A stretch of DNA of 64,000 nt, taken from positions 62,001 through 126,000 of the forward strand of contig NZ_BBMP01000026.1 in NCBI RefSeq assembly GCF_000755245.1. The letters run 5' to 3'. The translations under genes and the position numbers were made by a program. Below, piece by piece: positions 1 through 64,000 of this stretch. The stretch is from Halococcus sediminicola (GTDB lineage Archaea > Halobacteriota > Halobacteria > Halobacteriales > Halococcaceae). How positions within the stretch are numbered: position 1 is the stretch's first letter; each line of letters starts with the position of its first letter. The notes under the pieces were generated by a model. It was given only the letters and a program-made list of their open reading frames with translations. It made no database searches and was not told where the DNA came from.

Positions 1-707
1 TCGTCCGGTCGCACGGACCCGAAGAGAACACGGAAGCGTTCGAACGCGAAAGCTCGAAGATGCTCGACATCTCCCTCGACGGGAGTATCATGGCCAAAGC
101 CGGCTCGATGATCGGCTACACTGGCGACATCTCCTTCGAGCGCAAGTCCTCCGGCGGGCTGAAGGGGATGCTCAAAAAGCGCGTGACCGGCGAGGGGACC
201 GTAATGATGCGTGCCTCCGGCAACGGCCACCTCTATCTCGCCGACGCCGGCAAGGAGGTGCAGATCCTCGAACTCGACGCCGACGACGAGGTGAGTGTGA
301 ACGGTAACGACGTCCTCGCCTTGGAGGAATCGGTGAACTGGGACATCAAGATGATGAGCTCCATCGCCGGGTCCGCCTCGGGCGGCCTGTTCAACGTCTA
401 TCTGAAGGGGCCGGGCCACATCGCCATCACCACCCACGGCGAGCCGCTGGTGCTCCCGACGCCGGTCCGGACCGACCCGAACGCGACCGTCGCCTGGAGC
501 GCGAACGTCTCGCCGAGCGCGAAGCGCGACCTGAACATCAAGAGCTTCATCGGGCGGTCGTCCGGCGAGAGCTTCCAGCTCGAATTCGCCGGCCAGGACG
601 GGTTCGTCATCGTCCAGCCCTACGAGGAGATCAACCCCGACGGGGGCGATGCGGGCGGCGAGAGCAGTAGTGCCGGTCAGGGCGTCAGCGTGAGCGACTT
701 CCTCTGA
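1..707 (+). CDS. AIM24 family protein, 5'-truncated by window edge
   Basis: The frame is open from base 3 (residues VRSHGPEENTEAFERESSK) into the Met at base 60, so the true start lies before the window. The readable ~235 residues show the all-beta AIM24 pattern: Gly-rich strands with MIGYTGDISFE, a SGGLFN stretch and a C-terminal VQPYEE. AIM24 proteins are named after a yeast mitochondrial factor; the prokaryotic role is not established. The last ~25 residues are a Gly/Ser/acidic tail typical of haloarchaeal proteins. Family assignment is firm, function is not. The Met at 60 should not be taken as the start, because conserved-looking sequence continues upstream of it. Confidence 0.85.
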   Translation, partial: VRSHGPEENTEAFERESSKMLDISLDGSIMAKAGSMIGYTGDISFERKSSGGLKGMLKKRVTGEGTVMMRASGNGHLYLADAGKEVQILELDADDEVSVNGNDVLALEESVNWDIKMMSSIAGSASGGLFNVYLKGPGHIAITTHGEPLVLPTPVRTDPNATVAWSANVSPSAKRDLNIKSFIGRSSGESFQLEFAGQDGFVIVQPYEEINPDGGDAGGESSSAGQGVSVSDFL

Positions 708-771
708 ACACCCGCTGACGCCGCGGAGCCTCCCCCTCCCTTATCGCAGCTAACGGACCGATTGACACCGC

Positions 772-777
772 TTATTC
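772..777 (+). promoter_or_regulatory. TATA-like box of the luciferase-like gene
   Basis: TTATTC lies 25-28 bp ahead of the GTG at 800, the spacing expected for a leaderless haloarchaeal transcript. This supports GTG 800 as start. Inferred from position and composition only. Confidence 0.4.
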
Positions 778-799
778 GTCCGCCGCACGCAGTCGTCGT

Positions 800-1825
800 G
801 TGGAGCTATCGATAGTCGATCTGGCACCAGTACCCGAGGACGGGTCGGCGACCGAGGCGTTCGAGAATACGGTCGAGCGCGCCCAGCACGCCGAGGAACT
901 CGGCTACTCGCGCTTCTGGGTGGCCGAACATCACGACTTCACCGACCGGCTGGCGAGCACCACGCCCGAGGTGCTCATCGCGCATCTCGCGGCCAACACG
1001 TCGAGCATTCGTGTCGGCTCCGGCACAGTGTTGCTCAATCACTACAGCCCGTACAAGGTGGCCGAAACCTTCGGGGTACTCGACGCGCTCGCGCCCGATC
1101 GCATCGATCTCGGACTCGGCCGGGCGACCGGCAACCCGGTTGGCGACTACGCCCTCCAAGCCGACCGCAGCCAGCGCCGCCGCAGCGACGACCACGCCGA
1201 GAAGATCAACGAGACCGCCGCCCACCTCCACGACGGCTTCCCCGACGACCACCAGTTCAGCCAGTTGGACATCGCCCGCTCGGCAGAGTCGGTCCCCGAG
1301 GTGTGGGTGCTCGGGTCGAGTCCGTCGAGTGCGGCCATCGCCGGCGAACTGGGACTGCCTTACTGTTTCGCGTCGTTCATCAGGCCCGGACCAGCGGTTG
1401 AAGCGTTCGAGACCTACCGCGAGCGCTTCCAGCCGTCGTCGTTCGGTGCCGGCCCCGACAGTCCGGAAGGGATGCTCGCGGTGAACGTCACCTGCGCGGA
1501 AACCGACGAGAAGGCCGCACGACTGCGCGCGACGACCGAAGCCTCACGCCAGCGACTGGAGCGCGGTCTCGCCGACGCGCCGCCGATCCGTTCGACCGAG
1601 GAGGCGATCGAGGAACTCGGCGGCGTGCCGGAGCCGACCGAGCGGCCGCTCGAACCCGGCGAGTGGCCGCGCCAGATTTCGGGCAGTCCCGCAACCGCTC
1701 GCGACCTGCTGGAGGAGATGACCGCACAGGCCGGCGTCGAGCGGGTCATGGTCCAGAGCCAACTCGCCGACCCCGACGACGTGCTTCGCTCGCACGAACT
1801 GCTCGCCGACGCGTTCGACCTCTAA
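800..1825 (+). CDS. LLM-class flavin-dependent oxidoreductase (luciferase-like monooxygenase)
   Basis: 341 residues from a GTG start. The N-terminus (SIVDLAPVPE) and the segment with EELGYSRFWVAEHH are typical of the LLM class, group 1, with a (beta/alpha)8 barrel that uses reduced FMN/F420 supplied by a partner reductase. Other family marks are TPEVLIAHLAA, SGTVLLNHYSPYKVAE, and DLGLGRATG. The substrate cannot be told from sequence. It converges on the UspA gene with no gap: its TAA (1823-1825) abuts the UspA stop on the other strand. Single-gene transcript with a TATA-like element at 772. Confidence 0.88.
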   Translation: MELSIVDLAPVPEDGSATEAFENTVERAQHAEELGYSRFWVAEHHDFTDRLASTTPEVLIAHLAANTSSIRVGSGTVLLNHYSPYKVAETFGVLDALAPDRIDLGLGRATGNPVGDYALQADRSQRRRSDDHAEKINETAAHLHDGFPDDHQFSQLDIARSAESVPEVWVLGSSPSSAAIAGELGLPYCFASFIRPGPAVEAFETYRERFQPSSFGAGPDSPEGMLAVNVTCAETDEKAARLRATTEASRQRLERGLADAPPIRSTEEAIEELGGVPEPTERPLEPGEWPRQISGSPATARDLLEEMTAQAGVERVMVQSQLADPDDVLRSHELLADAFDL

Positions 1826-2275
1826 CTAGCGGACGACCGTCACGGGAACCGGCGAACGCCGCACCACCCGCTCGGCGACGCTGCCGAGCAGGATGCGCGT
1901 GAGGTCCGAGCGGTTGTGGCTGCCGATGACCACGTGGTCGATATCGCCCTCCTCGACGTAGCGGAGGATGCGCCGTGCGGGGTCACCGACCGCGATCTCG
2001 CTCGACACTGCGACACCCTCCTCGGCAGCCTGCTCGCTCGCCGTCGTGTGCAGTTCCTCGGCGTCCGTCCGCGCGGCCTCGTACCACTCCTCGGAGTAGC
2101 CGGGCATGCCGGGAATACCAGTTGGAGACTGCAAGCCGACCGTGTTCGGGTCGATGTCGAAGGGGTTGATGACGGTCACGAGGGTGCACTCGACGTCGCT
2201 CATGCCGAGTGCGTACTCCAGTGCGTGCTCCGAACGCGGCGAGCCGTCGATGGGAACGAGGACGTGCTCGGTCAT
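1826..2275 (-). CDS. Universal stress protein, UspA family
   Basis: 149 residues, one Usp domain. It begins HVLVPIDGSPRSEHALEYAL, the standard first strand and helix of UspA, and ends with VVIGSHNRSD...LLGSVAERVVRRSPVPVTVVR. The usual ATP-binding G-2x-G-9x-G(S/T) motif is only partly kept: the second Gly position is Arg, so nucleotide binding is uncertain. On the minus strand CTATAC (2298-2303) sits 23-28 bp upstream of the ATG, fitting a leaderless message. Role is probably in stress adaptation; the target is unknown. Confidence 0.9.
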   Translation of the reverse strand: MTEHVLVPIDGSPRSEHALEYALGMSDVECTLVTVINPFDIDPNTVGLQSPTGIPGMPGYSEEWYEAARTDAEELHTTASEQAAEEGVAVSSEIAVGDPARRILRYVEEGDIDHVVIGSHNRSDLTRILLGSVAERVVRRSPVPVTVVR

Positions 2276-2320
2276 GTGATCGCTACCGTCGCCCCGCGTA
2301 TAGCGATTATCGTTTCGCGC

Positions 2321-3511
2321 TCACTCGCCGGCGAGCGCCGATTCGACGAGCCGTCGGCCGCCGATGGCGGCGGGGCTGACGACGGCGTTCGCGCCGGCGC
2401 GTTCGAGTTTCGGGGCGTTCTCGGCCTCGGTGGCGGCGGCGACGATGCGGATGTCCGGGCGGTGTTCGCGCACGGTGAGCACGGCCAGCGCGTCGGTCGC
2501 GTCGCTGTCGCTGGCGACGATGGCCGCCCGGGCGCGGTCGATGCCGGCGCGGGCGAGCGCCGCGCCGTCGGTCGGGTCGGCGACGAAGACCGGCATGTCG
2601 CGCTCGGCGGCCGGCGGCAGTTTCGGTTCGTTTGCCTCGGAGACGACGAGCACCAGGTCGTCCACGTCGAGTTCGTCGAGGACTGATTCGGTCAGGCCGC
2701 CGTAGCCGAGCACGAGCACGTGGTCGTCGCGTTCGGCGAGTTGTGAGTCGGTCATGGTTCCGAGCGCGCGCGTGAGACGGTCCTCGATGGCCGGGGCCAC
2801 CAATGCACCGATCGCGAGCCCGAAACTCGCCGTCCCGACGACGATGACCGAGACGGTGAACAGCCGCGCCTGTTCGGTGATGGGCGTCGCGTCGCCGTAG
2901 CCGACGGTGCTGGCGGTGATGATCGTGTAGTAGAAGGCGTCGGTGAGCGTCTCGACGCCGCGGAAGGCTTCCCGAAGGGTGTAGGCCCCGACGGTGCCGT
3001 AGAGCAGCGCGCCGCTGACGGCGATGAACGCCGCGACCTGCGTCGCCGAGAGGTCGAGTTCCCGCTCGAAGCGGTTACGGGTGAGCACCAGCACCGAGAG
3101 CGTCGCCACCGAGAGGGCGGCGACCGGAAACGAGACGACGCTCGACTGGACGATCGCCTCGAAGACCGTCACCGAGAGCAAGAGGACGGCCGCGTACCAC
3201 GCCGCTCGCCGCCCGGTGCGCAGTTCGAGCGAGCTGATGAGGAGGAGAAATCCCGTGAGGACGGCCGTAAATCCGGCCGTCCGCCGGACGCCGCTGGCGA
3301 TGAGACCGGTCAGCGGGCCGAACGTTTTCGGCGAGCCGAGCACGGCGACGCCGGTGAGGATCGACAGCAGCGCCACCGCGGTGGTCAGCGTGACGGCCAC
3401 TCGTCGGCCAAGCAACACGTGCAGTCGGCGCGCGCCCAGCCGCCGCTTTCCCACCGTCTCGAGCGCGTCGAGCACTCGCCTCAATCGCATGCGCGTCGGC
3501 CAATCGCCCAT
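2321..3511 (-). CDS. Potassium channel with C-terminal TrkA-N/RCK domain
   Basis: Several hydrophobic segments in the first ~240 residues, then a selectivity filter STVGYGDATP (about residue 200) and a last membrane helix. A cytoplasmic TrkA-N domain follows, with HVLVLGYGGLTE, a beta-alpha-beta that binds NAD(H) or nucleotides in RCK/KTN families. It likely moves K+ down its gradient, gated by the cytosolic domain; K+ is the main osmolyte in salt-in haloarchaea. The frame extends upstream to 3616, but the extension is Arg/Ser-rich and not conserved-looking; ATG 3511 (MGDWPTRMRL) or ATG 3490 are better starts. Divergent from the GT-C gene at 3669. Confidence 0.85.
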   Translation of the reverse strand: MGDWPTRMRLRRVLDALETVGKRRLGARRLHVLLGRRVAVTLTTAVALLSILTGVAVLGSPKTFGPLTGLIASGVRRTAGFTAVLTGFLLLISSLELRTGRRAAWYAAVLLLSVTVFEAIVQSSVVSFPVAALSVATLSVLVLTRNRFERELDLSATQVAAFIAVSGALLYGTVGAYTLREAFRGVETLTDAFYYTIITASTVGYGDATPITEQARLFTVSVIVVGTASFGLAIGALVAPAIEDRLTRALGTMTDSQLAERDDHVLVLGYGGLTESVLDELDVDDLVLVVSEANEPKLPPAAERDMPVFVADPTDGAALARAGIDRARAAIVASDSDATDALAVLTVREHRPDIRIVAAATEAENAPKLERAGANAVVSPAAIGGRRLVESALAGE

Positions 3512-3636
3512 CGTGGGGATAAGAATGCTGGTCGATCGGCTCGCCCGCGCTCGTCGATAACGGTCGGAGCACTGTTGAATCGTCGTTCGGGACGGCCCTT
3601 CGAGAGCCGTTGTCATCGTGTGAGTGACTTCGACTC

Positions 3637-3643
3637 ATTTATG
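3637..3643 (+). promoter_or_regulatory. TATA box deciding the start of the first GT-C gene
   Basis: ATTTATG at 3637-3643 is centred 29 bp ahead of ATG 3669. A longer frame starts at 3624, but its start would fall upstream of this box, so 3669 (MRSWSGG) is preferred and the transcript is probably leaderless. Confidence 0.55.
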
Positions 3644-3668
3644 CGCACCGACCGAGTCGCTTCGACGA

Positions 3669-5576
3669 ATGCGCTCGTGGTCGGGGGGCCGGTGGCTCCT
3701 GCCGGTCGTCTTGCTGGCGCTCGTCGCCCACGCCGAGACGCTCGAGTACTGGTTCGTCGCCAGCGACACGCTCCCGCTCGTCGCGACGAGCCGCGTCACT
3801 GACCCGGCCGGGTTCGTCGCGCTGTTCACCCAGCCGCTGATGGCCGGTTCGGATTTCACCACTACTGCGCTGTTCTACCGCCCGGTTTCGACGCTCACCT
3901 ACGCCATCGATTACGCGCTCTGGGGACTGAATCCCGCCGGCTACCACCTCACGAACCTCCTGTTGCACACCGCCGCGGCGGCGCTCGTCGCCGTCTGCAC
4001 AGTACAAATCACGCGCCGGCGAGCGGTCGGCGTGCTCGCTGGCGCTCTGTTCGCTATCCATCCAGTCACCGCCGAGGTCGTCCCCGTGACCGCACGGCGA
4101 CAGGACACACTCCTCACTATTTTCGTCCTGCTCTCGCTCGTCCTGTTCGTCCGCTGGTATCGCGCGACCGCGCCGGCCGAGCGGTTCCCCTGGCGCTGGG
4201 CGAGCCATCGCCCGCTCGGGGGTGCGCTGGTCGCCTACGCGCTCGCTCTCGGCGCGAAGGAGACGGCCGTCGTCGTTCCTGTGATGGCTACGGTGTGGGT
4301 CCTCCTCCATCGTGAGAGCGACCGACCGCGACAGCTCTTCCGAACGCTGTTCGGGACTGTCGGTCCGTTCGCCGCCGTCACACTCACGTATCTCGCGGTT
4401 CGTGTCGCCGTCCTCGACGGTCTCGGGGGCTATCGCGTACCCACGAGCGCGACCCTTCTCGATAGATCGCTCTTCGGCGTGAAGTACCTCCTCTGGCTCG
4501 TCTATCCGCAGAACGCCATCCTGGGGCTGCCGTCACTGCGTGCCGCGGGCACACCGTCGCTCGTCGTCGGCGTCGCCGGCGTGTTGCTCGTCGGTGCGCT
4601 CGTGGTGATGGCGCTGCTGCGGCAGGGCTACTTTCATCGGGGACGGTTCCGCCGGCTGCGGGCGCTCTCGCCGGTTGCGAGCGTCGTCGGGTTCGCGGCG
4701 ATACCGCTCGTGCTCGCCGGCGAGTCGCTCGGGGCGGTTGCGCTGCCCGCAATCGAGAACCCTCTCGGCGGCTATCTCGTCGGCGTGCTGTTCGTCGGGG
4801 CCTGTCTCGCCGGTCTCGCCACCGCGCTGTTCGCGGGGGGCGTCCCGATCGGTGGGAACAGACGTCGACAGTTGGCGTTTTTCGCCTGCTGGGTGCTCGT
4901 GCCGCTCTCGCTGCTCGTGACGCGCGGATTCGTCACGAGCAAGCCGCTGACCTTCGGCTTCGGGATGCGCAACGGCTACCTCGCGGCCGCGCCCGCGATG
5001 GCCGCGCTCGCGCTGGTGGTGGTGCCCTCGCTACGGCGCGTGCTCGCGGCCCTCCGAGACGCGCTTACGGACGAACGCAACTCGGCCCCGAACGCCGGCG
5101 ACATGGCCTGCATCGCCGCCATCGGCCTCCTCCTGTTTCCGGTGCTCGGCGCATCGCCACTCCTGTACGCCGGCGACGGCTGGCGGTCGGCGGGCGATCT
5201 CAACGAGCGCTCGCTGTCGGGACTGGACGACGCGCTCGACGGCGTGTCGGGCGACAAACCGATATACGTCGTGAACTTCCCGCAGGGCTTCGACAACAGT
5301 CACCAACCAACCCCGCACGCCCAGTCGGTGACGCCGCTGCGCCCCTACTCGGTCGAGGCGTGGCTTGAACTCGACGGAATGAGGGACCCACAGGTTCGGT
5401 TCGTCCGGTCGGCGACCGTCTCCGAAATCCCCGAACTCGCTTTCCGAACCGAGGAGCGCGAGCGGTTGACCGCCGTCTGGGTCGAGCGGGCCGTGAACGA
5501 CACACGACTGTCGAGAACGGCGAGCGCGCGGCCAGGTGTGACGAACGTACCGTCGCGCGCGGCGGTGGTGAACTGA
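3669..5576 (+). CDS. Multi-membrane GT-C family protein (TMTC/PMT-like glycosyltransferase)
   Basis: 635 residues with about a dozen hydrophobic segments and a C-terminal extracytoplasmic domain of ~110 residues. The N-terminal third carries the TMTC/PMT pattern: an extracellular loop with a single acidic residue (VASDTLP), then FYRPVSTLTYAIDYALWG and NPAGYHLTNLLLH. Such proteins use lipid-phosphate sugars (for example dolichol-phosphate mannose) to glycosylate proteins or lipids on the outer face of the membrane. No TPR repeats are present, unlike animal TMTCs. It is followed after one base by a paralogue with the same architecture, so the two likely work together. Donor and acceptor are unknown. 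Confidence 0.75.
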   Translation: MRSWSGGRWLLPVVLLALVAHAETLEYWFVASDTLPLVATSRVTDPAGFVALFTQPLMAGSDFTTTALFYRPVSTLTYAIDYALWGLNPAGYHLTNLLLHTAAAALVAVCTVQITRRRAVGVLAGALFAIHPVTAEVVPVTARRQDTLLTIFVLLSLVLFVRWYRATAPAERFPWRWASHRPLGGALVAYALALGAKETAVVVPVMATVWVLLHRESDRPRQLFRTLFGTVGPFAAVTLTYLAVRVAVLDGLGGYRVPTSATLLDRSLFGVKYLLWLVYPQNAILGLPSLRAAGTPSLVVGVAGVLLVGALVVMALLRQGYFHRGRFRRLRALSPVASVVGFAAIPLVLAGESLGAVALPAIENPLGGYLVGVLFVGACLAGLATALFAGGVPIGGNRRRQLAFFACWVLVPLSLLVTRGFVTSKPLTFGFGMRNGYLAAAPAMAALALVVVPSLRRVLAALRDALTDERNSAPNAGDMACIAAIGLLLFPVLGASPLLYAGDGWRSAGDLNERSLSGLDDALDGVSGDKPIYVVNFPQGFDNSHQPTPHAQSVTPLRPYSVEAWLELDGMRDPQVRFVRSATVSEIPELAFRTEERERLTAVWVERAVNDTRLSRTASARPGVTNVPSRAAVVN

Positions 5577-5577
5577 T

Positions 5578-7278
5578 ATGGAGAGGTCGCACAAACTCGT
5601 GCTCGCGGCGGCGCTGGCGTTCGCACTCGGCGTGCTGGCACACGTCGAATCGCTCGGTTACTGGTTCACCTCCTACGATTCGATCGCACTCGTCGAGACG
5701 AGTCGGATCGCCTCGCTCGCCGACCTGCGAGTCATCCTGACGAAACCGCTGCTGTACGGCACCTCCTACGTCGAAGCAGGCCGATTCTATCGCCCGGTCG
5801 TCAACCTCGTCTACGCCGGCGAGTACGCGCTCTGGGGACCCGACCCGCTCGGCTATCACCTCACGAACCTGCTGCTGCACGGACTGGTCGCCGCGCTCGT
5901 CGTACTCACCATCCGCTCGCTGACCGACTCGCTGCGCATCGGGGCACTCACTGGTGCTCTCTTCGCCATCCATCCCCTCGGTACCGACGTCGTGCCGGCG
6001 ATCTCCAGACGGCAGGACGTCCTGCTGGCGCTCTTCGGCCTGCTGGCGCTCTGGCTGTTCGTCGAGAGCGTCCGCCGAGACAGCAGACGACTGCGCGCGG
6101 GGGCGGCCGTGGCCTACGCGCTCGCGCTGCTCTCGAAGGAACCCGCCGCCGTCGTCGGCCCACTCGCCTTCCTCTGGGTGCTGCTCGACGGCCCCTCACT
6201 CCGCCGTGTCTCGACGTATCGCCGGGCCATCGTCGCGGTGTCCCCGCTCGCGGCCGTCGCGGGAGCCTATGTACTAGTTCGCTTTGCGGTGCTCGGCGGC
6301 GTCGGCGGCTACACGCACGACCCGCCGCTGGCTCAGACACTGCTCTTCCCGGTCGAGTACGCCCTCTCGCTCGTCTATCAGGCCGACGTCCTCGCCGCCA
6401 TTCGGGATTTCTCGGTACCGCTCGTCGTCATCGTCGTGGCCGCCGCCCCGTTCGCGCTCCTCCTGTCGTTCGCCCGCGAGCGCTCGCCCGACGACCTCAC
6501 TCCGCGTCACGCCCTTCCGATCGTCCTCGCGGTCGCCGGGTTCGGCGCGCTCGTCGTCGCCGTTCGGTTCCCGAGTGCTTCGCCACTCTCGTCGGTCGAA
6601 AGCGTCGAGCACGTCGGCTGGTACACCGCCGGCATCGTCTTCATCGTCGCCGCCACGAGCGCGCTGGTGGGCGCACTCGCCTCGACACGCGCACTCGACA
6701 CCCGCCGCTCGACGGGGTTTTTCGTCCTCTGGCTGCTCTCGCCGCTTCCCCTGTTCTTCCTCGCCCGGCAGTTCGCCTTTCGGGACGCGTACTTCTTCGC
6801 CATCCCGCTGCTCGCGCTGGCCGCGACGTATCTCGACGGCGCGCTTCCCTCCCTCAACGAGTGGCGCTTGGTGGGGCGCGACACCGACGCGCTGGTGGTC
6901 GCCGCCGTGGTCGTCCTCCTGCTCCCCTCGCTCGCGGCGTCGCCGCTCGTCCATACCGACACGGGCTGGGGCGCGACGAGCGACGTCTCCCGGTCGGCAC
7001 TCGCCGAAATCAACGATTCGGTGAGTGGGGTCGATGCCGACACGCCCGTCGCCGTCGCCGGGATTCCGACGAAACTCGATGCCCATCCCAAACGGCTCGG
7101 GCAGGCACACAAGGTGACCATGCTCCAGCCACACTCGGTCCGATCGTGGCTGCGGCTACAGGGCCACGAGAACCGGGTCGCGTTCGGCCGGTTGCAGTCG
7201 TTCGAGACCGCCCCACGAAACGTCTCGGTGCGGACGCGGGAGAACGGACGACTGCTGGTGTGGCTCCGCTACGAGTGA
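5578..7278 (+). CDS. Second GT-C family multi-membrane protein, paralogue of the upstream gene
   Basis: 566 residues. It shares with its neighbour the loop TSYDSIALVETSR, FYRPVVNLVYAGEYALWG, PLGYHLTNLLLHG and GALFAIHPLGTDVVPA, plus a C-terminal outside domain with LQPHSVRSWLRL (compare LRPYSVEAWLEL in the other copy). The two proteins clearly arose by duplication. ATG 5578 starts one base after the TGA (5574-5576) of the first gene, so they are one operon and translation is probably coupled. Predicted role is lipid-linked-sugar-dependent glycosyl transfer at the cell surface; which polymer is modified cannot be seen. Confidence 0.75.
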   Translation: MERSHKLVLAAALAFALGVLAHVESLGYWFTSYDSIALVETSRIASLADLRVILTKPLLYGTSYVEAGRFYRPVVNLVYAGEYALWGPDPLGYHLTNLLLHGLVAALVVLTIRSLTDSLRIGALTGALFAIHPLGTDVVPAISRRQDVLLALFGLLALWLFVESVRRDSRRLRAGAAVAYALALLSKEPAAVVGPLAFLWVLLDGPSLRRVSTYRRAIVAVSPLAAVAGAYVLVRFAVLGGVGGYTHDPPLAQTLLFPVEYALSLVYQADVLAAIRDFSVPLVVIVVAAAPFALLLSFARERSPDDLTPRHALPIVLAVAGFGALVVAVRFPSASPLSSVESVEHVGWYTAGIVFIVAATSALVGALASTRALDTRRSTGFFVLWLLSPLPLFFLARQFAFRDAYFFAIPLLALAATYLDGALPSLNEWRLVGRDTDALVVAAVVVLLLPSLAASPLVHTDTGWGATSDVSRSALAEINDSVSGVDADTPVAVAGIPTKLDAHPKRLGQAHKVTMLQPHSVRSWLRLQGHENRVAFGRLQSFETAPRNVSVRTRENGRLLVWLRYE

Positions 7279-7517
7279 GGGCGGACCGCGGCCGACCCCG
7301 GCGGTGTGAAAGCGCTTTTGCCCGCCGGCGCGCTGGATTCGTGTGGTGGCGATGACGAGCCGTTACCCCCGCCGAGCCCCGTGTGACGAGGCCCTTTACC
7401 GAGCCACCACTCACCACAGACGGTTAGTGTCATCACCTCGCCGTGCTGTCCGACCGATGAAGCGACACGCTACCGAGACGGCAACGTTTTGCGTGGTGTT
7501 CTCGAAGGAGTCGCCCG
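7279..7517 (+). other. 239-nt intergenic leader with palindromic motif ahead of priS
   Basis: No convincing ORF. It contains the imperfect palindrome 7298-7328: outer arms CCGGCGG/CCGCCGG and core AAAGCGCTTT. The 20 bp at 7300-7319 recur with one mismatch at 45222-45241 ahead of rpl7ae. Downstream, GTGGTGGC (7343-7350) can pair with GCCACCAC (7403-7410), and ATGAC (7352-7356) can alternatively pair with GTCAT (7429-7433). It may be a long 5' leader, a small RNA gene, or the terminator of the GT-C operon. Base pairing was judged by eye. Confidence 0.4.
7505..7510 (+). promoter_or_regulatory. Shine-Dalgarno site of priS
   Basis: AAGGAG ends 7 nt before ATG 7518. Most genes here look leaderless, so a good SD fits the idea that priS is read from a transcript with a leader. 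Confidence 0.55.
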
Positions 7518-8696
7518 ATGGAAGAGCGCACGCGCGCGTATCTCCGGGGGCGCTTTCGGGATCACTACCGCCGGACGGAGCCGACGCTCCCGCCCGACGC
7601 CGACGCGCGCGAGTGGGGCCACATCCCGTGGACTGCGGGTCCGGGAACCACGATGGTGCGCCACAACTCGACGCTCGATCTGGGCGACCTCTCGGATTTC
7701 CTCGCGCGCGAGCGCCCCCGCCACGTCTACTTCTCAGCGGGGCGATACGACGATCCCGGCGCGGGGTCGATGGCCGAAAAGGACTGGCGCGGCTCGGACC
7801 TGATCTTCGATCTCGACGCCGACCACCTTCCAAGTGTGGAACTCGGCGAGGATACCTATGGAGAGATGCTCGAAAAGTGTAAGGCCGCACTGTTGCGCCT
7901 GCTCGACTTTCTGGAAAACGACTTCGGCTTCCGTGACCTCACGATCGTCTTCTCCGGCGGGCGTGGCTATCACGTCCACGTTCGGGAGAGGGGCGTCCAG
8001 CCGCTCGAAAGCGATGCGCGCCGCGAGATCGTCGACTACGTCCGGGGAATCGGTCTCGACATCGACGCGCTTGTCTCCCACGAAGCGGTCGGCGGAACAG
8101 CAGGACGGGCCAGTCCGGCCAGAAAGCGCACGCTCGATACGACCGGCGGCTGGAGTCGACGTGCCCACCGCCACCTCGTGGCGTTCGTCGACGAACTGCT
8201 CGCCATGGACGAAGAGGCTGCGCTCGCCCGTCTCGAAGAGTTCGACGGCATCGGTGAGGGGAAGGCCGCGGCCGCGCTGCGCGCCGCGCGCACCAACTAC
8301 GACGAGATCGAGGCGGGGAACATCGACGTTCATCCGGCTTTCTACGCGCTCTCTCAGCGATTGATTCCCGACGTGGTCGCGGCGGACAACGCACCTATCG
8401 ACGAACCCGTCACCACGGACACCAATCGACTGATCCGCCTGCCGGGCAGTCTTCACGGTGGGAGCGGACTCCGTGTCGAACGGCTCGCGCGCGAGGAAAT
8501 CGAGGGGTTCGACCCGCTTTCGGATACGATTCCCGAAACCTTCCGTGGACAAGACATCACTGTCGACTGCGACGAGGATTCAACTGTGGAACTCGCCGGC
8601 GATAGCTTTACGGTGCCGGCGGGGACATCTCACGTCCCGGAGTACGTCGGCGTGTTCCTCATGACACGCGGCAACGCCGAGAAGGGCGAAGAATGA
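7518..8696 (+). CDS. priS: DNA primase small (catalytic) subunit PriS
   Basis: 392 residues, the usual length for archaeal PriS. It makes the RNA/DNA primers for replication together with PriL. Visible marks are YFSAGRYDDP, the catalytic acidic motif LIFDLDAD (D98 and D100) and SGGRGYHVHV (about 146-155), with zinc-knuckle-region residues less obvious. A conserved C-terminal block has RLPGSLHGGSGL. The start has a Shine-Dalgarno sequence. The stop overlaps the GINS start by 4 nt (ATGA), linking priming with the CMG helicase accessory complex; this gene pair is common in archaea. Confidence 0.96.
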   Translation: MEERTRAYLRGRFRDHYRRTEPTLPPDADAREWGHIPWTAGPGTTMVRHNSTLDLGDLSDFLARERPRHVYFSAGRYDDPGAGSMAEKDWRGSDLIFDLDADHLPSVELGEDTYGEMLEKCKAALLRLLDFLENDFGFRDLTIVFSGGRGYHVHVRERGVQPLESDARREIVDYVRGIGLDIDALVSHEAVGGTAGRASPARKRTLDTTGGWSRRAHRHLVAFVDELLAMDEEAALARLEEFDGIGEGKAAAALRAARTNYDEIEAGNIDVHPAFYALSQRLIPDVVAADNAPIDEPVTTDTNRLIRLPGSLHGGSGLRVERLAREEIEGFDPLSDTIPETFRGQDITVDCDEDSTVELAGDSFTVPAGTSHVPEYVGVFLMTRGNAEKGEE

Positions 8697-9589
8697 ACCT
8701 CGGAGACCTCCAGTCGACGCGGAGCAAGGAGCGCCAGAAGGACAGCCTCCAGCAACTGCGCGAGGATTTCTATACCGATGTGGGGGCCTTCGTTGCCGAA
8801 CTCAGGACCGAACGCGAGCGCGCGGCCGAGGCCGCCGACGACCCCTTCGACGCGCCCGAGGTCCGCCGACTGACAGACGACATCAAGACCGCCGAGAACA
8901 CCGTCGAGGCCATCTACGAGCGCCGCGTCGGCAAACTCGTCAAACTCGCCAGTCTCGCCGCCGCCGGCATGCCCGCGGACAAAGACGGTCTCACGGGCGA
9001 AGAACGCGATCTGTTCGGCACGCTCGTCGCGGCCATCGAATCGAACCGCGAGCACGTCCTCGACGACGTGCTCGCCGGGAGCGGCCACACGACCGACGAA
9101 ACCGCCGCCACCGACGGACCGGCGACAGCCACCGAGACGGCCGACACGGCCGACGAGAGCGCGCACGGAGCGGCCGATACGTCACCGCCGGAGACGCCCG
9201 AATCGGTCGAACCCGAGGGCGCGGACGGGACGAGTGGGCGCGAACCCGCGCGCGAGGCCGAGGGTGGCGTCAGCGCGGCCGACGTGATGGGCGGCGAGAC
9301 GCCTGACACGGCTGAATCGACGGACTCAACGGATGAATCGGCCGACGAACCGGTGGCCGCCGATTCGGCGGCTTCGGCCGAGCGCGCACCGGCCGGTGGG
9401 GACGATGCGGGCGGCGAAACGCCGGAGAGGGACACCGAGCGGACGACCGTTCGCATCACGCGCGACGTCGGCGAGGTGTTCGGCGCGGACGAGCGGACCT
9501 ACCGGCTCGCGAGCGAGGACGTGGTGACGTTGCCCGCGGTCAATGCGACGCCGCTGCTCGAACGCGATGCGGCCGAACGGCTCGATTAG
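8693..9589 (+). CDS. GINS complex subunit (Gins51-type) with long acidic linker
   Basis: 298 residues. The N-terminal helical A domain (about 1-125) has FYTDVGAFVAEL and YERRVGKLVKLA. Residues about 130-245 are a low-complexity acidic Ala/Asp/Glu/Thr linker, and the last ~45 residues form the small B domain (VRITRDVGEVFGADERTYRL...ALLERDAAERL-like end). GINS joins MCM and GAN/Cdc45 in the archaeal replicative helicase. It is translationally coupled to priS by an ATGA overlap. Its TAG overlaps the geranylgeranyl reductase stop (convergent) by 4 bases. The linker is much longer than in non-halophiles, a usual halophile feature. Confidence 0.9.
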   Translation: MNLGDLQSTRSKERQKDSLQQLREDFYTDVGAFVAELRTERERAAEAADDPFDAPEVRRLTDDIKTAENTVEAIYERRVGKLVKLASLAAAGMPADKDGLTGEERDLFGTLVAAIESNREHVLDDVLAGSGHTTDETAATDGPATATETADTADESAHGAADTSPPETPESVEPEGADGTSGREPAREAEGGVSAADVMGGETPDTAESTDSTDESADEPVAADSAASAERAPAGGDDAGGETPERDTERTTVRITRDVGEVFGADERTYRLASEDVVTLPAVNATPLLERDAAERLD

Positions 9590-10953
9590 TACTTCGCACT
9601 CGCGCCGGTCGTCGCGTAGATGACGTCCATCAGCCCGTCGCGCTGGGACTGCCACGACTCGAACTCGTCGGGATTGTCGGGATACTCCTCGTAATGGTCG
9701 AGCAGGCGGTCGGCCTCGCGTTTGGTCTCGTAGAGGTCGAAGACCGTCTTCCAGTGGCCGAAGCTCTTGACTGCAGTCCGCAGTTTGAGCGGCAATCCGA
9801 TGGTCGCACTGCCCGAATAGAGCGCGTCCGAGAGTTTCGCGGCCGGGAGTGCAGCCAACAATCCCGTGAGATTGTTGAGACCGGTCGCCGTGACGAAGAT
9901 GTTGTAGACGTCGAGCGCCGCGTAGCGCCCGCCGAAGTGCTCCATGACACGTTCGTTGTATTCCCAGAGCGCCGCCTCGCTCACGTCGCCGTCCTCGATG
10001 GCGTCGATGGCCGCCTCGCCGGCGTACTTTCCGGCGTAGGCCGCGCCCGCGATGCCCCCGCCGGTCGTGGGATTGACGTGGGCGGCGGCGTCGCCGATGG
10101 CCATGAAGCCCGGGGCGACGCCCGAATCGTAGGGTCGGCGCGTCGGTAGCGCCGCACCGAGTTTGTCTTTGACGGTGGCGTTTTTGAACTCCGGGCGTTC
10201 GCGCAGGTCCTGTCGCAGCGCTTGGACGAGTTCCATCGGCTCCTCGCTCATCTGGAAGCCGAGTCCGACGTTGATCTCGGTGGGCGTGCGCGGGAAGTAC
10301 CAGAGATAGCCCGCCGCGCGCTGGGTCGGCTTGAGCACGAGCGCGTCCTGCCACTCGACCGGTTCGTCGACCTCGACGACCTCGCGGTACGCAGACGAAA
10401 ACTGCGAGTAGTTCACGTTCGTGTCGAACGTCGCGTCCGCGAGATCGGCTTTGTCCTGCAGGACCGAGAGCGCGCCGGCGGCGTCGATGACGAGTTCACT
10501 GCGGTACTCGACGGGGTCGCCCTGCCGTTTGGCATCGATGCCGGTCACGCGCCCGTCGGTTTGCTCGACGTCGTTCACCACGGTATCGTAGTGGAACTCC
10601 GTGCCGGCGTTCTCGGCCCCCTCGATGACGAGTTTGCCGTACTCCAGTCGGTCGATGACCGCGAGTTCGCCCGGGACGGGAATGTCGAGGACCGCGTCCT
10701 CCTGTGGGATCTCGAAGCGCCCGTGGTCGACTTCCGTGTTCGTAAACGAGGGTTCGATGTGCGATTTCGGGATCGCCTCGGGGAAGGCGTCGGCTCCCTT
10801 GAGCGCGTCGCCGCAGGCGATGTGGCCCGCTTCGTCCGCCGTTTTGCGCTCGACGATGGTGACGTCGTAGCCTGCCCGCCCGAGGGTCGCAGCGGCGTAG
10901 CAGCCGGCGGTCCCCGCGCCGACGATGGTCACGTCGGGTTCGTGTGTCGTCAT
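9586..10953 (-). CDS. Geranylgeranyl reductase family FAD protein
   Basis: 455 residues from ATG 10953 (MTTHEPDVTIVGAG). The frame is open to 10992 but the extra residues precede the conserved start. The N-terminal FAD-binding Rossmann motif is GAGTAGCYAAATLGRAGYDV; the substrate-pocket motif GYLWYFPR matches the family PxxYxWxFP pattern; the second FAD motif is IGDAAAHVNPTTGGG. These enzymes saturate the isoprenoid chains of archaeal ether lipids (digeranylgeranylglycerophospholipid reductase) or of quinones. Reducing power may come from a ferredoxin; a [2Fe-2S] ferredoxin is divergently encoded next door, which is suggestive only. Confidence 0.9.
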   Translation of the reverse strand: MTTHEPDVTIVGAGTAGCYAAATLGRAGYDVTIVERKTADEAGHIACGDALKGADAFPEAIPKSHIEPSFTNTEVDHGRFEIPQEDAVLDIPVPGELAVIDRLEYGKLVIEGAENAGTEFHYDTVVNDVEQTDGRVTGIDAKRQGDPVEYRSELVIDAAGALSVLQDKADLADATFDTNVNYSQFSSAYREVVEVDEPVEWQDALVLKPTQRAAGYLWYFPRTPTEINVGLGFQMSEEPMELVQALRQDLRERPEFKNATVKDKLGAALPTRRPYDSGVAPGFMAIGDAAAHVNPTTGGGIAGAAYAGKYAGEAAIDAIEDGDVSEAALWEYNERVMEHFGGRYAALDVYNIFVTATGLNNLTGLLAALPAAKLSDALYSGSATIGLPLKLRTAVKSFGHWKTVFDLYETKREADRLLDHYEEYPDNPDEFESWQSQRDGLMDVIYATTGASAKY

Positions 10954-11060
10954 TGGGTGACGATTGCGGGGCGCGTGGAAAAACCCTTCCAACGCGCCGT
11001 GGCCGCCATCGCGCGCTCGAATAGGTAAAGGGTTTTGTCGGGGCCGGCTGGAGTGACACC

Positions 11061-11381
11061 ATGACCGACTACACCGTGGAGTTCGTCTCGACCGGCGACA
11101 CCATCACTGTCTCGGACAAGGAGACCATCCTCTCGCGCTGTCTGGAGGAGGGTATCGCACAGGAGTACTCCTGTCGGGTCGGGATGTGTCTTGCCTGCTC
11201 GGCGAAGATCGTCGAGGGCGACGTGACCCAGCCCGCCGCGCGCGGTCTCTCCGAGCGCGAGTCCGAGGAGTACGCGCTGACCTGCATGGCGCGACCGCTC
11301 TCGGACCTGAAGATCGACCGCGGGAAGTACCCACCAAGCATCGAGGCGGACGGTGGTCAACCAGCACCGGCCGACGACTGA
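11061..11381 (+). CDS. [2Fe-2S] plant-type ferredoxin
   Basis: 106 residues. The cluster ligands are C38, C43, C46 and C75 (C-x4-C-x2-C...C), with the family contexts YSCRVGMCLACSAKI and LTCMARPLSDL. It is shorter than the ~129-residue halobacterial ferredoxin and lacks that protein's acidic insertion near the N-terminus, so it is a separate small ferredoxin. It would carry single electrons in the cytosol; the partner is not shown. Divergent from the geranylgeranyl reductase and followed by an acyl-CoA synthetase with its own start region. Confidence 0.92.
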   Translation: MTDYTVEFVSTGDTITVSDKETILSRCLEEGIAQEYSCRVGMCLACSAKIVEGDVTQPAARGLSERESEEYALTCMARPLSDLKIDRGKYPPSIEADGGQPAPADD

Positions 11382-11466
11382 ATCGGCCACAGTGACTACC
11401 GCGACGACTTGAATGGCCGGGCATAGCCGCAGACGGGTTTAGGCGAGCGGCGAGATACCACGAACC

Positions 11467-13155
11467 ATGCCCGAGTCAGCGCCGTGGTTCGACGAGTACG
11501 AGCAGTTCGGCATCCCCGAGAGCCTCGAACCGTACCCCGACGAACCGGCACATGCCTTTCTCTACGAGAGCGCCGCGGCCCACCCCGAACAGGGTCTCGT
11601 TCAACTCGGCGAGAAGGTCACGTATCCCGAACTCGCCGAACAGGTCGACAGGCTGGCGAGCGCGCTCGCCGACCGTGGCGTCAGGAAGGGCGATCGCGTG
11701 GCGACCATCCTGCCGACCTCCATCCAGTTCGTGCTCGCCGATTATGCGATCTCGCGGGCCGGCGGCGTCCACATCCCGAACGATTTCCTGGACGCCGACG
11801 ACGACCTTCGCTACCGTCTCGAACAGGGCGATCCCGAGGTGCTCATCGGACAGGACAGTCACCGCGACCTGCTGCTCTCGCTGCGCGACGACCTCGACAT
11901 CGAGCACCTGATCCTCACCGACATCGCCGACTACTCCGCGAACCCGCCCACCGACTACGACGACGTCACCGGTGTCGAGTGGCTGCCTGAAGTGATCGAA
12001 AGCGCCGACGACACGCCGCCCGACATCGAGTTCGATCCCGCTGAGGACGTCCACACCCTCTTGTTTACCGGCGGCACGACCGGCCAGCCGAAAGGTTGTC
12101 TGCTCACCCATCGGAACGTGACCGCGAACGCCTTGCAGGGAACGGCGAACATGAGTCGGATGGCTCAACTGATGCGCGGCGGCGAGACGGCGCTGATGGC
12201 GCTGCCGCTCTATCACGCCTATGGCTACTCGGTGATTCACTCGCTGGTCGAACTCGGATTGGACGTCCTCACCGTGCCGGACGCGCGCGATACCGGCGCG
12301 ATGCGTGACCTCATCGAAGAGTACGACCCCGTCATCATGATGGGGGTCCCGACCCAGTTCATGGAGATCGTCGACGAGGAACTCGGCCAGGACATCATCG
12401 GCATCTCCGGGTCGGCACCGCTCGCAAGCGAGACCAAAGACGCCTTCGAAGAGCAGAGCACGGGCGTCTCGCAGGGCTACGGTCTCTCGGAGATGTCGCC
12501 GATAACCCATTTCAATACTCGCGGCCTGCTCGACATGATGGCCGGCGGAAAATCGGACGGAAGCGGGTTCGATCAGCCGACCATCGGCGTTCCCGTCCCC
12601 GACACGGAGGTAAAACTCGTCGACGTCGACTCCGGAGAACCCATCCCACTGGACGAGGCGATCGAGGACGAACGCGAGGGCGAGATGTATCTCGACGGCC
12701 CGCAGCGAATGCAGGGCTATCTCAACACGGACAAACAGCCTTTCGACGACGAGGGGTTCGTGAGCACCGGCGACGTGGTAAAGATCGACGAGAGCGGCCG
12801 TTTCTACGTCGTCGACCGGGTGAAGAACATGATCAACGTCTCCGGACTGAAAGTCTACTCCGAGGAGGTCGATGAAGTCCTGTTCGGTCACCCCGGTATC
12901 AAACGGCCGGCAACGGTGGGCGTTCCGGACCCCGAACGGCCGGGCAGCGAGCGCGTGAAGGTCTACGTGGAGACCGATCCCGGCTACGACGGCGCACTCT
13001 CCGAGCAGGAGGTCGTCGAGTATCTCGAGGGGAAGGTCGCAAAGCACGCCGTGCCCTCCGCGGTGGAGTTCGTCGAGCGCGTTCCGCTGACCGATATCGG
13101 CAAGACCGACAAGAAGGCGCTGCGCGAGCGCAACGAGGCCGAAGTGGCGGGATAA
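11467..13155 (+). CDS. Acyl-CoA synthetase (AMP-forming), long-chain FadD-like
   Basis: 562 residues of the ANL superfamily. The ATP/AMP motif is LLFTGGTTGQPKGCLLTHRN (residues near 200), followed by YGLSEMSPI and the hinge motif STGDVVKID...YVVDRVKNMINVSGLKVYSEEVDE, ending in the catalytic lysine region ERVPLTDIGKTDKKALRE. It activates a carboxylic acid, probably a fatty acid, to acyl-CoA via an acyl-adenylate. The chain length cannot be read from sequence. Standalone gene between a ferredoxin and a glutaredoxin. Confidence 0.9.
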   Translation: MPESAPWFDEYEQFGIPESLEPYPDEPAHAFLYESAAAHPEQGLVQLGEKVTYPELAEQVDRLASALADRGVRKGDRVATILPTSIQFVLADYAISRAGGVHIPNDFLDADDDLRYRLEQGDPEVLIGQDSHRDLLLSLRDDLDIEHLILTDIADYSANPPTDYDDVTGVEWLPEVIESADDTPPDIEFDPAEDVHTLLFTGGTTGQPKGCLLTHRNVTANALQGTANMSRMAQLMRGGETALMALPLYHAYGYSVIHSLVELGLDVLTVPDARDTGAMRDLIEEYDPVIMMGVPTQFMEIVDEELGQDIIGISGSAPLASETKDAFEEQSTGVSQGYGLSEMSPITHFNTRGLLDMMAGGKSDGSGFDQPTIGVPVPDTEVKLVDVDSGEPIPLDEAIEDEREGEMYLDGPQRMQGYLNTDKQPFDDEGFVSTGDVVKIDESGRFYVVDRVKNMINVSGLKVYSEEVDEVLFGHPGIKRPATVGVPDPERPGSERVKVYVETDPGYDGALSEQEVVEYLEGKVAKHAVPSAVEFVERVPLTDIGKTDKKALRERNEAEVAG

Positions 13156-13260
13156 CGAGCCACCGGCCGAGTGCCGGTGTGGTCGTCGGGCCACCGTCGG
13201 CACCGTTCTTCGCGACCTCGGTGGCAAAACGCATTTGCCCGGACGCCTCCTAGTAGGACT

Positions 13261-13605
13261 ATGACGTTCCAACCGGAGAGCGGACTTGATCAGACGGAAG
13301 TCACCGAGCGCGTCGACGGAGCCATCGACGAGAACGAGGTGGTACTGTTCATGAAGGGCAACGAACTGATGCCTCAGTGTGGCTACTCCGACCGCGCGCT
13401 CGGGCTGATTTCCCAGTACCGCGACGATTTCGCGACGGTGGACGTGCTCGAATCCATCGACGAGTATCGAACCGCGCTCGAAGCCCACAGCGGCTGGACG
13501 ACGACCCCCCAGACGTACGTCGACGGCGAGTTCATCGGTGGCAGCGACGTGCTCGCCGAACTCGATGAGCGCGGCGACCTTGAAGCGGCGCTGGCCGGCG
13601 AGTGA
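13261..13605 (+). CDS. Monothiol glutaredoxin (Grx4/GrxD type)
   Basis: 114 residues from ATG 13261. The active-site segment LMPQCGYSDRAL is the monothiol CGFS motif with Tyr for Phe. Further family marks are WTTTPQTYVDGEFIGGSDVLAEL (the cis-Pro and GG-D glutathione-binding region). Such proteins bind and hand on [2Fe-2S] clusters rather than reduce disulfides. Haloarchaea use gamma-glutamylcysteine in place of glutathione, so that may be the cluster co-ligand; this is inference. The frame runs upstream to 13171 but that part is Arg-rich intergenic sequence. Confidence 0.92.
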   Translation: MTFQPESGLDQTEVTERVDGAIDENEVVLFMKGNELMPQCGYSDRALGLISQYRDDFATVDVLESIDEYRTALEAHSGWTTTPQTYVDGEFIGGSDVLAELDERGDLEAALAGE

Positions 13606-13698
13606 TGGGGCCGATGAAAGACAGGGAATATACGTACCGGACACGTACGAACCGACGAACGGGCAGCGTCGGCAGCACGCCCGACTGCCGGTGATACC

Positions 13699-14280
13699 AT
13701 GAACGACTGTGTATTCAAACTCCACTCGACGCTCGAACTGCCCCTCGAAGACCTCCACGAGTTCCTCGACGACCCACCCCTTCCCGAGGAACTCGAATCG
13801 ATCGACCTCACGCGCCGGAACAACACGCTCATCGTCAGTGCCGTCGCCGACGACGACTCCCTCAGTAAATACACGCCGACGGCACAGCTGAAAGCCAGCG
13901 TGACCGAAAACCGGGTCTACGAGGAGCCACCCGAAGAGCAGAAACCGCCCGCCGGCGGCCCGCGCTGGGGCGGTCCCGGCGAGGAAGACGAGATGCCACC
14001 CTCCGAACTCGTCGAGTACGCCTGCTTCAAAGGTGATCGAGAGACCGTCCTCCAGAACACCGCCGTCCAGTACGCGATGTTCGAGGTGCTCCGGGACATC
14101 GCCCGCATCGCCGAGAAAGGAACTCTCACAGCGATCACCGCCCGCGACGGCGACCTCACCGCCACCCGCATCGTCGACGGCGAGGACCGCCCCGCCTCGC
14201 TCGAAGTCGTCGAGGATCCCTCCGAAGGACCGGCCGCGAGCAAGGGCGTCGACTGGCGCAACAACGAGTTCATCTCGTAA
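13699..14280 (+). CDS. Conserved haloarchaeal protein of unknown function
   Basis: 193 residues, acidic, no membrane segments or metal motifs. The N-terminal half (MNDCVFKLHSTLELPLEDLH...IVSAVADDDS) looks like a small alpha/beta domain. A Pro/Gly-rich linker about 72-95 (PPEEQKPPAGGPRWGGPGEE) leads to a helical part (VLQNTAVQYAMFEVLRDIARIAEKG). I recognise no function. Normal codon use and a separate start argue for a real gene. It lies alone, between glutaredoxin and the Hsp20/CDC48 pair. Confidence 0.75.
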   Translation: MNDCVFKLHSTLELPLEDLHEFLDDPPLPEELESIDLTRRNNTLIVSAVADDDSLSKYTPTAQLKASVTENRVYEEPPEEQKPPAGGPRWGGPGEEDEMPPSELVEYACFKGDRETVLQNTAVQYAMFEVLRDIARIAEKGTLTAITARDGDLTATRIVDGEDRPASLEVVEDPSEGPAASKGVDWRNNEFIS

Positions 14281-14526
14281 CGCCTCGTCTCACCGGTTTT
14301 CCACGACACAGCCCCGACAGTGGCTTCGCCGTCCCGACGGTGCACGTGCCGGCAGCGTGCCTTTGCCTCCCGACGGCGTACCGTGGCACATCGGACGACA
14401 TGCCGGTCTCGATCCGATCTCCGAACACCGATATCGTTTTTCACGACGAGTACCAATCGACCCTGAACCGCAATCCCACCGCTCGGCGCTCGAAGCCCGC
14501 ACGGTGGGTCAAAATCAGAGAAACAG

Positions 14527-14533
14527 TTATATA
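14527..14533 (+). promoter_or_regulatory. TATA box of the hsp20-like/cdc48 operon
   Basis: TTATATA lies 26-32 bp before ATG 14559. Between it and the start is a perfect 5-5-5 inverted repeat CTAAC-CCAGA-GTTAG (14543-14557), a possible operator over the transcription start. Confidence 0.6.
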
Positions 14534-14558
14534 GTAGTAGAACTAACCCAGAGTTAGG

Positions 14559-14804
14559 ATGACACCACAACTCCAGCAGTTCGACGACCGCGACGGCGAC
14601 GCGCTGCGGCGGTACGAGTACGACGACAGCGTGGTCTACGCGGCCGACATCGGCACCGAGGCCGACGAGACGACGGTCGACGTCGTGGACGGCACCGTGA
14701 TGATCGTCAGCGGCGACGAGCAGGCCGATTTCGAGATCGCCGAGTCGGGAACGGCCGAAGCGATTATCAAAAACGGCGTGCTCACCGTCGAGGTGGCACG
14801 ATGA
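14559..14804 (+). CDS. Small Hsp20/alpha-crystallin-like protein
   Basis: 81 residues, beta-rich. The C-terminal segment [13 protein letters not shown] matches the end of the alpha-crystallin domain, where Hsp20 proteins have a conserved NGVL followed by a beta strand. No N-terminal oligomerisation arm is present and the domain is short, so it is a minimal or degenerate member. Its TGA overlaps the ATG of the CDC48 ATPase by 4 nt, so the two are co-translated. A role as adaptor or client holder for the unfoldase is a reasonable inference from linkage. Confidence 0.75.
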
Positions 14805-17071
14805 AACTCACCGTCAAACCGCTCAAACAGAAGGACGCCGGGCGCGGACTGGCGGCGGTCGACCGCGCGGCGATGGACGAACTCGACCTCGAAAACGGCG
14901 ACTACATCCTCATCGAGGCCGGCGAGGGCCGCGCCATCGCGCGCGTCTGGCCCGGCTATCCCGACGACCAGAACCAGAACGTGATCCGCATCGACGGCCA
15001 GCTCCGCGGCGAGGCCCAAGTGGGCATCGACGACCGCGTGACCGTCGAGAAGGCGGAGGTCAAACCGGCCCAGTCAGTCACCGTGGCGCTGCCCCAGAAC
15101 CTCCGCATCCGGGGCAACATCGGCCCCTACGTCCAGGACAAACTCTCGGGACAGGCCATCACGCAGGGTCAGACCATCCCCTTCTCGCTGGGCTTCGGGC
15201 CGTTCTCGGGCGGCTCCGGCCAGCGCATTCCCCTGAAAGTCGCCGAAACGAACCCGGACGGAACCGTGATCGTCGCCGAGAGCACCGACATCGAGATCAG
15301 CGAGAAGCCCGCCGAGGAGATCGTCTCCGACGCTGCGGGCAGCGGCAGCGGCGCGAGCGCCCCTTCAGTGACCTACGAGGACATCGGCGGGTTGGACCGC
15401 GAACTCGAACAGGTCCGCGAGATGATCGAGCTGCCGATGCGCCACCCCGAACTGTTCCAACAGTTGGGCATCGACCCGCCGAAAGGGGTTCTCCTGCACG
15501 GCCCGCCCGGCACTGGCAAGACCCTGATCGCCAAGGCGGTCGCCAACGAGATCGACGCCCACTTCGAGACGATCTCCGGGCCGGAGATCATGTCGAAATA
15601 CTACGGCGAGAGCGAAGAACAGCTCCGCGAGATGTTCGACGAAGCGGAAGAAAACGAGCCGGCGATCGTCTTCATCGACGAGATCGACTCCATCGCGCCG
15701 AAACGCGACGAGACGTCGGGTGACGTCGAGCGCCGGGTCGTGGCCCAACTGCTCAGCCTGATGGACGGGCTCGAAGAGCGCGGGCAGGTCACCGTCATCG
15801 CTGCCACCAACCGTGTCGACGCGATCGACCCCGCGCTGCGCCGTGGCGGGCGTTTCGACCGCGAGATCGAAATCGGTGTCCCCGACAAAGAGGGTCGCAA
15901 GGAGATCCTGCAGGTCCATACGCGCGGCATGCCGCTCGCGGACGGCATCGACCTCGACACCTACGCCGAGAACACGCACGGGTTCGTCGGGTCCGACCTC
16001 GAATCCCTCGCCAAGGAGTCGGCGATGAACGCACTCCGACGGATTCGTCCGGAACTCGACTTGGACGAAGAGGAGATCGACGCCGAGGTGCTCGAATCGA
16101 TGCAGGTCACCCGCGACGATCTCAAGGCGGCGCTCAAGGGCATCGAGCCGAGCGCGCTCCGCGAGGTCTTCGTCGAGGTCCCTGATGTGACGTGGGAGCA
16201 CGTCGGTGGCCTGGAAGGCACCAAAGAGCGCCTCCGTGAGACGGTGCAGTGGCCGCTCGACTATCCCGAGGTGTTCGAGGCCATGGACATGAACGCCGCC
16301 AAGGGCGTGATGATGTACGGCCCGCCCGGCACGGGCAAGACCCTGCTGGCGAAGGCCGTCGCCAACGAGGCTGAGTCGAACTTCATCTCGATCAAGGGTC
16401 CCGAACTGCTCAACAAGTTCGTCGGCGAGTCGGAGAAAGGAGTGCGAGAGGTGTTCTCGAAGGCACGCGAGAACGCCCCCACGGTGATCTTCTTCGACGA
16501 GATCGATGCCATCGCGGGCGAGCGCGGCCGCAACATGGGCGACTCCGGGGTGGGTGAACGTGTGGTCTCCCAGCTCCTCACGGAACTCGATGGGCTGGAA
16601 GAGTTGGAGGACGTCGTGGTCATCGCCACCTCCAACAGACCCGACCTGATCGACAGCGCACTGTTGCGCCCGGGCCGCCTCGACAGGCACGTCCACGTGC
16701 CGGTGCCCGACGGGGACGCCCGCGAGGCCATCTTCGAGGTCCACACGCGCGACAAACCGCTCGCCGAGAGCGTCGATCTCGCTGACCTCGCCCGGCGGAC
16801 GGAGGGCTACGTCGGCGCGGACATCGAGGCCGTCACCCGCGAGGCCGCGATGGCCGCCACCCGCGAGTTCATCGAGAGCGTCGGTCCCGAGGACATGGCG
16901 AGCAGCGTCGGCAACGTCCGCATCGACGACGACCACTTCGAGCAGGCGCTCACCGAAGTCACCCCGAGCGTCACCGCCGAGACGAAAGAACGGTACGACG
17001 AGATCGAAGACCGCTTCGACAGCGGCGAACCCGCCACCGAGGAGCGCGAGGTCGGTCGGACGTTCCAATAG
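14801..17071 (+). CDS. CDC48/VCP-type AAA+ ATPase
   Basis: 756 residues with the complete CDC48 layout: N-domain (double-psi barrel plus four-stranded barrel, about 1-185), D1 with Walker A GPPGTGKT at 234-241 and Walker [12 protein letters not shown]2 with Walker A about 507-514 and Walker [11 protein letters not shown]. Arg-finger regions RRGGRFDRE and RPGRLDRH are intact in D1 and D2. It is a hexameric unfoldase feeding the proteasome and remodelling complexes. The C-terminus is VGRTFQ, without a clear HbYX proteasome-docking motif. A second CDC48-type protein is encoded at 60458. Confidence 0.96.
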
Positions 17072-17412
17072 CGGACCTCCACTTTTTTACTCCTCGGGTC
17101 GGCTCACTCCGTTCGCCGACCGCTCGTCGCAAAAACCTGGACTAAAAACTCCCGCTCGCGCCTCCGGCGCTCGCGGTGAACCGCGCTCGTTCCACTCGCG
17201 CGGATGCTGCTCTGCCACAAACCGCACAGCACCGCCGAAGCCCTCGGCGCGCGCTCACTTCGTTCGCTCGCGCGCCTCGCCCTTCATCCGCCAGGGGACC
17301 GCCGCCGCACCGCAGCCGCCACCGCCGGGCGGCCGGGGCCGCCAAAATTCACGTTCGCCGTTCGACCACCGAACCAGAACCCATTACCTCGGCTGGCTCC
17401 TATCGGTTCACA
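17072..17412 (+). repeat. 341-nt intergenic region with structured repeat, copy 1
   Basis: No supported gene. Starting with a T6 tract (17083-17088) just after the cdc48 stop, about 17083-17210 match 29161-29287. Hairpin A: GTCGGC/GCCGAC (17098-17120). Hairpin C: CCGCGC/GCGCGG (17181-17203). Both have 11-nt loops beginning and ending in TC. Between them is CAAAAACCTGGACTAAAAAC. A further TCACTTCGTTC stretch flanked by complementary GC-rich arms lies near 17240-17275, then a CCG-rich tract resembling the tail of copy 2. Likely a terminator or structured RNA; not a known element to me. Confidence 0.7.
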
Positions 17413-18258
17413 ATGGTTGCCAGCCCGCTCGCAGCCGTCGGGACGGGGATTTCCGGTCAGCTCTCGGGAGTCACGACGGGCGGCTACGGGCTGGCGGTAT
17501 TCTTTCTCATCGGACTCTTCGGTGGTGCACACTGCATCGGGATGTGCGGACCGTTGGTCGCGACCTACGCCGAGCGCATGGAGACCGACGACCGTTGGTC
17601 GGGCGCGCTCACCCTCTACGAGGTACGCCAGCACGCGCTGTTCAACCTCGGGCGCACGATCAGCTACGCGCTCATCGGCGGCTTGTTCGGACTCGCCGGC
17701 GCACTCCTCTACGGAACCGTGGAACTCGCGGGCGTGCTCGGCCCGATCCAGGGCGCGATCGGTATCGTGATGGGTGGCGCGATCGTCGCGATGGGTGTCA
17801 CCCGGCTGGCGGGTTACCGACAGGGCGCGGTCGAGGGGATCGTCGCCGGCACGGGTCTCGGCTCGCTGTTCGCCCGGAGCTACACGGCCATCTCGACGCG
17901 CATCGACCGCTGGGTCAACGGCGTCGGCATCGTGGGACTGGGCGCGCTTCACGGTCTGCTCCCGTGCATGCTGCTCTATCCTGCCTTTCTCTACGCATTC
18001 GCACAGGGCTCACCCCTGCATGGATTCCTCGCGCTCGGCGCGCTCGGTTGCGGCACGATTCCGAGCGTCTTCCTCTACGGGACGGTCATCCAGTCGGTGA
18101 GCGCGCGCCAGCGACAGGTCGTCCACTACGGTCTTGGCGTACTCTTTATCGGGCTTGGTTACGTACTACTGGCGATGGGTTTCATGCGTTTCGGCGTCGC
18201 CCTCCCGCTGCCGGACATCCCCTACTACCAGCCGCTCGGACCGGGTGGGAGCGCCTGA
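17413..18258 (+). CDS. SafE/TauE-type membrane protein (UreH/DsbD-like domain)
   Basis: 281 residues, about six membrane helices. The signature GGAHCIGMCGPLV (two Cys and His near the first helix) and a second LHGLLPCMLLYP motif define the UreH_2/SafE subgroup, which lies beside CcoI/FixI-type copper ATPases in many genomes and is linked to cytochrome oxidase copper delivery. Here the stop directly abuts the ATG of such an ATPase. The frame extends to 17176 but the added part is the repeat region, so ATG 17413 is chosen. Likely handles Cu(I) or thiol redox for oxidase assembly; inferred from family and context. Confidence 0.85.
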   Translation: MVASPLAAVGTGISGQLSGVTTGGYGLAVFFLIGLFGGAHCIGMCGPLVATYAERMETDDRWSGALTLYEVRQHALFNLGRTISYALIGGLFGLAGALLYGTVELAGVLGPIQGAIGIVMGGAIVAMGVTRLAGYRQGAVEGIVAGTGLGSLFARSYTAISTRIDRWVNGVGIVGLGALHGLLPCMLLYPAFLYAFAQGSPLHGFLALGALGCGTIPSVFLYGTVIQSVSARQRQVVHYGLGVLFIGLGYVLLAMGFMRFGVALPLPDIPYYQPLGPGGSA

Positions 18259-20673
18259 ATGGCGGCGTGTACGCTCTGTGAACTCCCCGTCGAGAAGCCG
18301 ATCACGGCCCCGGATGTCGACGGGGACTTTTGCTGTCGTGGCTGTCTCGAAGTCGCCCGCCTCGTCGACGAAGGCGAGGAGACCGACCTCTCGATCACGG
18401 CCATCCGCGAGCGCGCCACTGAGGACGATCCCGAACTCTCGGTTCCCGATGGCGCGGAGACGGCCTATCTCTCCGTCGACGGGATGCACTGCCAGACCTG
18501 CGAGGGATTCATGGAACTGCTCGCCGAGGAGGCCGAGGGTGTTCACGAGGCGCGTGCGAGCTACGCGACCGAGATGCTCCGTGTCGTCTACGATCCCGAC
18601 GAAACCGATCGCGACGCGCTCGCCGAAGCGGTGAGTCGCCTCGGCTATCGGGCGAGCGGACCCGACGAGGAGGACGACTCGCTGCGCTCGCGCGTCGAAT
18701 TCGGGAAATATCGGGCCATCCTCGCCGCCGTGGTGATGATGCCGGTGTTGATTCCCTACACCCTGTTCATCTATCCCGTGTATCTCGGCATCTATCCCGA
18801 GAGCTTCCTCTACGGCTCGACGATCGAGACGATGGTGTTCGGCCCGCTCGCGGTCTGGAGCACCCTCATCCTCATCGGTCTCGGCTACCCCATCTTCCGA
18901 GGAGCCTACGTGAGCCTGCGCGTCGGCCGGCCGAACATGGACGTGCTCATCGCCATCGCCGTGCTCGCGGCCTACGGCTACTCGATGATCACCTTCCTCA
19001 CCGGCGGGCGCGACCCGTACTTCGACGTCGCGGTGATGGTGCTCGTCGTCGTCACCATCGGTAACCACATCGAGTCGCGCGTCAAGCGCGCCGCGCTCGG
19101 CAACCGGACCGAACTCACCGACTCGCGCGCGAGCGAGGCACGCCGGATGGTCGGCGAGAGTACCGAGACGATCGATATCGACGCCTGCGAACCGGGTGAT
19201 CGCCTGCTCGTCAAACCCGGCGAGCGCATCCCCGTCGACGGGACCATCGTCGAGGGCACCGCGGCCATCGACGAGGCGCTGGTCACCGGTGAATCGGTCC
19301 CGCAGCGCAAGTCCGCCGGCGACGACGTCCTGGGTGGATCGGTACTCACCGACAGCGCGATCGTCGTCGAAGTCGGGCCGGACGCCACGAGCACCATCGA
19401 TCGGCTCGTCGAACTGCTCTGGAGCGTCAAGAGCTCCGATTCGGGCGTTCAGCGCCTCGTCAACCGGTTCGCGGTCGTGTTCGTCCCTCTCGTGGTCTCG
19501 ATCGCCGCGCTCACGGCCGTCGGCTGGCTCGCGCTCGGCAACGACGTGAGCACGGCCATGCTGGCCGGCGTTTCGGTCCTCGTGATCTCCTGTCCGTGCT
19601 CGCTCGGCATCGCCACGCCGCTCGCGCTCGCGGCGGCTACCCGCGACGCCGCCGACGATCGGATCCTGGTGCTCAACGAGACCGTGCTCGAACGGATCGA
19701 CGACTCGGAGATCGTCGTCTTCGATAAAACTGGCACGCTCACCACTGGTGAGATGGAACTCGCGGACGTCGTCGGTGAGAACGAGGACGAGGTGCTCGCG
19801 ATGGCCGCCGCCGTCGAGCGCCGGTCGAGCCACCCGATCGCCGCCGCCATCGACGCGGCCGCGCCGCCGACCACCCGTTCCGTCTCCGCCTTCGAGCGCG
19901 CCGATCGAACGGTTTCGGCGCTCGTCGACGACACCCGCGTGGTCGTCGGCCATCCCGATTCGTTCGGCGACGAGTGGGCGATGTCCGAAGGAATCGAGCA
20001 GGCAGTCGTCGAGGCCTACGATTCGGGGACTCATCCGACGGCGGTCGCGTGGGATGGGGAGGTACGTGGGCTCGTGACGGTCCGCGACACCCCCCGCGAG
20101 GGCTGGGCCGACGTCGTCTCCGATCTCGCGGCGGCCGACCGCGAGATCGTCGTGCTGACCGGCGACGACGAGCGGATGACCGGCACCTTCGCGAACCATC
20201 CCGACGTCGATCAGGTCTTCTCGGGCGTGCGCCCCGAGTCGAAGGGGGCGATCGTCCGCGGCCTGCGCGAGCGCGGGACGACGACGATGGTCGGCGACGG
20301 GACGAACGACGCGCCGGCGCTTGCGAGCGCGGATCTGGGGATCGCCGTCGCGAGCGGCACCGAGATCGCCATCGAGGCGGCCGACGCCGTCGTGATGGAC
20401 GACCGCCTCGAAGCCGTGCCCAAACTGTTCTCGCTGGCGACGGCGACGCGCGGACGCATCAAGCAGAACCTGCTCTGGGCGGGCGCGTACAACGCGGTGG
20501 CGATCCCGCTCGCGATCGCGGGCGTCATCACGCCGCTGCTCGCCGCCCTCATGATGGCCGTCAGCAGCCTCATCGTCGTCTACAACTCCAAGCGCCGGCT
20601 GCTGGACGAGTCCGAGCGGTCGATACCGTCCAGCGAGCGCCCGCAGGTACAGCCCCGGCCGCAGTCGAACTGA
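18259..20673 (+). CDS. P1B-type copper-translocating ATPase, CcoI/FixI-like
   Basis: 804 residues. The N-terminal cysteine-rich metal domain has C4xxC7 and C25-C26-xx-C29, followed by a heavy-metal-associated domain with MHCQTC (C78, C81). The membrane metal site is SCPCSLG (CPC about 445-447). Phosphorylation motif DKTGTLT about 489, and GDGTNDAPAL in the hinge. The extra N-terminal Cys cluster together with the adjacent SafE gene favours the FixI/CcoI subgroup, which exports Cu(I) for cytochrome oxidase assembly, over plain detoxifying CopA. Starts right after the SafE stop. Metal choice is inferred from CPC and HMA. Confidence 0.9.
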   Translation: MAACTLCELPVEKPITAPDVDGDFCCRGCLEVARLVDEGEETDLSITAIRERATEDDPELSVPDGAETAYLSVDGMHCQTCEGFMELLAEEAEGVHEARASYATEMLRVVYDPDETDRDALAEAVSRLGYRASGPDEEDDSLRSRVEFGKYRAILAAVVMMPVLIPYTLFIYPVYLGIYPESFLYGSTIETMVFGPLAVWSTLILIGLGYPIFRGAYVSLRVGRPNMDVLIAIAVLAAYGYSMITFLTGGRDPYFDVAVMVLVVVTIGNHIESRVKRAALGNRTELTDSRASEARRMVGESTETIDIDACEPGDRLLVKPGERIPVDGTIVEGTAAIDEALVTGESVPQRKSAGDDVLGGSVLTDSAIVVEVGPDATSTIDRLVELLWSVKSSDSGVQRLVNRFAVVFVPLVVSIAALTAVGWLALGNDVSTAMLAGVSVLVISCPCSLGIATPLALAAATRDAADDRILVLNETVLERIDDSEIVVFDKTGTLTTGEMELADVVGENEDEVLAMAAAVERRSSHPIAAAIDAAAPPTTRSVSAFERADRTVSALVDDTRVVVGHPDSFGDEWAMSEGIEQAVVEAYDSGTHPTAVAWDGEVRGLVTVRDTPREGWADVVSDLAAADREIVVLTGDDERMTGTFANHPDVDQVFSGVRPESKGAIVRGLRERGTTTMVGDGTNDAPALASADLGIAVASGTEIAIEAADAVVMDDRLEAVPKLFSLATATRGRIKQNLLWAGAYNAVAIPLAIAGVITPLLAALMMAVSSLIVVYNSKRRLLDESERSIPSSERPQVQPRPQSN

Positions 20674-20709
20674 CCGCTGGCGTTCACATCATCGTCAGAA
20701 ATCGCGGAG

Positions 20710-21987
20710 CTACGGCTTTTTCTGAGCGATTTCGTAAATCGAATCGGTCAGCGTATCGACGCCGATGGCGATGGATTCCTCGTCGACGTCGAAGGTCGCG
20801 GTGTGATGCCCACCGGGGTGGTCGGTGCCGACGCAGACGTAGGCCGCCAGCCCGCCGTTTTCTTGTACTGTTCGCATGAGATAGGTCGCGTCCTCGCTAC
20901 CGCCGAGTGCGTCACGGTCGGTCGCCGTCTCGACGCTTGCCATCCCACTAGAGATTTCGTGGACGATGTCGACGAGTGCCGTATCGCTTTCGGCGCTCGG
21001 TGCGCCGCCCACGGTTGTGAGTTCGAGCGAACAGCCGTGGATTCCAGCAGCGTGGTCGAGCGTGCGCTCGGCCCGTTCGCGGGTGTACTCCATCAGCTCC
21101 GTGCTCTGACCTCTGACTTCGCCCTCGACGAACGCCTCCTCGGGAACGATGTTCGTCGCGCTGCCGCCGCCGACCATCCCTGCATTTACCCTCGTGGGAC
21201 CGTCGCCGTGGCGCGGGATCGCGTAGAGGTTTTGAACGGCGGTCGCCATCGCCTGCACCGCGTTGTCGCCCGCGTTCGGTTCGTTGCCGGCGTGGGCGGG
21301 TGTACCCGAAAAGTCCGCGCGGAAGTGATGGACCGCGAGGAAGTCGTCGATGCCCGCGACGACCTCGCCCGTCGGGTGGTCGAGGCCGACGTGGACGGCC
21401 AAGAGGTAGTCCACGTCGTCGAGGTGACCACTCCCGGCCATCGGCTTCCCACCGGCGACTATCTCCTCACCGGGCTGAAAGAGGAGTTTGAACGTGCCTT
21501 GGAAGTCGCTCTCGGCAATCGCTTCGAGCACCCCGATGCCGATGGTCGCGTGGGCGTCGTGCCCGCAGGCGTGCATCGCACCGGTTCGAGAGCGAAACCC
21601 TTCCCCGACCGGTGTGTGCTCTTCGTCTTCCGATTCTTCGCGCGGTAAGCCGTCGATGTCGACTCGGAGCGCGACCGTGGGTCCCTCGCCACGTTCGAGC
21701 ACCGCCACCGCGCCGGTGTAGCCACCCTTCAGTTGATCTAGAACGTCCCCGCGTGCGCCGACCTCGCGGGCACGGTCGTACCATCGCTGGAGTTCGTCAT
21801 CGTCGGGCACGGCCGTGCGCTCGCCGTCGCCGAGGGCGTCCGGGCCGACGTAGAGTTCGTCGACGCCGATGCGTTCGCACTCGTCGACGATGCGGCTCGT
21901 GGTGTAGAACTCCCGCCACGCGGGTTCGGGGTGGCGGTGGAGATCACGGCGCAACTCGATGAGATCCGCGTGGCGGGCTTCCTGCAT
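20710..21987 (-). CDS. M20 family amidohydrolase (N-acyl amino acid / IAA-amino acid hydrolase type)
   Basis: 425 residues. It starts with LIELRRDLHRHPEPAWREF, and has the metal-binding HACGHDAHATIG, PGEEIVAGGKPM (catalytic Glu) and LAVHVGLDHPTGEV, plus the lid/dimer domain in the middle and GTDHPGGHHTATFDVDE at the end. These are hallmarks of the M20D amidohydrolases, di-zinc enzymes that remove acyl groups from amino acids. The exact substrate is open. Monocistronic, convergent with the copper ATPase gene. Confidence 0.9.
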   Translation of the reverse strand: MQEARHADLIELRRDLHRHPEPAWREFYTTSRIVDECERIGVDELYVGPDALGDGERTAVPDDDELQRWYDRAREVGARGDVLDQLKGGYTGAVAVLERGEGPTVALRVDIDGLPREESEDEEHTPVGEGFRSRTGAMHACGHDAHATIGIGVLEAIAESDFQGTFKLLFQPGEEIVAGGKPMAGSGHLDDVDYLLAVHVGLDHPTGEVVAGIDDFLAVHHFRADFSGTPAHAGNEPNAGDNAVQAMATAVQNLYAIPRHGDGPTRVNAGMVGGGSATNIVPEEAFVEGEVRGQSTELMEYTRERAERTLDHAAGIHGCSLELTTVGGAPSAESDTALVDIVHEISSGMASVETATDRDALGGSEDATYLMRTVQENGGLAAYVCVGTDHPGGHHTATFDVDEESIAIGVDTLTDSIYEIAQKKP

Positions 21988-22027
21988 ATCCCGACTCCGG
22001 ACCGCCGAATCTTAACTTCGGGTGGTG

Positions 22028-22342
22028 TCAACGGACCCGTTCGATGTCGACTTCGACGTGGACGCCGGCCGGGAACTCGCCACCGGCGACGCTGCGGGCG
22101 AACTCGTCGTGGCCGACGATTTCGATGGTGCGCGAGTAGATCGTATAGGTCCAGTCGGGAAAGCGTCCGCCGGTCGTCGAGAGCCGTTTCGATTGGGGCG
22201 CGCGCTGCTGGCGGGGCTGACTCGCGTGCGGGCCGCCGAACTCGACACCCTTGCGCGCGGCGGTTTCCTTGATGTCCTCGACCACGCGGTCGAGCGAACC
22301 CCGATCGCCGCTCGTGAGGTCGAGTTTCGTGACGAAAGGCAT
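22028..22342 (-). CDS. uS10-like protein (second S10 paralogue)
   Basis: 104 residues. The fold signature of ribosomal protein S10/NusE is visible: FVTKLDLTSGDRGSLDRVVEDIKETA, the loop with GPHASQPRQQRAPQSKRL, and WTYTIYSRTIEIVGHDEFARSV. The usual S10 loop is Arg/Pro-rich for 16S contact; here it is Gln/Arg-rich. It is not in the str operon context (no EF-1A next to it), so it is more likely a paralogue than the main S10. Its function is unknown; S10/NusE relatives can act in transcription. Confidence 0.75.
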   Translation of the reverse strand: MPFVTKLDLTSGDRGSLDRVVEDIKETAARKGVEFGGPHASQPRQQRAPQSKRLSTTGGRFPDWTYTIYSRTIEIVGHDEFARSVAGGEFPAGVHVEVDIERVR

Positions 22343-22415
22343 GCTCGTGGCTCTGTTCCCGACCGCTCAAAACGCCCTCGGTTGGTCCCCCGCCAGCGGG
22401 CGAAACAACAACCAG

Positions 22416-22420
22416 TTAAA
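22416..22420 (+). promoter_or_regulatory. TATA box fixing the Nudix gene start
   Basis: TTAAA centred 25 bp before ATG 22443. A GTG at 22437 is in frame but the box spacing favours the ATG and a leaderless message. Confidence 0.5.
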
Positions 22421-22442
22421 GGCTGCCTGAATACTCGTGGCA

Positions 22443-22868
22443 ATGGCAGTCGAAGCGACGAGCGCGGGGGCTATCCTCTTTCGCGACACGAGAGGCCGCC
22501 GCGAGTACCTCCTGCTCAAGAGCCGTCCCGGGGACTGGGAGTTCCCCAAAGGCGGCGTCGAGGGCGAGGAAGAACTCCAGCAGACGGCGATTCGAGAGGT
22601 AACGGAGGAAGCGGGGATCAGCGATTTCAGGCTCCTCGACGGCTTCCGCCGCGAGTACGACTACGTGTTTCAGGCCGGCGGCGAAACCATCCACAAGACG
22701 GTGCACCTGTTCATCGCCGAATCGGAAGAGGCGAGCGCCGAACTCTCCCACGAGCACCGCGACCACCAGTGGCGCGACTACGAACAGGCGCTCAACACGA
22801 TCACCCAAGACGGTCCGCGCGACATCTTCCGGGAGGCCCACGACTTCATCGACGATGCGGACTACTGA
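22443..22868 (+). CDS. Nudix hydrolase, Ap4A-type
   Basis: 141 residues. The Nudix box is complete: GGVEGEEELQQTAIREVTEEAG. Context ILFRDTRGRREYLLLKSRPGDWEFPKG and the C-terminal HEHRDHQWRDYEQAL fit bis(5'-nucleosyl)-tetraphosphatases (asymmetrical), which clear Ap4A and similar dinucleotides. Substrate class is by family resemblance. It is followed after 18 nt by a PD-(D/E)XK-like gene on the same strand, so the two may be co-transcribed. Confidence 0.9.
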   Translation: MAVEATSAGAILFRDTRGRREYLLLKSRPGDWEFPKGGVEGEEELQQTAIREVTEEAGISDFRLLDGFRREYDYVFQAGGETIHKTVHLFIAESEEASAELSHEHRDHQWRDYEQALNTITQDGPRDIFREAHDFIDDADY

Positions 22869-22886
22869 CCGGCCGGCGGCAGGGAT

Positions 22887-23924
22887 GTGAGCGCCGACAG
22901 CGAATTCGTCTTCGAACTCGGGGTGTGTGGCTGGGCCGAGCGCAACTGGCCGCCCGACGGCGAACTCGACCCCGACACCGAAATCGTGGTCGCGCGCCAG
23001 CTCGGCACCAAACACCGGCGCTGGGACACGGTGATAATCGAGGCCGACAGGGAGGCACTCGCCCAGCGCGCCCGTTTCGGTACCCGAGCGCTCGACGGCG
23101 ACCTGCTCCGCGTCGTCAGAAACGCCCCCGAATCATGGACGTGGTATCGGGACGCGCTGCCCGAACCCGATTTCCCGTGGCGATACGTCCGCGAGGCGGT
23201 CCATCGAGCCGCCGGTCGCGGGATCGTCGAAACCCGACGGCGGAACAACCGTATCGAACTCCGGTGCAAGTGGCGCTATCCGAACTGGGTCGAGCGGATC
23301 GTCGCCATCGAGAACAAACCCGACCTCGACGCGAGCGCCGCGCGCGCCCTCGCGGGTCAGATCGAACGCGACGTCGCGCTCGCGCTCTGCGACGAGGTCT
23401 GGGTCGCCACCGCTCGCACGGGAAACTCGGTCGAACCCGTTCTTCTGGAGGACTTCCCCGTCGAGGCGGGCGTTCTGGTGGTCGAGTCGGAGGATTACGA
23501 TGCCGCGAGCGTCGCGTGGTATCCCCGAACGCTCGCCGCCGGCGAGTCGGGCACGCGCATCACCGAGCGGGCCAGCGGCGACGGGGATGCGGCGACCGTC
23601 GAATTCGCTAGCCGCGAGTGGAAGGCCGAGAAACGACTCGCCATCGCCGAACGAGCCTACGGGCGTGGCTGGCGGTCGTACATCGACACGATGCGCCCCG
23701 ACTGTCGGCATTTCGAACTCCGCAAGTCGGATCGCACCGCCCTGCCGTGGTGTACGGCGAAGGAGAAACGCCAGAGCGCCACCGAGTGTGCGGGCTCCTG
23801 TCCGCAGTTCGAACCCGAACCACCCGCGTGGCGATCACGCGGTTGGCCGATCGAGGGCGGTCCCGGGAAAGCGATACGGCGACTGTTGACCGACCGGCGC
23901 GAACGCCAGCGACCCAATGAATGA
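22887..23924 (+). CDS. Haloarchaeal PD-(D/E)XK-like protein with putative Fe-S cluster (DUF5787-like)
   Basis: 345 residues, GTG start. The middle contains IVAIENKPDLDAS, with E142-x-K144 as the ExK part of a PD-(D/E)XK site and a possible acidic partner D47 in RRWDTVII; GQIERDVALALCDEVWVAT follows as the expected helix and strand. Cysteines are placed as in Cas4/AddB: one near the N-terminus (C14) and four near the end (C273, C289, C301, C305). This suggests a [4Fe-4S] nuclease. I believe the family is catalogued as DUF5787 (from memory). Nuclease activity is an inference, not known. Confidence 0.7.
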   Translation: MSADSEFVFELGVCGWAERNWPPDGELDPDTEIVVARQLGTKHRRWDTVIIEADREALAQRARFGTRALDGDLLRVVRNAPESWTWYRDALPEPDFPWRYVREAVHRAAGRGIVETRRRNNRIELRCKWRYPNWVERIVAIENKPDLDASAARALAGQIERDVALALCDEVWVATARTGNSVEPVLLEDFPVEAGVLVVESEDYDAASVAWYPRTLAAGESGTRITERASGDGDAATVEFASREWKAEKRLAIAERAYGRGWRSYIDTMRPDCRHFELRKSDRTALPWCTAKEKRQSATECAGSCPQFEPEPPAWRSRGWPIEGGPGKAIRRLLTDRRERQRPNE

Positions 23925-24410
23925 CTACTCGTCGAGTGACTCGACGACCACGCTCTCGCGCTCGACGGCCAGCCGGAAGGTCGGCACCGTTTTCTGGATG
24001 ACCTCGACGACGCCGCGGCGGGCGAGCCCGCGCAGCGCCGAGCGCACGTCCTCGGGCGCGGGGTCGATGTCGTGTGTGTCACGCAGTTTGTGGAGGACCG
24101 AGACGACGCTCTCGGCGCGTTCGTCCTCGTCGGCGACGACCGTGAAGACCTGCGCCTGGAGTTCGGGAACCGTCACCGTTCGCGGGCCGTCGCTGTCGGT
24201 GTCGGCCCCCACGAGGTCGGCGGCGTCGGCGGTCGCGCAGATCAGACTGTCCTCGTCGCGGTAGTAGAACGCCTTGAGTTCGCCTTCGAGGTACTGGTGG
24301 ACCTCGCTGCCGCTGTCCATCCCCCAGCGCTCCTCGAGTTCGCCGTTCTTCGTCGGCTGGAGAGCCACCACGTCGGCGAGCCGTTCCCGTGCCTCCTCGG
24401 AGAGGGCCAT
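23925..24410 (-). CDS. Conserved haloarchaeal protein, DUF5797-like
   Basis: 161 residues, acidic. Starts MALSEEARERLADVVALQPTKNGEL, a helix-turn-helix-like opening, with DVRSALRGLARRGVVEVIQ near the end reading like a second winged-helix unit. So it may be a DNA-binding or regulatory protein, but no known regulator family is evident. I recall this family as DUF5797; the name is from memory. On the minus strand CTATAA (24433-24438) lies 23-28 bp ahead of ATG 24410, fitting a leaderless message. It is convergent with the PD-(D/E)XK-like gene. Confidence 0.75.
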   Translation of the reverse strand: MALSEEARERLADVVALQPTKNGELEERWGMDSGSEVHQYLEGELKAFYYRDEDSLICATADAADLVGADTDSDGPRTVTVPELQAQVFTVVADEDERAESVVSVLHKLRDTHDIDPAPEDVRSALRGLARRGVVEVIQKTVPTFRLAVERESVVVESLDE

Positions 24411-24606
24411 CGGGCGGCGCTATGGCAAGCGGCTATAACTTCTTTCTGGAATCAGGTCACCGTTTCGCGGCTCGCTCTCGCCCCCGTGCGTGCAATACAC
24501 ACTCATCAAAGCAGCAACGTTACAAGCGCCCGGCCCCACGAACGGGTAACATGGGTCGGTACGAGTGTTCCGTTTCCAGTCCGAGCGTATCCATCTCCCC
24601 CCATCC

Positions 24607-25596
24607 ATGACGGATGCGAACGCCGGCACCGACGCCGGGCGGCCCACGACCGCCGCGACCGACCGGCCCCGCCTCTCCGTCGAGGAGGCCGGCGACCTCG
24701 CTCGGACCGTCATCGGGAACACCGAGGAGGTCATCGTCGGCAGCCACGACGCCATCGAGCACATCGTGACGGCGATGCTCGCGCGCGGACACGTCCTGCT
24801 CGAAGACGTTCCTGGGGTTGGGAAGACGATGCTCGCGCGCGCGGTCGCGCGCTCGTTCGAGTGTTCGTTCTCTCGCGTGCAGTTCACGCCCGACCTCTTG
24901 CCGTCGGACGTGACCGGGGTGAGCGTCTTCAACCAAAAGACCCGGGAGTTCGAGTTCCGCTCCGGTCCCGTCTTCGCCAACGTCGTGCTCGGCGACGAGA
25001 TCAATCGCGCCCCACCGAAGACCCAGAGCGCGCTCCTCGAAGCGATGGAGGAGAGCCAAGTCACCGTCGACGGGACGACGCACGCACTCGACGACCCCTT
25101 CACCGTGATCGCGACCCAGAACGCCGTCGAGCGCAATCGCACCTACGAACTCCCGATCGCCGAGGTCGACCGGTTCATGAAACGCCTCGAACTCGGCTAT
25201 CCCGCGCCGGACGACGAGTCGGCGATGCTCGAGGAGGTGGTGGGAACCCACCCGATCGAGACGCTCGAACCGGTCGCCACGCTCGACCAACTCCGGGCCG
25301 CACGCGCGACCGTCGCCGAGATCACCGTCGAGGCTCCGGTACGGGAGTACGTCACCGGACTCGCGAATCATACCCGCGAGCGCGCCCAACTCGGGGTGAG
25401 TCCGCGCGGCTCGCTCGCCCTGCTCCGTGCCGGACAGGCACGCGCCGCCCTCGACGGCCGGAGCTACGTGCTTCCCGACGACGTCCAGCGCGAGGCGGTG
25501 GTGACGCTCGCCCATCGCGTGCGCCCGGTCGCGAACACCGAACAGACGGGTGAGGACGTGATTCGGGCGGCGCTGTCGGCGGTTCGAGTCGGATGA
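24607..25596 (+). CDS. MoxR-type AAA+ ATPase
   Basis: 329 residues from ATG 24607; an upstream in-frame start at 24565 lacks conserved sequence. Walker A VPGVGKTMLARAVA, Walker B VVLGDEINRAPPKTQSALLEAMEE and the sensor ATQNAVE define the MoxR family. MoxR proteins act as chaperones that assemble or activate partner complexes, often with a DUF58/VWA protein. The gene overlaps the DUF58 gene by 4 nt (ATGA), and that gene overlaps a transglutaminase gene, forming the widespread MoxR-DUF58-transglutaminase module. Confidence 0.93.
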   Translation: MTDANAGTDAGRPTTAATDRPRLSVEEAGDLARTVIGNTEEVIVGSHDAIEHIVTAMLARGHVLLEDVPGVGKTMLARAVARSFECSFSRVQFTPDLLPSDVTGVSVFNQKTREFEFRSGPVFANVVLGDEINRAPPKTQSALLEAMEESQVTVDGTTHALDDPFTVIATQNAVERNRTYELPIAEVDRFMKRLELGYPAPDDESAMLEEVVGTHPIETLEPVATLDQLRAARATVAEITVEAPVREYVTGLANHTRERAQLGVSPRGSLALLRAGQARAALDGRSYVLPDDVQREAVVTLAHRVRPVANTEQTGEDVIRAALSAVRVG

Positions 25597-26579
25597 GACC
25601 GACGCGCCGTGCGCTCGGGCTCGTCGCGCTCTCCGCGCTCGCGCTCTGGCTCGCCGCCCGCTTCGGCGCGCGCTCGCTGAACGCGCTCGTCGTCCCGGCG
25701 CTCGTCGCGCTCGTCGGAGCCGCCGCCCAACTGCTCGTCGCCGACCGTCCCGCCGTCAGGCGACGCCAACCCGCTGCCGGCTTCCCCGGCGACGTCCGAG
25801 ACGTCGAACTCACCGTCGAGACCGACGACCCGCTCACCGCACGCATCGACGAGCAGGTCGGTGATGGACTCCGCTCCTCGTTCGAGTCGACGACGCTGAG
25901 CGTTCCCACGACGGTCGAATACGAAGTCGAACTCGAAGCTCGCGGCGAACACCGACTCGGCCCGCTCGCGCTCACGGTGACGGACGTGTTCGGACTGCTC
26001 TCCAAGACCTTCGAGTACCCGAAACGCACGCCCGTGCTCGTCTATCCCCCGATCGAGGACCTCGCAAGTGGGGGCGTTCTCGGCGGTCCCGTCGAACACA
26101 CCGACCAGCGCGAGCGCTTCGACGAACTCCGCGAGTACGTCCCCGGCGACAGCCTTCGGGACGTGCACTGGAAGTCGAGCGCGAAGCGCGACGACCTCGT
26201 GGTGATGGAGTTCGACGGCACACGCGAACTCACTGGAGTGAGTATCGCCGCCGAAGCGACCGCCGGCCACGCCGACGCGATGGCGAGCGCGGCCGCGAGC
26301 GTCGCCGTCTCGCTGCTCGATGCCGGTCTCGCCGTTTCGTTGTACTACCCGGACGGTGAAATCGAGCGCGCCGGCGGCGAACCACAGCGCGAGCGGGTGC
26401 TGAGCGCGCTCGCGCGGACGGGGGCGGGCCGCGTCGGGCGCGCGGCCGACGTCCGCGTGCTCGCCGACGACCGCGGTACGCGACTCACCGTCGAGGACCG
26501 TGAGTTACCGTTCGAGCACGTGGTCGGGGGATCGAGCGCCGTGGCCGACGGCGGCGCGACCGGCGGGGTGCGGTCGTGA
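25593..26579 (+). CDS. DUF58 domain membrane-anchored protein
   Basis: 328 residues. Two hydrophobic helices at the N-terminus (LGLVALSALALWLAARFGA and ALVVPALVALVGAAAQLLV) are followed by a beta-rich stretch and the DUF58 core RFDELREYVPGDSLRDVHWKSSAKRDDLVVMEFD. The C-terminal half resembles a degenerate VWA fold. It is translated with MoxR (4-nt overlap) and with the transglutaminase (4-nt overlap, GTGA). Likely role: membrane-linked partner or substrate carrier of MoxR; the mechanism is not known. Confidence 0.9.
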   Translation: MRPTRRALGLVALSALALWLAARFGARSLNALVVPALVALVGAAAQLLVADRPAVRRRQPAAGFPGDVRDVELTVETDDPLTARIDEQVGDGLRSSFESTTLSVPTTVEYEVELEARGEHRLGPLALTVTDVFGLLSKTFEYPKRTPVLVYPPIEDLASGGVLGGPVEHTDQRERFDELREYVPGDSLRDVHWKSSAKRDDLVVMEFDGTRELTGVSIAAEATAGHADAMASAAASVAVSLLDAGLAVSLYYPDGEIERAGGEPQRERVLSALARTGAGRVGRAADVRVLADDRGTRLTVEDRELPFEHVVGGSSAVADGGATGGVRS

Positions 26580-28834
26580 GCACGGTGCGTCGGTCGTGGG
26601 TCGGCGACGGCTCGCGGCGCGCGCTCGCCCTCGGCGCGGCGGCGCTGCTGATGGCGTCGTATCTCTCGGTACTCGGACACGTCACGGACGTCGCCGGCGG
26701 CACCGACAGACTAACCCTGTTCGTCGCCGGCAGCCTGCTCGCGGCGACGCTGCTGGCGCGCTTCCTGCCGGCGTTCCTTGCGCCCGTCCTCGCCGCCGGA
26801 TTGCTCACGGTCGGTCTCTGGAGCTACGTGCAGGCGGTGCCGAACGGCGAACTACTCCTCCAGTCGTTCGACGTCGTGCGTGCGGACGTGACCGCGCTCT
26901 TGACCGGGCTTTCGATACTCCGCATCGCGGAGGCGGGTGTCTGGGCGGTCGGCTTCGCGCCCGCGCCGACGTTCCTGACGTGGTATCTCGCACTCCGGCG
27001 GCGCTACGTGGCCAGCGCGCTCGTCGGCGGTGTGGCACTCTCGTTTTTCGTCCTCACCGGCGATGCGGGTCCGGTGGTGGTGCTCGTCGGCGCGGTCGGG
27101 GCCGCCGGTGTGATCGGTTTCGGCGACCTCGAACGCCACGGGGGGTCCGTCGGACAGGCCGAGACGCTCGTCGTCGTGCTCGCGGCGATGGTCGTGCTCG
27201 CGCCGCTCGTGAGCGTCGTCCCCGGCGGTGCCGCCGACCCGCTCGAATCCTCGGGCGGCGGCGGTACCGAGTCCATCGAGGCGGGACTGCTCGCGGGCGA
27301 CGACGAGGTGAGTGTGCAAGGATCGATATCGCTCTCGCCGAAAGTCAGGTTCACCGTCGAGAGCAGCCGTGGCGACTACTGGCGTGTGGCGAGCTACGAC
27401 CGCTACACCGGACAGGGATGGGTCAGAACCGGCGACGACCGGCCGTACAACGGCTCGCTCGCCGGCCCGCCCGGCGACGCGACACGGCTCACCCAGAACT
27501 ACACGGTCGAGACGCCACTTTCGATCATGCCCGCCGCGTGGAAACCCACCGGCCTCTCGGGTGCCCCGGCCGAGAACGCCCGCGTGAGCGCGCTCGACGG
27601 TCTCCAGCCCGGCGGTCGGTTGGACAACGGGACGACCTACACCGTCGAGAGCCAGCGTCCGAACTGGACGGCCGACGAACTGCGCGCGGCCGAGCAGGAC
27701 TATCCCGAGGGTCTTCGGAGCCGGTACACACAGTTGCCCGAGAGCACGCCCGAGCGCGTCACACGCCGGACAGACCGACTCACCGCGAACGCTGAAAGCC
27801 CCTACGAGACGGCGCGGACCATCGAGCGCTGGCTCGAAGGCTCGAAGAACTACTCGCTCAACGTCAGCCGGCCCGACGGAACCATCGCCGACTCGTATCT
27901 CTTCGAGATGAGCGCGGGCTACTGCACCTACTACGCGACGACGATGGCGACGATGTTGCGAACTCAAGGTATTCCGGCGCGGTTCGTGACGGGCTATACG
28001 CCGGGACAGCGCGTTTCGCCCGACGAGCGGGTGGTCCGCGGTCTCGACAGCCACGCGTGGGTCGAGGTGTACTTCCCCGAGACCGGCTGGGTGCGCTTCG
28101 ACCCGACGCCGGCCGGACCCCGATCGGCCGTCGAGCGGAGCAACCTCGAAAACGCACGTGCGGGCAACGAATCGAACGTCGACACCAACCGATCGGCGGG
28201 CGACGAGTGGACGCCGACGCCCGAACCGACGTCCGCCGACGAAAGCGACGGTGCGACAGGGGCGAACGCCAGCGAATCGGCCGACGCCCGCGGCGTCGAA
28301 CGACTCGCCGAACAGGAGGGTGCCGAGGCCACGAACGACTCCACGACGACGCCGGCTGGAGGGTCGAGTGCGGGCGGATCGCCGGCCGACGAATCGCCCT
28401 CGCTTCCGGAACTCCCGTCACCCTCGCGCGAGCAGGTGGCGTTCGCGCTCGTCGCGCTCGCCGGTCTCGTGGCGGGCGCACGCCGGCTCGGGCTTGACGA
28501 ACGGTGCTACCGCGCGCTCTGGCTGCGCTACTGGCCGAGCGGGTCGCCGACCGCGACGGTCGAGGGAGCGTTCGAGCGTCTCGAATACCTGCTCGCCGAC
28601 GAGCACCGTCCCCGACGGAACGGCGAAACCCCGCGGGAGTATCTCGCCGCCATCGGAGCCGACGAGCGCGCCCGACGAGTCGGCGAAATCTTCGAGCGCG
28701 CCCACTACGGCGGCACGGTGAGCGAGGCGGACGCCGACGAGGCGCGGGCGCTGGTCGAGAGGCTTCGTGCCGAGCGCACCCCCGTCATCGGCCGCTTTCG
28801 GCGTTCGCGCGAGCGTGGTCCCGACAGTATTTAA
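26576..28834 (+). CDS. Transglutaminase-like membrane protein (TgpA/DUF3488 + DUF4129)
   Basis: 752 residues, GTG start overlapping the DUF58 gene. About six N-terminal membrane helices, then an extracellular transglutaminase/papain-like domain with the triad near C450 (AGYCTYYATTMATML), H493 (DSHAWVEVYF) and D509 (VRFDPTP). An acidic Thr/Ser/Asp linker (about 535-610) precedes a last membrane helix and a cytoplasmic DUF4129-like tail (EYLLADEHRPRRNGETPREYL). The domain faces outside and could be a protease or transamidase of surface proteins. All triad residues look present, so it is probably active. Confidence 0.88.
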   Translation: MSTVRRSWVGDGSRRALALGAAALLMASYLSVLGHVTDVAGGTDRLTLFVAGSLLAATLLARFLPAFLAPVLAAGLLTVGLWSYVQAVPNGELLLQSFDVVRADVTALLTGLSILRIAEAGVWAVGFAPAPTFLTWYLALRRRYVASALVGGVALSFFVLTGDAGPVVVLVGAVGAAGVIGFGDLERHGGSVGQAETLVVVLAAMVVLAPLVSVVPGGAADPLESSGGGGTESIEAGLLAGDDEVSVQGSISLSPKVRFTVESSRGDYWRVASYDRYTGQGWVRTGDDRPYNGSLAGPPGDATRLTQNYTVETPLSIMPAAWKPTGLSGAPAENARVSALDGLQPGGRLDNGTTYTVESQRPNWTADELRAAEQDYPEGLRSRYTQLPESTPERVTRRTDRLTANAESPYETARTIERWLEGSKNYSLNVSRPDGTIADSYLFEMSAGYCTYYATTMATMLRTQGIPARFVTGYTPGQRVSPDERVVRGLDSHAWVEVYFPETGWVRFDPTPAGPRSAVERSNLENARAGNESNVDTNRSAGDEWTPTPEPTSADESDGATGANASESADARGVERLAEQEGAEATNDSTTTPAGGSSAGGSPADESPSLPELPSPSREQVAFALVALAGLVAGARRLGLDERCYRALWLRYWPSGSPTATVEGAFERLEYLLADEHRPRRNGETPREYLAAIGADERARRVGEIFERAHYGGTVSEADADEARALVERLRAERTPVIGRFRRSRERGPDSI

Positions 28835-28837
28835 TAT
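28828..28837 (+). promoter_or_regulatory. TATA box of eIF1 gene, overlapping the upstream stop codon
   Basis: TATTTAATAT is centred 30 bp before ATG 28862 and contains the TAA (28832-28834) that ends the transglutaminase gene, so stop codon and promoter share bases. Confidence 0.6.
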
Positions 28838-28861
28838 GGCCATCTCGTATATCCCAGTGTA

Positions 28862-29155
28862 ATGTCGGAAGTCTGCTCGACGTGCGGCCTGCCCCAGGAA
28901 CTCTGCGTCTGCGAAGACGTCGCGAGAGAGTCCCAGCAGATCACCATCCGCATCGACGAGCGTAGATACGGAAAAGAGGTAACGATAGTCGAAGGGTTCG
29001 ACCCACAGGACGTCGATATGAGCAGTTTGTCGTCGGACCTGAAATCGAAGTTCGCCTGTGGTGGCACCATCGAGGACGACGCCATCGAACTCCAGGGCAA
29101 CCACACGGGTCGCATCGAGGACTTCCTCCGCGACAAGGGCTATAACGTCGCCTAA
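28862..29155 (+). CDS. Translation initiation factor eIF1 (SUI1)
   Basis: 97 residues. Two N-terminal CxxC pairs ([13 protein letters not shown]) form the archaeal zinc knuckle, followed by the SUI1 core: [21 protein letters not shown] and [22 protein letters not shown], ending [15 protein letters not shown]. aIF1 binds the 30S P site region and controls start-codon selection. Leaderless transcript expected from the TATA box overlapping the preceding gene. The stop is followed at once by a T5 tract and the structured repeat (copy 2). Confidence 0.96.
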
Positions 29156-29386
29156 GTACCTTTTTACTGCGTCGGGTGGCCTCCCTGTGGTCGGCCACTA
29201 CTCCTTGCAAAAAGCTACGCTAAAAACTTCCCGCTCGCAAACCGCGCGAGCGGTGAACCGCGCTCACTCTGTTCGCGCGGATGCTAACTCTTCCGCATAG
29301 CGCCGCAACCGCCACCGCACCCGCACCACCGCCGCGAGCCACCGAAACCCGACGGGTTTTCATCGCCGGCGACTGAGCCACCACCA
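29156..29386 (+). repeat. Intergenic structured repeat, copy 2
   Basis: After the eIF1 stop come T5 (29161-29165) and a block (29161-29287) matching 17083-17210. Hairpin A: GTGGCC/GGCCAC (29176-29198), compared with GTCGGC/GCCGAC in copy 1, so two base pairs are exchanged and pairing is kept. Hairpin B: CCGCTCGC/GCGAGCGG (29231-29253). Hairpin C: CCGCGC/GCGCGG (29258-29280). Loops A and C are 11 nt, TC...TC. A CCG/CCA-rich tract follows, as in copy 1. The rest, to the gltX start at 29387, shows no gene. Confidence 0.7.
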
Positions 29387-31506
<2,120 letters not shown>

Positions 31507-31597
31507 CCCGATACCGGCAAAAATACACGGAAGACCAATACAATAATAGTCGGCGCGAGCCTATGCCAGAGAGAGCCACACAGGTGACCCACTACCA

Positions 31598-32470
31598 ATG
31601 CATTCAGTCGTTCTGACCAAAGGCGTACCCGATTTCCGCGAGGGACAGGTAGCGTTCGACGAGGACGGTCATCTCGAACGGGGCAACACCCCGACGGTGA
31701 TGAACCCGAACGACAAACACGCGCTGCGGACGGCGCTCCAGACGAAGGTCCGTCACGGAGGCCAGTTGAGCGTGATGAGCATGGGACCACCGGGCTACGG
31801 TGACGTGCTCGGCGAGGCGATGGAATCGGTCTACGCCGACGACCTCTATCTCCTCTCGGACCGCGAACTCGCGGCCTCGGACACGTGGGCGACGGCCATC
31901 ACGCTCGCCACGGGATTGCAGAAACTCGACGAAACCCCCGATCTCGTCTTTGCGGGCTTCAAGACCGCCGACGGCGAGACCGGCCACACGGGTCCGCAGG
32001 CGTGCTGGTGTCTCGACTGGCCCATCATCACGCACGTGGTCGCGCTCGACGTCGACGAGGATGAAGAGACGGTGCGGGCGAAACGACTCGTCGAGGGCGA
32101 CATCGAGGAGATCGAAACCGTCGAAGCGCCGATGCCGGCGTTCATCGTCGCCGATCCCGAATTCGAACCCACCTATCGGAAGGCCGCCCATCGACTCACC
32201 CTGAAGGACCTCCGAGCGGAGACGAAAGAACGCGCCGAAAACCACGAGGAACTCATGACGACGTGGAACCACGAGGACCTGAACCTCGACCCGGACTACA
32301 TCGGGCTGGACGGCTCGCCGACCATCGTTTCGTCGGTCGACCCGATTCCGAAAGCGCCCGCCGAGCGCGAGGCGACGATGGTCGATCCCGGTGATGGCGA
32401 GGGGATGGGCGAGGTGTTCGACGCGATGGAACCGTTCGCAGGCGGGCGAACAGGGGCGGCGGGTGACTGA
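31598..32470 (+). CDS. Electron transfer flavoprotein beta subunit (FixA/EtfB)
   Basis: 290 residues. Marks of EtfB/FixA: MHSVVLTKGVPDF, MNPNDKHALRTAL, LSVMSMGPPGYGD, DLYLLSDRELAASDTWATA, and DLVFAGFKTADGETGHTGPQ, which binds the adenine nucleotide. In Fix-type ETFs this subunit holds the bifurcating FAD in place of AMP; which applies here needs structure-based alignment. It is followed 3 nt later by the alpha subunit, then FixC, forming one electron-transfer unit. Confidence 0.93.
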   Translation: MHSVVLTKGVPDFREGQVAFDEDGHLERGNTPTVMNPNDKHALRTALQTKVRHGGQLSVMSMGPPGYGDVLGEAMESVYADDLYLLSDRELAASDTWATAITLATGLQKLDETPDLVFAGFKTADGETGHTGPQACWCLDWPIITHVVALDVDEDEETVRAKRLVEGDIEEIETVEAPMPAFIVADPEFEPTYRKAAHRLTLKDLRAETKERAENHEELMTTWNHEDLNLDPDYIGLDGSPTIVSSVDPIPKAPAEREATMVDPGDGEGMGEVFDAMEPFAGGRTGAAGD

Positions 32471-32473
32471 CTC

Positions 32474-34480
32474 ATGACTGATGATATCGACCCCGGCGAG
32501 CACACTGTCGAACAGTTGCAGGACGAGTTGGCGAACATCGACAGCCCGCGCGAACTCGAAGGGTTGCTCGACGCCGAAAAGGACGGCGAGCAGCGACAAT
32601 CGGCCCAAGAGGCGATTCGCGCCCGGATGCGCGCGGTGAGCACCGACGAGGACACGGCAATCGAGGAAGGGACCGAAACTGAAGGCGAGTATCGCGAGTC
32701 GGCCGACGAAATCGAGGGCGAAGCGGACGAAGGGGAAGGCAGTGCGGACGAGACCGGAGACCTCGCCCTCGATCCGGGTGAGTACGACATCGCGGAGTTC
32801 GGTCCGGCGATCAAAGACATCGACGACCCCGCCGAACTTGAGGCGATTCTCGACGCCGAACAAAGCGGTGAGAACAGGGACAACGTCAAAACGCTCGTCG
32901 AAAGTCGCATCGAGAAGGTGAGCGAAAGCGACGCCGACGAGGACGACGACATCGACCCGACCGACCTCTCGACGGCCGAACTCGGCAACGCCCTCCAGGG
33001 CATCGACGACATCGAGCGCTTGCAAGACGTTCTCGACGCCGAACAGGGCGGCGAGGGCCGGAGTGCGGCGACGAACCTGATTCAAAAACGCATCGAGTCG
33101 GTGCAGGAAAATGAGGAACCCGAGGAAATCGAGGTCATACCCCCTGAAGAGAAACACCCTGACCTCGACCACCCGACGGCGGACAAACAGTACGTCAAAG
33201 CGCTCGAGGATGGTATTTATCGGGACATGTGGGTCTACTGTGAGACACAGGCGGGCGACCTCATCGACGTCTCGAAGGAGATGCTCGGGAAGGCCCGCGA
33301 GTTGATGGATACCTACAACGACGACTACGGGGTCTCCGCGAGCGAAGCGAGCGGAGGCTCGGAAGACGAGCAGAGCGAGTCTTCCGGCGCCGACGAGCGT
33401 GTGGTGGCCGTCCTCATCGGTAGCGACGTCGAAAAACACGCCGCGGACGTCATCGCCTACGGGGCTGACGTGGTGGTGTATCACGAAGACGACAGATTGG
33501 ATAGATTCCAGCACAAACCCTACACCGAACTGTTCTGTGACATGGCGCGCGCGGGTGCGACCCCCGGCGAGAGCCGCGGGAGCGAAGCGGAGGTCGACTG
33601 GCGCGACTACGACGAACCCCGCTATACGGTGTTTCCGGCGACGAACAACGGGCGAGACCTCTCGGCGCTCGCACAGGGCGAACTCGATTCGGGGCTGGCC
33701 TCGGACTGTTCTGACCTCTACATCGAGGAGGCGATGATCTCGAACCCCGCGAAGACGGGTCGGCCGGGCGCGAAAAAGGAGTTCGAGCGCGTGCTCCACA
33801 TGAAGCGCCCGGACTTCTCGGGGTTCGAGTATTCGACCATCCTCTGTCTCGACAACCCGACGAGAGAATTTCACCCACAGGGCGCGTCGGTGATCCCGGG
33901 GAGTTTCGACCTGCCGGAGCCCGATCACGACCGGGAAGGTGAAGTGATCGAACACGACCTCGAACTGGACGAGGAGTGGCTTCGAGTCTCCGTGACCGAC
34001 CACGACCGACTGGACGAGGGCGTCGACCTCACCGGTCACGACGTGGTGGTGGCGATGGGCCGGGGCATCGGCGACGATCCCACCGAGGGGATGGAACTCG
34101 GCATCGAACTCACCGAAACCTTCGACGACGCCGGACTCGGCGTCTCGCGTGGGATCGTCACCGGTTCGTACGAGTTCGACGGCCACGTCGAGCGCTACAC
34201 CGCCGAGGAGCGCCAGATCGGCGAGACCGGACAGGTCGTTGAACCCGATCTCTACATCGCCGCTGGGATTTCGGGGGCCGTCCAGCACAAAGTCGGGATG
34301 GACAACTCGGGCACTATCGTCGCCATCAACACCGACCCCGACGCGCGCATCCGGGACTTCTCGGATTACTTCGTCGAGGGCGACCTCTTCGAGGTACTTC
34401 CGGAACTCACGGCGGCGCTGAAGGCGGGCGAACTGAGCAGCGACGAGATCGCGGCCGATGGAGGGAACAACGATGACTGA
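32474..34480 (+). CDS. Electron transfer flavoprotein alpha subunit (FixB/EtfA) with triplicated N-terminal repeat
   Basis: 668 residues, about twice the usual EtfA. Residues about 11-55, 105-149 and 166-210 are three copies of a ~45-residue motif (ELxxxLxxIDDPxELExxLDAExxGExRxx...IExR), joined by acidic linkers. The EtfA domain starts near 240. A Ser/Glu/Gly-rich insert (about 287-305) in it coincides with two DNA hairpins. The FAD domain is intact: AMGRGIG, RGIVTGSYEF, QIGETGQVVEPDLYIAAGISG, AINTDPDARI. It transfers electrons with EtfB to FixC. The repeat region may dock partners; no function is known to me. Confidence 0.92.
   Translation: MTDDIDPGEHTVEQLQDELANIDSPRELEGLLDAEKDGEQRQSAQEAIRARMRAVSTDEDTAIEEGTETEGEYRESADEIEGEADEGEGSADETGDLALDPGEYDIAEFGPAIKDIDDPAELEAILDAEQSGENRDNVKTLVESRIEKVSESDADEDDDIDPTDLSTAELGNALQGIDDIERLQDVLDAEQGGEGRSAATNLIQKRIESVQENEEPEEIEVIPPEEKHPDLDHPTADKQYVKALEDGIYRDMWVYCETQAGDLIDVSKEMLGKARELMDTYNDDYGVSASEASGGSEDEQSESSGADERVVAVLIGSDVEKHAADVIAYGADVVVYHEDDRLDRFQHKPYTELFCDMARAGATPGESRGSEAEVDWRDYDEPRYTVFPATNNGRDLSALAQGELDSGLASDCSDLYIEEAMISNPAKTGRPGAKKEFERVLHMKRPDFSGFEYSTILCLDNPTREFHPQGASVIPGSFDLPEPDHDREGEVIEHDLELDEEWLRVSVTDHDRLDEGVDLTGHDVVVAMGRGIGDDPTEGMELGIELTETFDDAGLGVSRGIVTGSYEFDGHVERYTAEERQIGETGQVVEPDLYIAAGISGAVQHKVGMDNSGTIVAINTDPDARIRDFSDYFVEGDLFEVLPELTAALKAGELSSDEIAADGGNNDD
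33334..33386. repeat. Two in-frame hairpins inside etfA
   Basis: CTCCGC/GCGGAG (33334-33356) and CGGAAGAC/GTCTTCCG (33360-33386), each with an 11-nt loop of the form GAG-N5-CGA (TCG-N5-CTC on the other strand), the same loop size and end bases as the intergenic repeat hairpins. They encode a low-complexity VSASEASGGSEDEQSESS insert. Probably a repeat element tolerated in the reading frame. Confidence 0.6.
34460..34464 (+). promoter_or_regulatory. Shine-Dalgarno site choosing the fixC start
   Basis: GGAGG ends 8 nt before ATG 34473, inside the end of etfA. An in-frame ATG at 34458 is upstream of this site, so 34473 is preferred. Confidence 0.5.
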
Positions 34481-36146
34481 GAACTACGAACACTACGAGG
34501 CGGTGGTGGTCGGCGCGGGACCGGGCGGCGCGGCGGCGGCCGCGACGCTCGCACGCAACGGCGTCGAAACCGTGGTACTGGAGCGCGGCGTCGATGCCGG
34601 CGCGAAGAACGTTTCGGGGGGACTCATCTACGCCGAGGAGTCCGCACCGTACACCATCGATGGGCTCCTACCGGGCTTTCGCGAACACGCGACCGAACGC
34701 CCGGTGACGGACTACTACATCCACAACATCGCCGGCGAGAAGGTCAAGACCTTCGACATCACACGGGGTCACGAGCAGGACACCGAGTGGGCCGATGCAG
34801 TCCTGCGCCGGAAGATGGACTCGTGGATGGCAGAGCAGGTCCACGAACTCACCCGCGAGACTGGCGGTGGCCTGCTCACTGAAGTGACGGTCGATGGGTT
34901 GCTGCGAGAGAACGGCGAGATCGTTGGCGTCACCTGCGAGGAACTCGACCCCATCAGAGCCGACTTCGTCGTGGCCGCCGACGGCGTGAACTCCGAACTC
35001 GCCCGGGAGGCGGGGTTGATGGACTGGGAGGAACCTGACGAGTGGTTCCAGGGTGTCAAAGCGGTCGTCGACATGCCCGGCGACGTCATCGACGAGCGCT
35101 TCGACATCGCCGAGGACGAAGGCGAGGCGCACCTCTTCTCGGGCGACCTCTACGACGATGTTCGTGGCGGGGGCTTCCTCTACACCAACGAAGATTCCCT
35201 CTCGATCGGGAACGTCTTCCACCTCGACAGCATCGTCGCGGAGGGCGCGGAGGTCCAGGACCTGCTCGACGCACTTCTGACGCACCCGCTGCTCGCCCAG
35301 TGGCTCGGTGACGAGTACGACGAACGGGAGTATTCGGCCAAACTCGTCCCCGACTCGAAGAAGGCCGCCAACCCCTCGCCCCACGAGGGCCGACTCGTCC
35401 TGGTGGGAGATGCGGCCGGGCAGATGCAGGCACAGGGCCCCATCATCAAGGGGATGAACCATGCGGTGACGGCCGGTGCACTCGCCGCGGAGGCGTTCGT
35501 CGAGGCGCGCTCGCGCGGAAAGCCCGACTCGGCGGGCAAGCGCTACGAGCAGCGCCTGCACGACGAGGGCGTGATGGGCAAACTCCGCCCCACCCGCTAC
35601 GAGGTGGCGAGCGCGGTCGGCGAGAACGACACGGCCACCCGCATCGCCGAGCGCGCACTCGATTCCTCGCTCGGGCACGTCGGCATGCGCGTCGCCGACA
35701 GGGGCGGCCTGCTCGGGCGGGCCTACGGCTCGCCGTATCTGGCGACGATGATGCCCGACACGAAGACGCCGTACGTCTCCTTACCCACTGCCATCGCCGA
35801 AACGCTCGGAACGGAAATCGACGCCGTGAACGATATCGAACCCCCGAGTCTCGAAGAGCGCATCGGTGAGTTGACCTACGACACCGACGTGGGCAACCCA
35901 CATATCACGCTTGACGACAACTCCTTCGAAGCGAGCGGCGCGGCCGTGACGGCCTGTCCGGTGAGCGCCGCGGACTTCGGCGGCGGCTGCTATCGCGAGG
36001 AGACCGTCCAATCGAACGGCGACGAAAAGCGCGTCGTGAGCCTCGACACCCAGCCCTGCGTCGAGTGTGGTACCTGCGCCGTCGTCGCCGACACGCAGTG
36101 GGAACATCCCCGTGGCGGGAAGGGCGTCGAGTTCCGCGACGGATAG
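34473..36146 (+). CDS. ETF-quinone oxidoreductase FixC with fused FixX-like ferredoxin domain
   Basis: 557 residues from ATG 34473, overlapping the etfA end by 8 nt. N-terminal FAD motif VVVGAGPGGAAAAATLARNGV, the ETF-QO segment VSGGLIYAEE, and GDAAGQMQAQGPIIKGMNHAV for FAD binding. The last ~80 residues read as FixX: TACPVSAADF, then QPCVECGTCAVVADTQWEHPRGGKGVEF, supplying four or more Cys for a [4Fe-4S] cluster. It would take electrons from EtfAB and pass them to menaquinone at the membrane. The FixC-FixX fusion mirrors mitochondrial ETF-QO. Confidence 0.93.
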   Translation: MTENYEHYEAVVVGAGPGGAAAAATLARNGVETVVLERGVDAGAKNVSGGLIYAEESAPYTIDGLLPGFREHATERPVTDYYIHNIAGEKVKTFDITRGHEQDTEWADAVLRRKMDSWMAEQVHELTRETGGGLLTEVTVDGLLRENGEIVGVTCEELDPIRADFVVAADGVNSELAREAGLMDWEEPDEWFQGVKAVVDMPGDVIDERFDIAEDEGEAHLFSGDLYDDVRGGGFLYTNEDSLSIGNVFHLDSIVAEGAEVQDLLDALLTHPLLAQWLGDEYDEREYSAKLVPDSKKAANPSPHEGRLVLVGDAAGQMQAQGPIIKGMNHAVTAGALAAEAFVEARSRGKPDSAGKRYEQRLHDEGVMGKLRPTRYEVASAVGENDTATRIAERALDSSLGHVGMRVADRGGLLGRAYGSPYLATMMPDTKTPYVSLPTAIAETLGTEIDAVNDIEPPSLEERIGELTYDTDVGNPHITLDDNSFEASGAAVTACPVSAADFGGGCYREETVQSNGDEKRVVSLDTQPCVECGTCAVVADTQWEHPRGGKGVEFRDG

Positions 36147-36518
36147 ATGACGTCGGGCTATCGGGACCGAATCGAGACCCTCGCCGCGCGGGCCGCCAAC
36201 GATCGAGAGACGTTCGACCCACCCTCGAACCCCCCGGACGAGGAGCGCGCGATGGGATTTCTTCGGGAAGGTCTCGGGCCGCTGGTGGCGCTGTATCTCG
36301 AAGCCCGAACGGCCGACTGGGACGTCGAGTTTTCGGGCGCGGAGTTGGAGAAGTTTCACCGCGCGACGAACGACTGGCTCGCGCTGTACACGCAGTGTTA
36401 CGGGGTCACGATGGACCCCGACACGACCATCAGGAAGGCCGCCGAAGTCCTCATCGAGACGCACAACATCCGCGACACCGCACAGCTACTGACGCAGGTG
36501 CCGCCGCGCGAGTCCTGA
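36147..36518 (+). CDS. Small conserved-looking protein at the end of the Fix operon
   Basis: 123 residues starting at the base after the fixC stop, so co-translated with it. Mostly helical by composition: MGFLREGLGPLVALYLEARTADWDVEFSGAEL, then FHRATNDWLALYTQCYGV and IRKAAEVLIETHNIRDTAQLLTQVP. No metal or nucleotide motif and no membrane helix. I do not recognise the family. Its tight placement after fixC suggests an accessory of the Fix complex or its quinone step, which is inference only. Confidence 0.75.
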   Translation: MTSGYRDRIETLAARAANDRETFDPPSNPPDEERAMGFLREGLGPLVALYLEARTADWDVEFSGAELEKFHRATNDWLALYTQCYGVTMDPDTTIRKAAEVLIETHNIRDTAQLLTQVPPRES

Positions 36519-36520
36519 TC

Positions 36521-37150
36521 TCAGTCCCGTGCGCGCCAGCGCCCGCCGAGTTCCGTTCGGTCGTAGTCGTCGAACGCGCCGTCGATGAAGACCGTCACGC
36601 GACCGTTCTCCTCGCTGAGCGTGACGGTTGCGACCACGTCGTCGCGCAGCGAGGTGTCGAGCGCGCTCATGTGGCGCGACCCCATCCAGTCGGCGTAGGC
36701 CATCGGACCGCCGTTTCGCTCTTCGAGCGCCGCTCGACTGGGGTCTTTGAGTCGGACCATCCGTTCTTGGAGCACGCCGTCGATGCTCGCGACGACCGCG
36801 CCGTCCATGCGCTGAGCGGTCGCCCTCGCCGCCGTGTGGAACGCCTCGATGTCGCCGAAGACGCTCGCACAGCGCTCGACCGGCCAGCGGTTCGCCCCCA
36901 TCGGATCGGCGTACTCCTCGACCGAAGTGCCCGAAACGACGGCCAGATAGAAGCCGGGACCGCTGACGTGTGGCTCGCCCCAGCGGTCGAACTCCAGACT
37001 GATGGCTTCGAGACAGTAGCGCACGATGTCGACCAGTTCCTCGACGCGCCGATGGTGGGCGTACGCGATGGTGAGTTCGTCGCGCTCGCGCTCGGCGCGC
37101 TCGTCGTGTACCGGGCGTTCGTCGCCCCGGACGTCGTCTACTGGAACCAT
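36521..37150 (-). CDS. dacZ: Diadenylate cyclase DacZ (c-di-AMP synthase)
   Basis: 209 residues. The DisA_N/DAC motifs are DGAVVASIDGVLQERMVRL (DGA motif) and GSRHMSALDTSL (RHxSA motif), in the expected order and spacing. It makes c-di-AMP from two ATP; in haloarchaea c-di-AMP is linked to osmotic balance and DacZ is reported essential in Haloferax. The frame continues far upstream inside the neighbouring transporter gene, but ATG 37150 gives the family's usual length. It overlaps the end of the APC-UspA transporter gene (stop at 37138) by 13 nt, so both are made from one message. Confidence 0.92.
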   Translation of the reverse strand: MVPVDDVRGDERPVHDERAERERDELTIAYAHHRRVEELVDIVRYCLEAISLEFDRWGEPHVSGPGFYLAVVSGTSVEEYADPMGANRWPVERCASVFGDIEAFHTAARATAQRMDGAVVASIDGVLQERMVRLKDPSRAALEERNGGPMAYADWMGSRHMSALDTSLRDDVVATVTLSEENGRVTVFIDGAFDDYDRTELGGRWRARD

Positions 37151-39612
37151 CGGCGAAGCGAGTAGCGGGCCCGTGAGGATAGCCCTTCGTTGCGTTTCGC
37201 TATCAGTACCGTGTCCTCGGCCGCGCGCGCCACCTCCTCGGGAATCGCACCGAAGACGAACTGCTGGAGCACGCCCTCGCGGGTCGCGCCGATGACGGTC
37301 ATGTCGTGTGCACCCGACCGGTCGGTGATGGCGTCGAGCACGTCGTCGTCCTCGACGACGGTGGTCTCGACCGTGACGCCGTGCTCTTCGAGGCGCGTCG
37401 CGGTCTCCTCGGCGCGCTCGCGTGCGTCGTCGGCGTCGCCGTTCGGTGGGACGACCCGAAACACCTCCGCGTGCGCACCCGTTGCCCGACAGACCGCCCG
37501 GCATATCTCGGCGCTGAGGTCGGCGTGTGGGCCGCCGGCGGTCGGCAGCAACACCGACTCGAGGTCGCCGGTCGCATCCGAACCGAGGCGCTCGACGAGG
37601 ACGTCGCAGTCGGCCTCGGCCGCTATCGTGTCGACGACGCTGCCGAAGACGATTTCGCGGCGGCGCGACCCTCGTGATCCCCAGCCCATGAGCACGGCAT
37701 CCGTATCGTACTGTGTGATAGTGTTGAGGATGGCCGATTCGACGTCGTGGCTGATGCGGATCGTCGCGCTGATCGGGACCTCGGTGTCGTGGGCCTCGAT
37801 CGTCCCGTGGAGGTCGTCGCTCTCGTCGGCATCGACCTCTATTTCGGGACCCGTGTCCGCCCCGCCGTCGGCCCTCGTGTTCAGGGCTCGCCGGAGCACC
37901 TCGCGCTCCTCGTCGACGTACTCGCTGCCGCGCGACAGCGGCGTCTGTTCCGGCACCTCGACCACGCTCATCGCGAGCACCTCCGCACCCCGGTCGGCGG
38001 CGACGTCGGCAGCCGTCCGGAGGAGCTGGTCGACGTTCTCGGGGTTGGCGATCGGCACGAGCACCTGTTCGTCGCGGTCGGTCGGACTCCGCTGGGAGAC
38101 TACTGTGGGTGTCTCGCGTTCGATCTCCTCGGTCGACGGCGAGCGTCCCTTCCACGCGAGCCAGAAGGCGACGCCGATCCCCTCCACGATGAGTCCGAAG
38201 ATCACGGTTCGAAGGCCGAGACTCGCCATCAGGACGACGTTCAACACCGCCCCGAGCGCCGGGACCCACGGGACGAGCGGGACCGTGAACCCACGGTCGA
38301 GGTCGGGGAACTTCCGTCGGGAGGCGATCAGCGCGACGTTGACGACCGCGAACCCAGCGAGTAACAGGACGTTGGCGACGCTCGTGACGCCTTCGAGACC
38401 GAGATGCACGCCGAACAGGGGGAAGCCAGCCAGCGCGTGAATGGCGCTCGCCTCGCCGCTGCCCGGTGCTTCGCCGAAGACGAACGTGAACAGCAGGATG
38501 AACACTAAAATGAACCCGCCGGTGAGCAACACCGACTTGTAGGGGGTACCGTAGTCGGGGTGGAGCTCCTCGAACTGTTTGGGCAGGTGGCCCCGGCGGG
38601 CGAGCGCGAGCTTCACTCGCGAGCCGGCGAGGATGGTGGCGTTGGCCGCGCTGATCATCGAGAACAGCGCGCCGCCGATGATGACGTAGAAGCCGGCGGA
38701 GCCGAGGTAGTACTGGGCGGCGTACGCCATCGAGACCTCGCCGTTCTGGGCGACGTACTGTGTCGGACTCAGCCCGCCGAGGTCGGTGTTCGACGCCAGA
38801 AACGAGAGGAACTGGCCGTCGTTGATCGCGACGACGATGACGACGACGACCAGCGCGTAGAAGCCGATGACGACGAGCATGCTGATGTAGAGCGCGCGCG
38901 GAATGGTCGTTCCGGGCTCCTTGATCTCGTCGGCGTTGGTCGCGATCGCCGAGAAACCGACGAACGTGATGAACACGAGCGCGCTCGTCGAGCCGATGCC
39001 GACGATGTTGCCGACGTTGTCCGCGAACGACGTCACCACGACGTCGGCCTGGAACGCCTGGAGTCCGCCGTAGAGAAACAGCACCAACAACAGGAGCTTG
39101 GCCGCGGTGACGACGATCTGGAACTGGCTCGACTCCTCGCTCCCCCGGCTGTTGATGAACACGAGGAGACCGAGCACCGCGACCCCCGGCAGCCAGTACG
39201 GGATCGACTGCGGGATTCCTACTAACGGGTAGATGAATCGGTAGAACCAATCGGAGAAACTCGCCAGATAGAACGCCGCGCTCGCCGGGTAACCGACGAT
39301 CATCGTCCAGCCCATGATGTACGTCCAGTTGGATTTGAACGTCTCGAAGACGTACATGTAGCCGCCGCCGCTCTCGAAGTATACCGAGGAGAACTCGGCG
39401 TAGGCTGCCGCGGTGAGCGCGGCGATGAGCGCCGCGAGGACGAACGAGAGGATGGCCGCCGTACCGACGTTCGAGACCGCGAGGCCCGAGAGCACGAAGA
39501 TGCCCGCGGCGATCATCGTCCCGATGCCGATGGCGAGCGCCCCTAAGAGGCCGATGTTGCGGTCGAGTTCCGTCGAGACGTCGTCGGAGTCGGCGGCTGC
39601 CGCGTCACTCAT
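37138..39612 (-). CDS. APC-superfamily amino acid/cation transporter with two C-terminal UspA domains
   Basis: 824 residues. The N-terminal part (about 1-470, 12 membrane helices) has LGALAIGIGTMIAAGIFVLSG and AYAEFSSVYFESGGGYMYV, typical of the CAT/APC amino acid permeases. Then two Usp-like domains: first from about DEQVLVPIANPENVDQLL, second from about ESVLLPTAGGPHADLSAEI to TVLIAKRNEG. KimA, a c-di-AMP-controlled K+ importer, has a related APC plus Usp-like layout. With DacZ overlapping downstream, nucleotide control of this transporter is a reasonable guess. Substrate unknown: amino acid, osmolyte or K+. Confidence 0.88.
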   Translation of the reverse strand: MSDAAAADSDDVSTELDRNIGLLGALAIGIGTMIAAGIFVLSGLAVSNVGTAAILSFVLAALIAALTAAAYAEFSSVYFESGGGYMYVFETFKSNWTYIMGWTMIVGYPASAAFYLASFSDWFYRFIYPLVGIPQSIPYWLPGVAVLGLLVFINSRGSEESSQFQIVVTAAKLLLLVLFLYGGLQAFQADVVVTSFADNVGNIVGIGSTSALVFITFVGFSAIATNADEIKEPGTTIPRALYISMLVVIGFYALVVVVIVVAINDGQFLSFLASNTDLGGLSPTQYVAQNGEVSMAYAAQYYLGSAGFYVIIGGALFSMISAANATILAGSRVKLALARRGHLPKQFEELHPDYGTPYKSVLLTGGFILVFILLFTFVFGEAPGSGEASAIHALAGFPLFGVHLGLEGVTSVANVLLLAGFAVVNVALIASRRKFPDLDRGFTVPLVPWVPALGAVLNVVLMASLGLRTVIFGLIVEGIGVAFWLAWKGRSPSTEEIERETPTVVSQRSPTDRDEQVLVPIANPENVDQLLRTAADVAADRGAEVLAMSVVEVPEQTPLSRGSEYVDEEREVLRRALNTRADGGADTGPEIEVDADESDDLHGTIEAHDTEVPISATIRISHDVESAILNTITQYDTDAVLMGWGSRGSRRREIVFGSVVDTIAAEADCDVLVERLGSDATGDLESVLLPTAGGPHADLSAEICRAVCRATGAHAEVFRVVPPNGDADDARERAEETATRLEEHGVTVETTVVEDDDVLDAITDRSGAHDMTVIGATREGVLQQFVFGAIPEEVARAAEDTVLIAKRNEGLSSRARYSLRRWFQ

Positions 39613-39754
39613 TGTATCCGAAGGTATGCCGTCAGCCGTTTCAGTGACTCCCTTTCAGAGGCCGGCAACCCCCACGAGCCGGCGGCCGTGCTCCGTTCAC
39701 CGCCCGTATCGGAACCCGGCGTTCGTATCAAATATCCGAAATCGCGGTCAACAG

Positions 39755-39760
39755 TTAAGT
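39755..39760 (+). promoter_or_regulatory. TATA box fixing the GNAT gene start
   Basis: TTAAGT is 24-29 bp ahead of ATG 39784. The open frame begins at 39769 but the box spacing favours 39784 and a leaderless transcript. Confidence 0.5.
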
Positions 39761-39783
39761 AACGTGGTGTGCTACCGACGGCC

Positions 39784-40527
39784 ATGCAAGTATCGGAGGC
39801 GTTCGAGTTCACCCATGAGGACCGCAAGAGCATCTATCAGTGTATCGAGAACAGCGACGGTCCGATCAGCGCCGAGGAAGTCCGTGAGTCGCTCCGGCTC
39901 GATCCGAGCGGCTTTCGCCACCACGTCGCCATCCTGAAGCGCGACGGGTTGGTTGAGGAGCGCGGCGGGCGACTCCGGGCGACCTTCGAGGGCAGCGACG
40001 AGGCCGACGAGGAAACCTTCGACGCCGAGGGACTGTCGTTCACCATCCGACCGGCCATCGAGACCGACCGATCGGGACTCGTCGGGGTGATCCGACAGGT
40101 CGCCGGCGGCAAGACCTATACGGTGGCCGAAAGCGTCGCCGACATTATCGACCACGAGGAGACCGTCGTCCAGAGCTCTCCCGTGCGCTCGCGGATGTTC
40201 TTCGTCGCCACCGTCAGTGACGAGGTAGTGGGTTGGATCCATCTCGAATCCCCCGAACTGGAGAAACTCTCCCATACGGCCGAACTCACGCTCGGGGTGC
40301 TGGAGGAGTATCAGGGCCACGGCATCGGCGGCCACCTGCTCGACCGCGGGTTGGACTGGGCCGAGGAGAAAGGATACGAAAAACTCTACAACTCGATCCC
40401 TTCGACCAACGAGGACGCAATCGATTTCTTCGAGGCCCACGGTGGCGAGATCGAGGCGGTCCGTGAGGACCACTACAAGTACGAGGGTGAGTACATCGAC
40501 GAGGTGATGACAGCGCTCGAACCCTAA
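39784..40527 (+). CDS. GNAT acetyltransferase with N-terminal winged helix
   Basis: 247 residues. Residues about 1-70 form a wHTH: FTHEDRKSIYQCIENSDGPISAEEVRESLRL and FRHHVAILKRDGLVEERGGRL. After an acidic linker comes a GNAT domain (about 85-245) with acetyl-CoA motif A LEEYQGHGIGGHLLDRGLDWAEEKGYEKLY. The fusion suggests a regulator that senses or makes an acetylated ligand, or an acetylase recruited to DNA. Target unknown. It stands alone, converging with the small zinc protein gene 1 bp after its stop. Confidence 0.85.
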   Translation: MQVSEAFEFTHEDRKSIYQCIENSDGPISAEEVRESLRLDPSGFRHHVAILKRDGLVEERGGRLRATFEGSDEADEETFDAEGLSFTIRPAIETDRSGLVGVIRQVAGGKTYTVAESVADIIDHEETVVQSSPVRSRMFFVATVSDEVVGWIHLESPELEKLSHTAELTLGVLEEYQGHGIGGHLLDRGLDWAEEKGYEKLYNSIPSTNEDAIDFFEAHGGEIEAVREDHYKYEGEYIDEVMTALEP

Positions 40528-40528
40528 C

Positions 40529-40693
40529 TCACTCCCAGTTCTCGCCCGCGCCCGAAAGCGGCTCGGCGACGATTCCGTCCTGCTGGACGAGCGCGCGGGC
40601 GTGGGCCGTACAGACCTCTCGGTTCGCGTCCCACGGAACGTGCAATCTGACCGCCGCCGGCCGTTCACAGCCGTCCTCAGCACACGCGGCCAT
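40529..40693 (-). CDS. Small putative zinc-binding protein
   Basis: 54 residues from ATG 40693 (MAACAEDGCERPAAV); the open frame reaches 40717 but the extra residues are not needed. C4 and C9 with C28 and H31 (EVCTAHAR) can form one zinc site, a pattern common among tiny haloarchaeal proteins. The rest is WDANRE...GAGENWE, acidic at the end. Function unknown; likely protein or nucleic-acid interaction. It is close to, and on the same strand as, the DUF456 gene. Confidence 0.65.
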   Translation of the reverse strand: MAACAEDGCERPAAVRLHVPWDANREVCTAHARALVQQDGIVAEPLSGAGENWE

Positions 40694-40730
40694 ATTCGCC
40701 GTTTGAAGCCAGCCCATACAACTGTTGTCC

Positions 40731-41213
40731 TCAGAGGAGAATGACGACCACGAGCGCGACGAGCATCGTCACCGTCACGAGCAGTTGGACGACCGTCGAG
40801 GCGAGCACCCCGACGGCAGCGTAGAGCGCCGCCCGCAGGCTCCGTTCGGGGTCGCGATGGCGGTAGAACTCGACGACGAACACGGTGCCGGCGACGCCGA
40901 GGACGATGCCGAGCGGGCCGGCGACGAAGAAGAGGACGATGCCGACGAGCGCCGCGAGCAGCGTCGTAACCGTCGACGCGCCGCCCGCGCGCGCCGACAC
41001 CGCCCCGCCGAAATAGTCGGCGGCGAGCGCGAGCATGCCCAATATCGTGAGCGCGGCGAGCAACACCGAGCCCGGCTCCGCATAGCCACTCCACCACCAG
41101 TAGAGGTAGATGCCGACCAGCGAGGTCAGCGTCCCCGGCACCAGCGGCACGACGCTACCGACGACGCCGAGGACGGCCAATCCGATCGCCACGAGAACGA
41201 CGATATCGACCAT
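40731..41213 (-). CDS. DUF456 family membrane protein
   Basis: 160 residues with four to five membrane helices. The pattern GSVVPLVPGTLTSLVGIYLYWW and DYFGGAVSARAGGAST, then AALVGIVLFFVAGPLGIVLGVAGTVFVVEFYRHRD, is the DUF456 signature with two Gly-rich re-entrant-like repeats. Small transporters and channels have such repeats, but no function is established. TATTTAA on the minus strand (41238-41244) lies 25-31 bp ahead of ATG 41213, so it is probably leaderless. Divergent from crcB1. Confidence 0.88.
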   Translation of the reverse strand: MVDIVVLVAIGLAVLGVVGSVVPLVPGTLTSLVGIYLYWWWSGYAEPGSVLLAALTILGMLALAADYFGGAVSARAGGASTVTTLLAALVGIVLFFVAGPLGIVLGVAGTVFVVEFYRHRDPERSLRAALYAAVGVLASTVVQLLVTVTMLVALVVVILL

Positions 41214-41237
41214 ACGCCGCGTGCGGGACTGACGGGG

Positions 41238-41244
41238 TTAAATA
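41238..41244 (-). promoter_or_regulatory. TATA box of the DUF456 gene
   Basis: Minus-strand TATTTAA, 25-31 bp before ATG 41213. No similar box is placed for the divergent crcB1 gene (77 bp away). Confidence 0.55.
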
Positions 41245-41316
41245 CGGCGGGAGCGCACGCCCGGTAGCGACCGCTCGCAGTGCGGTTTCGCCACATCGTA
41301 CCGCTCCGGCACCGCC

Positions 41317-41703
41317 ATGTCCGATCACCCACTCCGCACGCTCGAAGCAGTAGTATTAGTCGCCATCGGCGGGTTCGCGGGGTCGAACCTGCGCTATTTC
41401 GTCGCCAGAGTGCTTCCGGGCGCGGGCGGAACGCTCCTCGTGAACGTCGCCGGGAGCTTCGCGCTCGGATTCCTCCTCTACGAGGCGCTGTATTCGAACA
41501 TCGTCACCGAACGAGCGCGACTGGTTCTCACGACCGGCTTCCTCTCCTCGCTGACGACCTACAGCACCTTTGCGCTCCAGACGGCGCTACTCGATTCACC
41601 GATCTGGATGCTGGCGAACGTACTCGTGACCTACGCGCTCGGCTTTTCGGGCGTGCTCGCCGGCCGCGTGCTCGCCCGGCGCGTCGATGGGGGGAGTCGA
41701 TGA
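41317..41703 (+). CDS. crcB: Fluoride channel CrcB/Fluc, first of a tandem pair
   Basis: 128 residues, four membrane helices. Family marks: IGGFAGSNLRYFVARV (the conserved Arg), LLVNVAGSFALGFL (channel Asn), and TTGFLSSLTTYSTFALQ (the Phe/Thr track). Fluc proteins are dual-topology dimers that let F- leave the cell. Archaea and Gram-positives often have two genes that form a heterodimer. This one overlaps the second by 4 nt (ATGA). I saw no fluoride riboswitch motif in its 100-nt upstream region. Confidence 0.93.
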   Translation: MSDHPLRTLEAVVLVAIGGFAGSNLRYFVARVLPGAGGTLLVNVAGSFALGFLLYEALYSNIVTERARLVLTTGFLSSLTTYSTFALQTALLDSPIWMLANVLVTYALGFSGVLAGRVLARRVDGGSR

Positions 41704-42059
41704 CCGCGCTCGACCCGGCCCACCTCGTCGGCATGGGCGGCGCGCTCGGCGCGCTCTGTCGGGCCTACGTGAGCCAGCGCTTTGAGGGTGAGTATCCCGT
41801 GGGAACGCTCGCGGTCAATATCATTGGAAGTTTCGCGCTCGGGCTGGTGACGTTCGTGGGTGCGGGCGAAGAGGTGATACTGCTCGTGGGGACCGGTGCC
41901 TGTGGCTCCTTCACGACCTTCTCGTCGTTCTCGTTCGAGACCGTACGATTGATCGAGGAGGACGATCTGACAGCGGCGGCCGCGAACGCGCTCGCCAATC
42001 TCCTCGGGGCGCTCGCGGCCATCGGTCTCGCGTGGCTTCTGACTCGTGCGGTCGGCTAA
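41700..42059 (+). CDS. crcB: Fluoride channel CrcB/Fluc, second of a tandem pair
   Basis: 119 residues from ATG 41700, four membrane helices. Same motifs in this copy: MGGALGALCRAYVSQRF, LAVNIIGSFALGLV and GACGSFTTFSSFSFETV. The 4-nt overlap with the first crcB implies coupled translation and a heterodimer with opposite membrane orientation. The stop overlaps the stop of tmcA (other strand) in the bases CTAA at 42056-42059, leaving no space for a terminator between them. Confidence 0.93.
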   Translation: MTALDPAHLVGMGGALGALCRAYVSQRFEGEYPVGTLAVNIIGSFALGLVTFVGAGEEVILLVGTGACGSFTTFSSFSFETVRLIEEDDLTAAAANALANLLGALAAIGLAWLLTRAVG

Positions 42060-44302
42060 TCCGTGTCCTCAACGTACCGAACGCGCTCCTCGCTGGCCGC
42101 TCTATTCCCGTAGCGCTCGACCAGCGGTTTGTATGCGTCACCGAGCGCGCGCATGCACACGCCCGTCGAGTGATAGCCGAGTGCGTCGGCCACGTCCTCG
42201 GTGGGACGGCCCTGCAACACGCGCATGACGAGCAGGCGCTCGGCGCGGGCGGGGAGGGTGCTGTTCGGGTCGGTGAGGTGGCGGAGTGCGAGCGCGCGGA
42301 ACACATGCGGATGAATCTCCGCGAGACTCGGCCCGTAGGCGGCGCTGGCGGCGACGTGCCACTCGTGGTCGGAGAGATCGAGATTGGCGGTGGCGTCGGT
42401 CGCGGCGAGCGCCGCCCGCACCACGTCGGGCGCGAGGTCGGCGAGCGGGTCCGACAGCGCTCCACCCACTCGCTCGACGAACCGGCGCGCGTGGCGGTCG
42501 CGGAGCTTCTTTCCTGCTTTTGAGAGCGGCGCGAGCATCAGCGCGGAGTGCTCGCCGCTGCGCTCGCTGCGCGTGGTTGCGAGATAGATCGTCGAAAAAT
42601 CATTGCGATGCCAAAAGCGGACGAGTTCGGGCGTCGCGCCGTAGCCGACGCCGAGCCAGTCGGCGTCGACGCCGTCGCGAAGCTCGTCGAGGAGCCGCGA
42701 GCCGAGACCGCGCGAGCGGGCGGCGGGGTGGGTAGCGATGCGGAGCACGCGCTGGCCCATGGTGACTCCCGCCCGCTCGTCGCGGAGCTGACTCGTGAGC
42801 ACGTCCGGAAGGAGATGGCCCTTGATGCGACTGCCCTCGTACACCTCCCGGCGCAGGTCCTCCGGAAGCCCACCCTCGCGCGCGAGTAGCGCGACCGAGC
42901 CGACGTGGCCCTCGTGCAGGAGCGCGTGGACCGAGACGTTCGGCGCGTCGAGCAGGCGCGCGAGGTCGTTCGGTTCCGTCCGGTAGTGGGCGGCGACGAG
43001 CAGCCCGAACGCCTCGCGCAGGCGGTGTTCGTCGGCGCGCAACTCGGCAGGGTCCAACTGTGCGTACGCGACGGTTTCGGGCGTGGCAGCCGCGACCAGC
43101 GGCGCGACGGGCGGGCGCGCATCGAGCGCGAGCGCGCGGAACGCCCATACCTCGATCGGGTCGCCAGCGGCGTATCTGATGGGGTCGTCGAGGCGCGCTT
43201 CGACCACCGAGAAATCGCTGTCGGCGAGGTGGTCGCGAAAGCGCACTGAGAACCCGCGGCCGGCTCCCTCGTAGCCGTGAACGGTCGTGACGAACGCGAC
43301 CGCCGGCGCGTCGAGAAATTCCGCGAGCCGGCCGACGGGGAGCGCGGCGGCCTCGTCGACGACAACGACGTCCGCCCATCCGGTCTGCTCGACGGCGACC
43401 GCCGGCTCGGCGAAGCGCACCGCTCCACCGCCCAGAGTGTCGAGGTGCTGTGGAGCGTCGTCCTGATCCACGCCGGCGAGCGCGTCGAGACCGTCGAGCA
43501 ACTCTCGCGCGCGCTCGAAGGCCGGTCCGGCGCTGCGGTAGGCGGGGGCGGTCACGAGCACACGCGTTCCCTCGGCCGCCAGCGCCCCGGCGGCCAGCCC
43601 GGCGGCGCTCGATTTTCCCCGTCCTCGGTCGGCCTCGACTACGAGCGCGGTGTCCTGTTCTCGAAGGCTCTCGAAAGCACGGACGGCTGCGGTCTGGTCG
43701 GCCGTCAGACAGGCCTCGTAGGCTGCTCGTGGAAATTCGTGTTCGTCCGGTGGAGCGGGAGTCATCCGCTGCTCACGCGGTGGCGGGTCGGTCAGACCGT
43801 CGCACTCGATAGTTCGAGAATCGACGTCGACGATGGCGATGCCTCGGTGTGCTCGAAGGGTGGCGACCAGCCGCTCGCGGAAGTTGCCGGTTACTGATTC
43901 GATATCGTAGGGAGGCACGGCGAGCGTCGCGTCGAAATCGTCGCGCCGAGCGGGCCACTCGTCGAGTGTCGGCACGAGCAACACGAGCAGGCCGCCGCCA
44001 TCGACCGCTCCCACCGTGCGCCCGATTGCGTTCGGGCGGCAGTCGTCGTGACAGTCGAGCACGACCGCCTCCCGAGTTCGGCCGAGAAGCGTATCGGCGC
44101 GTTTCGGCGTGACGCGCTCGCAGTCGAGTCGTTCGCCGTCGTCGGCGACGAGCGTCGTCGCTCCGCGCTCGATGCCGGCCCCGTCGAGCGCCTCCCGCGC
44201 TCCGGCGTAGCACGCCGCGCGCTCGCCCGCGAGCACCAGCGCGCGGCGCTCGTTGGCCCGTCGGGCCTCGGCGCGAAGCGCGGCCACGAGGTCGGCGATC
44301 AT
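42056..44302 (-). CDS. tmcA: tRNA(Met) cytidine acetyltransferase TmcA
   Basis: 748 residues. Domain order is that of TmcA: N-terminal DUF1726-like domain, RNA-helicase-like ATPase with Walker A VEADRGRGKSSAAGL and Walker B VVVVDEAAALP, then a GNAT domain with RIATHPAARSRGLGSRLLDEL and a C-terminal tRNA-binding part. It uses acetyl-CoA and ATP/GTP to make N4-acetylcytidine, on the elongator tRNA(Met) wobble base in bacteria and more widely in archaea. All key motifs are present. Single gene, convergent with crcB2. Confidence 0.93.
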   Translation of the reverse strand: MIADLVAALRAEARRANERRALVLAGERAACYAGAREALDGAGIERGATTLVADDGERLDCERVTPKRADTLLGRTREAVVLDCHDDCRPNAIGRTVGAVDGGGLLVLLVPTLDEWPARRDDFDATLAVPPYDIESVTGNFRERLVATLRAHRGIAIVDVDSRTIECDGLTDPPPREQRMTPAPPDEHEFPRAAYEACLTADQTAAVRAFESLREQDTALVVEADRGRGKSSAAGLAAGALAAEGTRVLVTAPAYRSAGPAFERARELLDGLDALAGVDQDDAPQHLDTLGGGAVRFAEPAVAVEQTGWADVVVVDEAAALPVGRLAEFLDAPAVAFVTTVHGYEGAGRGFSVRFRDHLADSDFSVVEARLDDPIRYAAGDPIEVWAFRALALDARPPVAPLVAAATPETVAYAQLDPAELRADEHRLREAFGLLVAAHYRTEPNDLARLLDAPNVSVHALLHEGHVGSVALLAREGGLPEDLRREVYEGSRIKGHLLPDVLTSQLRDERAGVTMGQRVLRIATHPAARSRGLGSRLLDELRDGVDADWLGVGYGATPELVRFWHRNDFSTIYLATTRSERSGEHSALMLAPLSKAGKKLRDRHARRFVERVGGALSDPLADLAPDVVRAALAATDATANLDLSDHEWHVAASAAYGPSLAEIHPHVFRALALRHLTDPNSTLPARAERLLVMRVLQGRPTEDVADALGYHSTGVCMRALGDAYKPLVERYGNRAASEERVRYVEDTD

Positions 44303-44371
44303 ACCGATTCGGGGATACGCGGCGGCATGGGCGCGTCGGTTCGGCGTGGGGCGCGTGGGCGACCCATACTG

Positions 44372-44377
44372 TTTAGT
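44372..44377 (+). promoter_or_regulatory. TATA box of the small membrane protein gene
   Basis: TTTAGT lies 25-30 bp before ATG 44402, and GAAGGA precedes the ATG closely. The box supports 44402 over the far-upstream frame opening. Confidence 0.4.
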
Positions 44378-44401
44378 TCTGTTATCACGAAGGAAGATAG
44401 A

Positions 44402-44713
44402 ATGGGCGACGGCGACACATCCGCCACGGCGCTGCTCTCGCGACTCAGGGGACGCTTCGGCGACACGTTCGATTCCGACGAACCGCGATGGAAACGCTAC
44501 GCGACGGTGCTCCAGTTGCTGTTCGTGGTGGTCGCGGCCTTCGGCGGCGTCATCGCAAGCGCGACCTCGACGGTCATCGACCGAACGACGAGCGTGGCCC
44601 AGAGGAGTGGCCCTCTACTGGCCGAATTTCTCTGGCCGGTTCTGTTGGGAGCGACGGCGGTCGCGGTGGCGGTCTGTCTGGTCGTCGTCGTTCTCTCGGT
44701 GCGGAACGTATGA
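44402..44713 (+). CDS. Hypothetical two-helix membrane protein
   Basis: 103 residues. A charged N-terminal ~37 residues (LLSRLRGRFGDTFDSDEPRWKR) leads to two membrane helices: VLQLLFVVVAAFGGVIASATS and FLWPVLLGATAVAVAVCLVVVVLSV. No known family is evident. A TATA-like box and a purine-rich stretch before the ATG support it as a real gene. It faces another unknown membrane protein gene (44734-45153) tail to tail, 20 bp apart. Confidence 0.6.
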   Translation: MGDGDTSATALLSRLRGRFGDTFDSDEPRWKRYATVLQLLFVVVAAFGGVIASATSTVIDRTTSVAQRSGPLLAEFLWPVLLGATAVAVAVCLVVVVLSVRNV

Positions 44714-44733
44714 TATGAAACCCACATCGACGG

Positions 44734-45153
44734 CTATCCCGTGTATGAATGGACCAAACCGACATCGAAGAGGTGAGTGGCAAGTGCCGCACTGAACGAA
44801 CCTGCCTCGACCAGAAGAACCGAGACCCCAACAACCGTTGCGAAGTATATCACGGCGACGATTGATGCCGCAGCGAGAAGGACGAAAGCGGCTTTTTTGC
44901 CTGCTGGAGCGTCTCGATACAGCCGATTGGCGCGTAGTCCCGTTTCGGTTTGCCGATGCCAGTAACCGAAGCCAACCCCGATGAACGCCCCGACGGTGAG
45001 TGCAATCAGAAAGGCGGACAGTCGGATGGAGTCACCGACGTACTCGTAGATGAAAAATATGGACCAGAAAATCCACAGTACGACGAATCCGACGGCCCAT
45101 AGCGCCCCCTGTTCGAAGAGGTGGTCGGGGACGTCGTTCGTCTGAGTAGCCAT
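44734..45153 (-). CDS. Hypothetical membrane protein in a lower-GC patch
   Basis: 139 residues from ATG 45153 (a GTG at 45159 is in frame). Four hydrophobic segments: [72 protein letters not shown] and a weaker C-terminal one. No family recognised. Its third positions are clearly less GC-rich than those of neighbouring genes (frequent ATT, AAA, TAT, AGT), which may mean later arrival or weak selection. No transposase, tRNA or repeat marks an insertion. Confidence 0.6.
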
Positions 45154-45221
45154 ATACACGCTATACTGGTTAGTAACAAAAATCCGTGCCGACTGGCCGT
45201 GCGCTCGCCTCGCACGCCGTG

Positions 45222-45241
45222 GGCGGTTTGAAAGCGCTTTT
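45222..45241 (+). promoter_or_regulatory. Promoter-like palindromic motif of the L7Ae operon
   Basis: GGCGGTTTG followed by AAAGCGCTTT and T. The CTTTTAT end can serve as TATA box with GAAAG as BRE, giving a start near 45262-45268. The same 20 bp with one mismatch occur at 7300-7319 ahead of priS. Confidence 0.5.
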
Positions 45242-45261
45242 ATGCCGGGCTACGCTACCGC

Positions 45262-45352
45262 TGGCTACAGCCTGTGCGGGGTTGTGAAGCTCCCAGCCTC
45301 AGGGACTCGGTCGGCGGGGGAGGAAGAGCCTGCGCACGGGAAGGACCACACA
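45262..45352 (+). promoter_or_regulatory. Structured 5' leader of rpl7ae
   Basis: Unlike most genes here, L7Ae seems to have a leader of ~90 nt. CCTGTGCG (45271-45278) can pair with CGCACGGG (45333-45340, one U-G), enclosing CTCCC (45290-45294) paired with GGGAG (45318-45322). Between the two stems are purine-rich internal strands (GTGAAG / GAAGAG). L7Ae binds kink-turns and is reported to bind its own leader in Sulfolobus; a true kink-turn is not proven here. Confidence 0.45.
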
Positions 45353-45715
45353 ATGTCAGTTTATGTCACCTATGACGTTCCGGCGGACTTAGAAGACGAC
45401 GCCATCGAGGCGCTCGAAGTCGCCCGGGACACAGGCACCGTCAAGAAAGGCACCAACGAGACGACCAAGGCCGTCGAGCGCGGCAACGCCGAACTCGTCT
45501 ACATCGCCGAGGACGTCAGTCCCGAAGAGATCGTGATGCATCTGCCCGAACTCGCCGACGAGAAGGAGATTCCCTTCGTGTTCGTCGAGACGCAGGACGA
45601 CGTCGGCCACGCGGCGGGTCTCGAAGTCGGCTCGGCCGCCGCGGCCATCGTCGACGCCGGCGACGCCGACGAGGACGTGGCAGACATCACCAGCACCGTC
45701 GAGGACCTCCGCTAG
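45353..45715 (+). CDS. rpl7ae: Ribosomal protein L7Ae
   Basis: 120 residues from ATG 45353 ([21 protein letters not shown]); the in-frame opening at 45242 is leader, not protein. Conserved RNA-binding motif [38 protein letters not shown] with the kink-turn contacts, then [28 protein letters not shown]7Ae is part of the ribosome, of box C/D and H/ACA RNPs, and of RNase P. First gene of L7Ae-S28e-L24e-Ndk, a known archaeal order. Regulation through its own leader is plausible. Confidence 0.97.
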
Positions 45716-45719
45716 GACG

Positions 45720-45938
45720 ATGAGCGCAGAAGGAACTGACTCCACGCCCGCCGAGGTCATCGAGGTCGTCGGCAAGACCGGGATGCACGGCGAGGCGATG
45801 CAGGTCAACTGTCGGATTCAGGAGGGCGAGAACAGAGGACGGATCATCACGCGCAACTGCCTCGGGCCGGTCCGCGAGGGCGACATCATCCAACTCAGGG
45901 AGACCGCCCGCGAGGCCGACTCGATAGGGGGTCGTTGA
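45720..45938 (+). CDS. rps28e: 30S ribosomal protein S28e
   Basis: 72 residues. The S28e core is complete: [50 protein letters not shown], ending in RETAREAD. It is an OB-fold protein of the small subunit found in archaea and eukaryotes. It begins 4 nt after L7Ae and its TGA shares one base with the ATG of L24e (TGATG), so translation is coupled. Confidence 0.97.
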
Positions 45939-46486
45939 TGGTCGACTCGCGGTCGTGTGACTACTGCGGATCGGACATCGAACCCGGCACGGGGACGATG
46001 TTCGTCCGCGTCGACGGGCAGGTCATCCACTACTGCTCGTCGAAATGCGAGAACAATGCCGATCTCGGCCGGGCCTCGCGCGACCTCGAATGGACCGCCG
46101 AGGGCCAGCGCATCGGGGCCAGCCGTGCGGGCACCCCCGACGAAGCCGAACAGGTCGCTGCCGAACCGCCGAGCGAGGACGAGACCGTCGCCGACGAGAT
46201 GGACACCGTCGAGGGTGAAAGCGAGGCCGAGGCGGTCGCTGCAGCAGCCGGCGACGCCGGCTCACGCTCCGGCGAACCCGCCGGTGCGACTGACGAGCGG
46301 GTCGACGGCGACGCCACGGCCGACACCGACGAACTCGACGAGGTCGAGGGTCGGAGCGCCGGTGGCTCGGACCCCGACATCGAGGAGGACCAGGACACGG
46401 CGAACGTCGACGAGAGCGAGGCCGAGGCGAACGTCGGCGAGGAGACAGTCCGCGAGACCGACGACGAAGGCGAGGACGACCAGTGA
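45938..46486 (+). CDS. rpl24e: 50S ribosomal protein L24e with long acidic C-terminal extension
   Basis: 182 residues. The first ~65 are L24e: zinc ligands in CDYCGSDIEPGTGTMFV and HYCSSKCENNADLG, then LEWTAEGQR. After that ~115 residues are almost only Asp, Glu, Ala, Gly, Thr and Ser, with no predicted fold. Haloarcula L24e is only about 66 residues as far as I recall, so the tail is an unusual addition. Sequence up to the stop is continuous and overlaps ndk by 4 nt, so it is not an obvious frameshift artefact. Confidence 0.93.
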   Translation: MVDSRSCDYCGSDIEPGTGTMFVRVDGQVIHYCSSKCENNADLGRASRDLEWTAEGQRIGASRAGTPDEAEQVAAEPPSEDETVADEMDTVEGESEAEAVAAAAGDAGSRSGEPAGATDERVDGDATADTDELDEVEGRSAGGSDPDIEEDQDTANVDESEAEANVGEETVRETDDEGEDDQ

Positions 46487-46947
46487 GTAACGACGAGCGA
46501 ACCTTCGTGATGGCCAAACCCGATGCCGTCCAGCGGGGGCTGATCGGCGAGATCGTCTCCCGACTCGAAAGCAAGGGGCTGAAGATGATCGCCGGGAAGT
46601 TCATGCACATCGACGAGGAACTCGCCCACGACCACTACGGCGAACACGAGGGCAAACCGTTCTTCGACGGACTCGTGGAGTTCATTACGTCCGGACCCGT
46701 CTTCGCGATGGTCTGGGAGGGCGACGACGCCACCCGGCAGGTCCGCCGACTGATGGGCGCGACCGACGCGCGCGACGCCCAACCGGGCACGATCCGGGGC
46801 GACCTCGGCAACGACCTCGGACACAACCTGATCCACGGCTCCGACCACGAGGACGAGGGCGCGAACGAGCGCGAGATCGATCTCTTCTTCGACGACGAGG
46901 AACTCCTCGACTGGGATCGCGACGCCTCGTCCTGGGTCTACGAATAA
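46483..46947 (+). CDS. ndk: Nucleoside diphosphate kinase
   Basis: 154 residues, GTG start overlapping L24e. NDK marks: TFVMAKPDAVQRGLIGEIVSRLESKGLKMIAGKFM and the active site NLIHGSD with the phosphorylated His, near residue 118. It moves gamma-phosphates between NTPs and NDPs and forms a hexamer. Last gene of the L7Ae operon. The acidic C-terminus (FFDDEELLDWDRDASSWVYE) is normal for haloarchaeal Ndk. Confidence 0.97.
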   Translation: MSNDERTFVMAKPDAVQRGLIGEIVSRLESKGLKMIAGKFMHIDEELAHDHYGEHEGKPFFDGLVEFITSGPVFAMVWEGDDATRQVRRLMGATDARDAQPGTIRGDLGNDLGHNLIHGSDHEDEGANEREIDLFFDDEELLDWDRDASSWVYE

Positions 46948-47005
46948 CCCGCTTCGCCCGGTTTCTCGCATCGGACACGTAGCGAGCAATCGTTTTTCGG
47001 CTGCT

Positions 47006-48211
47006 TCAGACGTTCGTGGCCCGCTCGCCGCCGAACAGTGTGAGGAAGCCGATGCTGGCGACGCCGATGGCGAAGGCGGCCACGCCCGCAATCAGGAGTG
47101 TCTCGCTGTAACCGACCAGCGAGGCGACGGCGACGAACAGCGGCGGACCGACGGTCGTGCCGAGTTGGAGGATGCTCGTCCGGATGCTCATGATACCCCC
47201 GCGAAAGGCGTCCGGCGTGAGCGCGTTCAGCGCCGTGTCGGTGATGGGTTCGGCGAAGCCCTGGCCGAAGCCGAACAGGAAGAGCGCGCCGGCGAGCACG
47301 AGCACCGAGTCGGTGAGTGCGGCGACGCTGAGGCCCACCCCATACGTGAGGAAGCCGAGCGCGATGAGCCGTAACGGCGAGAGATAGCCGAGCAGGCGCG
47401 AGGACTGCGAGGAGGTCATCCCCATCGCCACCGCCGGCAGTCCGAGGAGAAGTCCGATAGCGCCCGAGGAGAGCCCATATGATTCGTTGAGGACGAACGG
47501 GACGACCGTGAGCTGTGCGCCGTAGAGGATGATGAAGATGCCGAAGATCGCCGTATAGAGCGCGAGCGCCGTTCGTGTTGGCACCGCCCGCGCCGCCTCG
47601 ACGAAGTAGGAGAGACCGGACGACCCCGATTCGCCCTCGGGGTCGGGTAGGATCGCCGAACCGGCGACCGCGACGACGACCGCGAGCGCGAAGCAGACGA
47701 ACGGGACGGTCCACGAGATGAGTGCGAGTCCCCCACCGATCAGAGGGTAGCCGGCCGCACCGATGGCGAGGATGGCGGCGTTCAGCCCGATGAACCGACT
47801 GCGTTGCTCGCCGGCGAAGATGTCGCCCAGCAGGGTGACGGTGAGGCTCATGATGGCGCTACCGGCGGTGCCCTGTACGACTCGGAGGGCGAGAACGGTC
47901 GTGAAGTCGCCGACGAAGACGACCGCAAAGCCGCTGACGCCGAACAGGAACAGCGAGGGGACGAGCACGCGCTTGCGTCCGATGCGGTCGGAGACGAGTC
48001 CCACGAAGGGTGTGAGGACGATGCCGGGGAAGGTGAACGCCGAGATGAGCAGGCTCGCCTGACCGGCCGAGACGTCCCACGCCGCCTGAATCGTCGGTAG
48101 CGCCGGGCTGATGAGCGAGACGCCCATCACGCTCACGAGCGTGCTCGCGAAGATGACGAGCACCGTCGGCGACCGTTCGGTTCCGAGCCGCGTCGATAGC
48201 AGTCCTTTCAT
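47006..48211 (-). CDS. MFS transporter
   Basis: 401 residues with about 12 hydrophobic helices. The MFS motif A appears between helices 2 and 3: GLVSDRIGRKRVLVPSL. Helix 1 region VMGVSLISPALPTIQAAW and helix 5 with GDIFAGEQRSRFIGLNAAI fit the DHA1 drug-efflux type. The substrate is not known; the neighbourhood (aromatic acid catabolism) may hint at uptake or efflux of aromatics, but the MFS gene points the other way from paaK. Standalone. Confidence 0.9.
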   Translation of the reverse strand: MKGLLSTRLGTERSPTVLVIFASTLVSVMGVSLISPALPTIQAAWDVSAGQASLLISAFTFPGIVLTPFVGLVSDRIGRKRVLVPSLFLFGVSGFAVVFVGDFTTVLALRVVQGTAGSAIMSLTVTLLGDIFAGEQRSRFIGLNAAILAIGAAGYPLIGGGLALISWTVPFVCFALAVVVAVAGSAILPDPEGESGSSGLSYFVEAARAVPTRTALALYTAIFGIFIILYGAQLTVVPFVLNESYGLSSGAIGLLLGLPAVAMGMTSSQSSRLLGYLSPLRLIALGFLTYGVGLSVAALTDSVLVLAGALFLFGFGQGFAEPITDTALNALTPDAFRGGIMSIRTSILQLGTTVGPPLFVAVASLVGYSETLLIAGVAAFAIGVASIGFLTLFGGERATNV

Positions 48212-48506
48212 GGAGACACCCGCGCGGCGCTCGGTCGATAGTAAACGGATCCATCACGACATCGCGGAAATCGAACGAACCGCCGTGCACGTCGCGCGTT
48301 GGCCACGATTCGGCCATCCGGCGTTTGAAGTTTACGTACCGTGATGGCAGCCACAGTACTGGTCGCGATGGCACGGCGGATTACTGATAAACCCGCCCCA
48401 TGTGCGGGGAAATCTATATGCGCTCACGCTGCCCACCGACGAGCGTGCTACTGATCGACACGACACACATGATGGACGACCGGCCTTCCGGGCGGGTCGG
48501 CGGGCG
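48212..48506. promoter_or_regulatory. Divergent promoter region of the MFS and paaK genes
   Basis: TATA-like CTATATG (48414-48420) points to paaK, with a leader of about 60 nt. Just upstream, CCCGC (48392-48396) and GCGGG (48404-48408) form an inverted repeat over the BRE side, a possible operator. A 13-codon ORF (48469-48510) in the leader ends with its TGA overlapping the paaK ATG (ATGA). Nothing else recognisable. Confidence 0.45.
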
Positions 48507-49793
48507 ATGACGGTCCAGATCACCCCGGAGTTGAGTCGCGAGGAACTCGCCGAGCGACAGGACGAACGGCTCGTCGAGACGGTCGAACGCGCCTACGAGA
48601 ACGTTCCCTTCTATCGGGAGCGGCTCGACGACCGCGGCGTCTCGCCCGCCGACATCGGCGGTATCGACGACATCGACCAGCTGCCGACGACGACCAAAGA
48701 CGCCTTCCGCGAGGAGTATCCTGACGGGTTGTTCGCGGTCGACGACGAGGAGGTCACCCGAATTCACGCCTCCTCGGGAACGACGGGAAAGCCGAAGGTT
48801 GTCGGCTACACCGCCGACGACATCGAGCGCTGGGCGGCGGTCGTGGCGCGCTCGCTTGCGGCCGCCGGGGTCGAACCGGGCGACACGGTGCAAAACGCCT
48901 ACGGCTACGGACTCTTTACTGGTGGTCTCGGATTCCACTACGGCATCGAACGGCTCGGCGCGACGGTCGTGCCGATGGGCGGCGGGAACACGGCCCGTCA
49001 GCTCACCATGTTACAGGACATGGGGAGCGACGCACTCTCGTGTACGCCCTCGTACTGCCTCTATCTCGCCGAATGTGCCGAACAGCAGGGTCTCGATCCG
49101 CGCGACCTTCCGCTCTCGACCGTGATCATCGGCGCGGAGCCGTTCACTGACCCGATGCGCGAGGAGATCGAGGCGGCACTCGACGTGACCGCCATCGACA
49201 TCTACGGGCTCTCCGAGATCATTGGGCCGGGCGTGGCGATGGAGTGCGCCGAGGCACAGGACGGCCTGCACGTCTGGGAGGACCACTTCTATCCGGAGAT
49301 CATCGATCCCGACACCGGCGAGACTCTCCCACCCGGCGAGACGGGCGAACTGGTGTTGACGACGCTCACCAAAGAAGCGCAGCCGATACTCCGCTACCGA
49401 ACGGGCGACATCACCCATCTCTACGAAGAAGAGTGTGACTGTGGACGGACCGAGCGACGGATGGGCAATATTACCGGACGGACCGACGATCTGCTCATCG
49501 TTCGCGGCGTCAACGTCTATGCGAGCCAGATCGAGGAGACCATGCTCGACATCGACGAGGTGGCTCCCCACTACCGCCTCGACCTGCGCCGCGAGGACAC
49601 TCTCGACACGATGGAAATCACCGTCGAACCGCACGAACAGTCCGGGACCGCTCCCGAAGAGCTTCGTGCGGCGATCGACGAGCGACTCAACGACGAATTG
49701 GACGTCTCGCCCGACAGCATCGAGGTGGTCGACCCCGGTACCATCGACCGCACCGAGGTCGGGAAGGTCAAGCGCGTGTTCGACCACCGATAG
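48507..49793 (+). CDS. paaK: Phenylacetate-CoA ligase PaaK
   Basis: 428 residues from ATG 48507. ANL superfamily with PaaK traits: early RAYENVPFYRERLDDRG-like segment, HASSGTTGKPKVVGYT for ATP binding, GGGNTARQLTMLQDMGSDALSCTPSYCLYLAE for the aryl pocket, IYGLSEIIGPGVAMEC, and RYRTGDITHLYEEECDCGRT. It makes phenylacetyl-CoA, the substrate of the PaaABC epoxidase encoded 0.7 kb away. The stop touches that of the convergent regulator gene. Confidence 0.93.
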   Translation: MTVQITPELSREELAERQDERLVETVERAYENVPFYRERLDDRGVSPADIGGIDDIDQLPTTTKDAFREEYPDGLFAVDDEEVTRIHASSGTTGKPKVVGYTADDIERWAAVVARSLAAAGVEPGDTVQNAYGYGLFTGGLGFHYGIERLGATVVPMGGGNTARQLTMLQDMGSDALSCTPSYCLYLAECAEQQGLDPRDLPLSTVIIGAEPFTDPMREEIEAALDVTAIDIYGLSEIIGPGVAMECAEAQDGLHVWEDHFYPEIIDPDTGETLPPGETGELVLTTLTKEAQPILRYRTGDITHLYEEECDCGRTERRMGNITGRTDDLLIVRGVNVYASQIEETMLDIDEVAPHYRLDLRREDTLDTMEITVEPHEQSGTAPEELRAAIDERLNDELDVSPDSIEVVDPGTIDRTEVGKVKRVFDHR

Positions 49794-50432
49794 TCAGGCG
49801 AACAGTTGCGAGAAGAGCGCGTGCTGACCCCGATGAAGGCGCTCGATGAACGCCGATTTGCTGATTTCGAGGTCGGCGGCGACCTCGGCGGCGGTCGCTT
49901 CCCGCGGGACGGTGAAGTAGCCACGGGCGACGGCCGCCCTGAGCGCCTCCTCCTGTCGGGGCGTCACGTTCCAGCGCTGGGCGATGGCTTCTTCATCCTC
50001 TGTCTGAAGCGGATAGGCGCGTTCGAGCGTGACGCCGACGGTCTCACCGGCGGTGTTCAACACACCTCTAAGGACCTCGTGGCCGACGACCGCGCCGGTG
50101 ACGGTCGCGCTGCCATCGCGATAGCGCAGCGACTCGACGATGAGACCCGCGCTCACGAGGTCGTGGACCACACAGGGCTGTTTCGAGAGACAGCGCCCGT
50201 TCTGTCGGCCGTCGACGCGCGTGAGGTGGAGATAGCGGATGCGCTCGTCGCCGTCGAGCGCCGCGGCGAAGCGCTCGGATTCGGGTGCGGTGAAGCTCAA
50301 TAGGGTATATCCGTCGGCGCGTAGCTGTGGCGGCTGGGCGTCGATTTCGACGCCTGCCGTCCGCGTGGAGTCGGCCAGCGGACAGTCGTCGTCGCGCACG
50401 CGGAACTCGACGACGAGACACTCGTCTATCAC
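49794..50432 (-). CDS. HTH_10 (bacterio-opsin activator-type) transcription regulator
   Basis: 212 residues from GTG 50432. The C-terminal HTH_10 domain is clear: WNVTPRQEEALRAAVARGYFTVPREATAAEVAADLEISKSAFIERLHRG. The front part begins ECLVVEFRVRDDDCPLAD, the usual opening of this haloarchaeal family. An ATG at 50471 is in frame, but it lies upstream of the TATA (50453-50460); GTG 50432 sits ~25 bp from that box and fits a leaderless start. Placed divergently from paaABCD, it probably controls phenylacetate genes. Confidence 0.8.
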   Translation of the reverse strand: MIDECLVVEFRVRDDDCPLADSTRTAGVEIDAQPPQLRADGYTLLSFTAPESERFAAALDGDERIRYLHLTRVDGRQNGRCLSKQPCVVHDLVSAGLIVESLRYRDGSATVTGAVVGHEVLRGVLNTAGETVGVTLERAYPLQTEDEEAIAQRWNVTPRQEEALRAAVARGYFTVPREATAAEVAADLEISKSAFIERLHRGQHALFSQLFA

Positions 50433-50452
50433 GAGCGACGTTGCCGCCGCCA

Positions 50453-50460
50453 GTATATAA
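50453..50460. promoter_or_regulatory. Shared bidirectional TATA box
   Basis: GTATATAA has a self-complementary TATATA core. On the minus strand it is 21-28 bp upstream of GTG 50432 (regulator); on the plus strand it is 60 bp upstream of paaA ATG 50520, giving a ~40-nt leader. No second TATA box is evident between the genes. Confidence 0.5.
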
Positions 50461-50519
50461 ACCCCGTTCATGGACGTGTGAAGGACTATGACGTTGGGAA
50501 GCCAACGTGACGGTGTATC

Positions 50520-51461
50520 ATGGACCTCGAAACAGTCAAAGAGCGCGCCGGGCCGCGCCAGTTCAGCCCGGACGACGACATGCCCAGAGAGTACCGCGAG
50601 GCGGCGACGCGGATGATCCAGTTCCACGCGAACTCGGAGATCATGGGTGCGTACCTCGAACGCCCGTTCATCCGCGAGGCCCCGAGTCTAGATAGGAAAT
50701 TAGCCTACTCGGCGAAGACGCAGGACGAACTCGGCCACGGCCAGTTGCTCTACCGGGCGGCCGAATCGCTCGGCATCAAGACACGCGACCAGATGCTCGA
50801 CGAACTCGCCAATGGCGAGGGCAAGTTCCTGAATTGTTTCCACTACCCGATGGAGTCGTGGGTCGAGACGCCGATGGTCGCCTTCTTCGTCGACGGCGCG
50901 GCGATGCGCCGGCAGGCAACCCTCAAACGGACGAGCTGGGAGCCGTACGCCCACGCGATGGACAAAGTCGTCTTCGAAGAGGGGTTCCACATCAAACACG
51001 GCGAGTCCATCCTGAAGGAGCTCGCCACCGGGTCGAAGAAAGAACAGGAACTGGTGCAGGACGCCTTCGAGACGTGGTGGCCGCGCATCATCCAGTTCTT
51101 CGGGCCGACCGACGACAAATCTACCCACCACGGCTTCGCCGCCGAGGTCGGACTGAAACAGATGACCAACGACGAACTCCGGGAGTCGTTCCTCAACCAG
51201 TACATCCCGAAAGCCGAGAAATACGGGCTGGAGATTCCCGACACCCCGACCATCGAGCAGGACGCGGACGGGAACTATCAGGTCGACGAGGACGAACTCG
51301 ACTGGGGGGAGTTCTTCCAGATCGCCAAAAACGACTACGAACCCGGTGTCGGCCAGATCGACTCGCGCAAGCGCGCCCACGACGCGGTCGAGTGGGTCCG
51401 CGAGACGCTCGACGAATACGAAGCCACGACGAGCGGCCGCGCGCCGCAGGCGGCCGACTGA
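50520..51461 (+). CDS. paaA: 1,2-phenylacetyl-CoA epoxidase catalytic subunit PaaA
   Basis: 313 residues. The di-iron ligands of the ferritin-like fold are visible: TQDELGHGQLL (ExxH) and FEEGFHIKHGES (ExxH), plus the earlier Glu in FIREAPSLDRK. WVETPMVAFFVDGAAMRRQ and EPYAHAMDKVVFEEG match PaaA. With PaaC and PaaB it epoxidises the ring of phenylacetyl-CoA using O2. First gene of paaABC-paaD-zinc ribbon-aldehyde dehydrogenase, read from the shared TATA element. Confidence 0.95.
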   Translation: MDLETVKERAGPRQFSPDDDMPREYREAATRMIQFHANSEIMGAYLERPFIREAPSLDRKLAYSAKTQDELGHGQLLYRAAESLGIKTRDQMLDELANGEGKFLNCFHYPMESWVETPMVAFFVDGAAMRRQATLKRTSWEPYAHAMDKVVFEEGFHIKHGESILKELATGSKKEQELVQDAFETWWPRIIQFFGPTDDKSTHHGFAAEVGLKQMTNDELRESFLNQYIPKAEKYGLEIPDTPTIEQDADGNYQVDEDELDWGEFFQIAKNDYEPGVGQIDSRKRAHDAVEWVRETLDEYEATTSGRAPQAAD

Positions 51462-51474
51462 TGGGGGTGCAAGC

Positions 51475-51789
51475 ATGATCTGGGAAGTCTTCCGCCAGGA
51501 GGGAGCCGGCAAGTATCACACCCACTGCGGAAACGTCCACGCGCCCGACCGCGAGATGGCGCTCATGTTCGCCCAGATTCAACACGGCCGGCGCAAGCCA
51601 ACCCACAGCATCTGGGTCGTCCCGAAAGACGAGATCGGCGAAGTGAACGAAGACGGCGCGAAATTCGGCGGCACCACGAACAAGGGCTACCGCTGGGCGA
51701 CCCAGTACAACATCACGGCCGCTGCCGAGGAGGTCGCCGACTCCGAGAGCGAACAGGCCGAAGCCGAGAAGGAACGGGGGCGGCGCTGA
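51475..51789 (+). CDS. paaB: 1,2-phenylacetyl-CoA epoxidase subunit PaaB
   Basis: 104 residues from ATG 51475; the open frame before it is inside paaA. The PaaB pattern is MIWEVFRQEGAGKYHTHCGNVHAPDREMALMFAQIQHGRRKPTHSIWVV, a small alpha/beta protein that bridges PaaAC units. The acidic tail (EEVADSESEQAEAEKERGRR) is a haloarchaeal addition. Starts 13 nt after paaA and overlaps paaC by one base (TGATG). Confidence 0.93.
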   Translation: MIWEVFRQEGAGKYHTHCGNVHAPDREMALMFAQIQHGRRKPTHSIWVVPKDEIGEVNEDGAKFGGTTNKGYRWATQYNITAAAEEVADSESEQAEAEKERGRR

Positions 51790-52649
51790 TGGCCGCCAGC
51801 GAGAGCCTCTCGGGCCCGAACGAACTCGGAGAGCGCGAGCGAGAAGCCGTCGAGGCGCTGCTCTACCGGCTGGCCGACGACGAGTTCGTGCTCGCCGACC
51901 GCTACACCGACTGGCAGGTGCGCGCGCCGACCGTCGAATCGGACATCGCGATCGCCAACATCGCACAGGACGAACTCGGTCACGCGCGGCTCTGGTACGA
52001 CCTGCTGGAGGACTTCGGGTATTCCGAACCCGACCTGATCTGGGAACGGGACCCCGAAACCTTCCGGCACAGCACGCTCTGTGAACTGCCCTTTGCGGAA
52101 GGCGATTGGGCCGACGCGATCGTACGGAGTTACTTCTACGACGAGGCCGAACATCTCCGATTGCGGGCGCTCGAAGACTCCTCGTACCCGCGCATCCGCG
52201 ACCGCGTCGGCAAGGTCCTGGGCGAGGAGGATTATCACCGCGAGCACGCCGAGAACTGGCTGCGCCGACTCGTGGGCGGCGACGAAGGGAGAGAGCGCGT
52301 GCAGGAGGCCGTCGACGAACTCTTCCCCTACGCGCTGACGCTGTTCGAGGAAACGGAAGAGGACGCGGCCATCGACGACCTCGGAATCCGCACCCGCTCG
52401 CTTGCCGACATGCGCGCCGAGTGGGTCGAAACCGTCACCGGGACGCTGACCGACGTCGGCATCGATGCCCGCGCGCCCGAGACCGACGAAGACGGGCAGG
52501 TAGTAGCCGACGAACTGCCAGACCACGTCGGGCGAGACGGCGACCACACCGACCACTGGGCGAGCCTCTACGACGACATCACGAACACCTACGACGAACT
52601 CGGCCGGGATCACGCCGCCCGGCTGATGGAGGATCCCGACGATGAGTAG
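51789..52649 (+). CDS. paaC: 1,2-phenylacetyl-CoA epoxidase structural subunit PaaC
   Basis: 286 residues, ferritin-like. It has ANIAQDELGHARLWYDLLEDFG, YFYDEAEHLRLRALEDSSYPRI and EEDYHREHAENWLRRL, as in PaaC, which pairs with PaaA and whose own metal site is not catalytic. The C-terminal ~60 residues (ADELPDHVGRDGDHTDHWASLYDDITNTY) contain HTDHW typical of the family. Its end overlaps the PaaD start by 8 nt. Confidence 0.93.
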   Translation: MAASESLSGPNELGEREREAVEALLYRLADDEFVLADRYTDWQVRAPTVESDIAIANIAQDELGHARLWYDLLEDFGYSEPDLIWERDPETFRHSTLCELPFAEGDWADAIVRSYFYDEAEHLRLRALEDSSYPRIRDRVGKVLGEEDYHREHAENWLRRLVGGDEGRERVQEAVDELFPYALTLFEETEEDAAIDDLGIRTRSLADMRAEWVETVTGTLTDVGIDARAPETDEDGQVVADELPDHVGRDGDHTDHWASLYDDITNTYDELGRDHAARLMEDPDDE

Positions 52650-53070
52650 CGAACTCGGTACCGGCCCCGACATCGACCCGGAGGCGAAATACTGCGCGTA
52701 CCCCAACTACGAGTCGGGCGAGAACGTCGAAGAACTGCCCGCGACCGGCGCGGAAAGTACGGGAATCGAGCGCGCGGTCTGGGACGCCCTCTACGACATC
52801 GACGACCCCGAGATGCCCATCTCCATTGTGGATCTGGGTCTCATCTACGGCGTCGCCATCGAGAACGGCCACGCACGGGTCGACATGACGCTCACGTATA
52901 CTGGGTGTCCGGCCCGCGACATGCTCCAGGAGACCGTTCGCAGTCGGGTCGCCGCGGTCGAGGGTATCGACGACGCCGATCTCAGACTCGTGTGGTCGCC
53001 CGAGTGGACCGTCGAGATGGTGACCGAACAGGGCAGAGAGGACCTCCGGGAATTCGGGCTGAGCATCTGA
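52642..53070 (+). CDS. paaD: PaaD, DUF59/MIP18 domain part
   Basis: 142 residues. MIP18/DUF59 domain about 45-140: VWDALYDIDDPEMPISIVDLGLIYGV and LTYTGCPARDMLQETVRS with the conserved Cys. PaaD is needed for Fe-S or di-iron assembly of the epoxidase system. Bacterial PaaD carries a C-terminal zinc ribbon; here that piece is a separate 56-residue gene starting in the stop codon (TGATG). The N-terminal ~45 residues (KYCAYPNYESGENVEEL) are extra. Confidence 0.9.
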   Translation: MSSELGTGPDIDPEAKYCAYPNYESGENVEELPATGAESTGIERAVWDALYDIDDPEMPISIVDLGLIYGVAIENGHARVDMTLTYTGCPARDMLQETVRSRVAAVEGIDDADLRLVWSPEWTVEMVTEQGREDLREFGLSI

Positions 53071-53240
53071 TGAATAGGATTACGGACCCGAGCGTCGAGA
53101 CCACCGGACAGGACGACCGGGCCGCGTGCCCGTACTGCGAGTCGACGAACACGGAGCGCGAGCATCCGAAAGGACCATCGCTCTGTCGGTCGATGCACTA
53201 CTGTCACGACTGCAACCAACCGTTCGAGAAGTTCGAATAA
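53070..53240 (+). CDS. PaaD-type zinc-ribbon protein (separate cistron)
   Basis: 56 residues from ATG 53070, sharing one base with the paaD stop. CPYCESTNTEREHPKGPSLCRSMHYCHDCNQPFEKF corresponds to the zinc ribbon at the end of bacterial PaaD (CPxCxS...CKALYxCxxCxEPFxxF). Four Cys: two in CPYC, two in CHDC (plus C in SLCR). It presumably acts in trans with PaaD. The frame is open upstream within paaD but that part is shadow. Confidence 0.85.
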   Translation: MNRITDPSVETTGQDDRAACPYCESTNTEREHPKGPSLCRSMHYCHDCNQPFEKFE

Positions 53241-53258
53241 CCCATTCCTACCCAACAA

Positions 53259-54776
53259 ATGTCTTCAGAAACACAGCAGATCGACGATAGCCGCGACGAG
53301 ATCAGAGAACGCCACAGCGAGGCGCGCGAGGAACTGCTCGCCGACTCGTACGACCACTACATCGGCGGCGAGTGGGTCGAAAGCGTCTCGGGCGAGACCT
53401 TCGAGACGCGCGACCCCACCACGGGAGAGGTGCTCGCGGAAGCACAGGCAGGAAATAGCGAGGACGTCGACCGTGCGGTCGAGGCGGCGTGGGAAGCCTA
53501 CGAGAGCGAGTGGGCCGACACGGATGGAACGAAGCGCCAGCGCCTGCTCACCGAGATCGCCGACCGCATCGAGGAGAAGCGTAACGAGATAGCGAAAATC
53601 GAAACGCTCGACAACGGCAAACCCATCCGCGAGGCGCGCGCCGACGTCGCGCTCGTCGCCGACCAGTTCCGCTACTTCGCGGGCGCGGCCCGCACCCACG
53701 GGGGCGAGACCGTTCCCTCCGGTAGTGGGAAGTCGATTCAGACGCTCCGCGAGCCATATGGAGTCATCGGCGCGGTCGTGCCGTGGAACTTCCCGCTGCT
53801 GATCGCCTCGTGGAAACTCGCGCCGGCGCTGGCTGCCGGCAACTGTGTGGTTCTCAAACCCGCCGAACAGACGCCGCTGTCGGTTCTCAAGGTTATGGAG
53901 GAGATCGACGACGTGCTTCCCGATGGCGTCGTCAACGTCGTGACGGGCTACGGCGAGGAGGCCGGTGCGCCGCTGACGGGGCACGAGGACGTCCGCAAGG
54001 TTTCGTTCACTGGCTCGACCGCGGTCGGCAAGGAGGTCATGAAGGCCGCCGCCGAGAACGTTTCGGATGTCACCCTCGAACTCGGCGGGAAGAGTCCCGT
54101 GGTGGTGTTCCCGGACGCCGACGTCCAGCAGGCCGTCCGAGTCATGATGCTCGCCATGTTCTACAACACCGGCGAGTGCTGCACTGCGGGCACGCGCCTG
54201 TTCGTCCACGAAGACATCTACGAGGAGTTCATGGATGCCTTCGTCGAGAGCGCCGAGAGCCTACAGATGGGCGATCCGCTCTCGAAGGACACCCGATTGG
54301 GTCCCAAGGTCTCCGAAGAGCAGGTCGAGCGCACGCTCTCGTACGTCGAGCAGGCCAGAGAGGACGGCGCGCGCATCGTTACTGGTGGGGGTCAGCCCGA
54401 CGACGACGCGCTCGCGGACGGCTGTTTCGTGGTTCCCACGGTGATCGACGATATCGACCACGACTCCAAGCCCGTTCAGGAGGAGATATTTGGACCTGTG
54501 GAGGAGGTCTTCGCGTGGTCGGACTACGACGAGATGATGGAGAAAGCCAACGATGTCGATTACGGGCTCGCGGCGGGCGTCATCACGAACGACCTCCCGA
54601 AGGCGAATCGTGCCGCGCGCGACATCGAGGCGGGCAACATCTGGGTCAATCAATACAACGACTTCCCGGCCGGCCAGCCCTTCGGCGGGTTCAAACAGTC
54701 GGGCATCGGCCGTGAGCAGGCCGAGGAGACCCTCGATCACTACTCACAGACCAAGACGATCAACATGAACCTGTAG
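53259..54776 (+). CDS. Aldehyde dehydrogenase (NAD(P)+), end of paa operon
   Basis: 505 residues. ALDH superfamily signature: VVPWNFPLLIASWKLAPALAAGNCVVLKPAEQTPLS, catalytic Glu in LELGGKSPVVVF, catalytic Cys in YNTGECCTAGTRLFV, and the end QYNDFPAGQPFGGFKQSGIGRE. It begins 18 nt after the zinc-ribbon gene, so belongs to the operon. Bacteria use PaaZ (ALDH plus hydratase fusion) to open and oxidise the oxepin ring; this ALDH might do the aldehyde step, though its sequence looks like betaine-aldehyde/general ALDHs. Assignment to the step is inference. Confidence 0.88.
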   Translation: MSSETQQIDDSRDEIRERHSEAREELLADSYDHYIGGEWVESVSGETFETRDPTTGEVLAEAQAGNSEDVDRAVEAAWEAYESEWADTDGTKRQRLLTEIADRIEEKRNEIAKIETLDNGKPIREARADVALVADQFRYFAGAARTHGGETVPSGSGKSIQTLREPYGVIGAVVPWNFPLLIASWKLAPALAAGNCVVLKPAEQTPLSVLKVMEEIDDVLPDGVVNVVTGYGEEAGAPLTGHEDVRKVSFTGSTAVGKEVMKAAAENVSDVTLELGGKSPVVVFPDADVQQAVRVMMLAMFYNTGECCTAGTRLFVHEDIYEEFMDAFVESAESLQMGDPLSKDTRLGPKVSEEQVERTLSYVEQAREDGARIVTGGGQPDDDALADGCFVVPTVIDDIDHDSKPVQEEIFGPVEEVFAWSDYDEMMEKANDVDYGLAAGVITNDLPKANRAARDIEAGNIWVNQYNDFPAGQPFGGFKQSGIGREQAEETLDHYSQTKTINMNL

Positions 54777-54829
54777 CGCCGACACACTCCGCCGGCAGAA
54801 CTGTTTTCGAGAATCGAAGCGGGGCGGCG

Positions 54830-55180
54830 CTATTCGGCGCGGAAGATCGGTGCGGTCTCTCCGCTTTCGAGCACACCGTCGAAGACCACCCGGTCGCCGA
54901 TGTCGACGTCGCCCTCCAGCCGAGCGGTCACGCGCGCGCCGTCGAGTTGGACGGTGCCGACTTGATAGGGTCCCTCGAAGCCCGTCGGCGGGACCTGAAT
55001 CGTCGTTTCGGTGTAGACTTCACCTTCTTCGGGGAGTTCGGTCGTCTCCATGTCGCGGCCGCCACAGTCGTTACAGACCACGAACGGCGTGCCGTAGGTC
55101 GCGCCGCAGTCCTGACAGCGCATCCCCAACAGATCGCCGTCTTCAAGCGCCGCGGTCCACTCGTCGTGGGTGAGGCTCAT
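54830..55180 (-). CDS. Zn-ribbon OB-fold (DUF35) protein, thiolase partner
   Basis: 116 residues from ATG 55180. Rubredoxin-like zinc knuckle MRCQDCGATYGTPFVVCNDCGGRD (four Cys), then an OB-fold with VGTVQLDGARVTARLEGDVDIGDRVVF. DUF35 proteins form complexes with thiolase-like or HMG-CoA synthase proteins and help pass acyl groups. Its start lies in the thiolase stop (4-nt overlap ATGA), so it is made together with it. The longer frame through the thiolase gene is a shadow. Confidence 0.9.
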   Translation of the reverse strand: MSLTHDEWTAALEDGDLLGMRCQDCGATYGTPFVVCNDCGGRDMETTELPEEGEVYTETTIQVPPTGFEGPYQVGTVQLDGARVTARLEGDVDIGDRVVFDGVLESGETAPIFRAE

Positions 55181-56343
55181 CCGCGCACCTCCAGCACCGA
55201 CACGACGGTAGTGGCGGCGTCGCCACCCAGATTGTGCGCGACGGCTTTCTCGGCACCGTCGATCTGGCGTTCGTCCGCGTTCCCCCGCAACTGCTCGGTG
55301 AGTTCGACGATTTGTCCTGTGCCTGTGGCCCCGATGGGGTGGCCCTTCGCCTTCAACCCGCCCGAGGGATTGATGGGTCGGTCGCCGTCCATCGAAGAGC
55401 GGCCCTCGGCGGCGGCAGGCCCACCCTCGCCGTCCTCGAAGAAGCCGATGGCCTCGCTCGCCATCACCTCGGCTCCGGTGAAGCAGTCGTGGACCTCGGC
55501 GAAGGCCATCTCGTCGGCGCTCGCCTCGGCCTGCTCGTAGGCCTGCGTGGCGGCGTCGCGGGCGGCCTGCGTCGCGTGCGGGACGGGTTTGGCGCTCAGC
55601 GGCACGACGTCCGTCGCGTGGCCGACGCCGCTCACGTCCACAGGGTCGTCGAACGAGTCGGCGCGGTCGTCGCTCGTGACGATCACGGCGCTCGCACCGT
55701 CCGAAAACGGACAGCAGTCCATGAGGTGGAACGGGTCGGCGACGACGGGCGAGTCGAGCACTTCCTCCACCGTGACCTCTTTGCCGAAGTGGGCGTTCGG
55801 GTTGCGGGTGCCGTTGTCGTGATTTTTCACGGCGACGTGGGCGAGCTGCTCCTCGGTCGTGCCGTGTTCGTGCATGTGCCGTTTCGTGAGCAGCGCGAAC
55901 ACGCCCGGGAAGGTGAGGCCCGTGGGCTGTTCGTAGTGGCGGTCCGAGGCGGAGGCGAAGATGCGCGTCATCTCGCCGGTTCCAAGCCCCGTCTCTGGGG
56001 TACAGCGCTCGACGCCACCCACCAACACCGTGTCGTGCACGCCCGTCTCGACGGCCTCGACGGCGTTTTTGAACGCGTTCGAGGAGGTCGCACAGGCGTC
56101 CTCGTAGCGCTGGCAGGGAACGCCCGCGAGACCGATCTGCGAGGCGACCGCCGGCGCGAGGTGCGTGTCGTTTTCGGTCTGGCCGCCCATCGCGTTGCCG
56201 AAGTAGAGGGCATCGATGTCGTCCGAACCGACGTTGGCGTCGTCGTACGCGCCGAGTGCCGCCTCGGCGAACAGTTCGGAGAGAGTGCCCTCGTGGACGC
56301 CGAACGTCGTCATGTCGGCACCCACGACGCTTGCTCGTGTCAT
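55177..56343 (-). CDS. Thiolase family protein (SCP-x/acetyl-CoA acyltransferase type)
   Basis: 388 residues from ATG 56343 (MTRASVVGADMTTFG). Active-site Cys in CQRYEDACATSSNAFKNAV, second region EVHDCFTGAEVMASEAIGFFE, and the His loop in GGLKAKGHPIGATGTGQIVEL. This is the SCPx/DUF35-linked class, which cleaves or makes beta-ketoacyl-CoA with a DUF35 partner; the partner overlaps it by 4 nt. In this region it could serve the last beta-oxidation-like steps of phenylacetate or fatty acid breakdown. Confidence 0.92.
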   Translation of the reverse strand: MTRASVVGADMTTFGVHEGTLSELFAEAALGAYDDANVGSDDIDALYFGNAMGGQTENDTHLAPAVASQIGLAGVPCQRYEDACATSSNAFKNAVEAVETGVHDTVLVGGVERCTPETGLGTGEMTRIFASASDRHYEQPTGLTFPGVFALLTKRHMHEHGTTEEQLAHVAVKNHDNGTRNPNAHFGKEVTVEEVLDSPVVADPFHLMDCCPFSDGASAVIVTSDDRADSFDDPVDVSGVGHATDVVPLSAKPVPHATQAARDAATQAYEQAEASADEMAFAEVHDCFTGAEVMASEAIGFFEDGEGGPAAAEGRSSMDGDRPINPSGGLKAKGHPIGATGTGQIVELTEQLRGNADERQIDGAEKAVAHNLGGDAATTVVSVLEVRG

Positions 56344-56392
56344 CGACGATGATTGGGGATGGACGCACAAAGACCTACCGAGGCCGGACGAG

Positions 56393-57160
56393 TCAGTGTG
56401 CCGCGTAGCCGCCGTCGACGACGTGAACCTCGCCGGTCGCGTACGAGGCCGCGTCGCCCGCGAGATAGACCGCCGTGCCGGCGATCTCCTCCGGGTCGGC
56501 GAAGCGGTCCTGTGGAATCTCGTCGAGAAGTTCCTCGTGGATGGCCTCGTTGTCCCGAACGCCCTCGGTGAACTCGGTTTTCACGTAGCCGGGCGCGAGC
56601 GCGTTGACACGGATGTCGGGTGCCCATTCGACCGCGAGGGTCCGCGTCAGTCCCACTATCGCGTGTTTCGATGCCGTGTAGGGTGCTTGGTAGGGGAGTC
56701 CAACGACGCCGCCGACGCTGGCGACGTTCACGATGGCCCCCTCTCCGTCGCGCTCGTCGACCCGGCGGGCGAACTCGCGCGCACACCGGAAGGCCCCGGT
56801 CGCGTTCACGCTAATAATGTGCTCCCACGTCTCGATGTCGAGGTTCTTCGCGTCGCCGAAGTAGGGGTTCGTGCCCGCGTTGTTCACGAGGACGTCCACC
56901 GAATCGAACGCTTCCTCGGCGCGGTCGAACGCCGCCGCGATCGCCGGGCCGTCCGTCACGTCGGCCGTGCAGGCGATGGCCACACCCCCACCCGCATCGA
57001 TGCGTTCGACGGTCGCTTCGAGGTCGCCCTCTGAGCGGGCGAGCGCCACCACGCTCGCGCCCGCCTCGGCCATTTCGAGGGCGATTGCTTCGCCGATACC
57101 TCTGCTAGCCCCCGTCACGAGCGCTACGCGACCGTCGAGCGAGAAGCGTTCGAGTCCCAT
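56393..57160 (-). CDS. SDR family oxidoreductase, FabG-like
   Basis: 255 residues from ATG 57160. Rossmann motif TGASRGIGEAIALEMAEAG, NNAG in DVLVNNAGTNPY, catalytic Ser in VNVASVGGVVG, and YTASKHAIVGLTRTLAVEWAP with Tyr/Lys; C-terminal GEVHVVDGGY. It reduces or oxidises a hydroxyacyl or similar substrate with NAD(P)H. Near the thiolase it could be a 3-hydroxyacyl-CoA dehydrogenase; substrate unproven. The frame extends to 57217 but family start is at 57160. Confidence 0.9.
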   Translation of the reverse strand: MGLERFSLDGRVALVTGASRGIGEAIALEMAEAGASVVALARSEGDLEATVERIDAGGGVAIACTADVTDGPAIAAAFDRAEEAFDSVDVLVNNAGTNPYFGDAKNLDIETWEHIISVNATGAFRCAREFARRVDERDGEGAIVNVASVGGVVGLPYQAPYTASKHAIVGLTRTLAVEWAPDIRVNALAPGYVKTEFTEGVRDNEAIHEELLDEIPQDRFADPEEIAGTAVYLAGDAASYATGEVHVVDGGYAAH

Positions 57161-57267
57161 ACCGCCTCTCCGCCGCCGAGTGCAATAAGCGTCGAGATGG
57201 CTCGCCCGAACCTTCACGAACCATCATCCATAGCCAGCGTTATGCCACATCCCTGCGGAGTCGGGAC

Positions 57268-58116
57268 ATGGCGCTCGAAGAACCCGATTTGAGCGGGCGG
57301 ACCGCGTTCATCACCGGCACCACGAGGGGCATCGGCAAGCAGGTCGCGCTCGCACTCGCCGAGGCCAGCTGCAATATCGTCTCGACAGGGAAGACCGTCG
57401 ACGACCGCGATAGCGACCTCGACGGGACGATTCACGAGACTGCCACGGAGTGCGAGGAGAAGGGTGTCGACGCACACGCCATCCAGTTGAACCTGCGCGA
57501 CGAAGGCCAGATCGAGGCGGCCGTCGCCGAGGCCATCGACGTCTTCGGCGAGGTAGACATCGTCATCAACAACGCGAGTGCCATCCAGATGGCTCCTGTC
57601 GAGGAGTTGCCGGCCAACCGCTTCGACCTGCTGACCGACGTGAATATCCGAGGCACGTATCTCACGTCCCGGGCGTTCATCCCCCATCTCAAGGAGATCG
57701 GCGGCGGGCGGATTTTGACGAACGCACCCCCTGTGATGGTCGACCGCGCGCCCGGTGAGGCCGCCTACGCGTGGTCGAAGATGGGGATGACCTTCGTCAC
57801 GCTCTCGCTTGCGAGCGAACTGTCGGGGACTGGAATTGCGGCGAACAGTTTCTGGCCCGTGACCGCCATCGACACGCGCGCGACGCGCTATTTCGGGATG
57901 GGAACCGAGGACGACTGGCGCTCGCCCGACATCGTTGCGGACACCGTGCTCGAACTGCTCGCGCGCGACGCCGACTTCACGGGCAACGCCGTCTACGACG
58001 AGGACGTGCTCCGCGAGGCCGGCGTCACCGACTTCTCGAAGTACAATCTCACCGAGGGCGACCCGGCTCCGATGTCGGCACAACTGTTCGACCCCGACTA
58101 CGAGCGCCCCGCCTGA
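57268..58116 (+). CDS. SDR family protein, HSDL2-like, with Ser replaced in the active site
   Basis: 282 residues. Start LSGRTAFITGTTRGIGKQVALALAEASCNIV and INNASAIQMAPVEELPANRF are like HSDL2-type SDRs, as is FIPHLKEIGGGRILTNAPPVM. In HSDL2 relatives the motif is ...SPP; here it is NAPP, so the catalytic Ser seems to be Ala, though YAWSK (Tyr-x3-Lys) is present. The C-terminus has a further ~60 residues (TGNAVYDEDVLREAGVTDFSKYNL) typical of that group. Activity may be altered. Separate transcript from the ACAD gene. Confidence 0.85.
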   Translation: MALEEPDLSGRTAFITGTTRGIGKQVALALAEASCNIVSTGKTVDDRDSDLDGTIHETATECEEKGVDAHAIQLNLRDEGQIEAAVAEAIDVFGEVDIVINNASAIQMAPVEELPANRFDLLTDVNIRGTYLTSRAFIPHLKEIGGGRILTNAPPVMVDRAPGEAAYAWSKMGMTFVTLSLASELSGTGIAANSFWPVTAIDTRATRYFGMGTEDDWRSPDIVADTVLELLARDADFTGNAVYDEDVLREAGVTDFSKYNLTEGDPAPMSAQLFDPDYERPA

Positions 58117-58180
58117 CTTCCGTCGAGTCACCGCCGGGACGAGGAACTATGTGGGTGCTCCCCGAACGATGCGGACACAC

Positions 58181-59416
58181 ATGGCACGGAACGCAGCGAG
58201 CGACGTGGGGGTTTCGTTCAACACCGACGAGGAAACCCGTCTCGTTCTCCAGAGCCTCGACGAGTTCCTCGAGCGGGAAGTCGAGCCGATCGCCGAGGAG
58301 TTGGGCGAGACGCTCACGAACCCACGGCTCGGCCACGAGCCGGATGGACGACTCACGGACGAGGTGCTCGACGCCATCGGCGAGATTCGGAGAAAAAGCG
58401 CCGAAGCGGGCTACTACGCGATGAACCTCCCCGAGGAGGTCGGTGGCGAGGGCGTCCCGGCCGTGATGTGGTATCGCGCGAACAGGTATCTCGCAGGGTC
58501 GGGCGTGCCGCTCGCGAACGAGGTGCTCGCCGGTCCCGAAGGCCCGAAACCGCTGCTCGCGGCCGCCGAGGGCGAGCAGGTCGAGAAATACCTGAAGCCG
58601 GCGATAGCCGCCGAAAAGACGACCGCGTTCGCCCAGACCGAACCCGGTGTGGGGTCTGACTCGCCGAACATGACCACCAGCGCCGAGCGTACCAGCGGGC
58701 ACGCAGGCGACGGCTGGATTCTCAATGGGACGAAACAGTGGATAACGAACGCGCCGTACGCCGATTTCGTGCAGGTGTTCGCCCGGACCACGCCACAGGA
58801 GGAGGCGGGCCGTCACGGCGGCGTCACGTGTTTCATCGTCGAAGCGGGCGAGTACGAGGTCGGCGCGCTCAACAACGCCGTCGGCTCGGTGGGCCGACAG
58901 GCCGAACTCCGCTTCGACGACGTGTGGGTGCCCGAGGACAGGATACTCGGCACGGTCGATGCGGCCTTCTACGACGCGATGGGCTTTCTCGGTCTCGGCC
59001 GGCTCGAAATCGGCGCGCAGGCGGTCGGGCGCACCGAGTGGCTGCTCGACCAAGCGACCGAGTTCGCCAACGACCGCGAGGCGTTCGGCCGTTCGATCGG
59101 GGATTTCCAGTCGATTTCGCACAAGATTGCCCGCGGGCGGGCGAACAACTACGCCGCGGATGCCGCCGGCCTGCGGTGTGCGTGGCTGCTCGACGAGGGG
59201 GAAAGCGCAATCGCCGAATCGTCGATGCTGAAGTGGCTCGCCACGAACACCTTCTGGGAGGTCGCCGACGACGTGGTGCAGGTCCACGGCAGCAGCGGCC
59301 TCGCGGAGGAGAACCCGTTCATGGACCGGCTGCACGAGGCGCGCATCTTCCGCATCGTCGAGGGCACCGACGAGATCCAGCTCAACACCATCGCCAGCCA
59401 GCTCGGTCTCGGGTAA
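58181..59416 (+). CDS. Acyl-CoA dehydrogenase
   Basis: 411 residues from ATG 58181 (an in-frame ATG at 58169 is also possible). The acyl-CoA dehydrogenase features are AFAQTEPGVGSDSPNMTTSAE, GWILNGTKQWITNAPYADFVQVFART, FGRSIGDFQSISHKIARG and the C-terminal RIFRIVEGTDEIQLNTIASQLGLG with a Glu in the usual base region. FAD enzyme that introduces the alpha-beta double bond in acyl-CoA and passes electrons to ETF; the Etf genes at 31.6-34.5 kb are a possible acceptor. Substrate unknown. Confidence 0.92.
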   Translation: MARNAASDVGVSFNTDEETRLVLQSLDEFLEREVEPIAEELGETLTNPRLGHEPDGRLTDEVLDAIGEIRRKSAEAGYYAMNLPEEVGGEGVPAVMWYRANRYLAGSGVPLANEVLAGPEGPKPLLAAAEGEQVEKYLKPAIAAEKTTAFAQTEPGVGSDSPNMTTSAERTSGHAGDGWILNGTKQWITNAPYADFVQVFARTTPQEEAGRHGGVTCFIVEAGEYEVGALNNAVGSVGRQAELRFDDVWVPEDRILGTVDAAFYDAMGFLGLGRLEIGAQAVGRTEWLLDQATEFANDREAFGRSIGDFQSISHKIARGRANNYAADAAGLRCAWLLDEGESAIAESSMLKWLATNTFWEVADDVVQVHGSSGLAEENPFMDRLHEARIFRIVEGTDEIQLNTIASQLGLG

Positions 59417-59489
59417 CATCGACGCGAACGCGCCGCTCGCACCGTCGTCACGACGACAGGTCCTTGAGCGCCCGCCACCTTTTGTCGGC

Positions 59490-60176
59490 GTGAACCGCAA
59501 ACGCCTCGGTATCGTCGGTGTGGCCGCTGTCGGCGGTGTGGTCGGCGTCTGGAGTGCGTTCGGACTGCTGCGCTCGCGCTCGGTCGAGCGCGTCGGATAC
59601 ACGGTGGAGCGAACCATCGACGACCGGACGGAGATTCGACGCTATCCAGAACTGACCCGCGTCGAAACCACCGGTTCCTCGAACCGTGAGGCGTTCAGAC
59701 GGCTGTTCGAGTACCTCCAGGGCGCGAACGCATCCCGCTCGGAGGTGGCGATGACCGCACCGGTCCGCACCGGCGAGGACGGCGAGACCAGCGAGAAGGT
59801 CCCGATGACTGCACCCGTTCACACCGACACTGGCGAATCGGTGTCGATGACTGCGCCCGTCCGCACCGACAAGGACGAGGAGAACGGGGTACGGATGGGA
59901 TTCTATCTCCCCGAGAAGTACACGCCGAACACGGCCCCGCAACCGACCGACCCCGACGTCTCGCTCGCCGTCGAGCCGCCGCGGTCGGTCGCCACGCGCC
60001 GCTTCTCGTGGTGGGCGACCGACTGGCGGACGAGTCGCCAGCAGTCGAAACTGCTCGATACGCTCGCTGATACCGAGGTACAGCCGACCGGCGAGCCGTT
60101 CGTCCTCGGTTACGACGACCCGTCGACGCCGCCGTTCCTGCGGACCCACGAGGCCGCCGTCGACGTCGAGTGGTAG
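59490..60176 (+). CDS. SOUL heme-binding family protein
   Basis: 228 residues, GTG start. An N-terminal hydrophobic segment (GIVGVAAVGGVVGVWSAFGLL) is a membrane anchor or signal. SOUL domain: YTVERTIDDRTEIRRYPELTRVET, SEVAMTAPV, then two further MTAPV motifs (three in all, where two are usual) and FYLPEKYTPNTAPQPTDPDVSL. SOUL proteins bind heme or porphyrin; in archaea the role is unknown. Stands alone with a normal start; the end borders the small zinc-finger gene on the other strand. Confidence 0.88.
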   Translation: MNRKRLGIVGVAAVGGVVGVWSAFGLLRSRSVERVGYTVERTIDDRTEIRRYPELTRVETTGSSNREAFRRLFEYLQGANASRSEVAMTAPVRTGEDGETSEKVPMTAPVHTDTGESVSMTAPVRTDKDEENGVRMGFYLPEKYTPNTAPQPTDPDVSLAVEPPRSVATRRFSWWATDWRTSRQQSKLLDTLADTEVQPTGEPFVLGYDDPSTPPFLRTHEAAVDVEW

Positions 60177-60245
60177 GCGACGCGCCGCGCGGGACGTGGA
60201 TGGTCGGTGTGTCGAACGGCCCCGACAAGGGACCGAAACCGGCGA

Positions 60246-60380
60246 TTACTGGAGGTAGCTCGGTTCCTCGGCGTCGCAGGTCTCCTCGTGCTGTTCGGCC
60301 TCGTCGGCGGCGTCGAACATGAGGCCGCAGTGTTCGCATTCGTACCACGTTATGCCGTCGCGCTCGGTTTCGCGCACCAT
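60246..60380 (-). CDS. Small C2H2-type zinc-finger protein
   Basis: 44 residues from ATG 60380; too short for most gene callers. The only structured part is ITWYECEHCGLMFDAADEAEQHEETC: CxxC then HxxxxC, a C2HC/C2H2-like single finger common in haloarchaea. The open frame upstream of 60380 is Arg-rich and unlikely to be translated. DNA, RNA or protein binding is possible; target unknown. Confidence 0.75.
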   Translation of the reverse strand: MVRETERDGITWYECEHCGLMFDAADEAEQHEETCDAEEPSYLQ

Positions 60381-60406
60381 ACCGGTGGTGGGCCATCGGA
60401 GCCTAA

Positions 60407-62602
<2,196 letters not shown>

Positions 62603-62614
62603 GGAGTCGCGCGC

Positions 62615-62854
62615 TCAGGCCGCCCGCACTCGCAGCAGTTCCCGCACGACCCTCGTCCCGACCCGCACCAGCGTGTACGTCATAGTCACGAGCACGCCGA
62701 CACCCACCGCAACCATCGGGTTGGTGACGGCCCACAAGAGCACGGGCACGAGCACCACCGCACCGTAGACGACCGCCACATCCCGCGGACCAACCTCTGC
62801 GTTCAGCCACCGGTTCCGCTCGGTCCGTCCGTGTCGCGTCGTTCGTCCCCTCAT
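62615..62854 (-). CDS. Small hypothetical membrane protein
   Basis: 79 residues from ATG 62854. An N-terminal Arg-rich part (RGRTTRHGRTERNRWLNAEVGPRD) is followed by two membrane helices, VAVVYGAVVLVPVLLWAV and MVAVGVGVLVTMTYTLVRVG, with a basic end RVVRELLRVRAA. No family recognised. The minus-strand AT-rich box at 62884-62893 lies about 30 bp upstream and supports this start rather than the ATG at 62875. Confidence 0.6.
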   Translation of the reverse strand: MRGRTTRHGRTERNRWLNAEVGPRDVAVVYGAVVLVPVLLWAVTNPMVAVGVGVLVTMTYTLVRVGTRVVRELLRVRAA

Positions 62855-62883
62855 ACATGTGATGAGAAGGGCCACGCCACCAA

Positions 62884-62893
62884 AAATATAATC
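62884..62893 (-). promoter_or_regulatory. TATA-like box of the small membrane protein gene
   Basis: Minus-strand ATTATATTTT, about 30-39 bp before ATG 62854. Upstream is TACA-TTTT-TGTA (62899-62910), a short inverted repeat. Confidence 0.5.
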
Positions 62894-62918
62894 TGAAATA
62901 CATTTTTGTAACGAGCCT

Positions 62919-62938
62919 TACTGAATTCGATTTCAGTA
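62919..62938 (-). terminator. 7-bp hairpin after the wHTH/zinc-ribbon gene
   Basis: TACTGAA-TTCGAT-TTCAGTA is a perfect inverted repeat 15-34 nt after the stop codon at 62953. It may end the transcript or be an operator for the next gene; no T-tract directly follows it. Confidence 0.35.
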
Positions 62939-62952
62939 GCGACCCACGGCGT

Positions 62953-63834
62953 TCAGGTCTCGCTGCGGCGGGTCTCGACCAGCGACAGGTCGCCGTCGAG
63001 GGTCGCGTGGAAGCGTTCGTCGTCGAGGTCGATGGCGAGTTCGAGTTCCCACGGGTCGGTCGATTGGACAGTCGTGTGGTCGTCGCTCACACACCAGTCG
63101 AGTTTCCAATAGGGCGTCACGCCGAGGTCGATGCCGTGGTCGCGGTGGAAGGCGACGACGGGCGAGCGGTCGAGCAGGCTCAGACCGACCGCCGAACAGA
63201 GGCTGTGGTTGCACTGCTCGCAGACGTGGTCGGCGCGAAGCCCGACCCCGAGACAGCACTCACCCTCCTGCGATATCGTCGTTTGCATCCGCCCGCTGCA
63301 CTCGGGACACACTCCATCTTTGGCGAGACAGTGGAGGTGGCGCACGCGCTGGTCGAACGCGTCGAGGACCTCCTCGTTCGTGCGGTCGTTGAGTCCGCCC
63401 GGCGGGAAGGAGTATTCGCCGTGGGCGCGCCCACAGTCGGGACAGTCGAGTGCGAGCATCTCCTCGTCGTAACTCGCCACGAGCGCTTCGCCACACCGGG
63501 TGCAGCCGTCGTCGGTCGTGAACGGTTCGAGCCGTGGGTGTTCGGTGAACGACCCCGCGAGCACCGCGCGGACGACCTTCGCGCCGGCGGTGCGGAGTTC
63601 GTAGCCAGCCTCCGCTTTTCGGACGTACTGGTCGGTGAGCTTTCCGAGGTGATAGTTGAACTGTGCGCTGTCGCGCATTCCTACCATCTCGTTGAGTGCC
63701 GAGAAACGGACGGGTTCCTCATCGGCCCGCCAGAGCGCTTCGAGAATACTCAGTCGGGTTTCGTTCCCGATGAGCGCGAACGCATCCGCCGGCGCGACGC
63801 ACTCGACGCACTCCTGGATGTCCGGTTTGCTCAT
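62953..63834 (-). CDS. wHTH regulator with zinc ribbons (haloarchaeal ArsR-like)
   Basis: 293 residues from ATG 63834 (MSKPDIQECVEC). Residues about 18-85 are an ArsR-like winged helix: AFALIGNETRLSILEALW and RDSAQFNYHLGKLTDQYVRK. Then zinc-binding segments: GCTRCGEALV, LDCPDCGRA, VCPECSGRM and HVCEQCNHSLC. The end is beta-rich. Such regulators are common in haloarchaea; the ligand and targets are unknown. CTTATTT on the minus strand (63857-63863) lies 23-29 bp upstream, fitting a leaderless start. Confidence 0.85.
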   Translation of the reverse strand: MSKPDIQECVECVAPADAFALIGNETRLSILEALWRADEEPVRFSALNEMVGMRDSAQFNYHLGKLTDQYVRKAEAGYELRTAGAKVVRAVLAGSFTEHPRLEPFTTDDGCTRCGEALVASYDEEMLALDCPDCGRAHGEYSFPPGGLNDRTNEEVLDAFDQRVRHLHCLAKDGVCPECSGRMQTTISQEGECCLGVGLRADHVCEQCNHSLCSAVGLSLLDRSPVVAFHRDHGIDLGVTPYWKLDWCVSDDHTTVQSTDPWELELAIDLDDERFHATLDGDLSLVETRRSET

Positions 63835-63856
63835 GGGTGATCTACCACGACCGGGG

Positions 63857-63863
63857 AAATAAG
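63857..63863 (-). promoter_or_regulatory. TATA box of the wHTH/zinc-ribbon gene
   Basis: Minus-strand CTTATTT, 23-29 bp before ATG 63834; supports that start over the in-frame opening at 63906. Confidence 0.5.
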
Positions 63864-63902
63864 TGTTCTTTCGGTGAACCGAGCACGGCTCGTCTGCCCG
63901 AG

Positions 63903-64000
63903 TCACCGGCGTTTCAAGCCGTCCCGAACGCCCCCGACCATCCGTGCGAGCCGCCGACGGATGCGCTGGCGCTGATAGACGCCCTCGCCGACGGCCCAGA
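63903..64000 (-). CDS. Partial gene, C-terminal end only, function not recognised
   Basis: Reading minus from the window edge to TGA (63903-63905) gives an open frame of ~31 codons: ...WAVGEGVYQRQRIRRRLARM then VGGVRDGLKRR. It is a basic, Arg-rich C-terminus. The gene starts outside the window. Too little is seen to name it. It lies upstream of the regulator gene on the same strand, which keeps its own TATA box. Confidence 0.45.
   Translation of the reverse strand, partial: WAVGEGVYQRQRIRRRLARMVGGVRDGLKRR

Follow-up and report, generated by a model that had tools for sequence, protein, structure and literature searches.

Besides DacZ, haloarchaea have a second DAC family, one gene of which overlaps that of an APC permease with tandem Usp domains

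Introduction

Diadenylate cyclases (DACs) are reported to comprise 22 families (Galperin 2023). In Haloferax volcanii a single DAC has been described, DacZ (HVO_1660), and the targets of archaeal c-di-AMP are given there as yet to be found (PMC6741144). The same report names DGA as the catalytic motif of DACs and states a DacZ/mscS2 operon for all halobacteria. KdpD is a c-di-AMP receptor through a Usp domain, the binding motif of which is (A/G/C)XSXSX2N(Y/F) (PMC8214093), and the K+/H+ symporter KimA, a KUP-family protein, is c-di-AMP–regulated.

Here we describe an overlapping gene pair in the window, which is the whole 64,000-nucleotide stretch analyzed (C26:62001–126000). The pair encodes a protein of a second DAC family, for which we coin the label DAC2, and an APC-family permease with two C-terminal Usp domains (APC-Usp). 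Our preferred reading, which we regard as evenly balanced between right and wrong, is that DAC2 is an accessory diadenylate cyclase co-translated with APC-Usp and that its signal tunes ion or osmolyte transport. Within this reading, the role of DAC2 as an accessory cyclase is likely, and direct c-di-AMP feedback on the overlapping transporter is unproven.

Results

The Overlapping Gene Is Not dacZ but a Member of a Second DAC Family

The initial annotation described the pair as dacZ beginning within the last 13 nt of an APC permease gene whose product has two Usp domains. The overlap and the makeup of the permease stand (Table 1), but the name dacZ was rejected: the Pfam scan found no DACZ_N domain (PK_C-like, PF19294) in the product, P0001, which scores 24.1 bits against Pfam DAC (PF02457; gathering cut-off, 27), and the real DacZ is encoded elsewhere in the genome. 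This canonical DacZ (P0003), a protein of 285 residues, matches DACZ_N with 175.4 bits and DAC with 73.0 bits. Its gene, at G000:C26:51535–52389, lies outside the window, about 46 kb from the DAC2 gene, and is followed by mscS (locus L001), whereas the DAC2 gene is overlapped by the APC-Usp gene instead. The window gene is a member of a second haloarchaeal DAC family, in whose architecture a single helix precedes the DAC domain and DACZ_N is lacking. HVO_1660 is likewise a haloarchaeal protein with the DAC fold and DGA but differs from DAC2 in its DACZ_N domain and its mscS2 operon partner.

The 13-nt overlap is identical in two further genomes of the genus, where the ORF can begin at no codon other than the same ATG, and translation of DAC2 is probably coupled to that of the transporter. 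Pairwise Nei-Gojobori comparison of the DAC2 gene with L033 or L034 gave a dN of about 0.10 and a dS of about 0.40, which shows that the gene is under purifying selection.

Table 1. Features of the overlapping gene pair, in window coordinates
Feature	Position	Strand	Basis
DAC2 gene (P0001), 209 aa	36521..37150	minus	ORF; start ATG 37150; model, fold matches, alignment A1
APC-family permease with tandem C-terminal Usp (P0002), 824 aa	37138..39612	minus	Pfam; PDB sequence relatives
13-nt overlap, DAC2/APC-Usp	37138..37150	minus	ORF coordinates; coupling of translation expected
AA_permease_2 transmembrane domain, residues 20–463	38224..39555	minus	Pfam
Usp domain 1, residues 516–673, GSRG-X8-GS loop	37594..38067	minus	Pfam and motif check
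Usp domain 2, about residues 686–806, nucleotide loop degenerate	37195..37557	minus	Second Pfam Usp stretch and structure model
DGA motif, DAC2 residues 116–118	36797..36805	minus	Alignment A1
G-S-R-H-M motif, DAC2 residues 157–161, counterpart of RHR	36668..36682	minus	Alignment A1

The Usp Tandem of the Transporter

P0002 matches AA_permease_2 with 137.8 bits and Usp with 80 bits in two stretches. Its PDB relatives by phmmer, among them 5oqt, CATs and MJ0609, are listed as ApcT, CAT and SLC7 chains, with no KimA listed at an E of 0.01. KimA, also called an APC-type protein in the initial annotation, is an APC-superfamily transporter like P0002, but KimA is a KUP protein whereas the permease here matches ApcT/CAT-type transporters. 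Both proteins have a cytosolic nucleotide-type domain; published work describes the KimA domain as PPAT-like (PMC10284832), not Usp-like as had been supposed, in contrast to the tandem Usp of P0002.

KdpD has the Usp fold family in common with P0002, but a motif check found its c-di-AMP motif absent from the P0002 Usp domains. The DAC product had been suggested to feed back on these domains, which is unsupported so far, given the absent motif and conserved Usp residues that are the same with and without an adjacent DAC2; no residues marking DAC2-linked transporters emerged. These two observations also favor a different account, in which DAC2 is an active accessory cyclase serving the general c-di-AMP pool and the Usp tandem binds ATP/ADP for energy sensing, so that there would be no direct feedback between the overlapping genes. 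By Foldseek, the model of the tandem is closest to tandem USPs, including 3ab8, which was solved with ATP, and the next matches are the C-terminal domains of cation-chloride cotransporters (KCC/NKCC) and the prokaryotic 3g40. Cation-chloride cotransporters (SLC12) have an APC-superfamily core and, like P0002, a tandem USP-like C-terminal domain, whereas the transmembrane part of P0002 is ApcT/CAT-like by sequence. The loop of Usp domain 1 is one residue shorter than the ATP motif of UspFG, GX2GX9G(S/T), and is close to it; in its strict form, however, this motif is missing from both Usp domains. The ATP/ADP account also leaves the frequent adjacency of DAC2 and Usp genes (see below) unexplained, and we think it unlikely, though with a real chance of being correct.

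DAC2 Has a DAC Fold and Retains Catalytic Motifs

The structure model of P0001 (pLDDT of 86.5) clearly has the fold of a DAC: in comparison with known structures, the top 40 matches are all DAC domains, with Z scores of 12.8 to 10.9, and the best non-DAC match has a Z of 3.5. The bacterial DACs CdaA/DacA, CdaM/DacM and the DAC domain of DisA match over 131 to 140 residues, with 15 to 27% identity over the aligned residues; DAC2 is without the DNA-binding part of DisA. In alignment A1 (58 rows, consisting of 60 family members minus L039, L040 and L064 [in-frame stop], plus the window protein), the D and G of DGA are invariant and the A is present in 53 rows, the remaining 5 having DGG. In the second motif, G157 and H160 are found in all 58 rows, and position 159 is R in 42 and K in 16. 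The R-H-M of the window protein is the counterpart of the DAC motif named RHR, and the replacement is shared with HVO_1660 and with the DacZ of this genome, which has G-T-R-H-M.

The substitutions at position 159 and in DGG proteins would suit a nucleotide binder that has the DAC fold but is no cyclase, either a regulator or a sensor of ATP or c-di-AMP, or an enzyme making another product. The same is true of the Pfam DAC scores, which lie around the cut-off (23.4 to 28.8 bits, with two of the five DAC2 members scanned above it), and of the identity to the genome's DacZ, just 30% over 79 residues. The window protein, however, retains both DGA and RHM, the latter also present in the genome's own DacZ; the H. 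volcanii DacZ is described as an active cyclase (PMC6741144), and one genome, G129, has no DAC other than DAC2. We judge the non-cyclase account to be improbable and favor DAC2 as an accessory cyclase.

Of the 391 class genomes, 167 have DAC2, and these span 43 of 86 genera; carriers include Halococcus thailandensis, Haloferax prahovense and Haloarcula hispanica with pHH126. DAC2 is patchy, often plasmid-borne and variable in its neighborhood, whereas DacZ is present in nearly every class genome (388 of 391). Among 392 genomes drawn from the phylum, all matches to the DAC2 profile beyond Halobacteria were weak, at 18.7 to 26.8 bits, and a phage search with P0001 gave no match in 50,697 records.

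Pairing with APC-Usp Recurs Among DAC2 Neighborhoods

Neighborhoods were compared at 123 loci, those most closely related to the window or to A1 (60 class-wide DAC2 matches, two APC-Usp–linked loci fetched for linkage and named loci [62 new], minus duplicates). As controls, 40 stretches of 20 kb were taken from mid-contig positions in these genomes. A Usp domain lies within 500 bp of DAC2 at 24 of the 123 loci, compared to 1.8 expected, and, as binomial p-values ignore kinship, the safer count is the one by clusters formed at 80% identity, which is 8 of 53, compared to 0.8 expected. K+ genes within 1 kb were not significantly enriched (5 observed, 2.8 expected; p 0.15). The APC, Trk, RCK and CPA seeds were taken from the window or DAC2 loci, so that neighbor counts for these families lean upward. 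For the loci sampled, a partnership of DAC2 with MscS was rejected, MscS being within 2.5 kb at 1 of 123 loci (0.8 expected), a count that rests on one seed and may miss distant MscS. No neighbor family is common to most loci, which eliminated a single universal partner; a DUF790 gene is beside DAC2 at 14 of 60 loci, with an XPB-type helicase gene nearby at 11. Separately, a mechanosensitive channel gene adjoins DAC2 at some annotated plasmid loci.

The linkage of APC and cyclase genes, as DAC2, is not limited to this genome: Halococcus, Halobaculum, Halosimplex and Halorussus all have APC-Usp/DAC2 pairs, with junctions that are 13-nt or 4-nt overlaps, 8- or 14-nt overlaps with an uncertain start, or a zero gap. 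On Halorussus plasmids the pair is embedded in a Trk K+ island, in the order Usp, TrkA-N, hypothetical, APC-Usp, DAC2, trkA, trkH, with flanking cation:proton antiporters. The transporter-linked DAC2s do not form one clade (AU p 1.1e-29; 14 near-duplicate or long-branch rows were left out of the DAC2 tree and two long-diverged rows out of the transporter tree), and the pairing with APC-Usp has thus recurred or is ancient. A functionally uncoupled overlap, due to gene packing or to hitch-hiking on islands of salt-adaptation genes, would fit the short gene overlaps common in compact genomes, the majority of DAC2 loci, which are not beside an APC-Usp gene, and one of four 50-kb control stretches from the same plasmids, which has a TrkA_C/antiporter/Usp cluster away from DAC2, but it is a poor prospect given that the other three stretches list no Usp gene, that the Usp enrichment survives chromosomal control and clustering, and that a single transporter family is the partner of two separate DAC2 lineages, with gene order unchanged.

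The two genes also occur apart. Eighteen of the 24 orthologous APC-Usp genes examined have no adjacent DAC2, and these, together with the housekeeping DacZ, make the "self-contained circuit" of the initial annotation doubtful. Two genomes of the same genus (G044 and G252) have the transporter and no DAC2. The genome G073 has a frameshifted DAC2 and an intact transporter, and G235 has an intact DAC2 and a transporter with a large internal deletion.

Discussion

In the accessory-cyclase reading, the putative catalysis, candidate effectors and presumed sign of control would be as follows. DAC2 would make c-di-AMP from ATP, probably as an oligomer; co-translation with APC-Usp would raise c-di-AMP when the transporter is expressed; and c-di-AMP may then tune ion or osmolyte transport via the Usp domains and, in other genomes, via the RCK/TrkA_C domains of neighboring transporters. 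A bolder version, speculative and rather unlikely in our estimate, is that ion-homeostasis cassettes of haloarchaea are transferable and bring along a c-di-AMP synthase, DAC2, serving the adjacent transporters. The Usp tandem, like neighboring Usp/TrkA_C proteins, would be an archaeal c-di-AMP receptor, one operon would hold both signal maker and effector, and DacZ would supply the cell-wide pool.

If true, the occurrence of another DAC family in roughly two fifths of the sampled class genomes would mean that c-di-AMP knock-outs and levels have to be re-read in many haloarchaea. The recurring neighbors, Usp, APC-Usp, Trk, RCK and cation:proton antiporter, are a small set of candidates for archaeal c-di-AMP receptors. 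G129, a single-contig genome, 98% complete, is among the three without DacZ, carries two DAC2 genes and offers a natural test of DAC2 as the provider of the essential function. Its sole Pfam DAC match is a DAC2, a circumstantial pointer to c-di-AMP synthesis by this family.

DAC2 Has a Predicted DAC Fold and Is Distinct from DacZ

The initial annotation described a dacZ gene overlapping an APC permease gene with two Usp domains and proposed a feedback circuit between their products. Both genes lie where it placed them on the minus strand, with the ATG of the downstream gene 13 nt inside the permease gene, but the name dacZ had to be withdrawn. In our Pfam analysis no DACZ_N domain was found in the 209-aa protein, which scored 24.1 bits against DAC (cut-off 27), and the genome encodes a separate canonical DacZ (DACZ_N, 175.4 bits; DAC, 73.0 bits), to which it is 30% identical over 79 residues. 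The missing DACZ_N and this separate DacZ rule out that the window gene is dacZ. The genome's DacZ gene is followed by an mscS gene, an arrangement stated for all halobacteria by Braun et al. 2019 (PMC6741144).

Features of the window
Feature	Position	Strand	Basis
APC-Usp permease, 824 aa	37138-39612	minus	ORF + Pfam
DAC2 gene, 209 aa	36521-37150	minus	ORF
Predicted Usp tandem of the permease	37141-38097		
CrcB gene (fluoride channel family)	41317-41703		
CrcB gene (fluoride channel family)	41700-42059		
Electron transfer flavoprotein genes, then FixC-like FAD protein	31598-36146		

We refer to the haloarchaeal DAC family of the window gene as DAC2. For a DAC2 model that drew on 58 sequences (mean pLDDT 86.5), the first 40 structure matches were DisA, CdaA/DacA, DacM/CdaM, and Bacillus cereus 2fb5 (Z 12.8 to 10.9), the next unrelated structure following at Z 3.5; Foldseek also returned DAC-domain structures at the top. 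Across the 58 members, the D and G of the DGA motif are invariant, with A in the third position in 53 and G in 5, as are the G and H of the G-x-(R/K)-H motif, in which R159 is kept in 42 and replaced by K in 16. The window protein carries DGA and RHM, the latter also present in the genome's DacZ. By this model, the family has a predicted DAC fold together with DAC motifs, and DAC2 is most likely an accessory diadenylate cyclase, catalysis being predicted from both. The DAC assignment is not new to annotation pipelines, because NCBI's automatic annotation already names many plasmid DAC2 copies “diadenylate cyclase.” A fuller classification by Galperin (2023) reportedly recognizes 22 DAC families and may already include DAC2. 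Our literature search, which covered passages of PMC6741144, PMC8646023, PMC8305020, PMC11434293, and PMC10927574, found no publication describing a second DAC in haloarchaea; the DacV, DacW, and DacX representatives of Braun are from methanogens or unnamed Euryarchaeota (PMC6741144).

Distribution of DAC2 and DacZ

DAC2 was present in 167 of 391 Halobacteria genomes and in 43 of 86 genera; beyond the class, a DAC2 profile run against 392 genomes sampled from the phylum picked up nothing stronger than weak DAC-like matches. DacZ was present in 388 of the 391 and in 57 of 58 genomes tested together, each with a DAC2 match. Two of the three DacZ-less genomes (G315 and G376) are fragmented assemblies that were absent among the DAC2 matches. 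The third, G129, is a single contig, 98% complete, with two DAC2 genes (loci L047 and L086; 46-48% GC) carrying DGA and R/K-H-M, one of which is its sole Pfam DAC match. Na_H_Exchanger/TrkA_N genes lie near both (∼110 bp in L086, ∼1.8 kb in L047). If G129 needs c-di-AMP as H. volcanii does, DAC2 must be its maker there, a case that is circumstantial.

The APC-Usp/DAC2 Pair Recurs

The permease comprises AA_permease_2 and two Usp stretches (Pfam). Our survey of the suggested dacZ-APC linkage revealed that the pairing recurs beyond the window genome and genus, with DAC2, not dacZ, as the putative synthase gene. APC-Usp immediately precedes DAC2 on the same strand in the window genome and three others of its genus (G157, G235, and G073), in Halobaculum gomorrense (L225), and in Halosimplex carlsbadense (L154); it is also directly upstream on plasmids of Halosimplex aquaticum and Halorussus aquaticus, whose DAC2 proteins are identical, and of Halorussus limi and Halorussus vallis. 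The junctions are overlaps of 13, 4, and 8 or 14 nt, or a zero gap. The identical 13-nt overlap occurs in G235 (L033) and G157 (L034), where the conserved overlapping ATG is the sole possible start in frame, and purifying selection acts on the 209-aa DAC2 gene. Its nearest named relative (82%) is in Halococcus thailandensis, which places the window in or near Halococcus. In G235 (L033:6877-8031; Halococcus thailandensis), APC-Usp lacks a large internal part (384 aa called) and the overlapping DAC2 is intact; in G073 (L226:7580-8117), DAC2 is frameshifted behind an intact APC-Usp gene.

In a quick DAC2 tree, APC-Usp-linked members fell into two distant groups (single-clade constraint rejected, p 1.1e-29), and a single orthologous group contains every linked transporter. 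Therefore, either one family of transporters became paired with DAC2 genes of two separate lineages, or the arrangement is of great age and has since largely disappeared. An adjacent DAC2 was absent in 18 of 24 orthologous transporters examined.

Genes Surrounding DAC2

Of 123 distinct DAC2 loci, 24 had a Usp domain within 500 bp and 36 had one within 2.5 kb, where 40 control stretches predict 1.8 and 5.1, respectively. After clustering of DAC2 at 80% identity, 8 of 53 clusters were mostly near Usp (500 bp; expected 0.8). The control density, 6 Usp domains in 800 kb, is in line with the 34 matches that Pfam gives across the 3.76 Mb of the window genome. APC genes within 2.5 kb (11 loci) and TrkA_C within 5.5 kb (10 loci) had no counterpart in controls, and antiporters lay within 5.5 kb in 14 loci (expected 3.1). 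K+ genes of any kind came within 1 kb in 5 of the 123 loci versus 2.8 expected, which is not significant.

The window DAC2 protein matched 25 plasmid records, all haloarchaeal, with only about half of the query covered in H23 to H25. Annotated neighborhoods were read for 21 (all but H7, H12, H13, and H21) and spanned ∼6 kb in most, with 9 kb in H8, 7 kb in H6, and 5 kb in H9 and H16. Within these spans, 17 of the 21 had cation-transport genes (Trk, RCK, antiporter, MscS, MgtE, NRAMP, or Na/Ca), a count that leaves out H24, with a Na/Ca antiporter at the stretch edge; Trk/RCK genes were present in 9, cation:proton antiporters in 10, and annotated Usp in 13, counts that are not independent since several records are near-copies. 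H1 had none of these classes. Control stretches of 50 kb, one from each of four such plasmids, yielded in total two P-type ATPases, a single MscS, and a single TrkA_C/antiporter/Usp cluster close to a Na/Ca antiporter. The clearest case, in Halorussus vallis and limi, has the order Usp, TrkA-N, hypothetical, APC-Usp, DAC2, trkA, trkH, with antiporter and TrkA_C on both flanks. RCK proteins of the TrkA/KtrA type are established c-di-AMP receptors in bacteria (PMC12453120). These neighborhoods suggest that DAC2 would supply c-di-AMP tuning ion and osmolyte transport near by, and the junction geometry points to its probable co-translation with APC-Usp.

A DUF790 gene stood beside DAC2 in 14 of 60 loci, and an XPB-type helicase gene was also in the neighborhood of 11. 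In this DNA-repair-like context, which differs from the transporter one, the helicase is often on the other side (for example, L054:6670-8205 and 4488-5924). The DUF790 loci, the unpaired transporters, and the damage in G235 and G073 speak against a transporter-only role for DAC2.

The Usp Tandem of the Permease

The proposed circuit would require c-di-AMP to act on the permease itself. A sequence check of its Usp tandem found neither the KdpD c-di-AMP motif, (A/G/C)XSXSX2N(Y/F), nor the strict ATP motif, GX2GX9G(S/T), both quoted in PMC8214093; Usp1 reads GSRG-X8-GS. The closest structures to the predicted tandem (pLDDT 78.9, with putative nucleotide loops of low confidence) are tandem USPs (Rv2623 and TTHA0350 among them, one determined with ATP), followed by C-terminal domains of cation-chloride cotransporters, which share with the permease an APC core and a USP tandem. 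Direct feedback of c-di-AMP on the permease's Usp domains is no more than a possibility.

Elsewhere in the window, the two CrcB genes are adjacent and overlapping, and the C-terminus of the FixC-like FAD protein also matches FixX, an apparent fusion.
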